This document shows, in pieces, positions 1 to 64,000 of a stretch of DNA of 64,000 nt. The stretch is from NCBI GenBank assembly GCA_004321915.1, contig SCQE01000030.1:1-64000 (forward strand). Direction: 5' to 3'. The notes under the pieces were generated by a model. It made no database searches. It was not told the DNA's origin and saw only the letters and a list, made by a program, of their open reading frames with translations. Made by a program: the position numbers and the translations under genes. How positions within the stretch are numbered: the first letter of the stretch is position 1; each line of letters opens with the position of its first letter. Source of the DNA: Nitrospirota bacterium (GTDB lineage Bacteria > Nitrospirota > Thermodesulfovibrionia > Thermodesulfovibrionales > Dissulfurispiraceae).

Positions 1-102
1 GTCGTTTTTGCCGTCATACTCGCGAAGGCGGGTATCCAGAAGGTATTGTTTTTAAAGAATACTGGATTCCCCGATCAAGTCGGAGAATGACAAAAACGGG
101 AC
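1..102. repeat. Intergenic inverted-repeat element, possibly cut by the window edge
   Basis: An AT-rich core is flanked by outer arms that pair as CGTTTTTG(cc)GTCAT on the left and ATGACAAAAACG on the right. Inside are the complementary motifs GCGAAGGCGGGTATCCAG and CTGGATTCCCCGAT. The same internal motifs recur at 12549-12683 and in part at 1141-1181, so this is one member of a dispersed family. The left end may lie before position 1. It has no coding capacity. Such elements are usually non-autonomous, MITE-like repeats. Confidence 0.7.
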
Positions 103-254
103 TTTTGCAAGAGCCTCTTATATCAAAGGCATTATGAAAAAAGGGGATACAGGTATAAATTCAAGTTGAACGGCCGGGAAATAAAGTTTCAGTGGTTGGA
201 CCCGGTCTTTGAGTGAGAGGCGGTCTATGCTCCCCTGCTTGTCAAATGCAGGAT

Positions 255-291
255 TTGACAAGGTCCACCCATATGACTATTATAGTCATAT
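255..291 (+). promoter_or_regulatory. Sigma-70 promoter with overlapping palindromic operator for the TA pair
   Basis: A perfect -35 TTGACA (255-260) is followed after 17 nt by TATTAT (278-283). The -10 lies within a perfect inverted repeat, ATATGACTA (271-279) and TAGTCATAT (283-291), with a 3-nt spacer. Transcription would start near 290, just before the GGAGGG ribosome site at 304-309. An operator over the -10 is the usual arrangement for Phd-type autorepression. It also shows that translation starts at 317 rather than further upstream. Confidence 0.75.
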
Positions 292-316
292 AAAGAAGGG
301 TCTGGAGGGCATATCC

Positions 317-610
317 ATGAAAACCGCGGCTGTTTCGGAAATGAAGGCGTCTCTAAGCGAGTACCTGCTAAAAGTAAAGGCAGGGGAAGAGGTCATTGTA
401 ACCGACAGGGGCAGACCGATTGCCAAACTCGTGCCGATCGAAAGAGGGGATGAAAATATTCCGGCGCATCTTTTATCTCTTGAAAAGGCCGGGTTAGCGA
501 AAATTGGAAAGGGCAAAATACCAAAAGGTTTTTGGGATCTGCCGCGACCGAAAGATCCGAAAGACAGGGCGCTTAAAGTTCTTCTGCAGGAACGGGAGGA
601 CTCCCGATGA
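317..610 (+). CDS. Phd/YefM-family antitoxin
   Basis: Antitoxin of a type II TA pair, expected to bind its own operator with its N-terminal half and neutralise the PIN toxin encoded next. The N-terminus is a typical Phd/YefM fold: MKTAAVSEMKASLSEYL, then the motif EEVIVTDRGRPIAKLVP at about residues 23-39. The C-terminal third is basic, then charged, and probably wraps the toxin. I chose ATG 317 because GGAGGG sits 7 nt upstream and a promoter/operator at 255-291 would exclude the upstream codons from the mRNA. The stop overlaps the toxin start as ATGA (607-610), implying translational coupling. The length of 97 residues is normal for the family. Confidence 0.88.
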   Translation: MKTAAVSEMKASLSEYLLKVKAGEEVIVTDRGRPIAKLVPIERGDENIPAHLLSLEKAGLAKIGKGKIPKGFWDLPRPKDPKDRALKVLLQEREDSR

Positions 611-1041
611 TGTTCTGGGATGCTTCAGCCCTCATCCCATTATTCATGGAGGAAACCAAAACTAAAACGGTGCGGAAGATTGCAGGACATGACGGCGCTA
701 TTGTCGCATGGTGGGGAAGCCCTATAGAATGCTGCTCGGCGTTTGCCCGTTTGCGCCGTGAGGGCCATCTGCAAACAGGCGAGGAAGACCGTCTGCGGCA
801 TCTGCTCTCTCTTTTATCGGACTCATGGACAGAGATTTCACCCGGGAAGGACCTCAGGAACACGGCTGAGAAGCTCCTGCTTACGCACCCATTGCGCGCG
901 GCTGATTCGTTTCAACTGTCCGCCGCTTTAATCTGGGCCGGGAAAAATCCAAAGGGGTTTTCCTTTGTATGTCTTGATCAAAGATTACGATTGGCGGCAA
1001 GGAATGAAGGGTTTACCTTACTGCCTGACAAACTTCCCTGA
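607..1041 (+). CDS. PIN-domain toxin (VapC-type RNase)
   Basis: Predicted Mg-dependent endoribonuclease toxin of 144 residues. PIN acidic residues are visible in order: D5 in MMFWDASAL, E41 in SPIECCSAF, D100 in RAADSFQLS and D124 in VCLDQRL. It overlaps the upstream Phd-type antitoxin by 4 bp, the standard antitoxin-first arrangement. The likely target is tRNA or rRNA, as in other VapC proteins, but the sequence does not show which. The active-site residues look intact, so the pair is probably functional. Confidence 0.87.
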   Translation: MMFWDASALIPLFMEETKTKTVRKIAGHDGAIVAWWGSPIECCSAFARLRREGHLQTGEEDRLRHLLSLLSDSWTEISPGKDLRNTAEKLLLTHPLRAADSFQLSAALIWAGKNPKGFSFVCLDQRLRLAARNEGFTLLPDKLP

Positions 1042-1107
1042 TCCGGGCGCTTCAGTCACATTTGTCTTCCCGTTCCTTGATGTTATTTCATAATTGCTGA
1101 TTATGGC

Positions 1108-1129
1108 AGCCCCCCGGGTTGTGGGGGCT
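1108..1129. other. Stem-loop between convergent genes
   Basis: AGCCCCC (1108-1114) pairs with GGGGGCT (1123-1129) around an 8-nt loop. It lies between the plus-strand toxin and the minus-strand gene ending at 1184. It is followed by A residues on the plus strand and preceded by U residues on the minus strand. It therefore lacks the U-tract of a classical terminator in either direction. It may still protect 3' ends. Confidence 0.4.
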
Positions 1130-1140
1130 AAAAATACAAA

Positions 1141-1181
1141 GACTTCTGGATTCCCGCTCAACGCACTGCGGGAATGACAAA
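1141..1181. repeat. Partial copy of the dispersed inverted-repeat element
   Basis: The sequence reads CTTCTGGATTCCCGCTC, then GCGGGAATGACAAAAAT. The inner arms TTCCCGC (1151-1157) and GCGGGAA (1168-1174) pair. The CTGGATTCC and GGAATGACAAAAA words match the right half of the element at position 1. Only one half is present, so this is a decayed or half-length member. Confidence 0.6.
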
Positions 1182-1183
1182 AA

Positions 1184-2122
1184 TTACCGTCGGGAACGGA
1201 CAGGTAGTACGCGATAACCATAGTAGTAGGAGGGGGCACGGGCGTTCATGCGCTCGCTGCCCCCAGCGAAGTAGAAGTACCACGCATTGGACGAGCCATC
1301 TAATTCTGATGTCCATACCCATTTATCACCTACTCCAAATACAGTGTCAGCATTACCGGGCTTGGATTTGTCATACAAACTCTTTAATTCAGCCCTTGTC
1401 GGCAAGCGCCAACCGCCTCCGTTAAGGCTCAACTTTTGCACATATTCCCCTGCCTCATAATGATTCATATCCCAACTAGGAGCCGGCACCCACTGAAGTG
1501 CAAGTTTTGAGTCCTCGATAATCCCATTTTTAAAAGTGAATCTTTCTGTGGCAATTTTTTCCTGTTCTTCCCTTTTTCCTGATGCAGTTATCGTCGGAGC
1601 TTCCGGAACACTTTCGCCAAGCAGTTTTTTTACAAGCCTCTTGCTTGATTTAATAAGATCGTCAACTCTGCATTCACATTCATCTTCTGATACATTCTCT
1701 ATCTTCCCGGTCTCGACATTGATAAGCGAAAGCGTTAGGTAATAAGTTTTCCCAACCAGACTTACAGAACCGGCTATTATCTTGCCCGCTCCAAGAAGCT
1801 GGCCTGCCTCTACTATACATTGCCCCGAAACACAGCCCGACATCTGGAACTTCTGCTCGCCCAATATCTTATTCATGTTGCCGCGGTCTATCACTTCATA
1901 CTTCTTCGACATAACCAGCTCGCGCCTGATGCTCTCTGTCAATGGCCGGGCAATATCGCTGTCTATTTTCCCGGTAGTTTCAACATCAAAAACAGCAATG
2001 TAATTGTCCATCAGTTTTTGTTTGGGTTTTGGCTTCTCTGCGGCATATGTGAAGGCTGCAACCGAAAGCGTCAGCAGTATAGCCATGATTAAGCGTACAA
2101 CAAATCCAATTCTAATGTTCAT
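1184..2122 (-). CDS. Secreted CsgG-like / DUF1566 two-domain protein
   Basis: A 312-residue exported protein. Residues 1-28 form a signal peptide (basic start, hydrophobic core, then TYAAEKP). Residues of about 40-170 resemble the CsgG/TolB-N-like fold seen in proteins that measure or assemble surface structures: AVFDVETTGKI, KYEVIDRGNMNKIL, then a short Cys-containing stretch and GAGKIIAGSVSLVGKTYYL. The C-terminal part from about 210 is a DUF1566 (Lcl C-terminal) module with GGWRLPTRAELKSLYD and a WVWTSE..SSNAWYFYF..G pattern ending in RVLPVR. Its start overlaps the stop of the DUF433 gene by 4 bp, so it is cotranscribed with that TA pair. The function is not known; a surface or periplasmic role is inferred. 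Confidence 0.75.
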   Translation of the reverse strand: MNIRIGFVVRLIMAILLTLSVAAFTYAAEKPKPKQKLMDNYIAVFDVETTGKIDSDIARPLTESIRRELVMSKKYEVIDRGNMNKILGEQKFQMSGCVSGQCIVEAGQLLGAGKIIAGSVSLVGKTYYLTLSLINVETGKIENVSEDECECRVDDLIKSSKRLVKKLLGESVPEAPTITASGKREEQEKIATERFTFKNGIIEDSKLALQWVPAPSWDMNHYEAGEYVQKLSLNGGGWRLPTRAELKSLYDKSKPGNADTVFGVGDKWVWTSELDGSSNAWYFYFAGGSERMNARAPSYYYGYRVLPVRSRR

Positions 2123-2352
2123 GCTGCAAAAATCTCCTCAGCAGCTACAGCCTTTGAAGCATAAAGAACCGCAGCCCTAATATCATCCTTCTTTAAAAAA
2201 GGATACGATTCCATCAGGTCTTCATAAGTTGCGCCAAATGCAAGTTTTTCGAGTATGATTTCTACGGTAAGCCTTGTGCCTTTTATAACAGGCTTGCCGA
2301 GCATAATTTTAGGGTCCATGTTAACGCGTTTCAAAAGATTTTTTTCTGTCAT
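2119..2352 (-). CDS. DUF433 antitoxin
   Basis: A 77-residue DUF433 protein. The core includes MLGKPVIKGTRLTVEIILEKLAFG and YEDLMESYPFLKKDDIRAAVLYA, the signature of antitoxins paired with PIN-like DUF5615 toxins (VapB45-like). It is the second gene after the toxin, overlapping it by 4 bp. It also overlaps the next gene by 4 bp. It probably binds DNA and represses the operon as well as sequestering the toxin. Confidence 0.85.
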   Translation of the reverse strand: MTEKNLLKRVNMDPKIMLGKPVIKGTRLTVEIILEKLAFGATYEDLMESYPFLKKDDIRAAVLYASKAVAAEEIFAA

Positions 2353-2720
2353 TTTCTAACCTCCAGAGATAGAAATCTGAACTTGTCCTTATTTATTACT
2401 ACAAAATGACCGGACAGGCGGCCTATATGCTCTTTGAATAATTTCTTCAGCAAAATTATTTTCGGGGCAACTTCCTGCCCTTTAATCCTTATGAGAATTA
2501 CACCGCTCGTCAATCTTCTTTGATAAAAAACCAGCTCACCGAAATCCTTGTCGTTAGTCAACAATACTCTATTTTCTGAACGCGCTGATTTTAAAATGTC
2601 TTCATCAGCCATGAAAGGATCAATAGCCGGAACCCATTTGATGTCCAGCCCCTCATTTGTCATATAGTCAACTATCTGTTTCTCGATATTGGCATCAGCC
2701 AAAAATTTCAGTTTATTCAT
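2349..2720 (-). CDS. DUF5615 PIN-like toxin
   Basis: A 123-residue PIN-like (Mut7-C/VapC45-type) putative RNase. The acidic residues sit in KFLADANIEKQ (N-terminal Asp), FMADEDIL and LLTNDKDFGEL, the DUF5615 pattern. The toxin precedes its DUF433 antitoxin, the reverse of most type II pairs but normal for this family. An AAGGTG ribosome site lies about 10 nt before ATG 2720. The C-terminus continues beyond the core for about 40 residues with a basic tail. Confidence 0.85.
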   Translation of the reverse strand: MNKLKFLADANIEKQIVDYMTNEGLDIKWVPAIDPFMADEDILKSARSENRVLLTNDKDFGELVFYQRRLTSGVILIRIKGQEVAPKIILLKKLFKEHIGRLSGHFVVINKDKFRFLSLEVRK

Positions 2721-2823
2721 GCTTATTTTTCACCTTAATTTTAACAGTTTCCACGGCTTTCAGTGCAAAGGCAGAAATTGCAAGCAAGAGCAGTGCCGCA
2801 ATCATAAAACCTATTAATTTCAT
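2713..2823 (-). CDS. Possible 36-residue membrane peptide
   Basis: A short open frame starts MKLIGFMIAALLLLAISAFA and ends in a basic tail. This looks like a single hydrophobic segment plus a charged C-terminus. It overlaps the start of the DUF5615 toxin by 8 bp, so it could be a leader peptide for that operon. No Shine-Dalgarno sequence is visible upstream. The codons are consistent but the evidence is weak. Confidence 0.3.
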   Translation of the reverse strand: MKLIGFMIAALLLLAISAFALKAVETVKIKVKNKHE

Positions 2824-2972
2824 TACGTTAATTTAAAGGAGAGACAGGCTTTTGTCAAGGTAAAATTCACAAAGCGAAATGAGCATTTAAAACTTTACAA
2901 CAGCAGCCCTGAACGGAAGAAGCCCAACCGGATTACTGTCTGAAGTTATAATTCCGGGGTTTCGCCATGACC

Positions 2973-5678
2973 CTACATCAGGCACATGCCCTGAGATTCG
3001 GGCTCCACTGCAGGGCCGTTATATTTTTCGAGCCTGACAGCCGAAACCTTCAGTTCCGGGATCTTGGAGGTCGGGTCCAGCACAGGGTTTGTGAGCCTGT
3101 TGACCGCGCCTTCGGCAAAATGGAATTTCTTGAAAATAACCCCCCGCTGGACCTTGTCCGAGATCTTTGCCCGCGCAATAACATGGCCCCTTCTGCTCTC
3201 GACCTTTACCCAATCATTGTCCTGTATGCCGAGCTTTCCTGCGTCTTCGGAGCTGATCTCTACAAAACTTTCGGGGCAGTACTCCTTGAGCAGCCTTACC
3301 CTGCCTGTCATTGTAGCGGAATGGTATTGATAATAGTCCCTTCCGGTTGTGAGTATGAACGGATATGCGCTGTCAGGGACCTCTGCGGAGGGCCTGTATT
3401 CTACGGCCGCAAACAGCCCTTTACCCCGCGCGATTTTGCCTTTGTGGAGTATGGGCGTGCCCGGATGCGTTTCGTCCGGACAAGGCCACTGCAGGCCGTT
3501 CATTCCGAGCCGCTTATAAGTCAGGCCTGCGTACTGCGGCGTCACTTTTCTCATTTCGTCGAAGATGTCCTCCGCTTTTTCGTACGGCATCGGATGACCC
3601 ATCTTAGCTGCAATGCCGCCTATTATGTCCCAGTCCTGCCTTGCTGTTCCCGGTTCTTTTAGCGCCTTTCTTACAAGCTGCACCCGGCGCTCGGTGTTGG
3701 AAAAGGTGCCGTCCTTTTCTGCAAAGGAAGCGGCCGGAAACACAACGTCCGCCATCCTTGCCGTCTCTGTCATAAAAATATCCTGTACGACAAGCAATTC
3801 AAGATGTCTAAACGATTCTTCGACATGGGTAAGGTCCGGGTCGGTAAGCATAGGGTTCTCGCCCATGATATACATCGCCTTGAGCTTTCCGTCATGCATC
3901 GCATTGGTCATCTCGACCACGGTCAAGCCCGGAACTTCCGAAAGGGATGCGTTCCAGAATTTTTCGAACTTCTCCCTGTTCTCTTTTATATGGACCTTCT
4001 GGTATCCCGGATAAACGTCAGGCAACCCGCCCATGTCGCAGGCACCCTGCACATTGTTCTGGCCCCGAAGGGGGTTGACACCGCTGCCGGGCTTGCCTAA
4101 ATGGCCGCATAAAAGCGCAAGATTCGATACCGCTTTTACATTGTCCGTACCTTTTGAATGCTGCGTAATGCCCATGCAGTAAAGGATTGCTGCGTTCTTG
4201 GCGGTCGCGTACATCCGGGCCGTTTTTATTATGTCGTCCTTCGGCACCCCCGTAAGAGTCTCAACATATTCCGGGGTGTATTTCTCCACGACAGATTTGA
4301 AGGCATCGAAATTCTCGGTGTGCTCTTCTATAAAGGCCTTGTTTTGAAGCCCTTCTTTTAGTATTACATGCGCAAAACCGTTGAGCAGGGCCAGATCGTA
4401 GCCGGGCAGGGGCGAGAGCCAAAGCGCCGACTCCTCGACAAGGTCCGTTCTGCGCGGATCTATTACGACTATTTTTGTGCCCCGGTATCTCGCAAAATGC
4501 CTGAGCCTCATACCGATCACCGGATGGGTTTCGGTATTGTTGCTGCCTATCACTATCATCACTTCAGCTTCGGCAAGATCTTCGATGGAGTTGGTCATCG
4601 CCCCTGAACCGAGTGTGGCGGCCAGCCCGGCCACCGTGCTCGAGTGTCAGAGACGGGCGCAGTGGTCTATATTGTTAGTGCCGATGACCGCCCGCATAAA
4701 TTTCTGGAAAACATAGTTGTCTTCGTTCGTGCATTTTGCAGAGGTAAGCCCTGCTATGCTGTCTGCGCCGTGTTTGCCCTTGATCTCGGCAAGCCGGGAT
4801 GCGACATAATCTATGGCCTCTTCCCAACCCGCCTCTTTCAGGACCCCCTGCTTTTTTATCATCGGGACGGTCAGCCTTTCGGGACTGTTTACATAGCCGT
4901 AGCCGAAACGCCCCTTAACGCAAAGAGAGCCTTTATTGGCCCCGACGTAATCGTTGGTCGTGACCTTGATTGCCTTATTGTCCTTGACATTGAGTTCAAA
5001 GCTGCAACCCACCCCGCAATATGCGCAGACCGTAGCGACCTTTTTGGCCCCTTCAGAAACCCCGTCAGGCAAATTGGCATGGGTCAGTGCGCCGACCGGA
5101 CATGCAGATAAACACTCACCGCACGAGATGCATCTTTCGGGCGCCACTATATCCATCTTGGCGCCTATTCCGTTACCTGAAAGGTCTAGCACAGACCTTC
5201 CGACAACCTCTCTGCAGGACCTTATGCACCTGCTGCACGCAATGCAGCGGTCAGGCCGGTATCTGATAGCGGGCGTGGAATAAGGCCTTTCTTCGGCCTT
5301 GTGTGCGCGCTTCGGCATCGGCGGTTCTGCGCCGTATTCTTTGACCAGATTTTCGAGCTGGCACCTGCCGGCAACGTCGCAAAGTTTGCAATCCATCGGA
5401 TGGGTCTGCAAAATAAAGCCGAGCGTCTGTTTTCGCATCTCCCTCAGCCTCGGGGTGTTCGTCTCTATCACCATGCCGTCAAACGCCTTGGTGGTGCAGG
5501 CTGTAACGGGATTTTCATGACCTTGAATTTCGACGATGCAGAGCCTGCAAGAGCCTATCGGGAGCAGCTTTTCGAGATAACAGAGCGTCGGGATAAAAAC
5601 ACGGTTGCTCCTCGCAGCCTCGAGAATCGTTTTCCCTTCTTCTGCGATTACTGTTTTTCCGTCGATGATCATCTGCAT
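2973..5678 (-). CDS. fdhA: Formate dehydrogenase alpha subunit, selenocysteine-containing
   Basis: A Mo/W-bis-PGD formate dehydrogenase of 901 residues, read through an in-frame UGA at 4647-4649 (Sec344). The protein sequence continues across it as NNIDHCARL-U-HSSTVAGLA, the canonical FDH active site, so this is not a frameshift or a stop. Order: an N-terminal NuoG-like [2Fe-2S] domain (PTLCYL..GSCRLC), a His-Cys3 cluster (HPMDCKLCDVAGRC), two ferredoxin [4Fe-4S] motifs (CIACSRCIRSC, CISCGECLSACP), then the catalytic domain with its own cluster (CAYCGVGC). A molydopterin-binding C-terminus follows (TTGRDYYQYHSATMTGR). There is no signal peptide, so it is cytoplasmic. The stop of the SfrB-like partner lies 21 nt upstream, which points to a soluble NAD(P)-linked FDH. 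It needs selA/B/C/D and fdhD elsewhere. The direction (formate oxidation or CO2 reduction) is not shown. Confidence 0.95.
4610..4642 (-). promoter_or_regulatory. Putative bacterial SECIS hairpin of fdhA
   Basis: On the minus strand, 4 nt after the UGA codon, CGAG pairs with CTCG (4639-4642 with 4610-4613). Above a small internal loop, GGUGGC pairs with GCCGCC (one G-U pair), enclosing a 7-nt loop. Position and size fit a bacterial SECIS, which lies within the coding sequence directly after UGA and binds SelB. The hairpin was folded by eye only. Confidence 0.7.
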
Positions 5679-5699
5679 TCTTGTATCCTCGCCTGTTCT

Positions 5700-7613
5700 C
5701 TATTTGTAAGCATATGTCACAACCCTGTAACACCTTAGGCATCTGGAGGCCTCGGAAATAGCTTCTTGGGCCGTATAGCCTTTTTCAGCCTCGCGGAAAT
5801 CCTTTTTTCTCTCCAGCGGCGGTTCATGTTTTATAGGCAGCCTCTTGACGCCACCCGGAATTTGCAAATCCTCCGCAGGATCATAAACATTAAGTTCTTT
5901 AACAAACCCCTCTATGTTTTCTTCTTCAAAAGATTCAAGTTTCCCGGAAGTCAGGTATTTGTCTATCTTCATGGCGCTAAGCCTGCCGTGCGCACACGCG
6001 CGAATAAGGACATCCGGGCCTGTCACACAATCCCCCCCTGAAAAAACCCCTGCCCTTGTTGTCATAAAATGCTCGTTAACGATAAACGTGCCTCTTTTGT
6101 TGATCTCAACCCCCGGCAGGTTGCAGAAACAGCCGGAATCGCCTTCCTGCCCTATTGCAGCCACAACAACATCCGCAGCAATTATAAATTCGGAGCCGGG
6201 GACCTCGACAGGCCTTCTCCTGCCCGATGCGTCCGGTTCGCCAAGCTCCATACGGAGACATTCGAGCCCTACCACCTTGTTATTTTCGGCCACTATCCTC
6301 TTTGGCGCCGTAAGAAAATGGTATTGAACGCCCTCAGCCTCTGCATCGTTTATTTCGACCGCGTCCGCAGGCATCTCTTTCCTCGAACGGCGGTAAACAA
6401 GGTGCGCTTCGTCGAACCCCACTCTGGAGGCGGTGCGCACGCAGTCTATCGCAACGTTTCCTCCGCCCACAACCGCAATCTTCCGGCCTTTGGGTATCTC
6501 GTCGAGCAGCCCGAGATTTACATTCCTTAGAAAATAAACACCCGGCACAAAGCCGTAATAGCCCTTGTCTTCCCCTTCGATCCCCATGCTTTTGTGGCAG
6601 TGGCATCCGAGGCCCATGAATACTGCCTTGAATCCCTGCCCCTCAAGGTCGTCAAGCGTGAAATGGGCGCCGAGACTCGTGTTATAAACTATCCTGACAC
6701 CGAGGCGTTGAATGTCCTCGACCTCCCGCCTCAATATTTCTCTTGGCAGCCTGTAATCGGGGATTCCGACAGCAGCCATGCCCCCCGACTCAGGGAGCAT
6801 TTCGAATATCGTCGTTTCATATCCGGCTTGGGCCAAAAATTTGGCGCATGTGAGCCCCGCAGGCCCGGCGCCAATAACGGCGACTTTTATGCCTTTGGCC
6901 GGAGCGCATGCCGTGTCCTGTCTTTTCCCGCGCTCAACCTCGAAATCAGCCACAAACCGTTTAAGATGCTTTATCTGCACAGGTTCGTCAATAAGCCCTC
7001 TCCGGCAATTGAATTCACACGGCCTTACGCAAACGCGACCGAGCACGCCCGGCAGGGGAAGTCTTTCTCTTATCACTTCGAGCGATTTCTCGAAACGCCC
7101 GTATTTTATCTCTTCGACATATTTCGGTATGTTCAGGTGTATGGGACAGGCCTGCATGCACGGCGCAGTAAGTATAGAACTGAATTTCCCGGAGTTGTCT
7201 TTTCTCTTTTTGTCTTGAATGGATTTTATAAGCCGCTCTCTGAAATGTTCGATAATATGAATGAAGACCGGGGGCGAACTTTGTCCTATCTGGCACATCG
7301 AGGTCTTGGATATGGTTTCGGAAAGGTTTTTTATCGTGTCTAAGGTATCCGGCCCGCCCTCACCGGCCATCAGCTTGTCGAACAATTCGAGTATTACCGA
7401 GGTCCCGGCCCTGCACGGCATGCACTGTCCGCACGAATAGCGCTGTATGGCCTTTGCGTATTCATGGCAAAGTTCAAGCAGGTCTATTTCAGGGTCAAAT
7501 ACCTTGATGCCCCCCCATCCGGCTACAGCAGCTACTTCCCTGTCAGAATAAGAAAGCTGTCCTTCGCCTTCCACACGCTTATTATTCCAATAACAATAAA
7601 CCGCCTCTCCCAT
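5700..7613 (-). CDS. SfrB-like NAD(P)H-binding flavin/iron-sulfur subunit (NuoF C-terminal + GltD-type)
   Basis: A 637-residue fusion. Residues of about 30-130 match the C-terminal NADH_4Fe-4S part of NuoF (YSCGQCMPCRAG, then TSMCQIG). From about 145 it is a GltD/NfnB-type oxidoreductase: Cys-rich [4Fe-4S] domain (APCMQACPIHLNIPKYV, GRVCVRPCEFNCRRG), FAD Rossmann motif (VAVIGAGPAGLTCAKFLAQAGY), NAD(P) Rossmann motif (IAVVGGGNVAIDCVRTA) and a closing FAD motif (GVFSGGDCVTGPDVLIRACAHG). The arrangement matches SfrB, the partner of FdhA-like SfrA in Geobacter. With the downstream selenoprotein FdhA it should exchange electrons between formate/CO2 and NAD(P)H, possibly with ferredoxin. The gyrA stop lies about 40 bp upstream, so cotranscription with gyrA is possible. 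Confidence 0.88.
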   Translation of the reverse strand: MGEAVYCYWNNKRVEGEGQLSYSDREVAAVAGWGGIKVFDPEIDLLELCHEYAKAIQRYSCGQCMPCRAGTSVILELFDKLMAGEGGPDTLDTIKNLSETISKTSMCQIGQSSPPVFIHIIEHFRERLIKSIQDKKRKDNSGKFSSILTAPCMQACPIHLNIPKYVEEIKYGRFEKSLEVIRERLPLPGVLGRVCVRPCEFNCRRGLIDEPVQIKHLKRFVADFEVERGKRQDTACAPAKGIKVAVIGAGPAGLTCAKFLAQAGYETTIFEMLPESGGMAAVGIPDYRLPREILRREVEDIQRLGVRIVYNTSLGAHFTLDDLEGQGFKAVFMGLGCHCHKSMGIEGEDKGYYGFVPGVYFLRNVNLGLLDEIPKGRKIAVVGGGNVAIDCVRTASRVGFDEAHLVYRRSRKEMPADAVEINDAEAEGVQYHFLTAPKRIVAENNKVVGLECLRMELGEPDASGRRRPVEVPGSEFIIAADVVVAAIGQEGDSGCFCNLPGVEINKRGTFIVNEHFMTTRAGVFSGGDCVTGPDVLIRACAHGRLSAMKIDKYLTSGKLESFEEENIEGFVKELNVYDPAEDLQIPGGVKRLPIKHEPPLERKKDFREAEKGYTAQEAISEASRCLRCYRVVTYAYK

Positions 7614-7654
7614 TGTCCGCCGCCTTGGTGTTTTATTTTAAAAGCATGATAATG

Positions 7655-10060
7655 CTACTCTTCCGCCGCCCTGCCGATACTGACAACTTTGTCATCGTCG
7701 TCCAGATCCATGAGCTTTACGCCCTGTGTATTTCTTCCCAATACCGAAATGCTCCCGGCCTTTGTCTTTATCAGCTTACCGCCGTTCGTTATCAAAACTA
7801 TCTCGTCATCTTCCTTCACCTGAAGAAGGCCGACGGCCTTGCCGCCTTTTTCGGTCACTTTTATCGAAATGACCCCTTTGCCGCCCCTTCCCTGAACAGA
7901 GTATTGGTCTATGTTAGTCCTTTTGCCCAACCCTTTTTCGGTTACGGTCAACAAGACTGTGCCTTCTTCGACAACATCTGCAGACACAACCGCATCCCCT
8001 TTTTCGAGCCTTATCCCGATAACTCCCCTAGCGGACCTGCCGACAGACCGCACATCTTCTTCTTTAAACCGTATCGATTGTCCATCGTGCGTGCCTATAA
8101 TGAGGTCATTCGTGCCGTTGGTCCTCTTGACCGCAATAAGCTCGTCGCCTTCATCGAGCGTGACTGCAATAATGCCCTTGCTTCTCGGATTTCCGTATTC
8201 TTCGAGCGCCGTCTTTTTTACGATCCCGGCCTTTGTGAACATCACAAGGTATCCGTCCTTGAAATCCTTAACATTCAGGGCGGTAGTTATGCGTTCTCCT
8301 TCCGACAGGGCAAGAAAATTGACCATCGCCTTGCCTTTTGCCGTTCTGCTCGACTCGGGAATATCGTATATTATCTTCCAGTATAGCCTGCCCGAATTGC
8401 TGAAAAAGAGCATGTGGTCGTGCGTCGAGGCTATAAATAAATGTTCGACATAATCCTCTTCGCGGGTCTCCATGCCCTGCAATCCTTTGCCCCCGCGCTT
8501 CTGGCTTCTGAAGATCGAAAGCGGTATCCGTTTTATGTAGCCTTGGTGGGAAATGGTAATCACCATTTCCTCTTTTGTGATGAGGTCGGCCTTGTTAAGG
8601 TCGGCAAGTCCGGCCACTATCTGAGTCCTGCGTTCATCGCCGTATTTGTCCTTTATTTCGAGAAGCTCTTCTTTTATTATCTTCGCCACAAGCGCATCGC
8701 TGCCCAGAATGGCCTTTAGTCTCCCGATCTCCTTTATGATATCTTGGTATTCCGAAACAATCTTTTCGCGCTCAAGCCCGGTCAGTCTCTGGAGCCTCAT
8801 CTCGAGGATCGCTTGGGCTTGGATCTCGGTCAGCGGGTAGTTTTTCATCAGGCCGGTCTTGGCCTCATCAGGATTTTTAGATTTTCTTATTAAGGCGATT
8901 ATCGCATCGAGGTGGTCGAGCGCTACCTTGAGTCCCTCCAATATATGCGCTCTTTCCTCCGCTTTTTTCAGTTCAAAGCGCGTGCGCCTGACAACTATAT
9001 CTTTTCTGTGCTGTATAAAATACCCCAGCATTTCCGGAAGCCTGAGTATTTCGGGCTTGTTCCCGACTATCGCCAGCATATTGATCCCGAAGGTCGATTC
9101 CATCTGGGTATGTTTATAGAGGTTGTTCAGCACAACCTGTGCGATCTCTCCGCGCTTGAGTTCAACCACAACCCTTATTCCGTCCCTGTCCGATTCGTCA
9201 CGGACATCGGAAATGCCCTCTATCCTCTTTTCTCTTACAAGTTCGGCTATCTTCTCGATAAGCCGCGCCTTATTCAGCTGATAAGGGATCTCCGAGATTA
9301 TTATGCTGTCCCCGCCTTTGGCCGCCTCTTCGATTACAGCCCTTGCCCTTACCTTGACCAAGCCCTTTCCGGTCGTATAGGCGTCAATAATCCCTTGTCT
9401 GCCGTGTATGACAGCGCCCGTAGGAAAATCGGGGCCCTTTATAACGGTCATCAAGTCTTCGACGGAAGCGGCCTTGTTTTCAAGGAGCATAACAAGGCCG
9501 TCGATGATCTCCGAGAGATTATGCGGCGGGATATTTGTGGCCATACCTACCGCTATTCCCGAAGAACCGTTTATGAGCAGATTCGGCACTCTTGTAGGAA
9601 GCACAAGCGGCTCTTCGGTCGTTTCGTCAAAGTTAGGGGTGAAATCCACCGTATCTTTATCGATGTCAGCAAGAAGCTCTTCGGCCAGTTTTGCGAGACG
9701 GGCTTCGGTGTATCTGTAAGCTGCGGCAGGGTCGCCGTCGAGCGAACCGAAATTTCCCTGCCCGTCAACGAGCGGGTAGCGCATATTAAAGTCCTGCGCA
9801 AGTCTTACCATGGCATCGTAAACCGCGGAATCTCCGTGCGGGTGATACTTTTTAAGCACTTCGCCGACAACACCGGCGCTTTTCGAATATTTTTTGCCGG
9901 GCAGCAGACCTTCCCGGAACATCGCGTAAAGTATCCTGCGCTGAACAGGCTTAAGCCCGTCCCTTACCTCAGGCAGCGCCCTGCCGATGATTACGCTCAT
10001 GGCGTAATCGAGATAACTTACTTTCATCTCTTCTTCTATGCTTACCGAAGTCTTTGACAT
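7655..10060 (-). CDS. gyrA: DNA gyrase subunit A
   Basis: Complete GyrA, 801 residues. The breakage-reunion domain includes the catalytic tyrosine Y117 in [11 protein letters not shown]. The quinolone-resistance region ([17 protein letters not shown]) has wild-type Ser78 and Asp82. The GyrA box QKRGGKG, diagnostic of gyrase rather than topoisomerase IV, is present at about residue 520, followed by the six-bladed C-terminal wrapping domain. Ribosome site AGAGGATAGGA precedes ATG 10060. gyrB is not in the window. The downstream SfrB-fdhA genes follow at short spacing. Confidence 0.98.
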
Positions 10061-10154
10061 TAAATCCTATCCTCTCTTATGCCATTGTTAAAAACTTAAT
10101 ATTTTAACACTTTTCAGGCTTCGATTTCATTGTTTTTTGGAAAAACATAAGGTT

Positions 10155-10185
10155 TTGAAACAGATTCGAATAATTACAATATAGT
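10155..10185 (+). promoter_or_regulatory. Possible sigma-70 promoter of the NifA-like gene
   Basis: TTGAAA (10155-10160) could serve as -35, with TATAGT (10180-10185, 19-nt spacing) as -10; TACAAT (10175-10180) is an alternative with 14-nt spacing. The 167-bp divergent gap to gyrA is AT-rich with a run of seven T before the start codon. Neither spacing is ideal. No sigma-54 site was found here. Confidence 0.35.
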
Positions 10186-10227
10186 ATTATTATTTACATT
10201 TTTGTAGTATTTTTTTTAAACTTTACA

Positions 10228-11775
10228 ATGCTCAAAAGCAGCCCGACAATCGAGCTTACCGCCCTATATGAAATAAGCAAACTCCTGGGCGCCTCTTTAA
10301 ACCTTAAGGCGAACATCCGGGGGGTAATGCGCGTGCTTTCGGAATACCTTGACATGAAGCTTGGCACCGTAGCGTTACGCTCGGGCGATGAAATTTCAAT
10401 ACTGGCAGCGCACGGCATGTCGGAAGACGAGATAAAAAAAGGCCGTTACAAACTCGGCGAGGGGATAATAGGCCGGGTGGCCAAAATCGGCTCCCCCATA
10501 GTCATCCCGAATATCGGCGACGAACCGCTGTTTCTTAACAAAACCGGATCGCGCAAAACCGTCCAGCGTGAAAATATCGCCTTTCTCTGCGTCCCTATAA
10601 AATTCAAAAATGAAATCCTCGGGGTAATGAGCGTTGACCGATTGTTCAGGGGGAAAACCGTCTCCTTCGAAGAGGACTTGAGGCTTTTAAAAATAATTGC
10701 GTCGCTTATCGGCCAAGCCGTAAAACTGCACGAAGAGGTCGCAAAAGAGCGCGAAACGCTTATCGAAGCAAAAGAATCTCTGGCCCGGCAGCTCGAAAGC
10801 AAATACAAGGTCGAAAATATGATAGGCAAATCATCGAGGATTGTCGAAGTGTTCGGGGAGATCCACAGGGTCGCGCCCTCTCGCGCCAATGTGCTTCTGC
10901 GTGGTGAAAGCGGGACCGGCAAAGAACTCGTCGCAAAGGCGATACATTTCATGAGCCCGCGAAGCAAGGGGCCTTTTATAAAGTTCAATTGCGCCTCCAT
11001 CCCCGAAGGGCTCTTGGAATCCGAACTTTTCGGCCATGAAAAAGGCGCATTCACCGGAGCGATGATCGCCAGAAAAGGCCGGTTTGAGCTTGCCGATAAA
11101 GGGACCATATTTTTGGACGAGATCGGCGACCTGCCGCTCGCCCTCCAGCCCAAGATCCTGCGGGTCCTTCAGGAAAAAGAATTCGAGCGGGTGGGCGGAG
11201 AAAAAACCATATCCGCGGATGTCAGGCTGATAGCCGCCACAAGCAGAAATCTCGAGGACCTTGTGGCCAAAGGCATTTTCAGGGAAGACCTTTATTACAG
11301 ACTTAATGTGGTGCCTGTTTTCCTGCCGGCGCTGAGAGAACGAAAGGAGGACATCCAGCTTCTTATAGAACATTTCCTCAAAAAATACAACAATGAAAAC
11401 GCCAAATCCCTCAAGATTACGCCTTCTGCGATAGATATACTCTCGGCCTACGACTGGCCGGGCAATGTCAGGGAACTCGAAAACACGATCGAACGGCTCG
11501 TAGTAATGTCGTCGGGCGCTAAAATCGCGGCTTCGGACATTCCAGCCGATATAAGGGACAAATCCGCGGGTTCCAGATACGGGATCCAACTGAAAGATGC
11601 GCTGCCTTCGGCCGTAAAAGACATAGAACGGCTGAGGATACTGGACGCCTTGCAGAAAACAAACGGCGTACACGCAAAAGCGGCACGGCTGCTGGGCCTC
11701 ACCTCGCGACAGATCGGGTACAAAATAAAAAAATACGGTATTGAGTGGAAAGCCGACTGGCCCGCTTCCCCGTGA
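10228..11775 (+). CDS. NifA-like sigma-54-dependent activator (GAF-AAA+-Fis HTH)
   Basis: A 515-residue enhancer-binding protein. Residues of about 10-165 form a GAF sensor domain ([33 protein letters not shown]). After a coiled linker comes the AAA+ domain with Walker A GESGTGKE (226-233), the sigma-54 contact loop GAFTGA (273-278), Walker B ([13 protein letters not shown]) and a PGNVREL motif. The C-terminal Fis-type helix-turn-helix reads [22 protein letters not shown], very like NifA. No nif genes are nearby, so the target regulon is unknown. The GAF domain could sense redox or a small ligand. No clear Shine-Dalgarno precedes ATG 10228. The stop overlaps the parA start. Confidence 0.85.
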
Positions 11776-12551
11776 ATAAAGTAATCGCTATAACAAACCA
11801 AAAAGGCGGAGTTGGGAAAACAACAACCTCTATAAACCTCTCGGCCTCGCTTGCGCTCGCCGGCGAAGAAATTCTTGTTATCGATTCGGACCCGCAGGGC
11901 AATCTTACAAGCGGACTCGGGATAAAAAAAGAGAACATAAAAAACAGTCTTTACGAAATGTATTCGGGCAGGGCCTCTGTAGAAGAAATCATGACCCAGA
12001 CCATGATCCCCAATCTTTATATCCTGCCGACCTCCATGGACCTTTTTGCGGCAGAAATAGAACTGCTTGAGCGGCCCGACAGGGAAAACACGCTGAGGAA
12101 CATCCTGCAGCCGTTAAGAAGCCGCTTTAGATACGTTTTTATCGATTGCCCCCCGTCTTTCGGTCTGTTGACCTTAAACGCGCTGGTAGCATCCGACTCC
12201 GTGCTTGTGCCTGTTCAGTGCGAGTTTTTCGCGCTCGAAGGGCTCAGCCTTTTGATCAAACTGCTGTGGCGAATACGCGGCGGGTTCAACGAGGGCCTTT
12301 CGCTCGAAGGCATTGTCCTCACAATGTACAACAGGCATCTTTCCCTATCGCAGCAGATAGCGGAAGACGTGCGTAATGTATTCAAGTCGAAGGTCTATGA
12401 CACAGTAATTCCAAGAAACGTCGTGCTTGCAGAGGCCCCGAGTTTCGGCAAGCCCGCAGTACTCTACTCACCGAATGCCACCGGCTCGCAGAGCTACATC
12501 GCGCTAGCCAAAGAAATTTTAAACGACAATAATTTGTTGTTTAAAAACTGA
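11772..12551 (+). CDS. parA: ParA/Soj-family chromosome-partitioning ATPase
   Basis: A deviant-Walker ATPase of 259 residues: [20 protein letters not shown] (Walker A near the N-terminus), VIDSDPQGN (A') and FIDCPPSFG (B). ParA proteins begin directly before the Walker loop, so I chose GTG 11772, which overlaps the preceding stop as GTGA. An upstream GTG at 11745 would add nine residues. No parB, gidA or gidB is adjacent, unlike the usual rsmG-parA-parB cluster. It may be an orphan ParA or a positioning protein acting on another cargo. Its TGA stop is the first part of the left arm of a repeat element (12549-12683). Confidence 0.85.
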
Positions 12552-12683
12552 CGGACTCGTAAAAAGTCTTTTTTAAGGCCGTCATTCCCGAAATCCTTAA
12601 TCGGGAACCCAGTCTTTTCAAGTAATTGCTTACGCTCCGGATACCCGCCTTCGCGGGTATGACGACTTTTTACGACTTCGTCA
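12549..12683. repeat. Complete 135-bp MITE-like inverted-repeat element
   Basis: The left arm TGACGGACTCGTAAAAAGTC (12549-12568) matches the reverse complement of the right arm (12664-12683) at 17 of 20 positions. The interior holds GTCATTCCCG and GGATACCCGCCTTCGCGGGT, the same modules as at position 1. The parA stop codon is part of the left arm. The element separates parA from the convergent minus-strand operon and could fold into a transcript-ending structure for both. It encodes no protein. Confidence 0.8.
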
Positions 12684-12730
12684 AAACATAACCTGCGCAA
12701 ATCACAATCAGATTTAATTTTTGGAAGCCG

Positions 12731-13462
12731 CTATAGCTTGCCGCAGACAGGGCAGTCAGGATCGCGATACGCCTTGAACTTCCTGAATTCCACCTTGGTC
12801 CCTTCCCAGACAAGGATCTTGTTCTTTATATTGTCTCCGACGCCCGCCAGAAATTTTATAGCCTCAAGAGCCTGAAGACAGCCGATAACTCCGGGTGTGG
12901 CCCCCACCACAGGGAAGACCTCTTTGGGAGGAGACTCCGGAAAGATACATGCAAGACATGGCGTTTCCGGGACTTTTATAAAGGTCAGCCTCCCGTCCAT
13001 GCCCCAGATGCTTCCATGCACGAGCGGTATTTTCTTTCTTATCGCGCATTCGTTCAGAACATAACGGGTCGGGAAGTTGTCCATGCAGTCCATTATAAGG
13101 TCTGCGTCCCCGACGAGTTCGTCCACGTTTTCGGCCACAATCTTGTCGGTTATGGCGGTAATATTTATACCCGGATTGAGTTCGCCCAAAGTGTGTTTGC
13201 CGGATACGGCCTTGTTTGTCCCGATCCTGTCGTGATTGTGCAAAATCTGACGGTTCAGGTTCGACATGTCAGGAGAATCGAAATCGCATATCCTGATGTT
13301 TCCAATTCCGGCAACAGCAAGATATATCGAAACAGGAGAACCCAACCCCCCCGCCCCCGCAATAAAAACAGTGGATTTTTTAAGTTTTTCCTGCGTTCCG
13401 CTACCCCACCCCTCCATCATCATCTGACGGGTATAGCGTTTGAGTTCGTCATCCGTAAGCAT
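12731..13462 (-). CDS. MoeB/ThiF/HesA-family adenylyltransferase
   Basis: An E1-like enzyme of 243 residues that adenylates the C-terminus of a ubiquitin-like sulfur carrier (MoaD or ThiS). Visible motifs are RYTRQMMMEGWG at the N-terminus, the nucleotide loop GAGGLGSP, the acidic IRICDFD, NLNRQILH, and DCMDNFPTRYVLN. Zinc is bound by CLAC and CPVCG near the C-terminus. There is no rhodanese domain. Neither a moa nor a thi gene is adjacent, so its partner cannot be told. Given the molybdo-enzyme FdhA in the window, a MoeB role is plausible. The trpS stop lies about 15 bp upstream. Confidence 0.88.
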   Translation of the reverse strand: MLTDDELKRYTRQMMMEGWGSGTQEKLKKSTVFIAGAGGLGSPVSIYLAVAGIGNIRICDFDSPDMSNLNRQILHNHDRIGTNKAVSGKHTLGELNPGINITAITDKIVAENVDELVGDADLIMDCMDNFPTRYVLNECAIRKKIPLVHGSIWGMDGRLTFIKVPETPCLACIFPESPPKEVFPVVGATPGVIGCLQALEAIKFLAGVGDNIKNKILVWEGTKVEFRKFKAYRDPDCPVCGKL

Positions 13463-13477
13463 TTTTGTTACCTCCTG

Positions 13478-14464
13478 TTAGCCTAGTCCCATGGCTTCTC
13501 TTACGAGAATAAGGGTCTGTTCCGCTTCCCTCATGGCTTTTTTGTTCCCCTCGGCTATTATATCAGAAATAATTTCGGGCTTGTTCTGCAGCTCCGCCCT
13601 TTTGTCCCAGATAGGCTCGAGATAGGCAAAAATATTTTTTATCAGCACTTTCTTGCAGTCTATACACCCGATGCCCGCGCTCCTGCAGCCTTCGGCAACC
13701 TGCTGCTGCTCCTCTTGGGATGAAAAAATCTTATGCAGATGAAAGACCGGAGAAAGCTCCGGATCCCCCACATCCGTGCGCCTCTTTCTTGCAGGGTCGG
13801 TCATCATTGTCCGTATCTTCTGCTCAACGACCGAAGGCCCGTCGCTGAGATACACCGCATTATCGTAGCTCTTCGACATTTTTCTGCCGTCGAGCCCCGG
13901 CACCTTCGGGAATTTGGTAAGCAACCCTTCGGGTTCGGGAAACACTTCAGCGTAAAGGTGGTTAAACCGCCTTGCGATTTCACGCGATATTTCGAGATGC
14001 GGCATCTGGTCTATACCTACAGGCACATGCTTCGCCCTATAGATTATTATGTCGGCGGTCTGGAGTACAGGATAGCCCAGAAAGCCGTAAGTCGAAAGGT
14101 CCCTGTCCTGAAGCTGCTCCTGCTTTTCTTTGTATGTCGGCACCCTTTCGAGCCATCCCACAGGCGTTATCATCGAGAGAAGCAGATGCAGTTCGGCATG
14201 CTGCGGCACCATAGACTGGACAAAAATCGTGCTTTTCTCAGGGTCGAGTCCGGCCGCGATAAAATTTATGAGCAGGTCTTTTACGCTTTCTTTAATAGCG
14301 GACGAGTTTGCGTATCCTGTGGTAAGCGCATGCCAGTCAGCCACAAAATAGTAGCATTCGTATTTTTCCTGAAGCGAAACCCAATTTCTTAACGCCCCTA
14401 CAAGATTCCCTAAATGCAGCTTTCCGCTCGCCTGCATGCCGCTGAGCACTCTATCTCTATTCAC
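13478..14464 (-). CDS. trpS: Tryptophan-tRNA ligase
   Basis: A class Ic synthetase of 328 residues, normal length. The HIGH-type motif is GKLHLGN near residue 15 and the KMSKS loop is GRKMSKSYDN near residue 195. The start is GTG 14464, supported by GAGGTGATC just upstream. It follows the M50 protease gene by 9 bp in the same operon. The C-terminal region is complete. Confidence 0.97.
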   Translation of the reverse strand: MNRDRVLSGMQASGKLHLGNLVGALRNWVSLQEKYECYYFVADWHALTTGYANSSAIKESVKDLLINFIAAGLDPEKSTIFVQSMVPQHAELHLLLSMITPVGWLERVPTYKEKQEQLQDRDLSTYGFLGYPVLQTADIIIYRAKHVPVGIDQMPHLEISREIARRFNHLYAEVFPEPEGLLTKFPKVPGLDGRKMSKSYDNAVYLSDGPSVVEQKIRTMMTDPARKRRTDVGDPELSPVFHLHKIFSSQEEQQQVAEGCRSAGIGCIDCKKVLIKNIFAYLEPIWDKRAELQNKPEIISDIIAEGNKKAMREAEQTLILVREAMGLG

Positions 14465-14473
14465 TTGATCACC

Positions 14474-15142
14474 TCACAACATACCTATTATGTTCATAAA
14501 AAGCCTCGCAAGAGGCATTATAAGATAGCTTGAGAAGCCGGTGGCAACGAGCAGCAGCACTATTATCATGCCGTAAGGCTCTATCTTGCTGTAGGCCGCA
14601 GCCTGTCTGTAGGGCAGGAAGCCCATGATGACCCTGCCCCCGTCCAACGGGGGTATCGGCAAAAGATTGAAAGAGGCGAGTATCACATTCATGGTAACGC
14701 TCGCGGTAAGCATCATTGCAACGGGTTTCAGAATTTTGTCCAAGGCCTCTGCAGAAAAAAACTCGACGGACGGTATTAAAATATATTTCAAAGTTATAAT
14801 GCTAGCCGCCGCAACGATCAGATTGGCGACAGGCCCGGCAGCGGCCGATATCGCCATGTCCCTCTTCGGGTTTTTAAAGTTTGCCGGATTTATCGGCACC
14901 GGCTTTGCGTATCCGAACATAAACTGCCCGTTCGAAAAAACCAGCAGCATTATCGGCATGATCACCGTGCCGAACGGGTCTATATGAGATACGGGGTTCA
15001 GCGTCAGTCTGCCGAGCATTTTTGCGGTAGGGTCTCCCAGCCTCCACGCAACATAACCGTGAGAAACCTCATGCAGTATTATCGCTATCAATATCGGCAC
15101 TGCGGAAATTGCGACCTGTCTTATAATCTGTTCCAGTTCCAT
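14474..15142 (-). CDS. Site-2 protease family membrane metalloprotease (M50)
   Basis: A polytopic intramembrane zinc protease of 222 residues in the YwhC/RseP-like small subgroup. The zinc motif HEVSHGYVAWRLGD lies in the first membrane helix and the second metal/active-site motif is FNLLPIPPLDGGRV. AAAGPVANLIVAA is a third family signature. About five to six hydrophobic segments are visible; there is no PDZ domain. It lies between a kinase-like gene and trpS with gaps of 3 and 9 bp. A substrate is not evident. Confidence 0.93.
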   Translation of the reverse strand: MELEQIIRQVAISAVPILIAIILHEVSHGYVAWRLGDPTAKMLGRLTLNPVSHIDPFGTVIMPIMLLVFSNGQFMFGYAKPVPINPANFKNPKRDMAISAAAGPVANLIVAAASIITLKYILIPSVEFFSAEALDKILKPVAMMLTASVTMNVILASFNLLPIPPLDGGRVIMGFLPYRQAAAYSKIEPYGMIIVLLLVATGFSSYLIMPLARLFMNIIGML

Positions 15143-15145
15143 TTT

Positions 15146-16900
15146 TTAGTTCGCCTCCCCTGCACATTCGCAGGCAAATACGGGCCCTCCAACCTTCCAT
15201 ATAAACTCAAAATTGCAAAGTATGACCACAGGCCCTCCGTTGTCATCTTTCATAAAGTTCCCGTCCTCATCCACAGCAAGCAGGAGGTCGTTGGCCTTAA
15301 GCAGCGAGCCGTCATAGCCCGCATCCGCCAGCCTTTGTTTGGTCTTTTCCAGCAGCCTTTGGCACTGCGCCTCGTCAACAATGCCTTTATACGGGGCCTT
15401 TGACAGGTCCAGCGGCATGTACAAAGCCTCCGCCTGTCTTGCAACCAGATGATCGGGGCCGTTGTAATACCCGCGAATCGTTATATAGTTATGGCTTTCC
15501 TGAAGAATAGGGTTCCCTTCGGGATCGAGGATATCTTTGTGGCTGTCGTATTTTCTCCGGTCGCTCGAAGCCTCTATTTTGGGCACTCCGGTCATGTATA
15601 TCGCCCTGATATAAACCGACGGAATGCCGAGCCGGTTCAGTTTGTGCGATACGGCGAACTCTTCGAACGGGCTGTTTATTCCGTATTTTATGATCTTCGA
15701 ATTCTCTTCGTTCCCTTCATCTCCGCCCGCAGGCATTTCGCCGACACGCGAGGCCTTCCAGACAAGACGAATGTTGTCTTTTGTAATGGTGTAGAAGACC
15801 TCTTTGGTCTCCGACAGTTTGAGCGACGGTGTTTTCCTCCACCTTTCAGGGAGAAAGTAATCGAACAACCGGGCGTTTCTTCCGACCACCCACAAATGGC
15901 CGCCCGTGCTTTCGGCATGGCCGTAAATATACGGGACGCCCAAAATCTCGGCATAAGAAAGGTGCGGGGGCAACGGCGTAGGCTTGAAACGGTCCCGCTG
16001 ATCGTCAAGATACGAATGTCTTCTTGTGGATTTTACGTCCTCCTCATGCTCCTTTGTCCGGAGCAAAAGCTCATAATCGATCACCGAATATTGCCCTTCA
16101 TCTATCAGCCTGTAGATCAATTCGACCTGCTCTTTTACCGGATCTATTTTGTGCTCCTGCCCGACTTTGGCGATCCTTTCACTGTCGTCTTCGCTGAGCA
16201 CGATATGCTCAGGCTTCATGTCCGCAACAAGAAAACCTTTTTTGTCCATGTCGATTATGGCCTTGTGCGTGAGCGTCTTAAGGTGATGTACGAGTTCTTC
16301 ATGATTTATGTCGATATGTTCGAAAAGTTCGGTCAAATTTTTGCCTCTTATCCATTCGTAGATGAGCTTGTACTCCTTAAGGATGTCCAAGTCGATGCCC
16401 GGATGTTTCGCCCTTATACGGTTTATCTTTGCCCTAGACCTGCCGCTCTGCCATAGCTGCATACGTTCCGGAGGCATATAAATGGCCATCGGCCGTTGCG
16501 TTTTGACCTTCATGTTTTTAGGACCGTAAAGGCCGTCTCTCATCTCGAATACCAAAGAGAACTCTTCCCACGGACTGTTGAACTCGGCATCGCAAAATTC
16601 CTGCAGCGTGTGGGTGTCTATGGGGACATCCTCCCCGACCCGGCAGGTCTTCACAACAAGATCGAGACTTTTGCCCTCAACCTCTTTTGTCTGGACCCTG
16701 TAAACCGAGCTCGTTCCCTTCAATCTGACCTTATGCTTGTCAAACCAGTGCTTTTCATGCCAGTTCTCGATCTGAAAATGCTCCTGATACTGCTCGGCAA
16801 AACGCGTCAGATATAAATCTCCGCCGTCGCCGGTCTTGGAGTGGACATACACCGCTCCCAGAACATTAACAAGCGATTTTTTAGGGGCTGTTTTTTCCAA
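15146..16900 (-). CDS. Tandem protein-kinase-fold protein (active-like plus degenerate copy), partner of pckG
   Basis: A 584-residue protein I do not recognise as a named family. It contains two copies of one unit, about 12-300 and 317-570. Copy 1 begins NVLGAVYVHS..GGDLYL and copy 2 EILGVPYIYG..GGHLWVV. Copy 1 then has LVVKTCRVGED (Lys84), SPWEEF (Glu112/113), the catalytic-loop-like FLVADMKPEHIVL (Asp227, Lys229) and VIDYELL (Asp275, the DFG position). These are the invariant elements of protein-kinase folds. Copy 2 keeps LVWKASRVGEM (Lys382) and SPFEEF but has no catalytic Asp, and Asn563 replaces the metal Asp (VILCNFEF). The start is TTG 16900: an in-frame stop lies just upstream and the next Met is residue 120. 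It begins 11 bp after the pckG stop, so a role in controlling PEP carboxykinase or gluconeogenesis is possible but is inference only. Confidence 0.75.
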   Translation of the reverse strand: MEKTAPKKSLVNVLGAVYVHSKTGDGGDLYLTRFAEQYQEHFQIENWHEKHWFDKHKVRLKGTSSVYRVQTKEVEGKSLDLVVKTCRVGEDVPIDTHTLQEFCDAEFNSPWEEFSLVFEMRDGLYGPKNMKVKTQRPMAIYMPPERMQLWQSGRSRAKINRIRAKHPGIDLDILKEYKLIYEWIRGKNLTELFEHIDINHEELVHHLKTLTHKAIIDMDKKGFLVADMKPEHIVLSEDDSERIAKVGQEHKIDPVKEQVELIYRLIDEGQYSVIDYELLLRTKEHEEDVKSTRRHSYLDDQRDRFKPTPLPPHLSYAEILGVPYIYGHAESTGGHLWVVGRNARLFDYFLPERWRKTPSLKLSETKEVFYTITKDNIRLVWKASRVGEMPAGGDEGNEENSKIIKYGINSPFEEFAVSHKLNRLGIPSVYIRAIYMTGVPKIEASSDRRKYDSHKDILDPEGNPILQESHNYITIRGYYNGPDHLVARQAEALYMPLDLSKAPYKGIVDEAQCQRLLEKTKQRLADAGYDGSLLKANDLLLAVDEDGNFMKDDNGGPVVILCNFEFIWKVGGPVFACECAGEAN

Positions 16901-16911
16901 AAGCTACGACA

Positions 16912-18699
16912 TCAGCCTAACCGGGCCGCGAGTTCTCTGAACTGCTTGTTCAACCTTTCGGGAAGGCGGCTGCCGAATAGGGCAAAGTGGTTTTCTATGT
17001 CCGGGACCTCGGCCTTCCACTCCTCCCTGTCCACCTTCATAAGCTCTTCCATATTCTCTGCCGATATGCTCAGGCCGCTGATGTCCAAATCACCGTCTTT
17101 AGGCAGCAGGCCTATCGGCGATTCCTTTGCGCCGACCTTGGCGTCGATACGTTCGCACATCCATTTAAGCACTCTGCTGTTGTCGCTGAACCCCGGCCAG
17201 AGGAACTTGCCGTCCGGGCTTTTTCTGAACCAGTTAACATAAAAGATCTTTGGCGCCTTGCTGCCGAGCTTGTCGCCGATATTCAGCCAGTGCTGGAAAT
17301 AATCGCCCATATTGTATCCGCAGAAAGGCTTCATCGCAAAAGGATCGCGCCTTAGATTCCCTACCGCGCCTATGTTTGCGGAGGTGGTCTCGGACGCAGC
17401 GGTCGCCCCTAGAAAAACTCCGTGGTCCCATGAATAGGCCTCGCTCACCAGCGGAACGGCATTGCTGCGCCGGCCGCCGAATATGAAAATATCTATCGGG
17501 ACCCCGGCCGGATTTTCCCAGTCTTTGCAGATTACCGGGCACTGCGAAGCAGGGGCTGTAAAGCGCGCGTTCGGATGGGCGGCATCGTGAGAACTGTCCG
17601 GGGTCCAGTCGCGGCCTTTCCAGTCGATGGTATGCGCCGGGATATCGTCGGTCATGCCTTCCCACCACACATCGCCATCGTCGGTCAGCGCACAATTGGT
17701 AAAAATAATATTCTCTTTCAGTGTATCCATCGCCATCGGATTGGTGTTGTAAGAAGTGCCGGGGGCCACTCCGAAAAACCCGCTTTCGGGATTTATCGCA
17801 TGCAGTCTGCCGTCATCCCCTATCTTCATCCACGCGATGTCATCGCCGAGGCATTCGCACTTCCAGCCCTCTATGGACGGCCGCATCATCGCGAGATTCG
17901 TCTTGCCGCAAGCGGACGGAAACGCGGCTGCTATGTGATACTGTTTGCCTTCCGGACTTGTCAGCCTGAGGATCAGCATATGTTCGGCCAGCCAGCCCTC
18001 CCTGCGGGCGACCGCCGAGGCTATGCGGAGGGCCATACACTTTTTGCCGAGCAGTGCGTTGCCGCCGTAACCCGAACCGTAAGACCAGATAAGGCTTTCT
18101 TCAGGAAAATGGCTTATATACTTGCTCTCGATGGGAGCGCAAGGCCATTGCGTGTCCTCCTGCCCTTCCGCCAAAGGCGCGCCGATGGAGTGCAGGCAGG
18201 GTATGAAGTCGCCCTCTTCCCCTAAAACCTCCAGCACACGCGAACCGACGCGGGTCATTATGTGCATATTGCAGACAACATAGGGGCTGTCGCTTATTTC
18301 TACGCCGATCTTGGCGATAGGCGAGCCTATCGGCCCCATCGAAAACGGTATCACATACATCGTGCGGCCTTTCATACAGTCTTTGTAAAGGCCCCTCATA
18401 GTTTTTTTGAGCTCTCCCGGGTCTATCCAGTTATTCGTCGGCCCTGCCTCGTCTTTCGAGGTGGTGCTGATATATGTGCGGTCTTCGACACGCGCCACAT
18501 CGCTCGGGTCCGAGCGGAAAAGGTAGCTGTTAGGCCGCTTCTTTAAAGGGATCGCGCTGCCGCTTGCCAACAGTTTCGACATCATCGATTCATACTCTTT
18601 TTTGGTGCCGTCGCACAGATAAATATCTTTGGGACCGCACATCTCCGCAACTTCTTTTACCCACGCTGCAAGCTTCCTGTTCTTCACCGTAATTTCCAT
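16912..18699 (-). CDS. pckG: Phosphoenolpyruvate carboxykinase (GTP)
   Basis: A 595-residue GTP-dependent PEPCK, converting oxaloacetate and GTP to PEP, CO2 and GDP or the reverse. Diagnostic motifs: the P-loop with catalytic cysteine [13 protein letters not shown], the metal/GTP motif [24 protein letters not shown] and [12 protein letters not shown]. The length and C-terminus are normal. GAGGGG precedes ATG 18699. It heads an operon with the tandem kinase-like protein, the M50 protease and trpS. Confidence 0.97.
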
Positions 18700-18740
18700 A
18701 AATTACCCCTCGCTCTTTATCTTCCTTTTTTTGAATATGA

Positions 18741-18746
18741 ATTATA
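18741..18746 (-). promoter_or_regulatory. Possible -10 element for pckG
   Basis: A perfect TATAAT on the minus strand lies about 40 bp before the pckG ATG. No good -35 hexamer is visible at 16-18 nt spacing. The call is weak. The rest of the 114-bp gap shows nothing else. Confidence 0.35.
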
Positions 18747-18813
18747 ACGGTTGATGAAATGAAAAATCTATTGCGGAATAAGGCGGATTGGGCATTGGGA
18801 CGACCCCGGCGGT

Positions 18814-19908
18814 CTAAAAAATTTTCTTCTTGTTATAAAAAAACGGCTTGAGCGTTTTCAGCGCGACCACCGAGGCGACCGGCTTGAAAAGCCACGCTGC
18901 CAGAGAACTGCTGCCCAAGCACTTTTTGCAGTAGGGGTGTTCGAGCCTGAATTTGCTAAAGCCTTCGATGATCTTTTTCGCTTTCTCGGAAGATAGAATT
19001 TGTTTCAGGGGTTCTTTGTGAAGATTCCCTATTGCCGTGTTGCCGTCATAATCTATGCAGCAGAGCGCAACATCGCCGTTATGGAGCACCGCAAAATGGT
19101 CGCGCATGCCGAAACAGTAACCTGCCCATGCATCCCTGACAGGGCGGTCGTCAAACGCATGCCCCCAATCCTCAAGGATGTAGGTCTCGAAAAAAACATT
19201 GGGACAGATTTCGATTACATTCCATTTGTAGGCGGTCAGCTTGTTCAAGGCCTTCATCGCCTTGGCACGAAAAGCCTCGTCCGCGCCGGTAATATCGTAA
19301 ATGCGGCCCGCCCAGTCCTGAAAAGTCTTGCGGAGTTCGCGGGTCGACGAGATTACATCAATAGCGCCTTTTCTTTTTTCGAGGCTCTTTTTTGAAAATC
19401 TTGTATTCAGAAAGCGGAACTTGAAAATGGTCTCAGGATATTTTTTATGATATGCGGCAAAGAAATCGAACACGCCTTTCAGATAGGCTTCGAATTTTAT
19501 GCCCCCGGCCTTCCTTAGAACAAAAGACTTTGCATCCGGTGTTTGAAACGAAACATCGAGCTGATGCAGCCTGTGAGACAAAAGTCTTTTACCTTTTTCT
19601 GTGCCGAGGCAGCTGCCGTTGGTGGTAAGCCCTACGCCCATTCCGGCCTTTTCCGCATGGCTTAAGATGTCGAAGAAGTCGGGGTGCAACGTGGGTTCGC
19701 CCATGACATGAAAGGTTATCTTTTCGCAGACCCTGTTTCCGGTAAGCTCGTCTATCAAGGCTTTTGCGAGCGCCGTGTCCATATATCCGTAGCGGCGCTT
19801 CATCTCGGATTTAGGACAGAACACGCAGTTGAAATCACAAACATTGGTGAGTTCGATATGGACCCGCTTCAGGGGGATGGGGAGGTGGCCGTACAGCTTT
19901 TTAGTCAC
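18814..19908 (-). CDS. Radical SAM/SPASM-domain protein
   Basis: A 364-residue radical SAM enzyme. The S-adenosylmethionine cluster motif is CDFNCVFC (C24, C28, C31), followed by HVMGEPTLHPDF and GLTTNGSCLG. A C-terminal SPASM-type region holds CCIDYDGN and HPYCKKCLGSS for an auxiliary cluster. The short hydrophobic C-terminus may associate with membrane. The start is GTG 19908, overlapping the stop of the upstream gene by 8 bp. The substrate is unknown; no peptide precursor gene is visible nearby. Confidence 0.88.
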   Translation of the reverse strand: MTKKLYGHLPIPLKRVHIELTNVCDFNCVFCPKSEMKRRYGYMDTALAKALIDELTGNRVCEKITFHVMGEPTLHPDFFDILSHAEKAGMGVGLTTNGSCLGTEKGKRLLSHRLHQLDVSFQTPDAKSFVLRKAGGIKFEAYLKGVFDFFAAYHKKYPETIFKFRFLNTRFSKKSLEKRKGAIDVISSTRELRKTFQDWAGRIYDITGADEAFRAKAMKALNKLTAYKWNVIEICPNVFFETYILEDWGHAFDDRPVRDAWAGYCFGMRDHFAVLHNGDVALCCIDYDGNTAIGNLHKEPLKQILSSEKAKKIIEGFSKFRLEHPYCKKCLGSSSLAAWLFKPVASVVALKTLKPFFYNKKKIF

Positions 19909-20383
19909 TGCCTGTTTTGTCGCCGTCTTCCTGTCTCTGTATAAACCGGAAAAGTTTTTCGAGAGCGCCTATCTGTTGGTGTCTCTTGTTGTTGCCCGAA
20001 TATCTTACAAGGTCTTCTATTATGTCCGCTGGGTCCGAAAGGTCGACATTGTAAATCCCTCTTCTCGTAACTTTGTACCATTCGAGGTCGGTTTTAAGCG
20101 TGTCCTCCGAAACAAGGACCTTACGCACCGCAAGATACCCTGTTTTTGTGCGGAGCAGAGACATGGCCGTGCGCAACGCCCGCATAGAGGTGTTCCAGCT
20201 GTCGAGACTGAATTCAAAGGCACAGTGCAGCACCACGTCGCAACCCTCGTCCATATCTATCGCAATAAGCGGAATTTCGGCTGCCAGCCGCCAGAGGCCG
20301 TCAATGGTTTCCTGCGCTGCAGGAGTGCTTTCCGGGGACCTCTTTATATAGAGAGCGCGTATCTCGCGGTGAAGTTCCATCAT
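19901..20383 (-). CDS. Hypothetical protein coupled to radical SAM gene
   Basis: A 160-residue soluble protein that I do not recognise. It has no signal peptide or membrane segment. The N-terminal half mixes helix and strand (IPLIAIDMDEGCDVVLHCAFEFS) and the C-terminus is helical and charged (LEKLFRFIQRQEDG). It overlaps the radical SAM gene by 8 bp, so the two are probably made together. It could be an accessory or substrate-binding partner. Confidence 0.6.
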   Translation of the reverse strand: MMELHREIRALYIKRSPESTPAAQETIDGLWRLAAEIPLIAIDMDEGCDVVLHCAFEFSLDSWNTSMRALRTAMSLLRTKTGYLAVRKVLVSEDTLKTDLEWYKVTRRGIYNVDLSDPADIIEDLVRYSGNNKRHQQIGALEKLFRFIQRQEDGDKTGSD

Positions 20384-20407
20384 GCAATTATACCATTTAC
20401 AACAAGG

Positions 20408-20884
20408 TCAATTAAAAAACGGGAAAAGTTTATCATAGGTTTCCAATATATGTTCGGGTATTACCCGCAGCTCTGCGGTCACGGCCATAAAATTGGAATC
20501 GCCCGCCCAGCGCGGCACGATATGAATATGTATGTGCTCTTTTATACCTGCGCCCGCCACCCCGCCTATATTGATGCCGACATTGAACCCTTCGGGATTG
20601 AACGCCTTCTTTACGCAGGCCGTGGCATATTGCGTAAGCAGCATCATTTCGGAAAGCGCGCTTTCTTTAAGGTCCTGCAAGCCGGACGTATGAAAATAAG
20701 GCACCACCATAAGGTGTCCGTTGTTGTACGGATATTTGTTCATGATTATAAAAGCCTCTTTGCCGCGATGCAGAATAAGGTTGTCCCTGTCGTTTTTTTC
20801 GGAAGGTTTTACACAAAAAATACAGTATGGCTCTTTTTCCGAGAGTATGTATTCCATTCTCCACGGCGCCCACAGGTTCTTCAT
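20408..20884 (-). CDS. HIT-family hydrolase (Ap4A phosphorylase-like)
   Basis: A 158-residue histidine-triad protein. The triad EHIHIHIVPRW supplies the catalytic His. An N-terminal CIFC plus a downstream His may bind zinc, as in GalT-like HIT proteins. NKYPYNNGHLMVVPYFH is the second family block. The substrate is probably a dinucleoside polyphosphate or a nucleoside phosphoramidate. The uracil-DNA glycosylase stop lies 1 bp upstream, so the two are cotranscribed. Confidence 0.93.
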   Translation of the reverse strand: MKNLWAPWRMEYILSEKEPYCIFCVKPSEKNDRDNLILHRGKEAFIIMNKYPYNNGHLMVVPYFHTSGLQDLKESALSEMMLLTQYATACVKKAFNPEGFNVGINIGGVAGAGIKEHIHIHIVPRWAGDSNFMAVTAELRVIPEHILETYDKLFPFFN

Positions 20885-20885
20885 T

Positions 20886-21605
20886 TCAGATCATACCCCT
20901 CATGGCAGGATGTTTCAGCAGTTTTAATACCGCCTGCGCGTCGCCCCAAGTCTTTACCTTGTCGGAAGGGGTCCGGAGCAGATATGCGGGATGAAAGGTC
21001 GGCATGACGGGTATGCTGATTTCTCCGTCCTTGTATTCGCCGAACTTGCCGCGTTCTTTGGTAATAAAGAAACTGCTGAACGGCCCGCTTCTGCCCAACA
21101 TCGTATGCGCAGAGATCCTGCCGAGCGAAACTATAACTTCGGGAGCTATTATCGCCACCTGTTTTTTTAAAAACGGGAAACAGGTCTCGATCTCGTCCGC
21201 TTCAGGGTCCCTATTGCCGGGCGGTCTGCATTTGGCTATATTGGCGATATAAACATCGTTCCTCGTAAATCCAAAGTCTTCGCCCATCTTGTTTATAAGA
21301 CGGGTAAGGAGCTGTCCCGCTTCTCCCACAAAAGGCCTGCCCGCCTTGTCCTCTTCCCGTCCCGGCGCCTCGCCGACAAACATTATCCGGGCATTCGGGT
21401 TCCCTTCGCCGAAAACAAGATTGGTCCTTCCCTTGGAAAGTTTGCAGCGCTTGCAATCGCCTATCTCATGCCGCAAAGCCATCAGGGCCGCCTCTTTATC
21501 GGCGTCCGCAGAAGCGAGAGGAAGACTTTCAAACCCCAGCGCCTTATAGAAATTAAGCACGAGAGAAATATCGCTTTTGAGATCGTGCGCGACCGCTGCC
21601 GTCAT
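20886..21605 (-). CDS. Uracil-DNA glycosylase, family 4 (Fe-S type)
   Basis: Removes uracil from DNA in base-excision repair. It is 239 residues with four cluster cysteines visible: C51, C54 (CKRC), C126 (AKCRPPGNRDP) and C142. The active-site block is VGEAPGREEDKAGRPFVGEAG and the C-terminal block is PTFHPAYLLR. An N-terminal 45-residue extension is helical. The start overlaps the TPR gene stop by 4 bp (ATGA). Confidence 0.95.
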   Translation of the reverse strand: MTAAVAHDLKSDISLVLNFYKALGFESLPLASADADKEAALMALRHEIGDCKRCKLSKGRTNLVFGEGNPNARIMFVGEAPGREEDKAGRPFVGEAGQLLTRLINKMGEDFGFTRNDVYIANIAKCRPPGNRDPEADEIETCFPFLKKQVAIIAPEVIVSLGRISAHTMLGRSGPFSSFFITKERGKFGEYKDGEISIPVMPTFHPAYLLRTPSDKVKTWGDAQAVLKLLKHPAMRGMI

Positions 21606-23665
21606 TCTGTTCTCATCCTTTTATATTTTTCGGTCCGGGTCTTGTCCTTGGCCTTGAAAGCATAATCCAAGAGGCTTTCGACGAACGTTTTTTTCAGTCC
21701 GGCTTTTTTGGCCCTGCCCAAGTTTTGTTCCAGTATTTTTACGGCCACTTCAAAATCGGATTGAAGGGCCCGATTGTCCGCCATCTCCCAAAGGGCGGTC
21801 AGCTCCCCCTCTTCGCTTGCGGTTTTCTTGTAAAGGTCGAGCGCTATCGACATGCTTTTTTCGGCCTTATCGTATTGCTCAAGCTTTTTTAAGGCACTGC
21901 CCATATTCAAATAACCGTGCGCTATGGTCTGTTTTAATGCGTTTGCGTCAAGAGCTATCTTGAGCGCCTGCTTGAAATGTTCGAGGGCCTCGCGGTATTC
22001 CCCCATTTCCATTTGTGTCTGGCCTATTTTTGTCAGGGTGGCGGCTTCTTCCCGCTTATTGCCTGTTTCCCTTGCATTGGCAAGGGTCTTTCCAAGCGCG
22101 GCAACCGCAGGCTGATAAGATTTTTTCTGGCGCAAAAGTTTTCCCAACAAATTGTTTATAAGGTTCGCCCTTGTAATATCGCCGCCTTTGTCCGCCAGTC
22201 CCTGAGCGTGCATCGCATACCCTATCGCATTATCGGTTTCGCCTTTTTTGTCGAGCGCCGTTGCGAGGGCATATTCGCTGTCGAAAACGCCTTTTGCCGC
22301 AGAAACTTTCTTTGCTTTGTCGAGCGCTTCGGCGGCAAATTTTTCCATGCCTTTATAGTCCGTTTTTTCGAATGCCGTCCATGCGCTCTCGATGCTCTTG
22401 CTTACCGCCGCAAGTTTTCCGGACAGCTTGGGATCGTACAGCTTTAACATCGAAAAGATCTCTTCTTCGAGCTTGAAATCGCTGTTTATAAGCAATGCTT
22501 GGTCCAGCCGTTCTTTGGCGGTCTCTTTCGCGCTGAGTTCAAGGTAAACGCCTGCGAGTTTGACCGAGATCAAGGCCTTGGTGTAATCGGAGGCCCAGAG
22601 ACTCTGAAACACTTCGCGCTCGGCCTTTTCAGCGGCCGTCCTGAATATTTCGGCAGCTTTTTCTTTGTGGCCTGAAGCAAAAGATATGCGCCCTTTGCCT
22701 ATGACCGATAAAATATCGAGCTCCGGATTACCGAGCGTTTTACCTATGCTTTCGGTTTCATCAAGATGTCTGAGGGCTGTTGTAAAGTTGGAGTTGGCCG
22801 CATAACATTCTGCCGCATAGTAATGCAATCTTCCTTTGTCCGGCAGATCTTCTTTTTCTTCGGCCTTTTTAATTTTCTCTTCGAGCATATCGCACTTTTT
22901 GGGAGACTGCAACGAAGTATCTTTTTTTAGCGGAGCGGAGCGCTCGGGTTTGTCTTCAGTCCTGTCTTCGGTCGGCCTGACCGCTTCCTGTTTTTTTGCG
23001 GCTTGAGGCCCCTTTTTCAACTGCTCTGCCTGCTCCGGTTTTGTCTCTTTTACCGCAGGCTGCGTCTTTGTTGTTTTTGTCTGAGCTGCCAGCTGCTCTT
23101 TAGGCAGCGCCTTTTCTTTTTCTTTAATTTTGGCCGGGGCATCTTTGTCCTTAGGCATGGGCTCTTCCCTTGCGTTTCTTATGGTCGAAGGGAAGCGGAC
23201 CAGATACTGTTGGTTTTTTGCGGGGATGTCAAAGACAGCTACATCTTCGATCTCTTTGCCCTTATCAAGCTCCATTATTGCAAAACCGTCTGTGCCGAGC
23301 CTCAACAAACCCGAGGCGCGCGCCGACGATTTCCAGAGAGCGCCCTTTCCGTCCGAAAGATAAATATCAGAAACAATATGCGCGGGGACCGGAGCAGGGC
23401 CTTTATTCACGGCCTTAAAGCGCACTATTATAAACTTGCCTTCAGGTTTCAGGCCGAAGACCCCGTCGCCGACAGATTCAGCTTCCTGAACAGAGGTGAC
23501 CCGGTAAAAAATTTTAGCGGCGGTTTCTCGCGCGCCCTCTCTGATACGGATTGTCCTGTTGGCCGTCTGTCCCGGATATGCTCCGGCCTCGTCGGCCGAA
23601 AAGACCAGCAGGCAGCAAAACGTAAAACAGATATAAAGCAGCCTGCCCTGATTGCAAAAATTCAT
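21602..23665 (-). CDS. Exported TPR-repeat protein
   Basis: A 687-residue protein. It starts with a signal peptide (CNQGRLLYICFTFCCLLVFS). Residues of about 45-165 form a beta-rich domain resembling DUF4352-type extracellular domains (KFIIVRFKAVNKG..PAHIVSDIYLSDG). A Lys/Glu/Gln/Pro-rich linker covers about 175-265. The C-terminal two thirds are tetratricopeptide repeats (GEYREALEHFKQALKIA; LEQYDKAEKSMSIALDLY). It is a periplasmic or surface protein-binding scaffold. The partner is unknown. It is packed in an operon with udg downstream and nadK upstream. Confidence 0.8.
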   Translation of the reverse strand: MNFCNQGRLLYICFTFCCLLVFSADEAGAYPGQTANRTIRIREGARETAAKIFYRVTSVQEAESVGDGVFGLKPEGKFIIVRFKAVNKGPAPVPAHIVSDIYLSDGKGALWKSSARASGLLRLGTDGFAIMELDKGKEIEDVAVFDIPAKNQQYLVRFPSTIRNAREEPMPKDKDAPAKIKEKEKALPKEQLAAQTKTTKTQPAVKETKPEQAEQLKKGPQAAKKQEAVRPTEDRTEDKPERSAPLKKDTSLQSPKKCDMLEEKIKKAEEKEDLPDKGRLHYYAAECYAANSNFTTALRHLDETESIGKTLGNPELDILSVIGKGRISFASGHKEKAAEIFRTAAEKAEREVFQSLWASDYTKALISVKLAGVYLELSAKETAKERLDQALLINSDFKLEEEIFSMLKLYDPKLSGKLAAVSKSIESAWTAFEKTDYKGMEKFAAEALDKAKKVSAAKGVFDSEYALATALDKKGETDNAIGYAMHAQGLADKGGDITRANLINNLLGKLLRQKKSYQPAVAALGKTLANARETGNKREEAATLTKIGQTQMEMGEYREALEHFKQALKIALDANALKQTIAHGYLNMGSALKKLEQYDKAEKSMSIALDLYKKTASEEGELTALWEMADNRALQSDFEVAVKILEQNLGRAKKAGLKKTFVESLLDYAFKAKDKTRTEKYKRMRTE

Positions 23666-23666
23666 A

Positions 23667-24518
23667 CTACCTTTCTCCCCACCTGAGCTTTGTCCTCAGC
23701 ACCTGAAAATAATCCCTGTCGCACGGGATAAGTATTTTTGTCGTGTAAACGGATTTTTTGACCTCTATCACATCGTCTTTTTTCAAGGAAAAACCGGACT
23801 GTCCGTCCAGTGTCAGAAAAACATCCTCGGTGTCTGAACGCATGATCAATTCGACAGCAAAGTCGTCAGGAAGCACTATCGGCCTGTTCGTGAGCGTATG
23901 CGGACATATCGGCGTCATAACGATGCTGTTCAGCGTAGGATACAGTATGGGGCCGCCCGCTGAAAGCGAATAGGCTGTAGAACCGGTGGGAGAAGATATT
24001 ATCAGGCCGTCTGCCTTAAAGGTCGTAACATAGAGGTCGTTGACGTAGGTTTCGATATCGATTATTCTGGCAAGCGCCCCCTTGTTGATCACGACATCGT
24101 TAAATACTATCGAGTCGAATACCTGCTTTTCCGCTCTCTGCACCGTGGTTGAAAGCATTATGCGCTTTTCATAAGGACACTTGCCCGAAAGCACCTTCTC
24201 CATAGACGCGTGGAGTTCGTCTTTATTGAATTCCGTTATGAACCCGAGCCCCCCCAAGTTCACGCCGAGGATCATGACATCCCTGCCGACCGCAAGTCTC
24301 GCTACGCTCAGCATTGTCCCATCGCCGCCGAGCACTATAAGGGCCTCGCAGATGGACGGCATTTCCTCACGGGTCGTGCCCCGCATCCCCAAAAGTTCAG
24401 CAGTCCCCTCTTCGAGGAAAACTTCGCAGCCGCGTTCTTTAAGCCACGGCAAAAAGGTTTTTGCTATTTCGAGAGGCTCGGGCCGTCCGGCCTTACAGAT
24501 TATTCCAATCCTTTTCAT
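23667..24518 (-). CDS. nadK: NAD kinase
   Basis: Phosphorylates NAD to NADP. It is 283 residues with the GGDGTML motif at 64-70, the conserved LGVNLGGLGFITEF, and the NAD-binding TGSTAYSLSAGGPI. Normal length. It overlaps tsaE by 26 bp, so its start is embedded in the tsaE 3' end, which suggests coupling. Confidence 0.96.
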   Translation of the reverse strand: MKRIGIICKAGRPEPLEIAKTFLPWLKERGCEVFLEEGTAELLGMRGTTREEMPSICEALIVLGGDGTMLSVARLAVGRDVMILGVNLGGLGFITEFNKDELHASMEKVLSGKCPYEKRIMLSTTVQRAEKQVFDSIVFNDVVINKGALARIIDIETYVNDLYVTTFKADGLIISSPTGSTAYSLSAGGPILYPTLNSIVMTPICPHTLTNRPIVLPDDFAVELIMRSDTEDVFLTLDGQSGFSLKKDDVIEVKKSVYTTKILIPCDRDYFQVLRTKLRWGER

Positions 24519-24945
24519 CCAATCCCTCGATAATTATTTCACGCTCAGCGCTTCCGGCGGATTGAAGAAATATCGCAACCGCATCGCTAGGCCTTTCTCC
24601 AAGTCTTTCCGCCCACTCGACGACCGCTACGCCTTCGCCTTCCATATATTCCCAGATACCCAATTCATGCAAGGCTTCTCCGCCTTCTATCCGGTATAAA
24701 TCGATATGGTAGAGCGGGGGAACAGTATCATGCTCGGCAACTATCAAAAAACTCGCGCTGCCGATGTCCCGCTCCGACATGCCGAATGCCGAGCCTATGC
24801 CTTTTATCAGGGTTGTTTTCCCGGCCCCCAAGTCGCCGTACAAACAGACAGGTATTTTTCTGTCTTTTACATATTTCCCGACCTTCCGGCCGATAGCGAC
24901 GGTTTCGCCTTCGGACCCGGATAGAAGCTTCAGGACATTGCCCAC
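24493..24945 (-). CDS. tsaE: tRNA threonylcarbamoyladenosine biosynthesis ATPase TsaE
   Basis: The ATPase that drives the TsaB-TsaD complex making t6A37 on ANN-decoding tRNAs. It is 150 residues with the P-loop GDLGAGKTT (37-45), then YHIDLYRIE and the acidic VVEWAERL. It overlaps nadK by 26 bp and follows the CBS gene by 4 bp. tsaB and tsaD are not in the window. Confidence 0.95.
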   Translation of the reverse strand: MGNVLKLLSGSEGETVAIGRKVGKYVKDRKIPVCLYGDLGAGKTTLIKGIGSAFGMSERDIGSASFLIVAEHDTVPPLYHIDLYRIEGGEALHELGIWEYMEGEGVAVVEWAERLGERPSDAVAIFLQSAGSAEREIIIEGLDEKDWNNL

Positions 24946-24949
24946 CGCG

Positions 24950-25399
24950 CTATTTGGCCAAGGCTTTTATCAGGTCTATCTTGCCTATTATGCCCCTGAT
25001 TTTTTTGCCTTCTACCACAGGGACAAGGTGGATCTTCTTCTCGGCCATTATTGTGGCGATCTCTTCCAGAGAGGTCTCTTCGGACACGGTAATAACGTCT
25101 TTAGAGCATATCTCCCCTGCGGTCATCGCCGTCATCTTTTGCATCTCTTTCTCGATCTTTGCAGGGTTTTCAAGCAGAACGAAGGCATCAAAAATCCTGA
25201 GCACCGTAGGGATGTGCAGCCGCTTGTTCCGGCTTATCAGATCATTCTCGGTCACGATGCCGTAAATGTTTCCGCTGTCGTCAACCACAGGGGCCCCGCT
25301 TATCCTGTTTTCGACAAAAATCTTTGCGAGGGCCTCGACCGTCGCTGCGGGAGATACGGTAATAACATTGAGGGACATAATATCTTTGGCTTTAAGCAT
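24950..25399 (-). CDS. Tandem CBS-domain protein
   Basis: A 149-residue protein made of two CBS domains: KDIMSLNVITVSPAATVEALAKIF at the N-terminus and CSKDVITVSEETSLEEIATIM in the second half. Each ends in a PVVD/PVVEG...G(I/V)(V/I)T-type strand. Such proteins bind adenine nucleotides and regulate a partner. No transporter or enzyme domain is fused. The target is not evident. Confidence 0.9.
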   Translation of the reverse strand: MLKAKDIMSLNVITVSPAATVEALAKIFVENRISGAPVVDDSGNIYGIVTENDLISRNKRLHIPTVLRIFDAFVLLENPAKIEKEMQKMTAMTAGEICSKDVITVSEETSLEEIATIMAEKKIHLVPVVEGKKIRGIIGKIDLIKALAK

Positions 25400-25451
25400 T
25401 CAAGTCTCCTTTCAGGCATATCCGCACCGGAAGGGTCGCGTCCGGACAGAC

Positions 25452-26357
25452 TTAAGTTATAAGGAACTCCAAAAGAGCTTTTTCGGTGTGCAGCCTGTTT
25501 TCGGCCTGATCGAATACCGCGCTGTGCGGGCCGTCCATGACTTCATCGGTTATTTCAGAGCCGCGATATGCCGGCAGGCAATGAAGGATGGTCGCATCTT
25601 CTTTGGCATGTTTTAAAAGACCGCTGTTTATCTGGTAATTCCTGAATTTCTCTTTCTTCTTTTCCGCCCCTTCTTCCTGTCCCATGCTTACCCAGACATC
25701 GGTATAAATGACATCGGCCATACCCGCCGCCTCTTCCGGGCGCCTGACTACGGTTATGTTGCTTTTATATTTTCCTCTTGCGTAATCGATAATTTCGGCG
25801 TTAGGTTCGAACCCCTCGGGACATGCGATCGCAAGCTCTATTCCCGTGAACGCCGCAGCTTCTATCAGGGAATTGGCAACATTGTTGCCGTCTCCGATAA
25901 AGGCCATTCGCACGCCTTCGAGCCGCCCCTTTTTTTCGAGGATAGTCATCAGGTCCGCAAGTGCCTGACACGGGTGATGCATATCGGAAAGTCCGTTTAT
26001 CACAGGCACCGCAGCATGTTTTGCAAAATCAACGACAGCGGAATGCGTATACGTCCTCAAGACTATCGCGCTGAGATACCGCGAAAGCACCTTGGCCGTG
26101 TCGGCAATAGTTTCCCCGCGTCCCAGCTGTATCTCTTTGGGGTTCATATATATCGTCTGTCCGCCGAGCTGATAGATCCCCACCTCAAACGAGACCCTTG
26201 TGCGGGTCGAAGGCTTCTCGAAAAAAAGACCGACGCTTTTTCCTATAAGCGGACACTTGTTCGCGTCTTTCCCCGACTTCAGGTCGATCGCCCTTTTAAT
26301 CAGGCCGGTAAACTCATCCGGCAAAACATCGAATATGGTCAGGAAATCTCTTTTCAT
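25452..26357 (-). CDS. argF: Ornithine carbamoyltransferase
   Basis: Makes citrulline from ornithine and carbamoyl phosphate in arginine synthesis. It is 301 residues with the carbamoyl-phosphate motif STRTRVSFE, HHPCQALADL and the ornithine loop HCLPAYRG. The start overlaps the argD stop by 4 bp, so the two arginine genes form a unit. Confidence 0.97.
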   Translation of the reverse strand: MKRDFLTIFDVLPDEFTGLIKRAIDLKSGKDANKCPLIGKSVGLFFEKPSTRTRVSFEVGIYQLGGQTIYMNPKEIQLGRGETIADTAKVLSRYLSAIVLRTYTHSAVVDFAKHAAVPVINGLSDMHHPCQALADLMTILEKKGRLEGVRMAFIGDGNNVANSLIEAAAFTGIELAIACPEGFEPNAEIIDYARGKYKSNITVVRRPEEAAGMADVIYTDVWVSMGQEEGAEKKKEKFRNYQINSGLLKHAKEDATILHCLPAYRGSEITDEVMDGPHSAVFDQAENRLHTEKALLEFLIT

Positions 26358-27553
26358 ACAAACTTGTCCAAAACCTCTTCAAGCACATCCGCAAGCTTAT
26401 CTATATCGCGTTCTTCCACTATCAGCGGGGGCGCGAAACGAAGAACATTGCCCGCAGTGCAGTTTATCAACATCCCCCTGTCCATGCAGGACCTCACGAC
26501 AGCCGTGCCCTCAAAAGGCAGTTCCATGGCAACGAGAAGGCCTTTGCCGCGAATGCTTACGACCTTGTCAGGCAACGCTTCCGCTATTTGCTTGAGTTTC
26601 TCCAAAAAATAATTCCCCATCCTGTTGCAATGGTCGAGAATAAAACCGTCTTCCATCAATGTTTCAAAAGTGGCTATCGCAGCGGCGCACACAAGAGGAT
26701 TGCCTCCGAAGGTAGAGGCATGATTGCCCGGCTGAAAAGAGGCCGCAATTTTTTCGGTCGCGAGCATGGCACCTATCGGGGCCCCTCCGCCGAGCCCCTT
26801 TGCGATCGTCATAATATCAGGGGCCATCCCGTAGTGCTCATAGGCAAACAGCTTGCCTGTCCTGCCCATGCATGTCTGCACCTCGTCGAATATAAGCAAA
26901 AGATTATGTTCGTTACAGAGCTGGCGCACCTGTTTAAAATAAGACTCCGCAGGGATCCTTACCCCGCCCTCGCCCTGAATAGGTTCAAGCAGCACAGCGC
27001 AGGTATGTTTATTGACGGCCGAATGCAGTGCCTCGATATCATCAAAAGGCACATGTTTGAACCCCGGCATGAGCGGCTCAAACCCTTTCTGAAATTTTTC
27101 CTGCCCGGTCGCCGTGATCGTTGCCAGCGTCCTGCCGTGAAATGAATTTTTGGCGGCTATAATTTCATGACGGTTCTGTCCGTAATGGTCCTTCGAATAT
27201 TTTCTGGCAAGTTTTATGGCCGCTTCGTTGGCCTCGGCCCCGGAATTGCAAAAAAAGATTTTGTCCGCAAAAGAATGCGTCACTAAGAGCTTTGCCAGCT
27301 TGATCTGCGGTTCGATATGGTAAAGGTTGGATACGTGCAGCAGCCGCTGCGCCTGTTTTTGGATGGCCACAACCACCTTCGGGTGGCAGTGCCCTAAAAC
27401 ATTGACCGCAATGCCGCCTATGAAATCGAGGTATTCTTTGCCGTCCGCGCCCCAGACCTTCATCCCGCGCCCCTTACGCAAAACTATAGGGAAGCGGTTG
27501 TAAGTGTGCATCAGGTAACGTTCGGAATCTTCGATTATTTTTTTAACTTCCAT
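26354..27553 (-). CDS. argD: Acetylornithine aminotransferase
   Basis: A PLP-dependent class III transaminase of the arginine pathway (also usable as succinyldiaminopimelate aminotransferase). It has FCNSGAEANEAAIKLAR, the FDEVQTCMGRTG block and the PLP lysine in MTIAKGLGGGAPIGAML. I start at ATG 27553, which gives EVKKIIEDSERYLMHTY at the N-terminus as in homologues. A GTG at 27568 would add five residues. No strong ribosome site is seen for either. Confidence 0.95.
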   Translation of the reverse strand: MEVKKIIEDSERYLMHTYNRFPIVLRKGRGMKVWGADGKEYLDFIGGIAVNVLGHCHPKVVVAIQKQAQRLLHVSNLYHIEPQIKLAKLLVTHSFADKIFFCNSGAEANEAAIKLARKYSKDHYGQNRHEIIAAKNSFHGRTLATITATGQEKFQKGFEPLMPGFKHVPFDDIEALHSAVNKHTCAVLLEPIQGEGGVRIPAESYFKQVRQLCNEHNLLLIFDEVQTCMGRTGKLFAYEHYGMAPDIMTIAKGLGGGAPIGAMLATEKIAASFQPGNHASTFGGNPLVCAAAIATFETLMEDGFILDHCNRMGNYFLEKLKQIAEALPDKVVSIRGKGLLVAMELPFEGTAVVRSCMDRGMLINCTAGNVLRFAPPLIVEERDIDKLADVLEEVLDKFV

Positions 27554-27626
27554 CGAACATGATAACACAGCGAAAATATACCCGGCAAGGCGACAGCGGC
27601 TGCTGACTCGTTTGGTTAAACTGAGC

Positions 27627-27632
27627 TATACT
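27627..27632 (+). promoter_or_regulatory. -10 element placed for a leaderless ruvA transcript
   Basis: TATACT lies only 8 nt before the ruvA ATG. A weak -35 (TGACTC, 27604-27609) sits 17 nt upstream. No Shine-Dalgarno sequence is present. If used, transcription would start at or next to the start codon. Confidence 0.4.
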
Positions 27633-27640
27633 AAACGATT

Positions 27641-28216
27641 ATGATCGGATTTTTGAGAGGCCGCCTTTTTTCTAAAAAACCTGACAGCCTGATTGTTGAT
27701 GTGAACGGGGTAGGCTATCAGGTGCTTGTTCCCATATCGCTTGTTTCAGCCTTGCCTGACGAAGGCCGTGAAATAATGGTCCATATATATACCCATGTCA
27801 GGGAAGACGCGATTATTCTATACGGCTTTCAGACCGAAGATGAAAAACGTATATTCATGATGCTTATCGGGGTTTCGGGGATCGGCCCTAAAATCGCGCT
27901 GAATATTTTATCCACGATAAGACCGGACAACTTTTATTCTGCGATCGATTCGGAGGATGTGGACACGCTTTGCAGAGTGCCGGGTCTGGGCAAAAAAACG
28001 GCCCACAGGCTCATCCTCGAACTAAGGGAAAAACTGCCCTCGCTGAAGGAAAAGAAAGATGCGAATTATGACGATACTCTCTCTGCTCTCGTAAATCTGG
28101 GGTACAAAAAAACGATCGCCATAGAAGCGCTCGAAAAGGCCTACAACAGCGGGACCGGAGATATCGAGACCCTGCTTAAAGAAGCGCTGAAGCATCTTAC
28201 AAAAGAGGGCAAATGA
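27641..28216 (+). CDS. ruvA: Holliday junction DNA helicase RuvA
   Basis: Tetrameric junction-binding subunit of the RuvAB branch-migration complex. It is 191 residues: an OB-fold N-terminus ([20 protein letters not shown]), helix-hairpin-helix motifs ([34 protein letters not shown]), and a C-terminal UBA-like domain ([19 protein letters not shown]). It overlaps ruvB by 4 bp. ruvC is not next to it. Confidence 0.97.
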
Positions 28217-29235
28217 GAATCGAAGACGGACAGATCAGCCCGCTCGCTCCCGAAGCCGACGAAGAAGAGATAAAATACGAGACGACCCTCAGGCCGCGCA
28301 CACTTGAAGAATTCGTCGGTCAGGAAAAAATCAAAGAAAATCTTAAGGTCTTCATCCAAGCCGCAACCATGCGCCAAGAGGCGCTTGACCATGTTCTGTT
28401 CTTCGGGCCTCCGGGTCTCGGAAAGACTACGCTTGCAACCATCATCGCAAACGAACTCAAGGTGAATATCAGGACCACCACAGGCCCTGTACTCGAACGG
28501 CAGGGCGACCTTGCGGCAATTCTTACCAACCTCTCGCCCGGAGATATTCTATTCATCGACGAAATCCACCGGCTACCGCGCGTTGTCGAAGAAGTGCTCT
28601 ATCCGGCAATGGAGGATTACAAGCTCGACATCATTATCGGTCAGGGCCCGAGCGCAAGGACACTGAAGATAGAACTGCCCAAATTTACACTGATAGGCGC
28701 GACAACAAGAACGGGTCTGCTCACCTCTCCGCTCAGAGACAGGTTCGGCGTTATCTGCAGGCTCGAATTCTACTCTCCAAAAGAGCTGTGCGAAATCGTA
28801 ACGCGCTCTGCCGGGCTGCTCAACATCGAGATAAAAAAAGACGCTGCTGAAGAAATATCAAAACGCTCGCGCGGCACCCCGAGAATCGCAAACAGGGTGC
28901 TCAAACGGGTCAGGGATTTTGCGCAGGTGAGGGGCGACGGCACAATCGACATGAGGATTTCTCAGGAGGCGCTCGACGCCCTCGACATAGACCACTTGGG
29001 CCTTGATGAGATCGACAGAAAACTGCTCCGCACCATCATCGATAAGTTCGGCGGCGGACCTGCGGGAGTCGAGGCTATTGCGGCTGCCTTGAGAGAAGAC
29101 AGGGAAACAATAGAGGATGTTTATGAGCCGTTCATGCTGCAGGAAGGCCTGCTCGAAAGAACGCCGCGCGGCAGACTCGCCACCAAATTCGCTTACGAAC
29201 ATTTGGGCATAAAACTCCCGCAGGGGTTGTTTTAG
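28213..29235 (+). CDS. ruvB: Holliday junction DNA helicase RuvB
   Basis: AAA+ motor of RuvAB, 340 residues. Walker [10 protein letters not shown] starts at residue 65, Walker B is [10 protein letters not shown], sensor 1 is [11 protein letters not shown], and the C-terminal winged helix ends [17 protein letters not shown]. In several phyla ruvAB is followed by queH, DUF2905, spoIID and queA. Here that order resumes only at about 40.1 kb. Confidence 0.98.
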
Positions 29236-29289
29236 AACGAAGCGTATTTTTTATTCGGGGGAGAAAGGGGTTTTTCTTTGCTATGAAGC

Positions 29290-30006
29290 ATGACTAAAAA
29301 ATCGCAACATAACCACCCGCACAAAGGACACCGGGAACGCCTAAAAAACCGTTTCCTCAACGAAAGCTTAGATTCCTTTGAAGATCATCAGGTCTTAGAG
29401 CTTCTTCTGTTTCAAGCAATTCCCCGACTCGACACAAACCCCATAGCGCATCTTCTTATTAAACGCTTCGGCAGTCTGTCCGCAGTGCTTGAGGCCGACC
29501 CGCATGATCTGGAATCGGTGGAAGGAGTAGGCCCTTCGGCAGCCGTTTTTCTTTCAATGATACCTCAAATTACACGTCGTTATTTTCTGGACCGCGTAAG
29601 ACATTCGCGCAAACCACTCACAACTTCTGAAGCTGCAGCAGAATATCTCATCCCTCTTATGGCCGGACGCGCCGAGGAAGTTTTTTATGTGATCTGTCTG
29701 GACTCCCAGCTCCGCGTGCTTTATCCCGCGCTTGTGAGCGAGGGCACGGTAAAAGACGCCGTGGTCCATCCCCGGCATGTTGTTGAGGCTGCGCTCAGAC
29801 ACAAAGCGGCCTCTGTTATACTTGCCCATAACCACCCCGGTGGAAGCATGAACCCTTCCGGTCATGACCATAAATTAACCGTCCGTCTTGTGCAGGCGCT
29901 CGGCAATATCGACATTAAAGTTGTTGACCATGTAATCGTTGCTGGGGACCAGATCTACAGTTTTGCAAGAGAAGGCGTGATGCCGGTATTTAATCTGGCG
30001 AAATGA
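29290..30006 (+). CDS. radC: RadC-family JAB/MPN-domain protein
   Basis: A 238-residue RadC/YeeS-type protein. The N-terminal helix-hairpin-helix region (LESVEGVGPSAAVFLSMIP) is followed by a JAMM metal-binding domain with AHNHPGGSMNPSGHD. Family members often sit next to mobile or defence islands, and this copy is directly upstream of the type I restriction operon. Its real function is unsettled despite the DNA repair name. It could mark the left edge of the island. Confidence 0.92.
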   Translation: MTKKSQHNHPHKGHRERLKNRFLNESLDSFEDHQVLELLLFQAIPRLDTNPIAHLLIKRFGSLSAVLEADPHDLESVEGVGPSAAVFLSMIPQITRRYFLDRVRHSRKPLTTSEAAAEYLIPLMAGRAEEVFYVICLDSQLRVLYPALVSEGTVKDAVVHPRHVVEAALRHKAASVILAHNHPGGSMNPSGHDHKLTVRLVQALGNIDIKVVDHVIVAGDQIYSFAREGVMPVFNLAK

Positions 30007-30048
30007 GTTTCTACAAGACCGAATGTGGCACAATAACCAAGGGGATAT

Positions 30049-32391
30049 ATGAGCACTGAAGCCGACGCCAGAATGGTGATAGACAAACTGCTTGAAAAAG
30101 CGGGTTGGGTCATCATGAACAAGGCACAGGTGTCAACAGAAGAAGCGTCAGCCGACGGACGGGCCGACTATCTGCTTAAAGACTCCAGAACAAGACCCCT
30201 TGCAGTCATAGAAGCAAAGCGTTTTGCCGTTGATCCTTACTCGGCAAAAGAACAAGCCAAGTCGTATGCACAGGCTCTTGGCGCTCCATTTGTTATACTG
30301 AGCAATGGGCAGGAGCATTATTTCTGGGACTACACGGACGGAGACGCCCGGCCTGTCATGGGCATGCCTTCCCAAGCCGATCTCGAACGAAGGGTCAATA
30401 TCAAGGCCCATCGCAGAGGCTCTTTTCAGGAATCATTAGCCGTATTCCCTTGCCCTGTGCGCTTTGCCTTCAAGGGCGAAGAAATCGAAACACGCCCCTA
30501 CCAGATGGAGTGCCTCAGGAAAGCTGATGATGCTCTGATCAGCGGGCGGCGGCGTATGCTCTTTGAGATGGCTACCGGAACAGGAAAGACACTGACTATC
30601 GCCATGCTGATGAAACGCTGGTTTCAGGCGGCGATAGTTTCGCGCGTCCTTTTCCTTGTTGACCGTATCGAGCTTGCGAAGCAGGCAAAAGAGACTTTTG
30701 ACGATTATCTCGGTGACTGGCCGTCGGTTATTCTTTATGGCGGCAAACGCAGTCTGCAGGGCCAAATTGTAATAGGGACGCTTGACACTATAGCCGCTCA
30801 ACTCGGACCCGGCGGGTTTGGACATGCCTATTTTGATCTGGTTGTAACGGATGAATGCCATCGCTCCATTTACAACACCCATCGGGCCACGCTCGGCCAC
30901 TTTGACGCCATACACATAGGACTGACGGCAACCCCGAATCCGGGCGAACTCAGGATGATAAGCGAACATGAACGCAGGCTGGTCCGAAACACATACATGT
31001 TCTTTGACTGCTGGGATTCTGCCAAAAAGGAAGGCAGTCCGACCTTTGAATACGGCATACAGCGTGCGATCAGTGACGGCCATCTTGCCAAGTATCGTGT
31101 TTATCATGCCGAAAGCGTCCTCACCTATGAAGGCGCAGAATGGGAAGGGGAGGAAATCAAGCCCGGCGCATGGGGCCGCGATGTCGAATCCGAGGACCGT
31201 CTGAAGACCATCATTCAGGAGTATTACTCCGCCGACAATGAGCGGTCGCTGGAACGGCCACGAAAAACAATAGTCTTTGCGGTATCGGAGAAGCAGGCCT
31301 CCATTCTTGTCCGGCTTCTAAATCGCCTGTTGTCGGATGAGGATTGCCTTCGTATAGCTTCTCAGATCAACCGTTCACCCTCTCAGGTGAGACAGGATTA
31401 TGCAAAAAAGATCACCTGCTATACCAATAATGGAAATCCGAAGCCAGTCATAGACGAGTTCAGATATGACCCTCTTCCGCTTGTAGCCGTATCCGTGGAC
31501 ATGCTCGACACCGGCTATGACCACAAAGAGGTGGAAACCCTCCTTATGTTGAGGCCTACGCAATCAGCCATCAAATATGCACAGATGAGGGGACGCGGCA
31601 GCCGCCTTTGTCCGAAGATCGGGAAGGCTGAGTTCATAATCTACGACTTTGTCGGCAACACCAAACGTTTTAACGATCAAGGCGAGGCGTATCACAAACC
31701 GCGACTTGTGGGGACAGCCCCGTTATCCGGCGTAGGCTATTCCGGGGAAGCGGAAGAGGACGTGCCGAAGGCCGCAAGCGATGAGGAGAATTATAAAGCA
31801 CGGAAAGAGGGATTCCAAGTCATTGTGGAAGGTTCCCTCACGGATGAAATACGCGCCCGAGAAATAATACTGGTCGGCCCGGAAGGTCTTGCAGTTGATC
31901 GCAAGACATACCGAGAGAAATGGGAAGAAAAGATAGTTGAACTCAGAAAGACCGACCCGACTGTAGAGAAGATATTCAGGGGCGAGGAACTGACGGAGGA
32001 TGAATGGACGGAGCTTGCCGGTCGCCTCAACTCGCCGGAATACTATTTCAAGGAAGATTCGCTTAGAAAGGCCTTTGAACAGCCGACCGGCTCGCTTTCT
32101 GATTTTATCAGGGTCGCCCTTGGCCTTGACAGGTTCCTGAGCCGGGAGGAGCGCATTGAAAAGGCTTTCAATACCTGGGTGACTGAACACTCAAGCAATA
32201 TCAACCCCGCCCAAGCTCAAATGCTCCGGCTGCTCAAGGCGCGGGTGATGACCGGTGAGGAAATAACCATTCGGCTCTTCAGCCAACCGCCCTTTTCATT
32301 GTGGGGCGGCCTGACCCGCATGGAACAACTTTTCGGAAAGGAACGCCTGCTTCAGATGGTGGATGAACTTAACACCCTGCTTGCGGCATAA
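30049..32391 (+). CDS. hsdR: Type I restriction endonuclease subunit R
   Basis: Motor and nuclease subunit, 780 residues. An N-terminal PD-(D/E)xK nuclease shows GRADYLL (Asp40) and LAVIEAK (Glu55, Lys57). The SF2 translocase has Walker A MATGTGKT (GTGKT 177-181), DECH (268-271), GLTATP and a late motif MRGRGSRLCPK. The C-terminal EcoEI_R-type domain is complete and ends LNTLLAA. An AAGGGG ribosome site precedes ATG. It heads an operon running to at least 39979. Confidence 0.96.
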   Translation: MSTEADARMVIDKLLEKAGWVIMNKAQVSTEEASADGRADYLLKDSRTRPLAVIEAKRFAVDPYSAKEQAKSYAQALGAPFVILSNGQEHYFWDYTDGDARPVMGMPSQADLERRVNIKAHRRGSFQESLAVFPCPVRFAFKGEEIETRPYQMECLRKADDALISGRRRMLFEMATGTGKTLTIAMLMKRWFQAAIVSRVLFLVDRIELAKQAKETFDDYLGDWPSVILYGGKRSLQGQIVIGTLDTIAAQLGPGGFGHAYFDLVVTDECHRSIYNTHRATLGHFDAIHIGLTATPNPGELRMISEHERRLVRNTYMFFDCWDSAKKEGSPTFEYGIQRAISDGHLAKYRVYHAESVLTYEGAEWEGEEIKPGAWGRDVESEDRLKTIIQEYYSADNERSLERPRKTIVFAVSEKQASILVRLLNRLLSDEDCLRIASQINRSPSQVRQDYAKKITCYTNNGNPKPVIDEFRYDPLPLVAVSVDMLDTGYDHKEVETLLMLRPTQSAIKYAQMRGRGSRLCPKIGKAEFIIYDFVGNTKRFNDQGEAYHKPRLVGTAPLSGVGYSGEAEEDVPKAASDEENYKARKEGFQVIVEGSLTDEIRAREIILVGPEGLAVDRKTYREKWEEKIVELRKTDPTVEKIFRGEELTEDEWTELAGRLNSPEYYFKEDSLRKAFEQPTGSLSDFIRVALGLDRFLSREERIEKAFNTWVTEHSSNINPAQAQMLRLLKARVMTGEEITIRLFSQPPFSLWGGLTRMEQLFGKERLLQMVDELNTLLAA

Positions 32392-32400
32392 GGAAAACAA

Positions 32401-33930
32401 ATGGACAGCGCACAAACACAGAATACTCTAAAGGCCCTTTGCAAGGTGATGTGGGACAACAACGTCACGAACCCTATCACTTATGTCACCCAGATTTCCT
32501 ACCTCCTGTTTCTCAAGATGCTTGAGGAGATGGACCACGAACAGCAGGAGGCCCGCAACGGAAATTACAGGTCGCTATTCGGCAAGTATAAGGATGGGAA
32601 GGAAGAACTCGATTACGACCCGCTCCGCTGGAGCGTTTTGACCTCAAACCCGGACAATGAAGCCATGCTCCGCACGCTAAGGGACACCCTGCCTTTGCTG
32701 TCGCGTCACCCAAACCTTTCGCAGGGGGCGCGGGCGATATTCCGCAATGCGGCGATAGTTATACCGAATGGAGCCACCCTTCGGAGGGCGGTGGATATTA
32801 TCGCGCCCATATCATTTCTCGGCCTTGATGCGGATATTAAGGGCGATCTCTTTGAATACCTTGCCAGCGAACTCGGCGGACAGAAAAAGGCAGCGCAATT
32901 CCGCACCCCGCGCCATCTGATAAGGGTCATTACTCAGATGGTTGACCCTCAAATCGGAGGGACGGTCTGCGATCCTGCCTGCGGTTCAGGGGGATTCTTA
33001 ATTGCCGCCTATGAGCATATCTTGCTTGCCAACACCAGCCCAGATTTTATTCACGAGAGGGTTTCTCCTGACGGGACGGTACGAAAGATCGGCATAGGGG
33101 ATAAGCTCACGCGCAGCCAGTGGGATTTCCTCCAGACAGGCGCTTTTTACGGGTTTGACGGAGACCAAGACCTTCTCCGCATGGGCGCGATGAACGCCAT
33201 GCTCCACGGTTTCGACCGCTGCCCGATGGTCCAGCGCGACTCCATATGCGGCAGCGAAGACAAATGGGACGAAATACAGTTCGATTATATTCTGGAGAAC
33301 CCGCCGTTTTCAGGCTCGCGCGGCGACGCCAAGCGCTCGCTGCGTATAGAGAAAGGCGACAAATACGTCCTTTTCCTTGCCCACGCCTTGCGGAGCCTGC
33401 GCCAAGGCGGGACAGCAGGGATAATCTTTCCAAACGGCATCCTCTTCGGCGACACCGGAAGTCATGTTACTGTTAAGGAGCGCTTGCTGCGTGAATTCGA
33501 CCTTCAGGCCGTGGTGGTCCTGCCAAAAGGCATGTTCGAGCCTTACACACCCAACCCGACCTGTTTCTTTATTTTCAAAAACACCGGGAAACCGACAAAG
33601 AACGTCTGGTTCTTCAAGGCTGACTGCGACGGCTCGTCGCTCTCAAAGGCGCGCAAGTTCGGCCCTCAGTACCGGAACGACTTCCCCGATCTTTTGAGTA
33701 TGTGGCCCAAGCGCAAGACCGCAGAAGGCCGCGCTTGGCTGGTCCCCGCAAAGAAAATTATAGACAACAACTACAACATGACCCTCTCCAGCCTCGGTCT
33801 GATCGAGGCCGAAACCATAGAACATCCGGAGCCTGAGGAGATACTCGCTTCAGTTGCCGCAAAGGAAGAGCGCATTCTCCAGCTTATTCAGGAAATGCGG
33901 GGATTGCTTGCGGGAGGGAACGGGGGATGA
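32401..33930 (+). CDS. hsdM: Type I restriction-modification N6-adenine methyltransferase subunit M
   Basis: The methylation subunit, 509 residues. An N-terminal helical HsdM_N domain is followed by SAM motif I VCDPACGSGGFL at about 190 and catalytic motif IV ILENPPFSG at about 295. The gene ends in ATGA overlap with the DUF1016 nuclease gene. No obvious truncation. It provides protective host methylation with HsdS. Confidence 0.97.
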   Translation: MDSAQTQNTLKALCKVMWDNNVTNPITYVTQISYLLFLKMLEEMDHEQQEARNGNYRSLFGKYKDGKEELDYDPLRWSVLTSNPDNEAMLRTLRDTLPLLSRHPNLSQGARAIFRNAAIVIPNGATLRRAVDIIAPISFLGLDADIKGDLFEYLASELGGQKKAAQFRTPRHLIRVITQMVDPQIGGTVCDPACGSGGFLIAAYEHILLANTSPDFIHERVSPDGTVRKIGIGDKLTRSQWDFLQTGAFYGFDGDQDLLRMGAMNAMLHGFDRCPMVQRDSICGSEDKWDEIQFDYILENPPFSGSRGDAKRSLRIEKGDKYVLFLAHALRSLRQGGTAGIIFPNGILFGDTGSHVTVKERLLREFDLQAVVVLPKGMFEPYTPNPTCFFIFKNTGKPTKNVWFFKADCDGSSLSKARKFGPQYRNDFPDLLSMWPKRKTAEGRAWLVPAKKIIDNNYNMTLSSLGLIEAETIEHPEPEEILASVAAKEERILQLIQEMRGLLAGGNGG

Positions 33931-35051
33931 AAAAAGAGTTAATTCAATACACTGAACTGCTGACACAAATCAAGGACCGTATCCGGCAGGCGCAGGTAAA
34001 GGCCACCCTTTCCGCTAATGCGGAGATGATCCTTATGTATTGGGACGTCGGACGGATGATTAATAAGCGGCAACAGGAAGAGGGATGGGGTTCGGCAGTT
34101 ATCCCGCGTCTTGCAAAAGACATTCGCAACGAACTGCCTGAGGTAAAAGGTTTTTCCGAGCGAAATATCGGCAGAATGATTGCCTTTTATCGAGAGTATT
34201 CTTGCTGTTCCCAAATTTTGCCACAGGCTGTGGCAAATTTGAGTTCAACTTTTGCTAATGCTGAAAAAGTGCCACAACCTGTGGCAAAAATGTCTGCGGC
34301 GGGTAATCCTGAAAATTTGCAGCAGCTTGTTGCAAAAGTTCCTTGGGGACACAACATACTGCTTATGGAGAAAGCCAAAGACCTGCCGTCCCGTCTCTGG
34401 TACATGCAGCAAACCATTGAGCAGGGGTGGAGCAGAGATGTTCTGGCTCAGATGATCAAGTCCGAAGCCCATAAACGACAGGGAACGGCGGTCAATAACT
34501 TTCAGGACCGTCTGCCCTCCCCACAATCGGATTTGGCGCGACAACTTCTAAAAGACCCTTACATCTTCGATTTCCTGACTCTGACCGAACCGTTTGAGGA
34601 GAGGGAACTGGAAACCGGCCTAGTAAAGCATCTGGAGAAGTTTCTTCTTGAACTCGGGCAGGGCTTTGCTTTTGTCGGGCGACAGTATCATCTGGAGGTC
34701 AGCGACAAGGACTTCTACATTGACCTGCTGTTTTACCACCTGCGGCTGAGATGTTTTGTGGTGATTGAGTTAAAGAAAGGGGACTTCAAGCCGGAATATG
34801 CCGGAAAGATGAACTTCTATTGCTCGATGGTGGACGATAAACTCAGGCATGAAAACGACGGTTCCACTATAGGTTTGATTCTCTGTCAGACCAAAGACCG
34901 CGTGCTGGCCGAATACGCATTGCGCGACATTCACAAACCCATAGGCGTTTCGGACTACGAGCTTACCCGAGCCCTGCCGGACAACCTGAAATCCAGCCTG
35001 CCGAGCATCGAGGAGATAGAGGCGGAGTTGAGCGGGGAGGCGGGGGAATGA
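33927..35051 (+). CDS. DUF1016/YhcG-family PD-(D/E)xK nuclease embedded in the hsd operon
   Basis: A 374-residue YhcG-type protein. The N-terminal DUF1016_N domain (AEMILMYWDVGRMINKRQ..GWG) is followed by a C-terminal PDDEXK nuclease (DFYIDLLFYHLRLRCFVVIELKKG: Asp, then the E-x-K pair). Between them at about residues 95-145 is a threefold repeat: LPQAVANLS, VPQPVAKMS, LQQLVAKVP. Each is encoded by a palindromic DNA unit (34217-34237, 34270-34286, 34316-34336). It overlaps hsdM and hsdS by 4 bp each. Proteins of this family recur inside type I systems and may add a nuclease or regulatory activity. The role here is not shown. Confidence 0.9.
   Translation: MKKELIQYTELLTQIKDRIRQAQVKATLSANAEMILMYWDVGRMINKRQQEEGWGSAVIPRLAKDIRNELPEVKGFSERNIGRMIAFYREYSCCSQILPQAVANLSSTFANAEKVPQPVAKMSAAGNPENLQQLVAKVPWGHNILLMEKAKDLPSRLWYMQQTIEQGWSRDVLAQMIKSEAHKRQGTAVNNFQDRLPSPQSDLARQLLKDPYIFDFLTLTEPFEERELETGLVKHLEKFLLELGQGFAFVGRQYHLEVSDKDFYIDLLFYHLRLRCFVVIELKKGDFKPEYAGKMNFYCSMVDDKLRHENDGSTIGLILCQTKDRVLAEYALRDIHKPIGVSDYELTRALPDNLKSSLPSIEEIEAELSGEAGE
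34217..34336. repeat. Three intragenic palindromic units inside the DUF1016 gene
   Basis: Unit 1 is TTTGCCACAG-G-CTGTGGCAAA (34217-34237), a perfect dyad. Unit 2 is TGCCACA-ACC-TGTGGCA (34270-34286). Unit 3 is a degenerate TTTGCA...TGCAAA (34316-34336). They are about 50 bp apart and all translate in the same frame into a (L/V)PQxVA motif, so the repeats were tolerated or selected as linker expansion. Confidence 0.75.
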
Positions 35052-36220
35052 GCGAGGTGTATCTTCCTGAAGGATGGATGTCTGATTCTTTGGGAAACTT
35101 GGTTGATATTGCAGTCGGTAAAACCCCGAGTCGTAGTGATTCCAGATATTGGGATGGCGGCGTGCATAAGTGGGCAACAATCGCAAGCATGGAATTCGGG
35201 CGGGAACTTAATGACACCAAAGAGAAAATAACAGACCTTGCGATTAAGGAAGCCAACCCGAAGCTTGTAAGAAAAGGAACGCTTATGTTCAGCTTCAAGC
35301 TGACTATTGGAAAGATGGCATTTGCAGGGTGCGATCTTTATACAAATGAAGCAATTGCAACTCTTGTTCCGAAAGACAAAAGGATAGACAAGAAGTTTCT
35401 GTTTTATGCGCTTCAAGTTGCAGACCTAACTATCAATGTTGGCGATGCAGCTAAAGGAGCAACGCTAAACACAAAGACAATGCCACTAATCGAAGTGATT
35501 TTTCCTGAAGATGTCAAAGAACAGCGCCGGATTGTGGCGCGGATCGAGGAACTGACGCGGAGGGCGGAGGAAGCGAGAAGGACGGCTGTTGAACGCGATG
35601 CTGAGTTGAATATTTTGCTTCAGGCCCTATACGGTCAAATGATCGAAGACGTTAAATGGAAGCCGCTTCATGAAGTTGCTTCGTTGGTTCGGCGCTCCAT
35701 CAAGACCAAACCCGACGAAAAATATGAAGAGATGGGTATTCGCAGTTTCGGCAGGGGAACTTTCAAAAAACCGGTGCTGACTGGCGACCAGATAGGCAAT
35801 AAGCGCATTTATCGTATCCATGAAGGCGATCTTGTCTTTAATAACGTGTTTGCCTGGGAAAAAGCGATAGCTGTTGCCAAAAAGGAAGACCACGGACGGG
35901 TGGGTTCCCATCGCTTCATTACGTATGTGCCCCATAAAGAGAAGACCACGTCCGAGTTTCTTTGTCATCATTTTCTAAGCGAGCGAGGCATAGAAGATAT
36001 ACGCGCCGCCTCCCCAGGCTCGGCAGGAAGAAACCGCACGCTCGGGCTGACGAAGCTGGAAAAAATACTGGTGCCGGTACCTGAACATGACGAGCAGAAG
36101 CGTTTCGCTGAGATCGCCAAGCGGCGGCAACTTGTCCAACAGGAGTCGTCGGGCATTGAGGCTGACGTGAAAGCATTTACAGCGGCCCTGCTTGCTAAAG
36201 CGTTCAGGAGTGAGTTGTAG
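35048..36220 (+). CDS. hsdS: Type I restriction specificity subunit S
   Basis: DNA-recognition subunit, 390 residues. Two target-recognition domains: about 8-160 (GNLVDIAVGKTPSRSDSRYWDGG) and about 205-355 (LHEVASLVRRSIKTKPDEKY..GIRSFGRGTF). Each ends in the conserved helix, EQRRIVARIEELTRRAEEAR and EQKRFAEIAKRRQLVQQESS. Both halves are intact, so a bipartite sequence is expected but cannot be read from sequence. Its stop lies 2 bp before the GHKL gene, tying that module to the restriction operon. Confidence 0.95.
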   Translation: MSEVYLPEGWMSDSLGNLVDIAVGKTPSRSDSRYWDGGVHKWATIASMEFGRELNDTKEKITDLAIKEANPKLVRKGTLMFSFKLTIGKMAFAGCDLYTNEAIATLVPKDKRIDKKFLFYALQVADLTINVGDAAKGATLNTKTMPLIEVIFPEDVKEQRRIVARIEELTRRAEEARRTAVERDAELNILLQALYGQMIEDVKWKPLHEVASLVRRSIKTKPDEKYEEMGIRSFGRGTFKKPVLTGDQIGNKRIYRIHEGDLVFNNVFAWEKAIAVAKKEDHGRVGSHRFITYVPHKEKTTSEFLCHHFLSERGIEDIRAASPGSAGRNRTLGLTKLEKILVPVPEHDEQKRFAEIAKRRQLVQQESSGIEADVKAFTAALLAKAFRSEL

Positions 36221-36222
36221 CC

Positions 36223-37098
36223 GTGACTCAGGTCATTCAGATTCCCACGCTTAATGATTCACCTGCTGATTTCAAACAGATGTTTTCTATTTGGAATAGA
36301 GCTAACGGTTATTACGAGGACGTGCATTTTGATTTTTCGCATTGCGGCTTTCTTCGCCCTAATGCCGTAGCTTTTCTTGGAGGACTTGCGAGGCTGATAG
36401 TGTCTCGCAATGGGACAGTTGTATTTGATTGGACTACCCTTAAGAATGAGTGGGTAAGAAATACTCTCAGCCAAAACGGGTTTGCCGGCGCCTTTGGCCG
36501 CACTTCATCAGGCTGGACGGGGCACTCCATTCCGTATCGGGAAGATAGATTGCGGGATGCCAACGGCATTATAGATTATCTTGAGCACTATTGGATGGGC
36601 AGAGGGTGGGTGCATGTGAGCCTGCGACTGCGTGATGCCATCATTGGGCATGTTTGGGAAATATACAATAATGCCTTTGAGCATAGCGGTTCGGAGATAG
36701 GCGTATTTTCCTGCGGACAGCACTTTCACCGGCAGAACGACTTAGTCCTTACTGTTGTAGATTTCGGTCTGGGCATTCCTGCTAAAGTTCGGACATTTCT
36801 AAGCAGTGATCCCCGTGCTGAACAATTGCCTGCCTCCGGATGCCTAAGGTGGGCTTTTCAGAGAGGCAATACTACCAAGCAGGATGAGCCGGGCGGCCTT
36901 GGTCTTGATTTGCTAAGGGAGTTCATAAGGTTGAATCAGGGGAAGTTGGAAGTCTACAGTAATGAAGGTTATGCTATTATTCAGAAAGACGGTGAGCGGT
37001 ATGAAAACCGTGACATCTCTTTTGAAGGTACGGTCGTACATATTACCCTGCGTTGCGACGAAAAATTGTACCATTTTAAAGATGAATCGCCGTTCTGA
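36223..37098 (+). CDS. STAS-like / GHKL ATPase fusion (anti-sigma-like kinase)
   Basis: A 291-residue protein. Residues of about 10-100 look like a STAS-type alpha/beta domain (VHFDFSHCGFLRPNAVAFLG..GTVVFDW). Residues of about 130-280 form a histidine-kinase-type ATPase: N-box WEIYNNAFEHSG (Glu146, Asn149/150), G1 VVDFGLGIP (Asp180) and G2 GGLGLDLL (224-230). There is no phospho-acceptor His domain, so it resembles SpoIIAB/RsbW-type anti-sigma kinases rather than sensor kinases. The start is GTG 36223 with AGGAG about 11 nt upstream. A DUF4325 STAS-like gene follows 15 bp downstream, the expected partner for partner-switching. The target is presumably the PIN or SWIM protein encoded next, as no sigma factor is present. 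Confidence 0.82.
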   Translation: MTQVIQIPTLNDSPADFKQMFSIWNRANGYYEDVHFDFSHCGFLRPNAVAFLGGLARLIVSRNGTVVFDWTTLKNEWVRNTLSQNGFAGAFGRTSSGWTGHSIPYREDRLRDANGIIDYLEHYWMGRGWVHVSLRLRDAIIGHVWEIYNNAFEHSGSEIGVFSCGQHFHRQNDLVLTVVDFGLGIPAKVRTFLSSDPRAEQLPASGCLRWAFQRGNTTKQDEPGGLGLDLLREFIRLNQGKLEVYSNEGYAIIQKDGERYENRDISFEGTVVHITLRCDEKLYHFKDESPF

Positions 37099-37113
37099 AA
37101 AGGAGACCTAATC

Positions 37114-37464
37114 ATGAAGATAGCAATTAAAGATATGATAGGGCCGCGCTGCATCATCAAGGAAGACGGCCAGAAGATTTACGACACAATAATCGCACCT
37201 TTGAAGAAGGGCGAGATCATCACGCTCGATTTCGACGGTGTGACACAATTTGCCTCGCCTTTCTTTAACTTCGCCATTGGCCAGTTGTTGAAGGACATAG
37301 AAGAAGAAAGCCTGCGCCGTCTGCTCCAGATAGTCAATCTCAATGAAACCGGCAGTCTGGTTGTTGAGCGTGTTATTGAAAACGCCGCCAAATATCACGG
37401 CAACAAGGACTACCGCAAGATAGTTGACGATATTCTCGAACAGCAAGCTAAAGAACTGGTCTGA
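37114..37464 (+). CDS. DUF4325 STAS-like protein
   Basis: A 116-residue protein. The core IITLDFDGVTQFASPFFNFAIGQLL matches DUF4325, a STAS-like domain that usually neighbours GHKL ATPases. By analogy with SpoIIAA/RsbV it could be the antagonist whose phosphorylation state is set by the upstream ATPase. The candidate acceptor residue is in the TQFASPFF loop. An AAGGAG ribosome site precedes ATG. The stop overlaps the PIN start (TGATG, 37462-37466). Confidence 0.85.
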   Translation: MKIAIKDMIGPRCIIKEDGQKIYDTIIAPLKKGEIITLDFDGVTQFASPFFNFAIGQLLKDIEEESLRRLLQIVNLNETGSLVVERVIENAAKYHGNKDYRKIVDDILEQQAKELV

Positions 37465-38075
37465 TGTCCATCAACTATGTTGTTCAAGCCGAAGTTGTAG
37501 ATATAACCGCCGATGCGCCGCAAGCCGCTGATGTCTTTCTTGTAGATACCAATGTCTGGTACTGGATGACATATCCCAATGCCACGTCTAATATTCCGAG
37601 CCGGTTGTCGGATTATCCAAACTATCTTAACAATGCTCTCGGAGCAGGTGCGAAGATACATCATTCCGGTCTTTCGCTGGCAGAGTTGGCTCACATTATC
37701 GAAAAAACGGAACGTGAGATTTATGAGAAAACCGTTGGCTCAATCAAACCAAAAGAATACCGTCATAATCATCATGCTGAGCGTTCACGCGTTGTATCTG
37801 AAATTCAAGCCGCATGGGGGCAGGTCAAGAGTTTGGCTAACCCTCTGACAACGTGTATCGACGGCCCGACTACGGAAGCGGCATTAACACGCCTTACGAG
37901 TGAAAAAGTTGACGGCTATGATCTTTTTATACTCGACTCCATGAGAAATCACGGAGTAATACAGCTCATTACCGACGATGGCGACTTCGCAACTGTCCAC
38001 GGCATTCAGGTCTTCACCGCTAACAGGAATGTTATAAATGCTGCGAGAGGGCAAGGCAAACTCCTGACAAGATGA
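37464..38075 (+). CDS. PIN-domain nuclease in partner-switch module
   Basis: A 203-residue putative RNase. Acidic residues in PIN order: Asp28 in FLVDTNVWYW, Glu74 in SLAELAHI, Asp153 in GYDLFILDSM and Asp171/172 with Asp174 in LITDDGDF. It is longer than VapC toxins owing to an inserted basic/His-rich segment (about 90-115). There is no small antitoxin next to it. Instead it is fused by overlapping frames to the STAS-like gene upstream and the SWIM gene downstream. That makes it a candidate effector controlled by the GHKL/STAS pair. Confidence 0.82.
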   Translation: MSINYVVQAEVVDITADAPQAADVFLVDTNVWYWMTYPNATSNIPSRLSDYPNYLNNALGAGAKIHHSGLSLAELAHIIEKTEREIYEKTVGSIKPKEYRHNHHAERSRVVSEIQAAWGQVKSLANPLTTCIDGPTTEAALTRLTSEKVDGYDLFILDSMRNHGVIQLITDDGDFATVHGIQVFTANRNVINAARGQGKLLTR

Positions 38076-39979
38076 AGAAACACTCTGATAAAACCTTTTC
38101 CGACATCACCTGGTCCGACCTTGAGGCTTGGGCAGGGTCGAAGATCGTATCGCGAGGGATGTCGTATAAAAAGGAACGGGCGGTACAAGGCTTATCCTTA
38201 ACCCCTGAGGGTTCTCTTCTTGCATGGGTCAGGGGGACAAGAAACTACGTCACAAGGGTCTCGTTCGAAAAGGGAAGGCTCTTATCAGTCTGCTCATGCC
38301 CGTATCATTTAGCCTGCAAACACGCCGTCGCCGTTGTGCTTGAATATCTCGACCATCTTCAAGCTGATACTGACGTGCCTTTGGCGGAAGAGGATGATGA
38401 AAGAATAGTCCTGCTGGAAGATGAGACCTTAGCCTTCGATGATGATGAAGACGATATGGATGACGATGAATATATTGAGACCGACGAACCTGATATCGAT
38501 TCCTCTCTTGAGAAGAAATCAAAGAAGGAACTCCGGAAAATGCTGAAAGGCATCATCAAGGACTATCCTGAAATCAAGAAAGAAATGGGCTTTGCGCCTG
38601 CATCGCCCAAGAAAAAAGGATGCCCTGCGCTGATCAAGTCTGTAACCAAAGCTATGGTTGTTACCAGCAGTGAGCAGGGCTGGCGCAACTATTGGAAACA
38701 CACGGGACATACGCCTGATTATTCGCCCGTCCGTGTAGGCTTGCAGCGGCTTCTCGATGAAGGGTGCGCAGATGATGTAGTCCGGTTAGGAGAAAAGCTT
38801 TTCGTAAAGGGAACAGAACAAGTCGGGCAGTCTCATGATGAAGGGGAGACCGCCGATGAGATAGCAGCGACCATGCCGATCATTTTTAAGGCCCTTGCTG
38901 AATGTTCCTTGTCCGATACCGACAAACTGGAGCGAGCTGTTGATTTTGGCCTGAGAGACGAATACGGCCTTTGCCGCGGCCTTGACGAGTTTTTGCGGAT
39001 CAGATTTGCAAAAAAGTCATGGAGCGAGCTGGCGGACCGGCTTCTTTCAAGGCTTAAGGACATGCGACCAAAAGGAAAAGGAGACTCCTTCTTTCGCCAT
39101 TATGAACGCAACAATCTGTCTGATGAAGCCATTCGCGCGTTGGAGAATGCCGGAAGAGAAGAAGAAGCCCTTGCCGTTTGCTTTCATGAAGCTGAAGCGA
39201 CCGGAAGCTTTGAGCGTCTTGTGAAGCGGCTTCGCAAAGCAGGCCGTACTGCGGAGGCTGAAGAGTGGATACGCAAAGGCGTGAAAGCGACGCAAGACAA
39301 GCTTCCGGGCATTGCGGCCTCTCTGAAAAAGGAGCTTCTTGATATCCGTCGTCGGAAGAAAGACTGGTTATTTGCTGCCGCGCTTCTTGCTGACGAGTTC
39401 TTTGAATCCCCCTCACTAAAGGATTTCGAGGAGCTTAGAAAAGCTTGTGAAAAGTCGAAAGTTTGGCCCGGGGTCAGAGCCGCATGCCTGAAGTTTCTTG
39501 AGACAGGCGAGCATCCCGGAGGCAGGCCGGATTGGCCCCTGCCTGAAACCGGCTTTGCGATATCACGGCCGGCCCGATGGCGCAAGCCACCTTTCACTGA
39601 CGTACTGATCGATATCGCCATCGAAGAAAAAAACATTGATGCCGTTGTGCATTGGTATAACATTCACAAAAAAGAAAAAGATAAATGGCCGGAAGCGCAT
39701 TTGGATGATGCTGTGGCGGATGCCATCGCCCAAGCATATCCTGATAAAGCGATTACAATCTGGAAGAATCTTGCAGAGGGACTTATGGCGCAGACCAATG
39801 TCAGCTCTTACAGTGAGGCTGTTAAATACCTGAAGAAAGTCCGAAAAAAATTGGAAGATATAAGCAAGGCTTCTGAGTGGGCTGTCTATCTGAAAGACCT
39901 GACCGAGACGAACAAGCGAAAGACACGGCTTGTTCAAATGCTTAACGCCCTAAGCGGAAAGCCGATCATTTCAAAATAA
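38072..39979 (+). CDS. SWIM zinc-finger protein
   Basis: A 635-residue protein. The SWIM motif CSCPYHLACKH (C74, C76, C82, H84) follows an N-terminal strand-rich region (WVRGTRNYVTRVSFEKG). Residues of about 107-146 are highly acidic (runs of Asp/Glu). The remaining 450 residues are helical and repeat-like, resembling TPR/alpha-solenoid arrays (LSDEAIRALENAGREEEALAVCF). SWIM fingers bind DNA or protein. It overlaps the PIN gene by 4 bp, which is strong evidence for joint function. No transposase motif was seen. Confidence 0.85.
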   Translation: MKKHSDKTFSDITWSDLEAWAGSKIVSRGMSYKKERAVQGLSLTPEGSLLAWVRGTRNYVTRVSFEKGRLLSVCSCPYHLACKHAVAVVLEYLDHLQADTDVPLAEEDDERIVLLEDETLAFDDDEDDMDDDEYIETDEPDIDSSLEKKSKKELRKMLKGIIKDYPEIKKEMGFAPASPKKKGCPALIKSVTKAMVVTSSEQGWRNYWKHTGHTPDYSPVRVGLQRLLDEGCADDVVRLGEKLFVKGTEQVGQSHDEGETADEIAATMPIIFKALAECSLSDTDKLERAVDFGLRDEYGLCRGLDEFLRIRFAKKSWSELADRLLSRLKDMRPKGKGDSFFRHYERNNLSDEAIRALENAGREEEALAVCFHEAEATGSFERLVKRLRKAGRTAEAEEWIRKGVKATQDKLPGIAASLKKELLDIRRRKKDWLFAAALLADEFFESPSLKDFEELRKACEKSKVWPGVRAACLKFLETGEHPGGRPDWPLPETGFAISRPARWRKPPFTDVLIDIAIEEKNIDAVVHWYNIHKKEKDKWPEAHLDDAVADAIAQAYPDKAITIWKNLAEGLMAQTNVSSYSEAVKYLKKVRKKLEDISKASEWAVYLKDLTETNKRKTRLVQMLNALSGKPIISK

Positions 39980-39987
39980 ATCTTCTC

Positions 39988-40104
39988 ATGCACTATTGCC
40001 CGTCCACCGAATATCAAAGCAGGCTCAACTCTATAAAAACGCTTGAGCGGTTTTGGTCGATGGGGTTAAAATATAAAAACTGCAATGAGCGCCTAAAAAC
40101 ATGA
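39988..40104 (+). pseudogene. Remnant of a queH-like gene
   Basis: A 38-codon open frame encodes TEYQSRLNSIKTLERFWSMG followed by LKYK. This matches the intact QueH at 40926-41468 (TEYKARLDSVKLLERLWSME, LQYK) at 16 of 24 positions. Neither the N-terminal Cys motifs nor the C-terminal half is present. Its stop overlaps the next gene's start as ATGA. It looks like a fossil left at the right edge of the restriction island. Confidence 0.7.
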
Positions 40105-40505
40105 AAACAATTATTGTCGATTACTCAAAAGCCATTGATGCAAAAACGCCTGTGGCAGGAGATCAATCCGGATCGAGCGGGAAGTTCGTCCAGATCAGGC
40201 ACGAAGATTCGGAATATATCGTATTCGCCCCGAAAGAAACAGCCCCGTACCATGCGGACATTATCGAAAAGTTTTGCGCGGAAATGGGGATAGACGGCTT
40301 TCTCGACAAACAAGAGAAGCGTTTCGAGATACATGATCCGGCATGGGACATCGTGGGAGGCGGCAAGTTCGAGATGGACAGACAGGGGCTTTACGTCCGC
40401 CTCTATGACAACTCGATGGCCTATGGCAAATTCGAGCGCGACGGCATGGAAGACAAGCTGCGCGGCACCGAGGAGTTTGCCGGTTATGAAATACGCGTCG
40501 AGTAA
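40101..40505 (+). CDS. Janus/Ocnus (PHPT1-like) family protein
   Basis: A 134-residue protein resembling eukaryotic phosphohistidine phosphatase PHPT1. Matching blocks: APYHADIIEKF (His51, the position of the PHPT1 catalytic His), WDIVGGGKFEM (GGG 86-88) and YDNSMAYGKF (105-109 SMAYG), then KLRGTEEFAGYEIRV. The N-terminal DYSKAIDAKTPVAGDQSG is seen in prokaryotic members. It may remove phosphate from protein His or Lys, but activity is unproven. It opens the queH-side gene run. Confidence 0.7.
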   Translation: MKTIIVDYSKAIDAKTPVAGDQSGSSGKFVQIRHEDSEYIVFAPKETAPYHADIIEKFCAEMGIDGFLDKQEKRFEIHDPAWDIVGGGKFEMDRQGLYVRLYDNSMAYGKFERDGMEDKLRGTEEFAGYEIRVE

Positions 40506-40528
40506 AACGAAAGCCCCGGCCCAAAACG

Positions 40529-40903
40529 ATGCCTTACAAAACGAGCAGGGAACGGTTTGAGGAGCTTGCCGGAGACGCGCTCCGGAGCATACCGAAAAAA
40601 TTTCGCAGAAAGTTTCGGAATGTAGCAATAATCGTCGAGGACTACCCTGCTAAGAACATCGTGGAAGAAATGCAGATACCCCGGAATGAACTTATGGGGC
40701 TTTTCAGCGGACGGCCTGTCGGAGAAGACGGAGGCTTTTTCGAAATCCCTTCCCCCTATCCGAATACGATACATCTTTACCAAAAAAATATAGAAGAGGC
40801 ATGCTCCTCTGAGGCCGATCTTATCGTCGAAATTCGAAAGACCATGCTTCATGAAGTGGGGCATTATTTCGGACTTTCAGAAAACGACCTCGATGATTTA
40901 TGA
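40529..40903 (+). CDS. Metallopeptidase-family (DUF1025) zincin-like protein
   Basis: A 124-residue minimal zincin. The zinc motif MLHEVGHYFGLSE lies near the C-terminus, preceded by NTIHLYQKNIEEAC. It belongs to the short DUF1025/possible-zinc-metallopeptidase group. No signal peptide. The substrate is unknown. It follows the PHPT-like gene by 23 bp. Confidence 0.88.
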   Translation: MPYKTSRERFEELAGDALRSIPKKFRRKFRNVAIIVEDYPAKNIVEEMQIPRNELMGLFSGRPVGEDGGFFEIPSPYPNTIHLYQKNIEEACSSEADLIVEIRKTMLHEVGHYFGLSENDLDDL

Positions 40904-40925
40904 TTTTAAATAGCGCCCATATTTT

Positions 40926-41468
40926 ATGAACCTTTTAATGCACATCTGCTGCGGCCCGTGCGCCGTCTATCCCGTGAGCCTACTGAAAGAGCGCGGCGTA
41001 AACATCAAAGGCTTTTGGTTCAACCCGAACATACATCCGTTCACGGAGTATAAAGCCCGGCTAGATTCGGTCAAGTTGCTTGAGCGACTTTGGTCAATGG
41101 AGTTACAATATAAGGATGAGTACGGCCTGACCGAATTTGTGCGGAATGTGGCGGGTAGGGAATCAGGCCGATGCGAATACTGTTATTCGGTGCGGCTTGA
41201 AGAGACCGCGAAAAAAGCGAAGGAGACAAATGCGGACGCATTCACCTCATCGCTTTTGGTCAGCCCGTACCAGAAGTTCGATTTGCTTATGGAGATAGGC
41301 AGAATGTTGGAGGACAAATATTCGGTGGAGTTTTTGGACGAAGATTTTCGCAGCGGCTTCAGGAGCGGCCGCAGCAAAGCAAGGGAGATGGGATTTTACA
41401 GCCAGAAATATTGCGGCTGCATATACTCCGAAATGGAGCGATATCTTTCGGGGAAACAGAAAAGTTGA
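40926..41468 (+). CDS. queH: Epoxyqueuosine reductase QueH
   Basis: Performs the last step of queuosine synthesis, reducing epoxyqueuosine on tRNA. It is a 180-residue DUF208 protein with Cys pairs MHICCGPCAVYP and RCEYCYSVRL, and KYCGCIYSE near the C-terminus, binding iron-sulfur/iron cofactors. It is the non-homologous substitute for QueG. queA, the preceding enzyme, lies at 42716. An older fragment of a relative is at 39988. Confidence 0.95.
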   Translation: MNLLMHICCGPCAVYPVSLLKERGVNIKGFWFNPNIHPFTEYKARLDSVKLLERLWSMELQYKDEYGLTEFVRNVAGRESGRCEYCYSVRLEETAKKAKETNADAFTSSLLVSPYQKFDLLMEIGRMLEDKYSVEFLDEDFRSGFRSGRSKAREMGFYSQKYCGCIYSEMERYLSGKQKS

Positions 41469-41473
41469 CACAG

Positions 41474-41698
41474 ATGAGCAGCATCGAGCAGCTGGGCAGG
41501 GCGATGATGATCGGCGGGATAGTTCTTGCAGCGATAGGCGGGTTGCTTATGCTGTCAGGCAAAATACCGTGGATTGGGAAATTGCCGGGGGACATTATGA
41601 TCGAGAAAAAGAATTTTACATTCTATTTCCCGATTGCCACAAGCATTTTGTTGAGCGTGATACTCTCATTTTTGTTCTGGCTGATAGGAAGGAAATAA
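41474..41698 (+). CDS. DUF2905 membrane protein
   Basis: A 74-residue protein with two hydrophobic segments: MMIGGIVLAAIGGLLML and PIATSILLSVILSFLFWLIG. GKIPWIGKLPGDI between them is the family signature. It starts at ATG 41474, 5 bp after queH. The function is unknown. The family commonly sits between ruvB/queH and spoIID/queA. Confidence 0.88.
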   Translation: MSSIEQLGRAMMIGGIVLAAIGGLLMLSGKIPWIGKLPGDIMIEKKNFTFYFPIATSILLSVILSFLFWLIGRK

Positions 41699-41703
41699 AA
41701 AAT

Positions 41704-42729
41704 ATGTTTACGAACAAAAACCCAAAACCATTATTAAAGGTTTTTACCGCAGCGATTATATTCTTTGCAGGTTTTTTCTCTGCAATCGAAACCCCTGCCG
41801 CAGACACTATAAGGGTCCTTCTTCTCGACAACAAAAATTCCAAACTGCCTCAAAAAAACGAACGGGTCGAAAAACTGGGCAACGGCAAAGGCTCTGCGCT
41901 GTTGAGCGGCATGAAGTATTCGGGGGTCCTTGAGGTATGGAAAGGCGATAACGGGCTTTATGTGATCAATGAACTGCCGTTTGAAGAGTACATTAAAGGC
42001 GTAGTTGCGGCAGAGGTAGGCAGCAGTTGGGACATCGAGGCATTGAAGGCCCAAGCCGTGGTGGCCCGGACCTATGCATTGATACAAAAACAGGCCGGAG
42101 GGAACAACAAAATAGCTTACCACCTTACGTCTTCGGTACTGCATCAGGTTTATAAGGGCGGGAATGTTCACGAGAACATTTCCCGAGCTGTAAGCGAAAC
42201 GCAAAGAGAGGTCCTGACCTACGAAGGCAAACCGATAATCGCATACTACCACTCCACGAGTGGCGGAATAACGGAAGATCCGGTGGAGGTCTTCGGTAAA
42301 AGTTATCCGTACCTGAAACCTGTTTCGACAAACTGCGAGATATCTCCCTTTTATCTCTGGGAAAAAAGATTTTCTCTCCAAGACCTCGAAAAAGCGGCAA
42401 ATGTAAAGGCACTCGAAGAAATAGCGATCGACTCTTTTACGGTTTCAAACCGGGTAAGAAACCTGAAATTCATGGCCGCAGGAAAAGAGTATGTTATTCC
42501 CGCCAAAGACCTGCGAAAAAATATAGGATGGGACAAACTTCCGAGCACCTTTATAACCGGTCTGCGAAAAGACAACGATACCTTCATCTTTGAGGGCAAG
42601 GGATACGGGCACGGGGTAGGAATGTGCCAGTGGTCAGCGCTCCAGATGGCAAAAGCAGGCAAGAACTACAAGGAAATCCTCGCAACTTTTTACCCGAACA
42701 CCATAATCGAACTTTATGAAAACCGCTGA
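41704..42729 (+). CDS. SpoIID/LytB-domain protein
   Basis: A 341-residue protein with an N-terminal signal/anchor (LLKVFTAAIIFFAGFFSAIE). The SpoIID domain includes YIKGVVAAEVGSSWDIEALK, QAVVARTYAL and the C-terminal GYGHGVGMCQWSA. SpoIID enzymes cleave denuded peptidoglycan glycan strands; homologues occur in non-sporulating bacteria. AGGAAGGA precedes ATG 41704, which I prefer over longer open frames. It overlaps queA by 14 bp. Confidence 0.93.
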   Translation: MFTNKNPKPLLKVFTAAIIFFAGFFSAIETPAADTIRVLLLDNKNSKLPQKNERVEKLGNGKGSALLSGMKYSGVLEVWKGDNGLYVINELPFEEYIKGVVAAEVGSSWDIEALKAQAVVARTYALIQKQAGGNNKIAYHLTSSVLHQVYKGGNVHENISRAVSETQREVLTYEGKPIIAYYHSTSGGITEDPVEVFGKSYPYLKPVSTNCEISPFYLWEKRFSLQDLEKAANVKALEEIAIDSFTVSNRVRNLKFMAAGKEYVIPAKDLRKNIGWDKLPSTFITGLRKDNDTFIFEGKGYGHGVGMCQWSALQMAKAGKNYKEILATFYPNTIIELYENR

Positions 42730-43762
42730 TTTCGATTTTTGTCTTCCGGCCGGGCGCATTGCGCTGAGGCCGGCTGACAAAAGAGACCGGGCCCGCTTGC
42801 TTGTTTTGCACAAAAGCGGCAAAACCGAGCATAAAATTTTTTCCGATATTGTTCATTATTTCAATAAAGGGGACATCCTGCTGCTCAACAACACAAAAGT
42901 CTTTCCTGCAAGAATAATCTGCCGTAAGCCTTCGGGCGGAAAACTCGACCTGATTCTAGTAAAGCAAGCAACCGCCGGGGTTTGGGAAGTCTTGTTTAAA
43001 GGCCGTTTCAGCGGCAAGGCAACTTTAGGGGACAGATTCGATCTCGAAATTTGGTCCGAAAAAACCGACGATGGATCCGGAAACAAACGCTTTTTGAAGT
43101 TTTTGGATATCGAACCGGCAAAGGTTGTCGAAATGCTCTGGCAGTATGGGGAAATGCCCCTGCCGCCTTACATCAAACGCAGCCCCGACGTCCATGATAA
43201 AGAGCGATACCAGACTGTGTATGCCGAAAATGCCGGTTCTATTGCAGCGCCGACCGCAGGCATGCATTTTACAAACGAACTTTTGGATGCCCTCCGGCTC
43301 AAAGGCGTTGAAATACGGACATTAACGCTGCATGTCGGCACAGGGACTTTTACGCCGGTCAAAGCAGACAGTCTTTCCGGACATAAAATGGCCTCTGAAT
43401 ATTTTGAGATGGATGGAAAACTGCCGGACGAAATAATAAAAGCCAGACAAAACAACAGAAGGCTCATTTCAACCGGAACAACCGCAACAAGGGCGATCGA
43501 AGGGTTCATGAGCGGTAAATTCAGCGCTGTCGGGACCGCAAACGGTAAGGTACGCGGGCATACCGATATTTTTATCTATCCGGATTATTCGTTCAAGGCG
43601 GTTGACGGCCTGATAACAAACTTTCACCTGCCCAAATCAACGCCGCTTATGCTTGCGTCGGCCTTTATCGGTTTGAAAAATATACAAAAAAGCTACGAGG
43701 AAGCATTGTCCGGAGATTATAGATTTTTCTCCTATGGTGATGCTATGCTACTTTTATTATGA
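42716..43762 (+). CDS. queA: S-adenosylmethionine:tRNA ribosyltransferase-isomerase QueA
   Basis: Transfers the ribosyl of SAM to preQ1-tRNA, giving epoxyqueuosine, the substrate of QueH encoded 1.2 kb upstream. It is 348 residues with DILLLNNTKVFPARI, GEMPLPPYIKR, APTAGMHFT and TLHVGTGTFTPV. Normal length. tgt is not adjacent here, and the downstream gene is a SPOR protein. Confidence 0.97.
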   Translation: MKTADFDFCLPAGRIALRPADKRDRARLLVLHKSGKTEHKIFSDIVHYFNKGDILLLNNTKVFPARIICRKPSGGKLDLILVKQATAGVWEVLFKGRFSGKATLGDRFDLEIWSEKTDDGSGNKRFLKFLDIEPAKVVEMLWQYGEMPLPPYIKRSPDVHDKERYQTVYAENAGSIAAPTAGMHFTNELLDALRLKGVEIRTLTLHVGTGTFTPVKADSLSGHKMASEYFEMDGKLPDEIIKARQNNRRLISTGTTATRAIEGFMSGKFSAVGTANGKVRGHTDIFIYPDYSFKAVDGLITNFHLPKSTPLMLASAFIGLKNIQKSYEEALSGDYRFFSYGDAMLLLL

Positions 43763-44568
43763 GGGGCAGGATAACAGAGAAGTCCTCAATTTTACTCCTC
43801 AGCCGCAACACGGTAATAATCGGAGCTCTCGTGATCACAGTGCTCGGACTGGGGTTAGGATATCTGCTCGGATACAAAGGCGGCACGCTCGGCATCGCCG
43901 AAAAGCAACAGGGCCCAACCGAAACAAAACTACCGCTGCCGCCTGAAGAAAAAAAGGTTATTGAATCTCCGTCCGGAGACTCTCCGGTCTTTCCTGCCGC
44001 GCCAAAAACAGAACCGCAGGCATCCGAACAGCAGGCGCAAAAAGAGACCGAACAACCTGCTGCAAAGGATATTCAACAGCCTCAGCATAAAAAAACACAG
44101 GAGCGCGGAATAAAGCCTGCGCAGAAAGATGCTGAACCAAAAGAGAAAAAGACCGCACAGGAAGTTTTGGAGCCGGAAAAAAAGCAGGAAGTCCCTCCGG
44201 AGAAGCAGGCTGCAAAGACCCATAAAGAGAAGCGCGCCCTAAAAAAGAGTTCCGAGGCCCAGCGAGAAGAAGTAAAACAGCCGGCAGCTCCTGCAAAAAC
44301 AGAAAAAACACAGGCAAAACCGGGCCCTGCGGCCAAAAAAATATATACTATTCAGTTCGGCGCCTTTCCCAGCAGCGAAGGCGCATCACAGTTGGCCCAG
44401 TTCCTCAAAACCAAAAATATCAACGCATATATAACCGAGCGTGTCGAAGGCGACCCCTACTACAGGGTAAGGGCCGGATCATATAAAAACAGAAAAGAGG
44501 CTGAAAAGGCGGCGTTATCTCTTCAAAAACAGACCGGCCTGCCCAACTTTGTCGCGGCAAAGCACTAA
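43759..44568 (+). CDS. SPOR-domain membrane protein
   Basis: A 269-residue bitopic protein. A membrane helix at about 18-40 (VIIGALVITVLGLGLGYLLG) precedes a long Lys/Glu/Gln/Pro/Ala-rich periplasmic linker (about 50-190). The C-terminal SPOR domain (IYTIQFGAFPSSEGASQLAQ...PYYRVRAGSYKNRKEA) binds denuded glycan strands at division sites. It pairs functionally with the SpoIID-type lytic enzyme two genes upstream, which makes such strands. Confidence 0.92.
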   Translation: MRGRITEKSSILLLSRNTVIIGALVITVLGLGLGYLLGYKGGTLGIAEKQQGPTETKLPLPPEEKKVIESPSGDSPVFPAAPKTEPQASEQQAQKETEQPAAKDIQQPQHKKTQERGIKPAQKDAEPKEKKTAQEVLEPEKKQEVPPEKQAAKTHKEKRALKKSSEAQREEVKQPAAPAKTEKTQAKPGPAAKKIYTIQFGAFPSSEGASQLAQFLKTKNINAYITERVEGDPYYRVRAGSYKNRKEAEKAALSLQKQTGLPNFVAAKH

Positions 44569-44609
44569 ACAACTCCTAACAATTCCCTGAACCTTATCAT
44601 GGAGGCGCT

Positions 44610-45584
44610 ACGAAAACCATTGAACTTATTTTAGACGAAGAAAAGGAGTATCCTTTTCTTCACGGCGGGCTCGACAAAACCTTCAGGGTCATGGAAGAGG
44701 AGCTGGGGGTCGCAATCAGCATACGCGGAAACAAACTGATCCTGCAGGGAGACAACGGCAAGACCGAAACCGCAGAAAAGCTGGTCCAAGAGATGCGCGA
44801 AATAAATGCAAAGGGATATTGCCTTAAGCCGGAAGACATATCCTACGCGATACGGTCTTTAAATGCAGGCGAGGAACTTTCTTTAAAAAGCCTTTTTTCC
44901 ACAAATATTGCGGTCTCGTCTAAAAAACGTTTTATAATCCCAAAGACAGAAAACCAGCGCCGGTATATAGAGGCCGTCAGCAAACATGATATTGTTTTCG
45001 GCATCGGCCCGGCAGGCACAGGCAAGACCTATCTAGCAATGGCCATGGCTGTAAACGCTTTTCTGACAAAACAGATCTCGAGAATTGTACTTGTACGGCC
45101 GGCCGTAGAGGCTGGAGAAAAATTAGGCTTTCTCCCGGGCGACATAGCCGAAAAAGTAAGCCCCTATCTCAGGCCTCTTTATGACGCGCTTTATGACATG
45201 ATGGAGATAGAAAAAGCTACAAAGCTTATAGAGCGCGGCATAATAGAGATCGCGCCCCTTGCCTTCATGCGGGGAAGGACCCTGAACGACTCGTTTATAA
45301 TTCTGGATGAGGCACAGAACACGACCCCGGAGCAGATGAAAATGTATCTTACGCGACTCGGCTTTTCTTCTAAAACCGTAATTACCGGCGATATAACGCA
45401 GATAGACCTTCCGACAGGCAAAAGTTCCGGTCTTGTAGAAGCAATAAAAATTTTGAAAGATATCGACGAAATAAAAATAGTTTATTTTTCCGAGCGGGAT
45501 GTTGTAAGACATAAACTCGTTCAGACAATTGTAAGGGCGTATGAAAGACACGAAAAACGGCTCGCAGAAGACGGCGCCAATTAA
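44610..45584 (+). CDS. phoH: PhoH-family ATPase (YbeZ), unusual start
   Basis: A P-loop ATPase linked to rRNA maturation together with YbeY, encoded 1.5 kb downstream. Motifs: GIGPAGTGKTYLAMAMAV, VRPAVEAGEKLGFLPGD and FIILDEAQNTTPEQMKMYLTR. The first ATG in frame (44691) would omit the conserved start KTIELILDEE..FLHGGLDKTF. That block is in frame from about 44610, but no ATG, GTG or TTG exists in frame back to the stop at 44577. GGAGG (44601-44605) suggests initiation at ACG 44610 or ATT 44619. A single-base assembly error is an alternative, since ATG 44599 lies in another frame. Confidence 0.85.
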   Translation, partial: TKTIELILDEEKEYPFLHGGLDKTFRVMEEELGVAISIRGNKLILQGDNGKTETAEKLVQEMREINAKGYCLKPEDISYAIRSLNAGEELSLKSLFSTNIAVSSKKRFIIPKTENQRRYIEAVSKHDIVFGIGPAGTGKTYLAMAMAVNAFLTKQISRIVLVRPAVEAGEKLGFLPGDIAEKVSPYLRPLYDALYDMMEIEKATKLIERGIIEIAPLAFMRGRTLNDSFIILDEAQNTTPEQMKMYLTRLGFSSKTVITGDITQIDLPTGKSSGLVEAIKILKDIDEIKIVYFSERDVVRHKLVQTIVRAYERHEKRLAEDGAN

Positions 45585-47196
45585 AAAACCCAAGAGCCTC
45601 GTCGAGAGGCTCAACGATTACAGGGACAGCCATAAGGACGATATGTCCAAGGTCTTTGTGCTGCTCGTGCTCGGACTTGTCTCTGCTTTTATAATCGCCG
45701 AGAACAGGAACATCGACAGTTTCGTAGGCAGTTTCCTGATAGCTGCTTTTATTCTCTTGTTCTTTTACAAAGACATCCGGCGTTACAAACCGCTCTATTT
45801 AAAAGACTACAAAATGCTTTTGCTTCTCGGTTTGCTCGTTTCAGGGACCCTGCTTCTAGGCCGGGTGTCCGCCTATCTTTTATCGGGCCTCCAAAGGGGC
45901 CTCGACCTCCCCGGAGGGGACACTTCCATTTTCGGCATCCCGATCCCGCTCGGAGCAATGTTGGTCGCCATGATATTCGATTTCCACACCGCTATGACCT
46001 TTTCGTTCGCCATAAGCCTGCTTAGCGGCATCTGGCTTAACAATCCTTATATCGCCATTTATGCGTTTTTCGGCAGCCTTACCGCGGCCTTCAGCGTAAT
46101 ACGCTGCAAAAAGAGATCGGCGCTTATCAAGGGCGGACTTTGGGTCAGTCTTGTAAATATTACGGCTGCCGAAATTATCGTTTTAACCAACGGGACACTG
46201 TTCTCGCCCGAAGCATTATATGCCTTCATGTTTGCCCTTATATCCGGAATTTTTGTGGCAGCCTTGATCTCGGTGCTTTTGCCCATACTCGAATTCATCT
46301 TTGGAATAACAACTGACATAAGCCTCATAGAGCTCCTCGACCTCGACCAGCCCCTCATGAAGAGCCTTATGATAAACGCCCCCGGCACATACCACCACAG
46401 CGTGATAACCGGAACTCTGGCAGAATCGGCGGCCGAAGCTGTCGGCGCCAATCCTCTGCTCGCTAGGGTATGCTCGTACTACCATGATATCGGAAAGATC
46501 AAAATGCCCGAATATTTCGTCGAAAACCAGAGGCATTCGATAAGCAAGCATGATAAGCTCACTCCGAGCATGAGCAGCATTATACTGACCGCCCATGTGA
46601 AAGAGGGCATAGAACTCGGCAAACAATACAAGCTGCCCCAATCGGTCATGGACATTATCCGGCAGCACCACGGCACTTCGCTGATCACATATTTCTACCA
46701 GAAGGCGCTTGAGTCAAACACCGAGGGGGGCCTTTCCAAGGAGAGCTACCGGTATCCGGGCCCCAAACCGCAATCCAGAGTTGCCGCTCTCGTAATGATG
46801 GCCGATGCCGTAGAAGCGGCGTCGAGGTCTTTGACCGACCCCACCCCTGCAAGGATTTCCGCCCTTGTGGACAGGATTATAAACAATATTTTCCTCGACG
46901 GACAGATAGACGAATGCGAGTTGACATTGAAAGACCTGTCCGAAATCAAAAAGAGATTCAATTTTATTCTTACCAGCATCTTCCATAAAAGGATCGAATA
47001 TCCGGAGATCGACCAGAAAAATCTGACGCATAAAGCCGACATATCGCTTGTGGAGGCTGCGCCCGAAAAAAATACACCCAAGGCGACAGGAAATGGAAAT
47101 ATCAATAAGGAACCGTCAAAGGACGATAAAGATAAACCCGCTGAGAATAAAAAAAACGGTCAGCAGGGCACTAGCGCATTTAGTCCGGACAGATAA
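45541..47196 (+). CDS. PgpH/YqfF-like membrane HD phosphodiesterase
   Basis: A 551-residue protein. About seven to eight hydrophobic segments span residues 35-270. A cytoplasmic HD domain follows: APGTYHHSVITGTL, YYHDIGKIKMPEYFVENQ, LTAHVKEGIELGKQYKLP and IRQHHGTSLI. Family members hydrolyse c-di-AMP in Firmicutes. The N-terminal extracellular 7TMR-HDED domain of full-length PgpH is missing, so this is a short form. The C-terminal 60 residues are Lys/Asn-rich. It overlaps phoH by 44 bp and ybeY by about 100 bp. Confidence 0.88.
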   Translation: MKDTKNGSQKTAPIKKPKSLVERLNDYRDSHKDDMSKVFVLLVLGLVSAFIIAENRNIDSFVGSFLIAAFILLFFYKDIRRYKPLYLKDYKMLLLLGLLVSGTLLLGRVSAYLLSGLQRGLDLPGGDTSIFGIPIPLGAMLVAMIFDFHTAMTFSFAISLLSGIWLNNPYIAIYAFFGSLTAAFSVIRCKKRSALIKGGLWVSLVNITAAEIIVLTNGTLFSPEALYAFMFALISGIFVAALISVLLPILEFIFGITTDISLIELLDLDQPLMKSLMINAPGTYHHSVITGTLAESAAEAVGANPLLARVCSYYHDIGKIKMPEYFVENQRHSISKHDKLTPSMSSIILTAHVKEGIELGKQYKLPQSVMDIIRQHHGTSLITYFYQKALESNTEGGLSKESYRYPGPKPQSRVAALVMMADAVEAASRSLTDPTPARISALVDRIINNIFLDGQIDECELTLKDLSEIKKRFNFILTSIFHKRIEYPEIDQKNLTHKADISLVEAAPEKNTPKATGNGNINKEPSKDDKDKPAENKKNGQQGTSAFSPDR

Positions 47197-47566
47197 AGAC
47201 CTGAAAGTCTGCGCAGACCGCTTGGAACTGAGCGTGGCGCTGCTCAACAACAGGGCCATACGGAATCTGAACCGCGATTACCGGGGCCTTGATAAAGTTA
47301 CGGATGTGCTCTCTTTTCCTCAAAACGAACCGTTTTGCCTTTCTAAAAACAGCAGGCTTCCCGTGCATTTAGGAGATATCGCAATAAGTGTTCCGCAGGC
47401 AAAGAAGCAGGCCGCAGAGTACGGCGTCGGTTTTTACGAGGAACTATCGCGTCTTCTTGTGCATGGTTTTTTACACCTGCTAGGCCATGACCACGAAGAA
47501 GGCGGGTATAAGGCTTTTAAAATGCGGAAACTTGAAAAAAAGATTATGGAGGAAGTATGCCCCTGA
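47093..47566 (+). CDS. ybeY: Endoribonuclease YbeY
   Basis: A zinc-dependent RNase in 16S rRNA 3'-end maturation, 157 residues. The metal motif is HGFLHLLGHDHEE and DKVTDVLSFP is the family block. I start at ATG 47093 (MEISIRNRQ), preceded by GACAGG. An upstream Met at 47048 would add a non-homologous extension. It overlaps the HD phosphodiesterase gene and DgkA gene, in the usual phoH-pgpH-ybeY-dgkA order. Confidence 0.95.
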   Translation: MEISIRNRQRTIKINPLRIKKTVSRALAHLVRTDKDLKVCADRLELSVALLNNRAIRNLNRDYRGLDKVTDVLSFPQNEPFCLSKNSRLPVHLGDIAISVPQAKKQAAEYGVGFYEELSRLLVHGFLHLLGHDHEEGGYKAFKMRKLEKKIMEEVCP

Positions 47567-48255
47567 GACGCTGGATAGACAGCGCCAACAATGCGATAGA
47601 GGGCATTCTTCACGCGGCCAAAACACAGCGCCACCTGAGATACCATCTCTATTCCGCGGTTGCAGCGCTCATGCTCAGCTATGCTCTCGGTCTGGACCGC
47701 ACGGATTTTCTGATAATCGCAGTAGCGGTCATTCTTGTCCTGCTTGCCGAGATGCTCAATACCGCAGTCGAATACGTAGTCGATATTCTTTCTCCCGAAT
47801 ACCATGAGAAGGCCCGGACGGCAAAGGACGTTGCTGCAGGCGCGGTGCTGATGACCGCCTTTGGGGCTGCGGTCATAGGCTATATAACCCTTTTCCCGTA
47901 TTTAAAAAAGATTTTCGATTCCGGAATTCATATAGCAAAACATTCAAAAGAAGAGATTGCCCTGATAGCGCTGGTCCTCGTGCTGATTTCCGTTATCGTC
48001 CTCAAGGCTTACACCGGCAAGGGGCATCCCCTAAGCGGCGGCATGCCGAGCGGGCACGCAGCCATCGCTTTCTCGGCATGGGTCGCGGTAACCCGCATTA
48101 CAGAAAGCTTCGGTGTTTCGTTGGTATGTTTCGGTTTGGCGGTAATCATCGCCCAAAGCAGGATAACGATCAAAGCCCATACGCCGCTTGAAGTCATTGT
48201 CGGCTCTTTACTCGGGGCCGGGATAACTTTTATGCTATTTGAGATTTTTTACTGA
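47557..48255 (+). CDS. Diacylglycerol/undecaprenol kinase fused to PAP2 phosphatase
   Basis: A 232-residue membrane protein with two opposing activities. The N-terminal 120 residues are a DgkA-type kinase (NAIEGILHAAKTQRHLRYH; LAEMLNTAVEYVVDIL; KARTAKDVAAGAVL). The C-terminal half is a PAP2 phosphatase with GMPSGHAAIAF and SRITIKAHTPLEVIVG, although the first PAP2 motif KxxxxxxRP is not clear. It probably cycles undecaprenol and its phosphates. It overlaps ybeY by 10 bp. Confidence 0.9.
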   Translation: MPLRRWIDSANNAIEGILHAAKTQRHLRYHLYSAVAALMLSYALGLDRTDFLIIAVAVILVLLAEMLNTAVEYVVDILSPEYHEKARTAKDVAAGAVLMTAFGAAVIGYITLFPYLKKIFDSGIHIAKHSKEEIALIALVLVLISVIVLKAYTGKGHPLSGGMPSGHAAIAFSAWVAVTRITESFGVSLVCFGLAVIIAQSRITIKAHTPLEVIVGSLLGAGITFMLFEIFY

Positions 48256-48257
48256 TT

Positions 48258-49148
48258 ATGAAAATTCCTTTACAAGAAAAAATTGCCGGATTCATCGAAG
48301 GGCTCATCGAGCATTCGAAGGGTTTTATCCTTGCGGTAATCGCCGTTGTTGCCGTTTTAGGACTTTTGACCGGCTATCGTTACTACCGCTATACCGAAGA
48401 CGACCCCCATTATTGCGCTTCCTGCCATCTTATGCAGGAGGCATACAAGGAATGGGAACGCGGTAAACACGGCGAGGTCCTCTGTCAGCAATGCCACAGC
48501 CTGACCATGCTCGAGCAAAACAAACTGCTTATGGCTTATGTGCTGCAGGGGAATAAGCCCCTGTCCCAAACCCACGGCAGAGAGAAGCCTTGGGCTGCGT
48601 GCAAAAAATGCCACGCCGGAGAAATGGCCCAAGGGTCGCTGACCATAAAAAAATCCCGGGGACACGATTTGCATATTGCGGTAAAAAATATCGGCTGCAA
48701 GACCTGCCACGAAAGCTCCCTGCACAATTTCAAGCCGAACGAAAAGGCCTGTCAGGAATGTCATAAAGACAAAGGTGTGCACGGCATAGGAATGGAGGCA
48801 TTCTCCTGCCTGAAGTGCCACTCTTTTTCCGAAAAAACACAAGCGATGATACCTAAAGACAGATGCATAAAATGCCACACCAAAATACAATCTACCGGCC
48901 CCATGTCAGGCCTCATGTGCCGGCAATGCCATAAGCCGCACAAAAAAATTATTCCCAAAGAAACCGACTGCATAAGCAATTGCCACCATAACGAGGCTAC
49001 AACCGGAAAACACGGGCTGCATGCAAAACTATCGCTGCATTGCCTCGACTGCCATAAGCCGCACTCATGGACTGTCACGGAATCGAAGGCAAAGCGACTC
49101 TGTTCAAAATGCCACGCTTACAAAGCGCCTGCGACGTTTGTTTACTAA
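48258..49148 (+). CDS. Membrane-anchored 11-haem c-type cytochrome (NapC/NrfH-like)
   Basis: A 296-residue protein. One N-terminal membrane helix (FILAVIAVVAVLGLLTGYRYY) anchors a periplasmic domain with ten CxxCH motifs (CASCH, CQQCH, CKKCH, CKTCH, CQECH, CLKCH, CIKCH, CRQCH, CLDCH, CSKCH) and one CxxxCH (CISNCH). The first part resembles NapC/NirT quinol dehydrogenases. The rest resembles multihaem electron carriers. It likely passes electrons from the quinol pool to a periplasmic reductase. No reductase gene is adjacent. A haem-sensing two-component system is next. Confidence 0.93.
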   Translation: MKIPLQEKIAGFIEGLIEHSKGFILAVIAVVAVLGLLTGYRYYRYTEDDPHYCASCHLMQEAYKEWERGKHGEVLCQQCHSLTMLEQNKLLMAYVLQGNKPLSQTHGREKPWAACKKCHAGEMAQGSLTIKKSRGHDLHIAVKNIGCKTCHESSLHNFKPNEKACQECHKDKGVHGIGMEAFSCLKCHSFSEKTQAMIPKDRCIKCHTKIQSTGPMSGLMCRQCHKPHKKIIPKETDCISNCHHNEATTGKHGLHAKLSLHCLDCHKPHSWTVTESKAKRLCSKCHAYKAPATFVY

Positions 49149-49196
49149 TTTTGGCATTATTGCAAAAAAACGACACCCTTTGGCATTATTGCAAAA
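49149..49196. promoter_or_regulatory. Two tandem dyad sites, probable enhancer (UAS) for the sigma-54 regulator
   Basis: Site 1 TTTTGGCATTATTGCAAAA (49149-49167) and site 2 TTTGGCATTATTGCAAAA (49179-49196) are identical over 18 nt. Each is an imperfect palindrome, and they are 29 bp apart, close to three helical turns. They lie about 60-100 bp upstream of the predicted transcription start, the normal place for NtrC-type activators. The likely binder is the regulator at 51458. Confidence 0.6.
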
Positions 49197-49228
49197 GAAA
49201 ATCCCTTAAAAAACAGCAGAAACAATGC

Positions 49229-49244
49229 TGGTACGTTTCGTGCT
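49229..49244 (+). promoter_or_regulatory. Sigma-54 (-24/-12) promoter of the two-component operon
   Basis: TGGTACGTTTCGTGCT matches TGGCACG-N4-TTGCW at 14 of 16 positions. The invariant GG (49230) and GC (49242) are 12 nt apart. Transcription would begin near 49255, upstream of the repeat at 49279-49400. Confidence 0.65.
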
Positions 49245-49278
49245 TATTTTTTGCAGTCTTGTAAAAATTGCCTCTGGA

Positions 49279-49400
49279 CAGAAATGTAAAAAGCTTCGGA
49301 GGCAAGGCGCGCGATGCCCAAGGAATGAGGCGTACCGTTGGGTACGCTGCAGTGACGAGGGTTGAAGCGCAACGCAGCATACGGACTTTTTACATTTCTG
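49279..49400. repeat. 122-bp MITE-like element with perfect terminal inverted repeats
   Basis: CAGAAATGTAAAAAG (49279-49293) and CTTTTTACATTTCTG (49386-49400) are perfect inverted repeats. The GC-rich interior contains a smaller hairpin CGTACCGTTGGGTACG. It has no coding capacity. It lies in the leader between the predicted start site and the kinase gene, so it would be transcribed and could fold. It belongs to a different family from the elements at 1 and 12549. Confidence 0.8.
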
Positions 49401-49416
49401 TTGTTAAAGGGGAGGC

Positions 49417-51468
49417 ATGAAAGGCTACTTCCTTATTGTCAGCATAATTGTCGCCATAATTTCCATTCTGGTCACGTTGAATGTATTTTTTCAGCAATCG
49501 CTACAGATGGAAATCGCCGAGCAGTTCAACAAAGAACAGCTTCTTCTATCGAGGTCGATCGCGAACAACATCCGGTCTTATCTCCAGTTTATGAAAGAAG
49601 AGGCGCTTGAGGTGGCGCACGAATTTGCCGAAAAACCCTACACGAGCAGAGCGATTTTCGAGGAGATCACTCAAGAGGAGATGAAGCACAAGGGCGTCCT
49701 CAAGACCGTGACCGGTCTCATCGATTCCGAGGGAAGAGTTGTGGTGATAAACGGCAACAGGGAATTGATCGGACAAGTGCTGCCCGAAATCGTATCGACC
49801 GGGAAAGCCTTACCGAATAAAAACGTCTCTATGATAAGCGCACCCGAAAGCGTAACGATTGTGGCGCCGGTTTACAGACAAAACAGATTATGCAATATAA
49901 TCTTCATTTCTTTTGCGGTTACGGACATAGCAAACCATTTTCTAGAAAACGTACGCGCAGAAAGCTCGGGATATGCATGGATGATCAACAGAAACGGCGA
50001 TCTGCTTTATCATCCTACGCATCCTGAGATGATCGGGAGGAACCTTTATAAGGCGGACGCCTCCTGCTTTAAATGCCACCTGAGTTTTGATTTTGAAAAA
50101 AAGATGCTCGAAGGCAAAAGCGGCAACTACGGGAGATATATTGCTCCGCACGGCGAGGACAAGATTCTGGCGTTTGCGGATGTTGACAGAGAAGGTCTTT
50201 CTTGGCTTGTGGTCATGTCATCGCCGTACTCGGACATAACACGCGTTACGGGCCAGAGCATGAAACTCTATTCGTACCTGATCATCTCCATTTTTGTCGC
50301 GACAACCGTAGTCTCGGCGATCCTTATCGTAATGAACAAAAAAAGGATTCAGGCCATCGAACTTGAAAAAAGACAGCGGGAGCTTGAACATTACACTCAG
50401 GACCTTGAAAATAAGGTTGCGGAACGGACCGCAGAACTGAAAGGCGAGAAAGAAAAGCTCGATACCATCGTCAGCACAATCGGCGGGGGCCTTGTGCTTA
50501 TGGACAAAGACGGAAAGGTCCAGTGGACCAACAATGCGGTAAGGGACATGGCCGGCATAGACATAACCGGAATGAACTGCGAAGATGTCTGTAAAGACTG
50601 CCACATATCCGGCACATATATAAAAGACGGAATAGAGACGATGGTCATGTCAAACCTCTTCGGAAAAAACAATGTATTTTTTCAGGTGACCACCGCGCCC
50701 ATCAAAAGCGATGACGGGGCCGTTCACGGATATATCAGACTGGTCCAAGACATTACCGAAATCAAAAAAATGGAGGAGCAGATAATACATTCCGAAAAGC
50801 TCGCCTCTATCGGGCGGCTTGCGGCCGGAATAGCGCATGAGATAGGAAACCCGATGACCTCTATCTTCTCTTTTGTCCAGATACTTAGAGAAAGCGAAGA
50901 GGACAAATTCAAGAAAGACAGCCTCGATACGATATATTTCCATGTAAACAGGGTGTCGGAGATACTTAAGCAGCTTTCAGGATTTTCCAAAATGCCTGCT
51001 GGAGAACCCAAAGAATGTCACATAAACGAAGTGATAGAGACCTCGCTGAACCTTATACAGTACGACAAAAAAGCCAAGAACGTTACGATCAAAAAAGACC
51101 TTGCCGATAATATTCCTGTCTTGACGCTGGACGGCAACCAGCTTTCGCAGGTCTTCGTAAACCTGATACTTAACGCTTTTGACGCGATAATGGATGACGG
51201 GAGCCTTGAGGTCAGAAGCTATGTTTCAAACGGTAATGTCGTAATAGCGTTCCGGGACACCGGCGTCGGTATTTCGAAGAGCGACCTTGCAAGGATCTTC
51301 GACCCCTTCCACACGACCAAAGAAAAAGGTACCGGGCTAGGTCTGGCGGTAAGTTATAACATCATCAAGAAAATGAACGGCACGCTTACGGTTGAAAGCG
51401 AGCAGGGCAAGGGCGCAACCTTTTTAATCACATTACCCCTGAAAGGACCCATTTCAAATGAAACCTAA
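49417..51468 (+). CDS. Sensor histidine kinase with haem c motif in a periplasmic Cache domain
   Basis: A 683-residue membrane kinase. Membrane helices at about 4-25 and 284-305 enclose a dCache-type periplasmic domain carrying CFKCH (217-221), a covalent haem c motif. Then come a coiled coil, a PAS domain (357-450) with a second motif CxxxCxxCH (C388, C392, C395, H396) on the cytoplasmic side, HisKA with His474 (GIAHEIGNP), and HATPase_c (N-box NLILNAFDAI, G1 DTGVG, G2 GTGLGLAV). It likely senses redox state or a haem ligand such as NO or CO. The stop overlaps the regulator gene by 11 bp. GGGGAGG precedes ATG. Confidence 0.9.
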   Translation: MKGYFLIVSIIVAIISILVTLNVFFQQSLQMEIAEQFNKEQLLLSRSIANNIRSYLQFMKEEALEVAHEFAEKPYTSRAIFEEITQEEMKHKGVLKTVTGLIDSEGRVVVINGNRELIGQVLPEIVSTGKALPNKNVSMISAPESVTIVAPVYRQNRLCNIIFISFAVTDIANHFLENVRAESSGYAWMINRNGDLLYHPTHPEMIGRNLYKADASCFKCHLSFDFEKKMLEGKSGNYGRYIAPHGEDKILAFADVDREGLSWLVVMSSPYSDITRVTGQSMKLYSYLIISIFVATTVVSAILIVMNKKRIQAIELEKRQRELEHYTQDLENKVAERTAELKGEKEKLDTIVSTIGGGLVLMDKDGKVQWTNNAVRDMAGIDITGMNCEDVCKDCHISGTYIKDGIETMVMSNLFGKNNVFFQVTTAPIKSDDGAVHGYIRLVQDITEIKKMEEQIIHSEKLASIGRLAAGIAHEIGNPMTSIFSFVQILRESEEDKFKKDSLDTIYFHVNRVSEILKQLSGFSKMPAGEPKECHINEVIETSLNLIQYDKKAKNVTIKKDLADNIPVLTLDGNQLSQVFVNLILNAFDAIMDDGSLEVRSYVSNGNVVIAFRDTGVGISKSDLARIFDPFHTTKEKGTGLGLAVSYNIIKKMNGTLTVESEQGKGATFLITLPLKGPISNET

Positions 51469-52807
51469 AATCCTTGTTGTCGATGACGAACCCGATATCT
51501 GCCGCGCGCTCGACCTGCTGCTGACAAAGGAAGGGTATGCGGTGACCACGCTTAACAGCGGAGAAGACGCTTTGGAACAGATATCGAAAGAGACCTTCGA
51601 TGTAGTGCTGACCGATTTAAAGATGGGCAAAATTGACGGGTTTACCGTGCTTGAAAAAATAAAACAGTCGGCCCCCGACACCGTAGCGATAATGATGACC
51701 GCCTTTTCCTCCGTAGAATCCGCCGTGGAAGCCATGAAGAGGGGGGCCACAGACTATATTGTAAAACCTTTCCTGAACGAAGAGGTCAGGCTTACCGTAA
51801 GAAAAAGCCTCGAACACCGGAACGTGGTGAGCGAAAATATCGCCCTAAAACAAGAACGCAGCCAGAAGATGTCCTGCAGGGAATTCATAGCCGACTCTGA
51901 GCAGATGGTCAATATTCTCGATACCCTCGAAAAGGTCATACCCACTAAAAGCAATATCATGATCTTGGGGGAAAGCGGAACGGGAAAAGGGTTATTTGCC
52001 GAGCTTATACACTGTAACAGCCCGAGGAGAGACAAGCCTTTTATATCCATAAACTGCTCGGCGATTCCCGAAGGCCTGCTTGAATCTGAACTCTTCGGCT
52101 ACAAAAAGGGCGCTTTTACCGGGGCCGTAATAGATAAACCCGGCCTGATTCCGCTTGCGAACAACGGAACGCTTTTCCTAGATGAGATAGGGGACATGCC
52201 GCTTGCGCTGCAGGCCAAGCTGCTTAAAGTGCTTGAGACCGGCGACGTGCAGCCGCTTGGAGATACAAAGCTAAAGACGGTCGATATAAGGCTTATAACG
52301 GCAACAAACGTCGATATCGAAAGCAGGCTTAAGGAAGGCAAATTCAGAGAAGATCTATACTGGAGGCTCGATGTCATCGAGATAAAAATACCGCCGCTAA
52401 GAGAACGGCGCGAAGACATAGAAATACTTGCAATGCACTTTATGAAAAAGTTCTCCGACGAACACAAAAAAAAGATAAAGGGCTTCAACAAAGACACAAT
52501 GTCCATCCTCATAGGGTATGCATGGCCCGGAAATGTGAGAGAGCTGAGAAACGTGATCGAACGTTCCGTAGTGCTTACCGAAGGCGAAAAAATTTCTGTT
52601 CAGGACCTGCCCGAAAAACTCAGAAAGACCGAAAGCAGCATAGAAACATCCACGCTCAAGGCCTACATAAACGATTATGAAAAAAACCTGCTCCTTAAGA
52701 TTTATGCCTCTCACAACAAAAATAAAGAAGAAACCGCAAAGGCGCTCGGGATCGATCTTGCCACACTTTACCGGAAACTGAAAAAACACGGAATAGATGC
52801 GGAATGA
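51458..52807 (+). CDS. NtrC-family sigma-54 response regulator
   Basis: A 449-residue regulator. The receiver domain has phospho-acceptor Asp53 (VVLTDLKM). The AAA+ domain has Walker A GESGTGKG, the sigma-54 loop GAFTGA, Walker B GTLFLDEIGDMP and PGNVREL. The C-terminal Fis-type helix-turn-helix is KEETAKALGIDLATLYRKLKKHG. The Walker A Glu usual after GK is Gly here. Cognate partner of the overlapping haem-type kinase. It probably activates its own operon promoter at 49229 and perhaps the cytochrome circuit. Confidence 0.95.
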   Translation: MKPKILVVDDEPDICRALDLLLTKEGYAVTTLNSGEDALEQISKETFDVVLTDLKMGKIDGFTVLEKIKQSAPDTVAIMMTAFSSVESAVEAMKRGATDYIVKPFLNEEVRLTVRKSLEHRNVVSENIALKQERSQKMSCREFIADSEQMVNILDTLEKVIPTKSNIMILGESGTGKGLFAELIHCNSPRRDKPFISINCSAIPEGLLESELFGYKKGAFTGAVIDKPGLIPLANNGTLFLDEIGDMPLALQAKLLKVLETGDVQPLGDTKLKTVDIRLITATNVDIESRLKEGKFREDLYWRLDVIEIKIPPLRERREDIEILAMHFMKKFSDEHKKKIKGFNKDTMSILIGYAWPGNVRELRNVIERSVVLTEGEKISVQDLPEKLRKTESSIETSTLKAYINDYEKNLLLKIYASHNKNKEETAKALGIDLATLYRKLKKHGIDAE

Positions 52808-53100
52808 AAAAGATATTTTATTGCGGGTTCGGCGCCGGATTTGTTCTCGGAATCGCCGTTGCATTAAGCATGGACCTGCTGCTGGGAAAGACGCTCGGGT
52901 CAGGCTGGAGCGAGGCTGTTGCAAACGACTTGAACAGGGCGTTAAAAAGTTCTTATTCCCCGGACCATCCCTTGGTAATAATCCTATCTTTCGGGATGAT
53001 AGGAATTGTTGGTCTGATGGGCGGCCTGATGGGCGGAGGCTTCAGTTATGTTATCGGAAAGCTTTTCGGGACGCTTCAGCGCCATATACCGAAAAAATAG
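52804..53100 (+). CDS. Small membrane protein at the end of the two-component operon
   Basis: A 98-residue protein with two hydrophobic stretches: FYCGFGAGFVLGIAVALSMD near the N-terminus and a Gly/Met-rich IILSFGMIGIVGLMGGLMGG. I do not recognise a family. It overlaps the regulator gene by 4 bp, so it is part of the operon and might modulate the kinase. Confidence 0.65.
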   Translation: MKKIFYCGFGAGFVLGIAVALSMDLLLGKTLGSGWSEAVANDLNRALKSSYSPDHPLVIILSFGMIGIVGLMGGLMGGGFSYVIGKLFGTLQRHIPKK

Positions 53101-53102
53101 AT

Positions 53103-53765
53103 TTACCCCAATCCCTCGAGTTTTTTTCTCAGGTCTTGCATAAGCACGCCGTAATCTTCCACGCTGAAGAAGGCAGAGCCCATGACAAGCATGTCTGCGC
53201 CCGCCTCTGCAACCTCGCGCGCATTTGAGGGTTTCACCCCGCCGTCAACCTCGATAATCGTGCTCAGGCCCTTTTCTTTTATCGCGGTTTTAAGCGCCTT
53301 TATTTTGCCCAGCGCCGAAGGAATAAAAGACTGTCCGCCGAAGCCCGGATTTACGGACATTACGAGAACCAGATCGATATCCGGAAGTATATAATCGAGG
53401 CTGCAGGCCGGTGTTGCGGGGTTCAATGAAACGCCTGCCTTGATTCCTGCATTCTTAATGACCTGAATAGTTCTGTGCAGATGGGTGGCCGCCTCGACAT
53501 GCACGGTCAAATAATCGGAGCCGGCCTTTATAAAATCAGCCGCATATTTGTCAGGGTCCGCTATCATAAGATGCACATCGAGCGGAATGGCGGTTATCTT
53601 TTTTATCGCTTCCACGACCATCGGGCCTATCGTGATATTCGGCACAAAATGGCCGTCCATTATGTCTATATGCAGGACATCCGCGCCTGCAGCTTCTGCA
53701 GCCTCGATTTCTGCGCCAAGCCTCATGAAATCCGCCGAAAGAATTGATGGTGAAATCTTAATCAC
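53103..53765 (-). CDS. rpe: Ribulose-phosphate 3-epimerase
   Basis: Interconverts ribulose 5-phosphate and xylulose 5-phosphate. It is a 220-residue TIM barrel with SILSADFMRLG, HIDIMDGHFVPNIT, MSVNPGFGGQSF and EVDGGV. All metal/catalytic His and Asp residues are present. It follows the PASTA gene by 17 bp, the rsmB-PASTA-rpe order seen with pknB in other phyla. Confidence 0.97.
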   Translation of the reverse strand: MIKISPSILSADFMRLGAEIEAAEAAGADVLHIDIMDGHFVPNITIGPMVVEAIKKITAIPLDVHLMIADPDKYAADFIKAGSDYLTVHVEAATHLHRTIQVIKNAGIKAGVSLNPATPACSLDYILPDIDLVLVMSVNPGFGGQSFIPSALGKIKALKTAIKEKGLSTIIEVDGGVKPSNAREVAEAGADMLVMGSAFFSVEDYGVLMQDLRKKLEGLG

Positions 53766-53782
53766 TGTCCCTCCCCGTATTT

Positions 53783-54304
53783 TTATTGTCTAAGCTTCTC
53801 TTCGTAATCGCCGAGACTCACAACCACTTTGAACTCCGCGCCGCTTTTCTCGCCGGTTTCAGGGCGTTGGGCGATTATTACGTCTTTCGGCGACGCCTCC
53901 GAATGGGCATAAATTACCCTGCCTGTTTTTATCCCCTTTTCAGCAAGCATGGCTTCGGCAGCAGCCAAGGTTTGTCCCACCACATCAGGCATATACTGAA
54001 AACGCGGCCCCTTGCTCACTATTATCCGGATTTCCCTTCCTTCTTTTACCTTGCTGCCCGAAGGCGTGTCCTGTCTGATTATCCTGCCCTGCGGGGTATT
54101 GGGATCAAAATCCTCGCCGTCCATTCTCAGATACAAACTTTTGTGCCTTACAATGTCGTTGGCTTCAGTCGTAGTTTTGCCCTTCAGGTCAGGCACATCA
54201 ACCGTCCTGCTGAAACTCAAGAGCTTGAAGGTAAAGTGACCGGACACGAGCGCCAGAATTACAAGCGTAACGATAAAGAGCGGTATTTTTATGTATGCGT
54301 TCAT
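53783..54304 (-). CDS. Membrane protein with two PASTA domains
   Basis: A 173-residue protein. A membrane helix at 7-27 is followed by two PASTA repeats (VDVPDLKGKTTTEANDIVRH; MPDVVGQTLAAAEAMLAEKG). PASTA domains bind peptidoglycan fragments. There is no kinase or penicillin-binding domain, so it is a stand-alone sensor or cell-wall anchor. The start overlaps the rsmB stop by 1 nt (TAATG). Confidence 0.92.
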   Translation of the reverse strand: MNAYIKIPLFIVTLVILALVSGHFTFKLLSFSRTVDVPDLKGKTTTEANDIVRHKSLYLRMDGEDFDPNTPQGRIIRQDTPSGSKVKEGREIRIIVSKGPRFQYMPDVVGQTLAAAEAMLAEKGIKTGRVIYAHSEASPKDVIIAQRPETGEKSGAEFKVVVSLGDYEEKLRQ

Positions 54305-55632
54305 TAGTTCCTTTTCAGCCTTGCCGCAAAAAATCCGTCCAGCCCGTGCCTGTGAGGATAAGTCCTGTAATGGGCGCTGCCTGTTTCCAAAGCATTAAAG
54401 AACGGTTGATCGGCCTTTATGATACTAAAATCAGGGTGGTTGTGTAAAAAGCGTTCGATCACTTTTTCGCCCTCCTCGGGCTCGGTCGAGCAGACAGAGT
54501 ATACAAGCGTGCCGCCCTTACGCAGCATGGCTGAAACCGAGCGTAAAAGCGCATGCTGTTTTTCGTGAAAAGCCGCAAGGCTTTTCACCGAATGCCTGTA
54601 TTTCACGTCCGGGTTTCTCCGTATAACGCCAAGGCTTGAGCATGGAGCATCCAGAAGTATTCTGTCAAAATCACCGCCAATATTTTTGTCCGGGGCCGAG
54701 GCATCGGCATTTACTATTTTTACGGATTTCAGGAAAAGACGTTTAATATTCTCTTTTAGCTGCGGAATCCTTCTGCTGTCGGATTCTATTGCAATAACTT
54801 CACCGTTGTCTTTCATAAGCTCTGCTATATGAGTTACCTTGCCTCCCGGCGCGGCGCAGGCGTCCAGCACTCTTTCTCCGGGCAGAGGGTTGAGAAGATG
54901 TGCAACAAGCTGGGAGGCCTCGTCCTGAATAAAAGCGCCTGTCGAAAGAAGCTCAGAATAGATGTCGGGTGGACAGGTGTTTAGCGCAATGCCGTCAGGA
55001 GAGTATTTTGCCTGTTGCGCTTTAATATCTTTTTCTTCGAGAAGTTTTAAAACTCTTTCTTTATTCGCCGCGTCAACCACCCGCAGCACAATAGGCGGGA
55101 CATGATTATTTGCCTCGGCAAGCGCTGCTGCTTCGTCCGCCCCGAATCGCTCTATCCATCTTTTTATAAGCCATTCCGGATGCGAGGTCTTTATAGAAAT
55201 ACTCTTAACAGGGTCTTTTTCCGGCAGCGGCCGTTCTTGCGCCGTACTCCTCAAAAAGCTCCTGAGAACGGCATTCACAAACGATGCCTTCTGACTATTG
55301 GTTTTTTCGGCCTCGACCGCTTCATTTACCGCTGCCCAGTCAGGCACACGCATGAACACCAACTGATAAATAGCTGCCCGCAGATTATTCCGCGTGAACG
55401 GAGCAACTTTAGCGGGTGTTTTAATAAACGGCTCCAGCAGCCAGTCTATGTAAATCGCGTGCCTGAGCACGCCGTAAACAAGCTCCATAACAAACGCTCG
55501 GTCGCGGACTTCAAGCTCGTCGAATATGTCGTCAAACACATCCTTCGGCTTTGCCGGACGGGTGAGAATTTTTATAAGCGCGTTAATCGCTATAAGACGT
55601 ATGGAGGACATTGGATTGGGTTTTTTAAGCAT
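54304..55632 (-). CDS. rsmB: 16S rRNA m5C967 methyltransferase RsmB
   Basis: A 442-residue enzyme. The N-terminal NusB-like RNA-binding domain (RDRAFVMELVYGVLRHAIYID) is followed by the SAM domain with VLDACAAPGGKVTHIAEL, the catalytic-Cys motif LDAPCSSLGVIRR and YSVCSTEPEE. Normal length. An internal Met at 55611 is an alternative start. Confidence 0.96.
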   Translation of the reverse strand: MLKKPNPMSSIRLIAINALIKILTRPAKPKDVFDDIFDELEVRDRAFVMELVYGVLRHAIYIDWLLEPFIKTPAKVAPFTRNNLRAAIYQLVFMRVPDWAAVNEAVEAEKTNSQKASFVNAVLRSFLRSTAQERPLPEKDPVKSISIKTSHPEWLIKRWIERFGADEAAALAEANNHVPPIVLRVVDAANKERVLKLLEEKDIKAQQAKYSPDGIALNTCPPDIYSELLSTGAFIQDEASQLVAHLLNPLPGERVLDACAAPGGKVTHIAELMKDNGEVIAIESDSRRIPQLKENIKRLFLKSVKIVNADASAPDKNIGGDFDRILLDAPCSSLGVIRRNPDVKYRHSVKSLAAFHEKQHALLRSVSAMLRKGGTLVYSVCSTEPEEGEKVIERFLHNHPDFSIIKADQPFFNALETGSAHYRTYPHRHGLDGFFAARLKRN

Positions 55633-55652
55633 CTATTTTGCGGCCTTCAAGC

Positions 55653-56051
55653 TTATGGCTGTTTAAGTAGATATTCTTTTGACTTTGTGACAAAAGCTAT
55701 TGCTTTGGGAAATATTTCGTCTATGTCCTCTCTCGAAATCGTAACCTCTTCCATATAATCGCCCTTCTGTCTCAGTTCAAAAGCATAATGCAGCGCGGTA
55801 GAAAATTCCTTATCAAACACGCCGTTTTTTACAAACTCTTTATCAAAGAGAGAAATTGCGCCCGCATGTTTTGAAGTGCCCAGTTGTTTTTCCTGCAATA
55901 AGGCGAGCACAGCATAAAACATTGCATAGTAAAGGCGGTTCATCACAGCCCGCAGACTCATATTCTCTCTCAAAAGAACTCTCGCCTCTTCGATAGAATC
56001 CTCAGCTTCTTTTAACCTGTATTTTATAAGTGATGCAGTCTCTTTTGTCAC
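55653..56051 (-). CDS. HEPN-domain protein, catalytic His missing
   Basis: A 132-residue HEPN protein paired with an MNT nucleotidyltransferase. The conserved helix reads NRLYYAMFYA: Arg39 is present but the position of the RNase His (R-x6-H) is Tyr46. It overlaps the MNT gene by 4 bp. HEPN/MNT pairs are TA systems in which the MNT enzyme modifies the HEPN toxin. Loss of His suggests an altered or inactive RNase. No close neighbour supplies a substitute. Confidence 0.85.
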   Translation of the reverse strand: MTKETASLIKYRLKEAEDSIEEARVLLRENMSLRAVMNRLYYAMFYAVLALLQEKQLGTSKHAGAISLFDKEFVKNGVFDKEFSTALHYAFELRQKGDYMEEVTISREDIDEIFPKAIAFVTKSKEYLLKQP

Positions 56052-56365
56052 GCTACAACCCCTTCCTTATACACATTTTTAATAAAAACAGATTCCTTAA
56101 GCGGACTGTTCTTTACCTTGTCCATGCTTACAGCAATAGGCACAACAACGACATCTTCAGGGAATCCGGCTTCCCAAGCGCAATCGCTTATATATCGCTC
56201 CGTAGAATGATCGAGGCTTTCAACAACAACAAGCAGGTCGAGGTCTGAATCCGGTTCAGCATCGCCCCTTGCGCGCGAGCCGAAGACTCTTAGCTCGTGA
56301 ATCTTGATGCGTTCGGAAACGAGCGCTTTGAACTTTTCTACTATCTCAAGGTCTTTTTTCTGCAT
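56048..56365 (-). CDS. Minimal nucleotidyltransferase (MNT) antitoxin
   Basis: A 105-residue nucleotidyltransferase with GSRARG (29-34) and the metal pair Asp41/Asp43 in DSDLDLLVVV. I start at ATG 56365 because AAGGAG lies 10 nt upstream. A longer frame begins at 56392. It may add AMP to the HEPN partner, as MntA does. It is translationally coupled to the HEPN gene. Confidence 0.87.
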   Translation of the reverse strand: MQKKDLEIVEKFKALVSERIKIHELRVFGSRARGDAEPDSDLDLLVVVESLDHSTERYISDCAWEAGFPEDVVVVPIAVSMDKVKNSPLKESVFIKNVYKEGVVA

Positions 56366-56453
56366 CTCAATATTGCTCCTTTTTTGAAACATACCGAACA
56401 GCTTATTTTAGCTCAGTATTGCCAGACCTGACCCTGCGGCTTCCCCAAACAAG

Positions 56454-56768
56454 CTATGTAATGTCCCATTCCCCCGGTTTTAAGTGTATTAAAATATCTC
56501 TGCTTCCATGTATTACTGCAACAACATAGCATGTGTCCTGCCGAATCTGGTAGATAATCCGGTATGATCCATAAATAAGTTCCCTGATGTTCTCATCCTG
56601 AAATTCAGGGACAACTCTACCGCATAAAGGGAATGCGCCCAGCTTTTTCGGAGCGTTTAAAATATTTGTTACAACACGCTCAGCATAAACAAACGAATCT
56701 TCGGCAATGTATTCAAATATGACCTTAAGGCTTTCTAATGCAGGGTCTGTCCACGTGACGCGAGCCAT
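56454..56768 (-). CDS. RelE/ParE-family toxin
   Basis: A 104-residue toxin with the ParE fold: VTWTDPALESLKVIFEYIAEDS, LCGRVVPEF and RELIYGSYRIIYQI. The C-terminus VIHGSRD is typical. ParE members poison gyrase and RelE members cleave mRNA; the sequence favours ParE. The start overlaps the antitoxin gene by 34 bp. Confidence 0.88.
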   Translation of the reverse strand: MARVTWTDPALESLKVIFEYIAEDSFVYAERVVTNILNAPKKLGAFPLCGRVVPEFQDENIRELIYGSYRIIYQIRQDTCYVVAVIHGSRDILIHLKPGEWDIT

Positions 56769-56941
56769 GTCCTCACCCTTTTCTCGGCCTCATCCTGCGA
56801 TACAAACTTTCCTTCGTCAATTGCCTTGATTCCCTTTTCAACTTTTTCAAGCACATATAGATGGTACTGAATATCTTCATATGTGCAATCCTCGGACAAT
56901 GTTTTAATAAGACTTATTGCTTGTTCCTTTACCGCATTCAT
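56735..56941 (-). CDS. Antitoxin of the ParE-type pair
   Basis: A 68-residue acidic helical protein (TLSEDCTYEDIQYHLYVLEKVEKGI, then FVSQDEAEKRVRTWLASRG). The second part resembles the C-terminal toxin-binding tail of prevent-host-death-like antitoxins. AAAGGAGG precedes ATG 56941. It is the first gene of the pair. Confidence 0.8.
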   Translation of the reverse strand: MNAVKEQAISLIKTLSEDCTYEDIQYHLYVLEKVEKGIKAIDEGKFVSQDEAEKRVRTWLASRGQTLH

Positions 56942-57160
56942 TTAGCGCCTCCTTTCAGGTTATATTTTACCATGCCTCGATTTACCGGGAGCTGACTCAA
57001 TTTCTGTTCCGTAAAGTGTCCATAGCGTCCCTCCTTCGCTTAAAGTGACTTTTTAATAGTTTATCACGGCATGGTTGTCTATCACATTATTTTTAACCGT
57101 TATAAAAAACTACTGAAACGGAATATAGTGATTACCCTTTTGTTAAAAAGAATAGACAAT
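56942..57160. other. Gene-free gap between divergent TA genes
   Basis: AT-rich and without a credible open frame. The minus-strand antitoxin must have its promoter here; TAAAAT and TATAAC words lie near 56960 but no well-spaced -35 was found. Confidence 0.5.
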
Positions 57161-57161
57161 C

Positions 57162-57196
57162 TTGACTTCTTAGTTAATCTTAGCTAAAATAAGAAG
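57162..57196 (+). promoter_or_regulatory. Sigma-70 promoter with dyad operator
   Basis: TTGACT (57162-57167) and TAAAAT (57185-57190) are 17 nt apart. CTTCTTA (57166-57172) and TAAGAAG (57190-57196) form an inverted repeat bracketing the -10. This suggests autoregulation by the 57221 product. Confidence 0.7.
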
Positions 57197-57220
57197 TATA
57201 TATTACTTAAGGAGGTTAGC

Positions 57221-57640
57221 ATGCACACTATTAGGATTTCTGACGAGGTTTGGGAAGCCATTGCCAATCAGGGCAAATTTGGAGAGACTGAGGACGATGT
57301 TCTTCGGCGAGTTTTTAAATTGCCAGCAAATTCGATCCGTACTAGTTCTCAAATAAAATTTTCAAACGAAGCTCAACTGCCCAATCGAGGGTTATTAGGT
57401 CGTCGCAGATCCTTTGCCGTTCAAAGAATGACCTCTTTTATAAGCAATAATAAACTACACATAGAATTTCAAGATGGCGCATCATCGTCTTGGTCATTGC
57501 CAGCCCGTAGCGATAAAGCCGGTATTCGTGCACTGATTGACAAAGCAATTGAATTTGCAAGAAAAAACAATGCTTCGCTTGGACAAATAAACGCTGCGAG
57601 GAAGACGCTGACCTCGGCAGATTACCACATAACAAAATAA
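57221..57640 (+). CDS. Small DNA-binding-like protein (SeqA N-terminal-like start)
   Basis: A 139-residue protein. The N-terminus HTIRISDEVWEAIANQGKFG followed by ETEDDVLRRVF resembles ribbon-helix-helix starts such as SeqA. The C-terminal half (SWSLPARSDKAGIRALIDKAIEFA) is helical. AAGGAGG at 57209-57215 and a strong promoter with an operator precede it. It stands alone among TA genes and may be a repressor or orphan antitoxin. I do not recognise the full-length family. Confidence 0.6.
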   Translation: MHTIRISDEVWEAIANQGKFGETEDDVLRRVFKLPANSIRTSSQIKFSNEAQLPNRGLLGRRRSFAVQRMTSFISNNKLHIEFQDGASSSWSLPARSDKAGIRALIDKAIEFARKNNASLGQINAARKTLTSADYHITK

Positions 57641-57940
57641 TTCAAACACGAAAGCAAGAAAGGCTTTAAGATTTTTGAGATATAACACCAAAATATCATA
57701 GGAACTCGTCCCTACTCTGTAATGTTACTCACTACGGGCGTTTCACGTGGTAGGCGACTATTAACTCATGTTCAATTTTTGAGTACTCTGTCGAGCACCA
57801 AAGTTTTGGTGCTCTGATTTGAGCCCGCAGGCCGAGTTTTGCGGCTGTAGCAGAACGAGCATTTAGAGCTGTCAAAACGCAGCCCTGAGCGAAAGGGATT
57901 TATACCTCTCGCCGGTTATCTATAAAACAAATGACCTTTT
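57641..57940. other. 300-bp gene-free stretch
   Basis: Contains a strong hairpin (57793-57814) and otherwise degenerate sequence. No tRNA-like fold, open frame or repeat shared with other gaps was seen. It may include decayed coding DNA. Confidence 0.5.
57793..57814. terminator. Probable bidirectional terminator hairpin
   Basis: GAGCACCAAA pairs perfectly with TTTGGTGCTC around a 2-nt loop, between convergent genes at 57221 (plus) and 57941 (minus). The following plus-strand sequence TGATTT is only weakly U-rich. Confidence 0.5.
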
Positions 57941-58342
57941 CTACCTTCTCTCCCAGCGCAGTCCTGTTATCTTTTCAAAATCACGAGAGTTGGATGTTAT
58001 AACTGTGAAATCGAGAGAGATTGCGGTTGCTGCAATCATTATATCGTGGGCGCCGACAACCAAGCCCTTTTTAGCCAACGACGCCCAGATCTTTGCATAG
58101 ATACGCGCCGCTGTCATGTCAAAGGGATAGACCGGGAAAAACTCAATGACTTTTTCTACAAAGGCCTGTCGTTTAAGCTTGCGCGCTTCGGTGTCTGCCC
58201 GTTCTATCCCATGCAGAAGTTCTGATGCGGTAATAACACTGATGCCAAAAGGTTCATCTTCTTTTGCCGCAATTATTTCTTCAACTTTCTGCCTGTCGCG
58301 TTCAAGAGCGATTATCTCGCTCGTATCAAAGATTACTCCCAC
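57941..58342 (-). CDS. PIN-domain toxin (VapC-type)
   Basis: A 133-residue RNase toxin. Acidic positions: GVIFDTSEIIAL (Asp), TASELLHGIER (Glu), VVGAHDIMIAATA (Asp) and VITSNSRDFEKI (Asp/Asn). It overlaps its antitoxin by 10 bp. Normal length and complete motifs. Confidence 0.9.
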   Translation of the reverse strand: MGVIFDTSEIIALERDRQKVEEIIAAKEDEPFGISVITASELLHGIERADTEARKLKRQAFVEKVIEFFPVYPFDMTAARIYAKIWASLAKKGLVVGAHDIMIAATAISLDFTVITSNSRDFEKITGLRWERR

Positions 58343-58614
58343 GGCTTCGCCCCCGGAACAGCCGGTTGTTCATGAATAACTGTTTCAATATCACGCGCAA
58401 ATGCTGCATTGTCCTCTTTGAGGCTTGGGAGTTTTTTAATAATATCTCTGAGATCTTTAAGTGATCTGACTGACGCTACAGATTCAATAGGAACTATAGC
58501 TGCGGCAGGCTTCCCGCCCCTTATAATAGTAAAGCTGTCATGCTGGTAACGGACGGCATTTAAAAGCTCAGAAAACTTTCTGACAGCATCTGTCGCACTA
58601 ATTACCGTGGGCAT
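58333..58614 (-). CDS. Phd/YefM-family antitoxin
   Basis: A 93-residue antitoxin with the DNA-binding N-terminus VISATDAVRKFSELLNAV and FTIIRGGKPAAAIVPIE. The C-terminal half is helical and toxin-binding. GGAGG precedes ATG 58614. A 12-bp-arm palindrome just upstream is the probable operator. Confidence 0.88.
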   Translation of the reverse strand: MPTVISATDAVRKFSELLNAVRYQHDSFTIIRGGKPAAAIVPIESVASVRSLKDLRDIIKKLPSLKEDNAAFARDIETVIHEQPAVPGAKPWE

Positions 58615-58622
58615 AAAACCTC

Positions 58623-58672
58623 CATGTAAAATATGATAATAATATTTTACATGTTATGGTTTGCCTTTACAA
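58623..58672 (-). promoter_or_regulatory. Promoter and palindromic operator of the VapBC-like pair
   Basis: CATGTAAAATAT (58623-58634) and ATATTTTACATG (58642-58653) are perfect inverted repeats. On the minus strand TTGTAA (58667-58672) and TAAAAT (58644-58649) are 17 nt apart, so the -10 lies inside one operator arm. Confidence 0.75.
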
Positions 58673-58704
58673 CAAAACAGCAAATCCGTTGTAAATAAAG
58701 TGTT

Positions 58705-60168
58705 TTATCCCGCCTCAATAAACGCGTCCTTAAGAAGTTTGCTCTGTCTTTCAAACGCCTGTCTCGGATTTCGCGGGTCTTTCATCAAGGCTATTTCCTG
58801 AGTAATCAGCCTTGCAAGGTTTAAAACATGGGTTTCGGCCTTTCCGGATTCGCGTCTGTAGAGGGGATGGTCGCGGTTAATATAGATAGTGGTTTCTTCA
58901 GAAAAAACTTCGGCGCTTTCTTCGCCGAAGCTGTCAACAACACAGGATACGCCGCTTTCTCCGAATTTTATTTTTTTGATGATAGCATTGGGCGTAAGCC
59001 TCTTTACCTTCGGTTTCTTTTTCCGTTTCTTGGGCGGAGCTTCGGGTTTTTCTTGGACCGTAACCTCCTCGGACTCCGTTTTTTCTTTGGCAACATCTGC
59101 TGCGCTGCCTGAGCCTTTTGTTTCGCCGCCTATCGGAAATGCGCCGAACGGCGATAGATCGGGATTTACAGACAATGCCTTGTATATCCGCTGAAGCGCC
59201 TCTTTTAATGCCCTGCCTACTTTTTTGCCCTCTTTTTTAATCGTCAGTTTCTGGAGGGAGGCTTTTACGTCGGTCATTATCTTTTCCATAATCTTGAGCA
59301 GCTCGCGGTATTCGTCGGAATCCCTGATGAATCCTGTCCTGTCGCTCGTTATCGGAAGAAAATCCGCATTGACCTCGCCCCGAACACGCGCCATTGTCTT
59401 GCCCCATGTCTCCATGCCGAACAGTTCCCGCCTGACAGTCACCTGTTTAACTTTTATCTCTATGCCAAGCTCCGGGGCGATTGACGCGCTTTCAGAAAGA
59501 ATGACGATTTCTCCGCTTACAGCGCCGAAGCGCGTGCCCTCAAGAAACGGTATCTTGTGTCCGGACAAACTCCTCGGCGTTACTGTGTGGTTGTTTATCC
59601 TGACCCTGAAATGCGGGGCCTTGATCGGCGTGCCTTCTATGATTTTTGCCTCTATATCCGCGGGGTTAAACCCTTTTTCCAAGCCGGTAAGCAAGACCGT
59701 AGTGCCGTTATGTTTTCTGAAATCTGCGGGCAATTTTTCAAAAGGCAGCTGCCACGCGTCACCGCTCTGCTCCCACTGTTCTTTATCAAATACCACCCGG
59801 CCGACAAAATCATCTCTCTTGGTAAGCACCTCAAACCGTTTGCATGCCGAAAGGCTTGCGAATTTGCCGATGCCGAACTGTCCTATCCTGTCCCTGCCGT
59901 ATGCCGGAGATTTAGGAGAATAAAGCTTTTGCTGAGATCCGATGTTGAAATACTGCCTGAGCCCGTCCATGTCCATTCCGCTTCCATTGTCTCTTATCTC
60001 GATAGAGTCCTCGCCTACAATAATCTCTACAAGGGTTGCATCAGCATCGTACGCATTGTTGACCAGTTCTCTGACAAACTCTATGCTTTCTGCGTAGAGC
60101 CTCTCACCTATCGTGGTTATGTGGCTTTTATCTATGGTTACAAGAATAAATTCGGTATCCGGCTGCAT
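58705..60168 (-). CDS. HSP90-like GHKL ATPase
   Basis: A 487-residue protein. The ATP-binding fold has N-box ESIEFVRELVNNAYDADA (Glu34, Asn37/38), G1 IRDNGSGMD (Asp60), and GRDRIGQFGIGKFASLSAC (Gly97-Gly101), as in HSP90, MutL and MORC. A middle domain extends to about 330. A Lys/Pro/Glu-rich linker (about 360-400) leads to a small C-terminal domain. It has no MutL C-terminal nuclease motif. Stand-alone ATPases of this type occur in defence islands. Here it sits between TA genes and hisD. The function is unknown. Confidence 0.82.
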   Translation of the reverse strand: MQPDTEFILVTIDKSHITTIGERLYAESIEFVRELVNNAYDADATLVEIIVGEDSIEIRDNGSGMDMDGLRQYFNIGSQQKLYSPKSPAYGRDRIGQFGIGKFASLSACKRFEVLTKRDDFVGRVVFDKEQWEQSGDAWQLPFEKLPADFRKHNGTTVLLTGLEKGFNPADIEAKIIEGTPIKAPHFRVRINNHTVTPRSLSGHKIPFLEGTRFGAVSGEIVILSESASIAPELGIEIKVKQVTVRRELFGMETWGKTMARVRGEVNADFLPITSDRTGFIRDSDEYRELLKIMEKIMTDVKASLQKLTIKKEGKKVGRALKEALQRIYKALSVNPDLSPFGAFPIGGETKGSGSAADVAKEKTESEEVTVQEKPEAPPKKRKKKPKVKRLTPNAIIKKIKFGESGVSCVVDSFGEESAEVFSEETTIYINRDHPLYRRESGKAETHVLNLARLITQEIALMKDPRNPRQAFERQSKLLKDAFIEAG

Positions 60169-60267
60169 GGTTAATTATGATGCCACGAGCGGTTTTGCGA
60201 AAGCAATGACAAGCCTCTGCCGTAAAACAATCGCATCTTTTCCGCGCCTGACGAAAACTCTCTATGC

Positions 60268-60273
60268 TAAAAT
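60268..60273 (+). promoter_or_regulatory. -10 element close to the hisD start
   Basis: TAAAAT ends 9 nt before the hisD ATG and no Shine-Dalgarno is present. A partial -35 CTGACG lies at 60248-60253, but only 14 nt away. As at ruvA, a leaderless or near-leaderless transcript is possible. Confidence 0.3.
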
Positions 60274-60282
60274 AAAACAACC

Positions 60283-61578
60283 ATGCGAATTTTAAAAGAC
60301 GGCAAATCAATAGAAACATTTTTGAAACTCCTCAAGCAAAGGGCTTCGGGCGTCAGCCCTGAAATTGAGGCGACGGTTGATTCTATCCTTGCCGGCATAC
60401 GTAAAAAAGGCGACGACGCCTTAAAAAAATATACACTCAAATTCGACAAACACCGCTTGCCTGTTAAAATTGGCGCTTCAGAAATTAACAGCCTCGCAAA
60501 GCAGGCTGACAAGCGGGTGGTAAAGGCCCTCGAGTTTTCTGCTGAACGTATTAGGGATTTTCACCGCAGGCAGGTCGAAAAATCATGGTCTTTTAGAAAA
60601 GACGGGGCCTTGCTGGGACAGATAATCAGGCCGCTTGAGCGGGTGGGCGTCTATGTCCCCGGAGGAAAGGCTTCTTATCCCTCCACAGTATTGATGAATG
60701 TCATACCTGCGCAAATAGCCGGCGTTAAAGAAATCGCATTATGTGTGCCCACGCCAAACGGCGAGGCAAACCCGTATGTCATGGCAGCCATAAAACTTCT
60801 CGGCATCAAAGAGGTTTACCGCATAGGCGGGGCTCAGGCGGTCGGGGCAATGGCTTTTGGGACAGAAAGCATTCGCGGCGTGGACAAGATCGCCGGGCCC
60901 GGAAATATTTTCGTTGCCACGGCAAAGAAGAAGGTGTTCGGCGCGGTTGACATAGATATGATTGCCGGACCGAGCGAGATATTGATAATTGCGGATGCAA
61001 CCGCCAATCCTGTTTTTGTGGCGGCCGATATGCTAAGCCAAGCCGAGCATGACGAGCTCGCATCGAGCATCCTTATAACAGATTCTGCGCAGTTGCTCGA
61101 AAAGGTTTCCAAAGAGATACAAAATCAGCTTTGCAACCTGAATCGCAACACTATAGCTAAAAAAGCCCTCCGGAATTACGGCGCGCTTATAAAAGTAAAA
61201 CGCTTGGACGACGCTCTGGATATTGCAAATAATATTGCCCCGGAGCATCTTGAAATTATGACAAAAAATCCTGAAAAACTGCTCGATAAAGTTAAGAATG
61301 CAGGCGCGGTTTTCTTGGGACAGTGGACCCCGGAGCCGCTCGGAGACTACTCTGCCGGACCGAACCATACGCTCCCGACCGGTGGGACTGCAAGGTTTTC
61401 ATCCCCGCTCGGAGTTTATGATTTTATGAAAAGAACAAGTCTATTGACATTCAATCAAAAAGGATTTAAGCTTTTATTAGAGACTGTTGAGTGCATTGCG
61501 GAGATCGAAGGACTTGATGCACATGCAAATACGGTGAAGGTCCGAAAAGATTTTTTAGATAGAAACACCGGAAAATAA
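60283..61578 (+). CDS. hisD: Histidinol dehydrogenase
   Basis: Oxidises histidinol to histidine in two NAD-dependent steps. It is 431 residues with GVYVPGGKASYPSTVLMNVIPA, YRIGGAQAVGAMAFGT, KIAGPGNIFVATAKK, the zinc-binding LSQAEHDELAS and PEHLEI...GPNHTLPTGG. Complete. No other his gene is adjacent. Confidence 0.97.
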   Translation: MRILKDGKSIETFLKLLKQRASGVSPEIEATVDSILAGIRKKGDDALKKYTLKFDKHRLPVKIGASEINSLAKQADKRVVKALEFSAERIRDFHRRQVEKSWSFRKDGALLGQIIRPLERVGVYVPGGKASYPSTVLMNVIPAQIAGVKEIALCVPTPNGEANPYVMAAIKLLGIKEVYRIGGAQAVGAMAFGTESIRGVDKIAGPGNIFVATAKKKVFGAVDIDMIAGPSEILIIADATANPVFVAADMLSQAEHDELASSILITDSAQLLEKVSKEIQNQLCNLNRNTIAKKALRNYGALIKVKRLDDALDIANNIAPEHLEIMTKNPEKLLDKVKNAGAVFLGQWTPEPLGDYSAGPNHTLPTGGTARFSSPLGVYDFMKRTSLLTFNQKGFKLLLETVECIAEIEGLDAHANTVKVRKDFLDRNTGK

Positions 61579-61593
61579 GGAAGGAGAATCAAT

Positions 61594-61965
61594 ATGGCGG
61601 TAGGTTCGGTAAGCGATAAACAGACAAATTCGATGATTGATTTAATGCTGAATAAAGATGTTCAGACGAAGCAGGCGGCCAATTCCGAAGCGCGTCAGGC
61701 GCAAGCTGCAGCAAAACAGCAGGAAGAAAAAAAGGCGAGTACTGATTCTGTGGGGAGTGAAGGCGTCAAGGTATCCCTAACCAACCGTAACACTAACGAG
61801 ACCGGAAAAGCTCAAGCGGACAACACTCGAACGGAAAAACAGGAAACTCTGAATGCTCAGGCGCAGCGCGCGATACAGGCATATCAGAACGCGAACATGA
61901 CAGCGGAAAGCGGACCCCAGAAACCGGAAGCGGAAAAGCAGATGAAGCGGATAGCCGGGACTTAA
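61594..61965 (+). CDS. Low-complexity hydrophilic protein
   Basis: A 123-residue protein rich in Ala, Gln, Asn, Lys and Thr (ARQAQAAAKQQEEKKAS). No hydrophobic segment or Cys. It begins MAVGSVSDKQTNSMIDLML, with AAGGAGA 9 nt upstream, 15 bp after hisD. Probably disordered. I do not recognise a family. A strong terminator follows. Confidence 0.65.
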   Translation: MAVGSVSDKQTNSMIDLMLNKDVQTKQAANSEARQAQAAAKQQEEKKASTDSVGSEGVKVSLTNRNTNETGKAQADNTRTEKQETLNAQAQRAIQAYQNANMTAESGPQKPEAEKQMKRIAGT

Positions 61966-61995
61966 AAAACCTTGACAGCCTTTTGGCGTATTGAA

Positions 61996-62027
61996 AAAGA
62001 GGGTTAGGCTTAAGCCTAACCCTCTTT
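61996..62027. terminator. Bidirectional intrinsic terminator
   Basis: AAAGAGGGTTAGGC pairs perfectly with GCCTAACCCTCTTT around a TTAA loop, with a short T-rich tail on the plus strand (TTTGCTTTT) and A-rich sequence on the other side. It ends the hisD unit and the convergent cutA unit. The minus-strand stop codon at 62016 lies inside the stem. Confidence 0.85.
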
Positions 62028-62357
62028 GCTTTTGGGAGAGAACAACGAGTACAAAATAGTATATCCGCCGCAAGGCGGACCTGAATAACCGGCCCTAAAA
62101 TCGCATCCATCGAGCATAAAGTCACATTTTTCACAAACAAACGCCGTGAGTATTTTGTCCGCTCTGCGGTTAAGCCGCTTAATTATATCGTCAGACTTAA
62201 CTTTAGGGGGGTAGACTTCTATAAGTTCGGACAACTCGGATGCGGTTAAATTTTGTTCGAGAACCTTATACCCGCCGCAATACAAATCTTCTTTTCCCTC
62301 TTTGTAATAGCGGCAGAACTTTTTACAAACACTCTCGATGTACGGGGGTTCCTTCAT
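62016..62357 (-). CDS. Cysteine-rich small protein
   Basis: A 113-residue protein with two Cys clusters: CKKFCRYY..LYCGGYKVL near the N-terminus and CEKCDFMLDGCDF..PCGGY near the C-terminus. Each half ends in the same CGGY motif, so the halves may share an origin. It is probably a metal or iron-sulfur protein. I start at ATG 62357, which overlaps the cutA stop (TGATG). No ribosome site is seen, consistent with coupling. Family not recognised. Confidence 0.65.
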   Translation of the reverse strand: MKEPPYIESVCKKFCRYYKEGKEDLYCGGYKVLEQNLTASELSELIEVYPPKVKSDDIIKRLNRRADKILTAFVCEKCDFMLDGCDFRAGYSGPPCGGYTILYSLFSPKSKEG

Positions 62358-62674
62358 CAGGAGGTAACATCTTTGAGCCACCCCAGATAATCTTCAGACC
62401 CTGCGATGACCGGCAAAGCTATTATTTCCGGCACAGTATAGGTATGCAGCTCCTTTACTTTTTTTTGTAATGCTTCAAAAAGATGGCTGCATGTTTTAAC
62501 GATCATAAGCACTTCAGGCTCATCCTCGATCTTTCCCTGCCAGCTATAAATAGAACGGATGCCTTTGACTATATTCGCGCAGCCTGCCAATTTTTCGGAT
62601 ACAAGTGCGCCCGCGATTCTTACCGCTTCGTCCTCGTTGGGCGCGGTCACATAAACCACGATTGCGTCCGTCAT
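62357..62674 (-). CDS. cutA: Divalent-cation tolerance protein CutA1
   Basis: A 105-residue trimeric CutA1 protein with [48 protein letters not shown] and [13 protein letters not shown]. The cellular role is uncertain despite the copper-tolerance name. It overlaps purF by 4 bp. Confidence 0.96.
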
Positions 62675-64000
62675 GCGAGCATAAGCTCCATCTGTTCTAT
62701 TCCTTTTTCCGGAAACTCTATAGGATATTTGTTGTCAAAGCAGGCTGAACAATAATCCGAAGGATTCGGAACGAGAGACTTGAGCCCCTCAACGCTTAGA
62801 TAAGAAAGGCTGTCTGCGGTTATGTACCTTCTAATTTCTTCGGTCACATGGCTTGACGCGATAAGTTCCTGTCTTGTCGGAGTGTCGATCCCGTAAAAAC
62901 ACGGGCCGATGGTAGGCGGAGAGCAGATCCTCATATGCACTTCCGTGGCCCCCCCGGTCTCTCTTATCATTTTGACGATCTTTTTGCTCGTTGTGCCCCG
63001 AACAATAGAGTCGTCAACGACAACGACCCGCTTGCCTTTTAAGAGATCGCGGACCGGATTCAGTTTTATTTTTACGCCGAAATGTCTTATGCTCTGTTTC
63101 GGCTCAATAAATGTTCTGCCTATATAGTGGTTTCTTATCAGACCGAAATCAAAAGGAATTTTCGCTTCTTCAGCAAACCCTATGGCTGCCGGAACACCTG
63201 AATCAGGGACAGGTATCACTATGTCCGCATCTATCATCGACTCTCTTGCAAGCTGCTTGCCCAAAGACCTTCTTACCGTATTTACGCAGGTATGATTGAA
63301 TATGTAACTGTCGGGCCTCGCAAAATATATATACTCAAATATGCAATGCGCACTCCTGCTGCTGTTAAGGACCGGAAACGACCTCAACCCGCTGCTGCTG
63401 ATGACCACCATCTCACCGGGCTCGACATCACGAACATATTGGGCCCCGATCAAATCCAGCGCGCAGGTTTCGGATGCAACAACATAAGCGCCGTCGACCC
63501 GCCCGATGCAGAGCGGCCTGACACCAAAGGAATCTCTTGCAGCAATCATTTCGGAATCGGTCAAAAACAGCAGACTGAACGCACCGCTTACATGTTTTAA
63601 AGCGTCTGCTATGCGCTCATGAAGTCCTGTGTGGCGCGATTTTGCTATAAGATGCAGAATGACTTCACTGTCAGCCGAAGACTGAAATATGGCGCCGTTA
63701 GCCTCAAGTTCTGCCCTTACCTGATGGGCGTTCACAAGATTGCCGTTGTGGGCTATCGCCACGGTACCCAGCGTAAAATTCGCCATTAAAGGCTGCACAT
63801 TTTTTAGAGAACTGCCGCCGGCAGTAGAATAACGGTTATGCCCGATAGCAGAATGGCCGGGGAGTCTTTTTAATCGCCTCTCATTGAAAATATCAGCCAC
63901 AAGTCCCATTGATTTTTCAATATGCAGCCCCCTGCCGTCAGAGGAACAGATACCCGCGCCTTCCTGTCCCCGATGCTGTAAGGCGTAAAGGCCGAGATAC
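62671..64000 (-). CDS. purF: Amidophosphoribosyltransferase, 5' end outside the window
   Basis: The first committed step of purine synthesis: PRPP and glutamine to phosphoribosylamine. The frame stays open to the window edge and encodes [17 protein letters not shown] before [10 protein letters not shown], so the protein continues past 64000 and the N-terminal catalytic Cys is not visible. Seen are the glutaminase block [17 protein letters not shown] and the PRPP loop [20 protein letters not shown], plus propeptide-type PurF signatures. The 3' end overlaps cutA. Confidence 0.96.

What the first reader, a model, noticed from the sequence alone, without database searches (positions are those of the whole stretch)
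36223..39979. Candidate new system: STAS/GHKL ATPase - DUF4325 - PIN nuclease - SWIM protein attached to a type I restriction operon
Four genes follow hsdS without a break (2-bp gap, 15-bp gap, 1-nt overlap, 4-bp overlap). The first is a STAS-like domain fused to an anti-sigma-type ATPase with all ATP-binding boxes. The second is a STAS-like DUF4325 protein, a plausible antagonist. Together they look like a SpoIIAB/SpoIIAA-type partner switch, but no sigma factor is present. A PIN nuclease with intact acidic residues and a SWIM zinc-finger solenoid protein follow instead. Inference: the switch restrains the PIN RNase and releases it on infection or when restriction fails, with SWIM as nucleic-acid sensor or scaffold. 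This would be phosphorylation-type control of a PIN toxin instead of a small antitoxin.
Basis: partly seen in the sequence, partly recalled or inferred. Interest (0 to 1): 0.8.

Follow-up and report, generated by a model that had tools for sequence, protein, structure and literature searches.

The report
vapKSC toxin switch behind type-I restriction
The first three of the four genes are a recently published bacterial self-shutdown switch (vapKSC), in which a kinase releases an RNA-cutting toxin from its guard protein after DNA damage or phage attack; here the switch is built directly into a restriction-enzyme operon, and the fourth gene is a separate passenger.

Summary
The genes, coordinates, order and spacings are as reported. 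Genes 1-3 (36223-38075) are a vapKSC operon, published in June 2026 (Chambers et al., EMBO J, PMC13373217; PDB 9z7o = Escherichia VapS2VapC2). Window VapC is 46% and VapS 52% identical to E. coli homologues. The residues on which the published switch depends are present: GHKL boxes, VapS Ser48, VapC acidic site. Two corrections. The STAS protein (VapS), not the ATPase, restrains the PIN nuclease; the ATPase is the releasing kinase, by published analogy triggered by ssDNA. SWIM is not part of the system: no SWIM gene was found at over 80 other vapKSC loci, and its closest relative sits in a type III restriction operon. New here: vapKSC is repeatedly placed inside operons of methylation-based defence (type I hsd with a conserved hsdS-vapK junction, HmaA-[KSC]-HmaB, PglXI-[KSC]-helicase, type III), with about 14 changes of linkage on the tree. 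In the window's genus, radC-hsd-vapKSC-SWIM is an insertion between ruvB and queH. New member of a known kind; coupling of restriction to abortive shutdown is inferred, not shown.

The parts
29290..30006 (+). radC-like gene, first gene of the inserted block
30049..32391 (+). hsdR, type I restriction subunit (EcoAI-like, 780 aa)
32401..33930 (+). hsdM, N6-adenine methylase subunit
33927..35051 (+). YhcG/DUF1016 PDDEXK nuclease (PADLOC candidate PDC-S02), accessory gene in the hsd operon
35048..36220 (+). hsdS, specificity subunit
36223..37098 (+). vapK: STAS-like + GHKL kinase, GTG start 2 bp behind hsdS; E146, N150, H154, D180, G182, G184, G225, G227
37114..37464 (+). vapS: DUF4325 STAS antitoxin, predicted phospho-acceptor Ser48
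37464..38075 (+). vapC: PIN RNase toxin; D28, N30, E74, D150, D153, D172, D174
38072..39979 (+). SWIM zinc-finger + helical solenoid protein (PADLOC candidate PDC-S62); co-transcribed passenger, not part of vapKSC
40000..40077 (+). relic of a second queH copy, inner edge of the acquired block

Best explanation
The first three genes are vapKSC, a kinase-released toxin-antitoxin switch acting in abortive infection. VapS (the DUF4325 STAS protein) binds the PIN RNase VapC and blocks it through its STAS face and C-terminal helix. When DNA damage or phage infection produces single-stranded DNA, VapK (STAS-GHKL) is activated, phosphorylates VapS on Ser48 and frees VapC, which cleaves RNA and stops growth. 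Here vapKSC is the tail of a type I restriction operon (hsdR-hsdM-yhcG-hsdS-vapK-vapS-vapC-SWIM), so DNA breaks made by restriction, or infections that survive it, could feed the same switch; that last step is inference. The SWIM protein is a separate passenger of restriction operons. Shown here: gene set, residues, recurrence, operon embedding, insertion. Shown in the paper for Escherichia: VapC toxicity, VapS antitoxin, the S48E effect, phage protection. Inferred: that the window copy behaves likewise, that its trigger is ssDNA, and that restriction feeds it.
For: Homology to the solved Escherichia VapS2VapC2 complex: VapC 4e-51, VapS 6.6e-34, family profiles 2.5e-66 and 7.9e-40. Published mechanism read: VapC toxic and D28A inert; VapS rescues but S48E and delta-C do not; VapC D28A, VapS S48A and VapK F54A each abolish about 2-log protection against phage Bas42. 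The window has VapC D28 and VapS S48 at the same residue numbers. In 72 intact loci position 48 is always Ser/Thr and the PIN and GHKL catalytic residues are essentially invariant. The VapK ssDNA-site aromatic most probably corresponds to window F43, which is F, W or Y in 68 of 69. VapS-VapC overlap by 1 nt in about half of the loci. Among broken loci, VapK or VapC may be lost, but VapS was never lost beside an intact VapC. vapKSC lies in hsd, Hma, PglXI and type III contexts, with a 2-bp hsdS-vapK gap in the window, L008, L009, L014 and L022.
Against: No experiment on this copy. VapK activation by ssDNA is proven biochemically only for CapK; for VapK it rests on AlphaFold 3 and one mutant. 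About half of the classified loci have no restriction system in the fetched flank (28 of 58), so restriction is not required for the module. Linkage to restriction could be ordinary defence-island clustering. VapK and HsdR identities correlate only weakly (rho 0.33 against 0.96 for HsdR-HsdM). Frameshifts in MAG contigs can be sequencing errors.
Confidence: 0.93

Rival explanations
1. The vapKSC identification holds, but its place behind hsdS has no functional meaning: it is defence-island neighbourhood plus read-through transcription, and VapK answers to general DNA damage regardless of restriction.
For: 28 of 58 classified loci have no methylation-based system in the fetched flank; stand-alone copies exist on a Deinococcus plasmid and beside an E. 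coli prophage; HsdR-VapK identities correlate weakly.
Against: The module is inserted inside operons, not merely nearby: 2-bp hsdS-vapK gaps in several phyla, between HmaA and HmaB, between PglXI and a helicase. Ten loci keep the same hsd subtype with vapKSC, and all three Nitrospirota genomes with a close HsdM carry vapK and at least part of vapS behind it.
Confidence: 0.45
2. One reading: SWIM is a nucleic-acid sensor or scaffold for the ATPase-STAS-PIN switch.
For: 4-bp overlap with vapC; a zinc finger plus solenoid is a plausible nucleic-acid binder.
Against: SWIM absent from every other vapKSC locus examined; relative found in a type III restriction operon; vapKSC alone protects E. coli in the published test.
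Confidence: 0.04
3. A classical partner switch in which the ATPase itself binds and holds the PIN protein (SpoIIAB-like) and DUF4325 is the antagonist.
For: GHKL and STAS domains as in SpoIIAB/SpoIIAA.
Against: The homologous VapS, not VapK, is solved bound to VapC and neutralises it alone; vapS and vapC, not vapK and vapC, are translationally coupled; VapK is broken beside intact VapS and VapC in L050 and L064.
Confidence: 0.03

Closest known systems
vapKSC (Chambers et al. 2026, EMBO J, PMC13373217; PDB 9z7o)
   Same: Gene order, domains, catalytic and phospho-acceptor residues, sizes (203-aa VapC, 116-aa VapS), S48 and D28 at identical positions
   Different: Embedded as the tail of a type I restriction operon with a YhcG nuclease and a SWIM gene; from another phylum (Nitrospirota relatives); not tested
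CapK/CapS DNA-damage regulators (same paper)
   Same: GHKL kinase phosphorylates a STAS-domain serine; found behind restriction systems
   Different: CapK has an HTH, CapS a winged HTH and represses transcription; the window pair has neither
SpoIIAB/SpoIIAA and RsbW/RsbV partner switches
   Same: GHKL kinase and STAS serine chemistry
   Different: No sigma factor; the STAS protein is the restrainer of the effector and the kinase its releaser
VapBC type II toxin-antitoxin
   Same: PIN-domain RNase toxin held by a co-encoded antitoxin
   Different: Antitoxin is a STAS protein regulated by a kinase; no VapB DNA-binding antitoxin
PrrC anticodon nuclease with type I restriction EcoprrI (from general knowledge)
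   Same: RNA-cutting toxin encoded with a type I restriction system as a second line of defence
   Different: Unrelated proteins; PrrC is held by the restriction complex itself

Membership tests
vapKSC | Three-gene operon kinase - STAS - PIN, same strand, tightly spaced | tested here: met
   same order in 72 intact loci
vapKSC | VapK = STAS + GHKL kinase without N-terminal HTH | tested here: met
   the STAS assignment of the N-terminal part rests on predicted topology and on similarity to VapK homologues
vapKSC | Intact GHKL N, G1 and G2 boxes | tested here: met
   E146/N150/H154, D180/G182/G184, G225/G227
vapKSC | VapS STAS with conserved Ser/Thr at position 48 | tested here: met
   Ser 67, Thr 5 of 72; window Ser48
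[quoted passage not shown]
   homology to Escherichia VapS runs to residue 114 of 116; presence only, function not tested
vapKSC | VapC PIN nuclease with D28 and the other acidic residues | tested here: met
vapKSC | VapK ssDNA-site aromatic (Escherichia F54) | tested here: inconclusive
   Most likely window F43, assigned through an in-frame ATG upstream of the annotated start of an E. coli homologue; the E4736 sequence itself was not available
vapKSC | VapC toxicity, VapS neutralisation, phage protection | not testable with these tools
   Known for Escherichia sp. E4736 only
CapKS | CapK N-terminal HTH and CapS C-terminal winged HTH | tested here: not met
VapBC type II toxin-antitoxin | VapB-type antitoxin | tested here: not met
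   Antitoxin gene is a DUF4325 STAS protein
SpoIIAB/SpoIIAA partner switch | Cognate sigma factor as effector | tested here: not met
   No sigma factor among the genes of the operon; the effector is PIN
Type I restriction-modification | hsdR, hsdM and hsdS present and full length | tested here: met

The most novel reading that the evidence does not exclude
hsd-vapKSC is a composite defence system: restriction products, or stalled or inhibited restriction complexes, feed ssDNA directly to VapK, so that first-line DNA cutting and second-line RNase shutdown work as one programmed cascade; and the same plug-in has been adopted independently by type I, type III, PglXI/BREX-like and Hma systems.
Probability: 0.3. 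Interest if true: 0.6.

Novelty: new member of a known kind. Interest (0 to 1): 0.4.

Why it matters
It gives a natural case in which a restriction enzyme and a DNA-damage-triggered RNase toxin share one operon. That makes the idea of front-line restriction handing over to abortive infection, which the vapKSC/CapKS authors raised for CapKS, directly testable. It also links Pfam DUF4325, for which the open literature searched here offers no function under that name, to a phospho-switch antitoxin, and it shows vapKSC inserted inside Hma, type I, type III and PglXI operons, where the 2023 PADLOC library does not label it.

Tried and rejected
Literature search by domain names (DUF4325, STAS, PIN, HATPase) found nothing relevant; the identity came only from the PDB sequence search with family profiles. 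SWIM as part of the module: rejected. Plasmid search for VapC, viral scan for SWIM, plasmid and viral searches for HsdM: no hits. ATPase-DUF4325 pairs with other downstream effectors: looked for in 14 Nitrospirota loci; the scanned neighbours of PIN-less pairs are mostly housekeeping genes, so no alternative effector was established. Promoter and terminator scan of the operon: no more hits than shuffles. Foldseek of VapK returned only GHKL-type ATPases; the N-terminal STAS assignment rests on predicted topology and homology.
Full report
Observation. Pfam calls them HATPase_c, DUF4325, PIN and SWIM. Upstream are full-length hsdR, hsdM, a YhcG/DUF1016 nuclease and hsdS, all co-directional and nearly without gaps. 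Promoter-like and terminator-like matches in the operon do not exceed chance.

Recurrence. A scan of one genome for each of 84,980 species with an ATPase profile gave 80 loci. In nearly all, the order is ATPase - DUF4325 - PIN: 72 loci have one intact ORF for each gene, counting the window and a few records from other searches, and the rest are cut by contig ends or broken. They cover Cyanobacteriota, Pseudomonadota, Nitrospirota, Thermodesulfobacteriota, Myxococcota, Bacillota, Chlorobiota and other phyla. A stand-alone copy is on a Deinococcus plasmid, and one is beside a prophage in E. coli. The second and third genes overlap by exactly 1 nt in about half of the loci. The SWIM gene was found at none of them.

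Identity. The DUF4325 and PIN profiles hit PDB entry 9z7o, 'Escherichia VapS' and 'Escherichia VapC', at 7.9e-40 and 2.5e-66; the window proteins alone score 6.6e-34 and 4e-51. The complex is described in Chambers et al., EMBO J 2026 (PMC13373217), which defines vapKSC. In that paper VapC is a toxic PIN nuclease, VapS is its STAS antitoxin, and VapS S48E or loss of its C-terminus abolishes neutralisation. VapK is a CapK-like STAS-GHKL kinase. Mutations in VapC (D28A), VapS (S48A) or VapK (F54A) remove about 2-log protection against phage Bas42. ssDNA activation is biochemically proven for CapK; for VapK it rests on modelling and the F54A mutant, because VapK was insoluble.

Fit of the window copy. 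VapS Ser48 and VapC Asp28 fall on the same residue numbers as in Escherichia. Over 72 loci, position 48 of VapS is Ser (67) or Thr (5); VapC D28, N30, E74, D150 and D153 are invariant; VapK E146, N150 and H154 are invariant. The VapK model (pLDDT 90.9) shows an N-terminal beta-alpha-beta-alpha-beta-alpha part and a GHKL domain, and no HTH. An in-frame ATG five codons upstream of the annotated E. coli start suggests that the published F54 is window F43, a position that is aromatic in 68 of 69 sequences; this assignment is an inference. In broken loci VapK or VapC is lost in several ways, but VapS is never lost beside an intact VapC (L021, L023, L026, L036, L050, L064). That is what a restrainer (VapS) and a trigger (VapK) predict, with the caveats of small numbers and possible MAG sequencing errors.

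The wiring differs from SpoIIAB/SpoIIAA: the STAS protein, not the kinase, holds the effector. SWIM does not belong: its closest full-length relative found (65-67% identical) is in a type III restriction operon, and the family is PADLOC's uncharacterised candidate PDC-S62. It looks like another passenger of restriction operons.

What this study adds. Of 58 loci with enough flank to classify, 30 have a methylation-based system within the fetched flank: 22 type I, 4 Hma, 2 PglXI, 2 type III (one of the type III labels, L083, rests on a weaker hit). In Hma the module sits between hmaA and hmaB (L068, L070, L071, L079, and L128 in Nitrospirota). In L077 and L078 it lies between a PglXI methylase and a helicase. 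In the window, L008, L009, L014 and L022 the hsdS-vapK gap is exactly 2 bp. On the concatenated tree, presence or absence of such a system changes at least 14 times (a quick tree, so approximate). The window and nine further loci share one hsd subtype (HsdR 71-83% identical to the window's), but Chlorobium-type VapKs that are 64-65% identical to the window's sit behind a type I system whose HsdR is only 25-27% identical. HsdR-VapK identities correlate at rho 0.33 against 0.96 for HsdR-HsdM. So vapKSC is recruited repeatedly rather than being a fixed part of one restriction system. The paper reports 36% of vapKSC within 10 kb of another immune gene and 88 of 443 capKS immediately behind a restriction system; its main text does not describe vapKSC inside Hma, PglXI or hsd operons, and its supplementary tables were not readable here.

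Acquisition. In a genome of the same genus ruvB and queH are adjacent, about 13 bp apart. In the window an 11.7-kb stretch with radC, hsdR-hsdM-yhcG-hsdS, vapKSC, SWIM and two small genes lies between them. A 78-bp relic of queH just behind the SWIM gene (40000-40077) suggests that radC through SWIM arrived as one block from a relative where it already stood beside queH; this is an inference.

Mechanism and confidence. Shown here: gene set, residues, recurrence, embedding, insertion. Shown by others in a homologue: toxicity, neutralisation, release by a phosphomimic, phage protection. Inferred: the same behaviour in this copy, ssDNA as its trigger, and restriction-made DNA ends as a source of that ssDNA. 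The rival that the hsd linkage is only defence-island clustering stays open, because about half of the classified vapKSC loci have no restriction system beside them.

Noticed in passing
window 29235-40925 versus L171: Clean insertion of 11.7 kb between ruvB and queH compared with a same-genus genome; a 78-bp queH relic at 40000-40077 marks an inner edge just behind the SWIM gene.
   Followed up: yes
window 40101-40903: Two small genes between the queH relic and intact queH: an Ocnus/Janus-family (phosphohistidine-phosphatase-like) protein and a zincin-like metallopeptidase; absent from the same junction in the same-genus genome.
   Followed up: partly
L123 369-1607, L124 6377-7780, L132 5659-6918: Single proteins of Nitrospirota that join STAS-like, GHKL and DUF4325 domains (kinase and its likely substrate in one chain), with no PIN gene nearby; they keep a serine at the switch position.
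   Followed up: partly
L125 6137-7216 and similar hits: HTH-GHKL-DUF4325 proteins of about 350-370 aa; the L125 example appears to lack the switch serine; function unclear.
   Followed up: no
L175 (E. coli JNE25-001): vapKSC in E. coli lies between mntR and prophage tail and baseplate genes; found in 2 of 5,426 complete E. coli genomes with this query.
   Followed up: partly
L160 1157-10358: A type III restriction operon carrying the SWIM protein, a DUF2971 protein and a PDC-S23/S05-type protein as extra genes.
   Followed up: partly
L128 13187-16540: HmaC in this locus carries an N-terminal Swt1-like HEPN domain in front of DUF499, a possible second RNase in the same operon as VapC.
   Followed up: no
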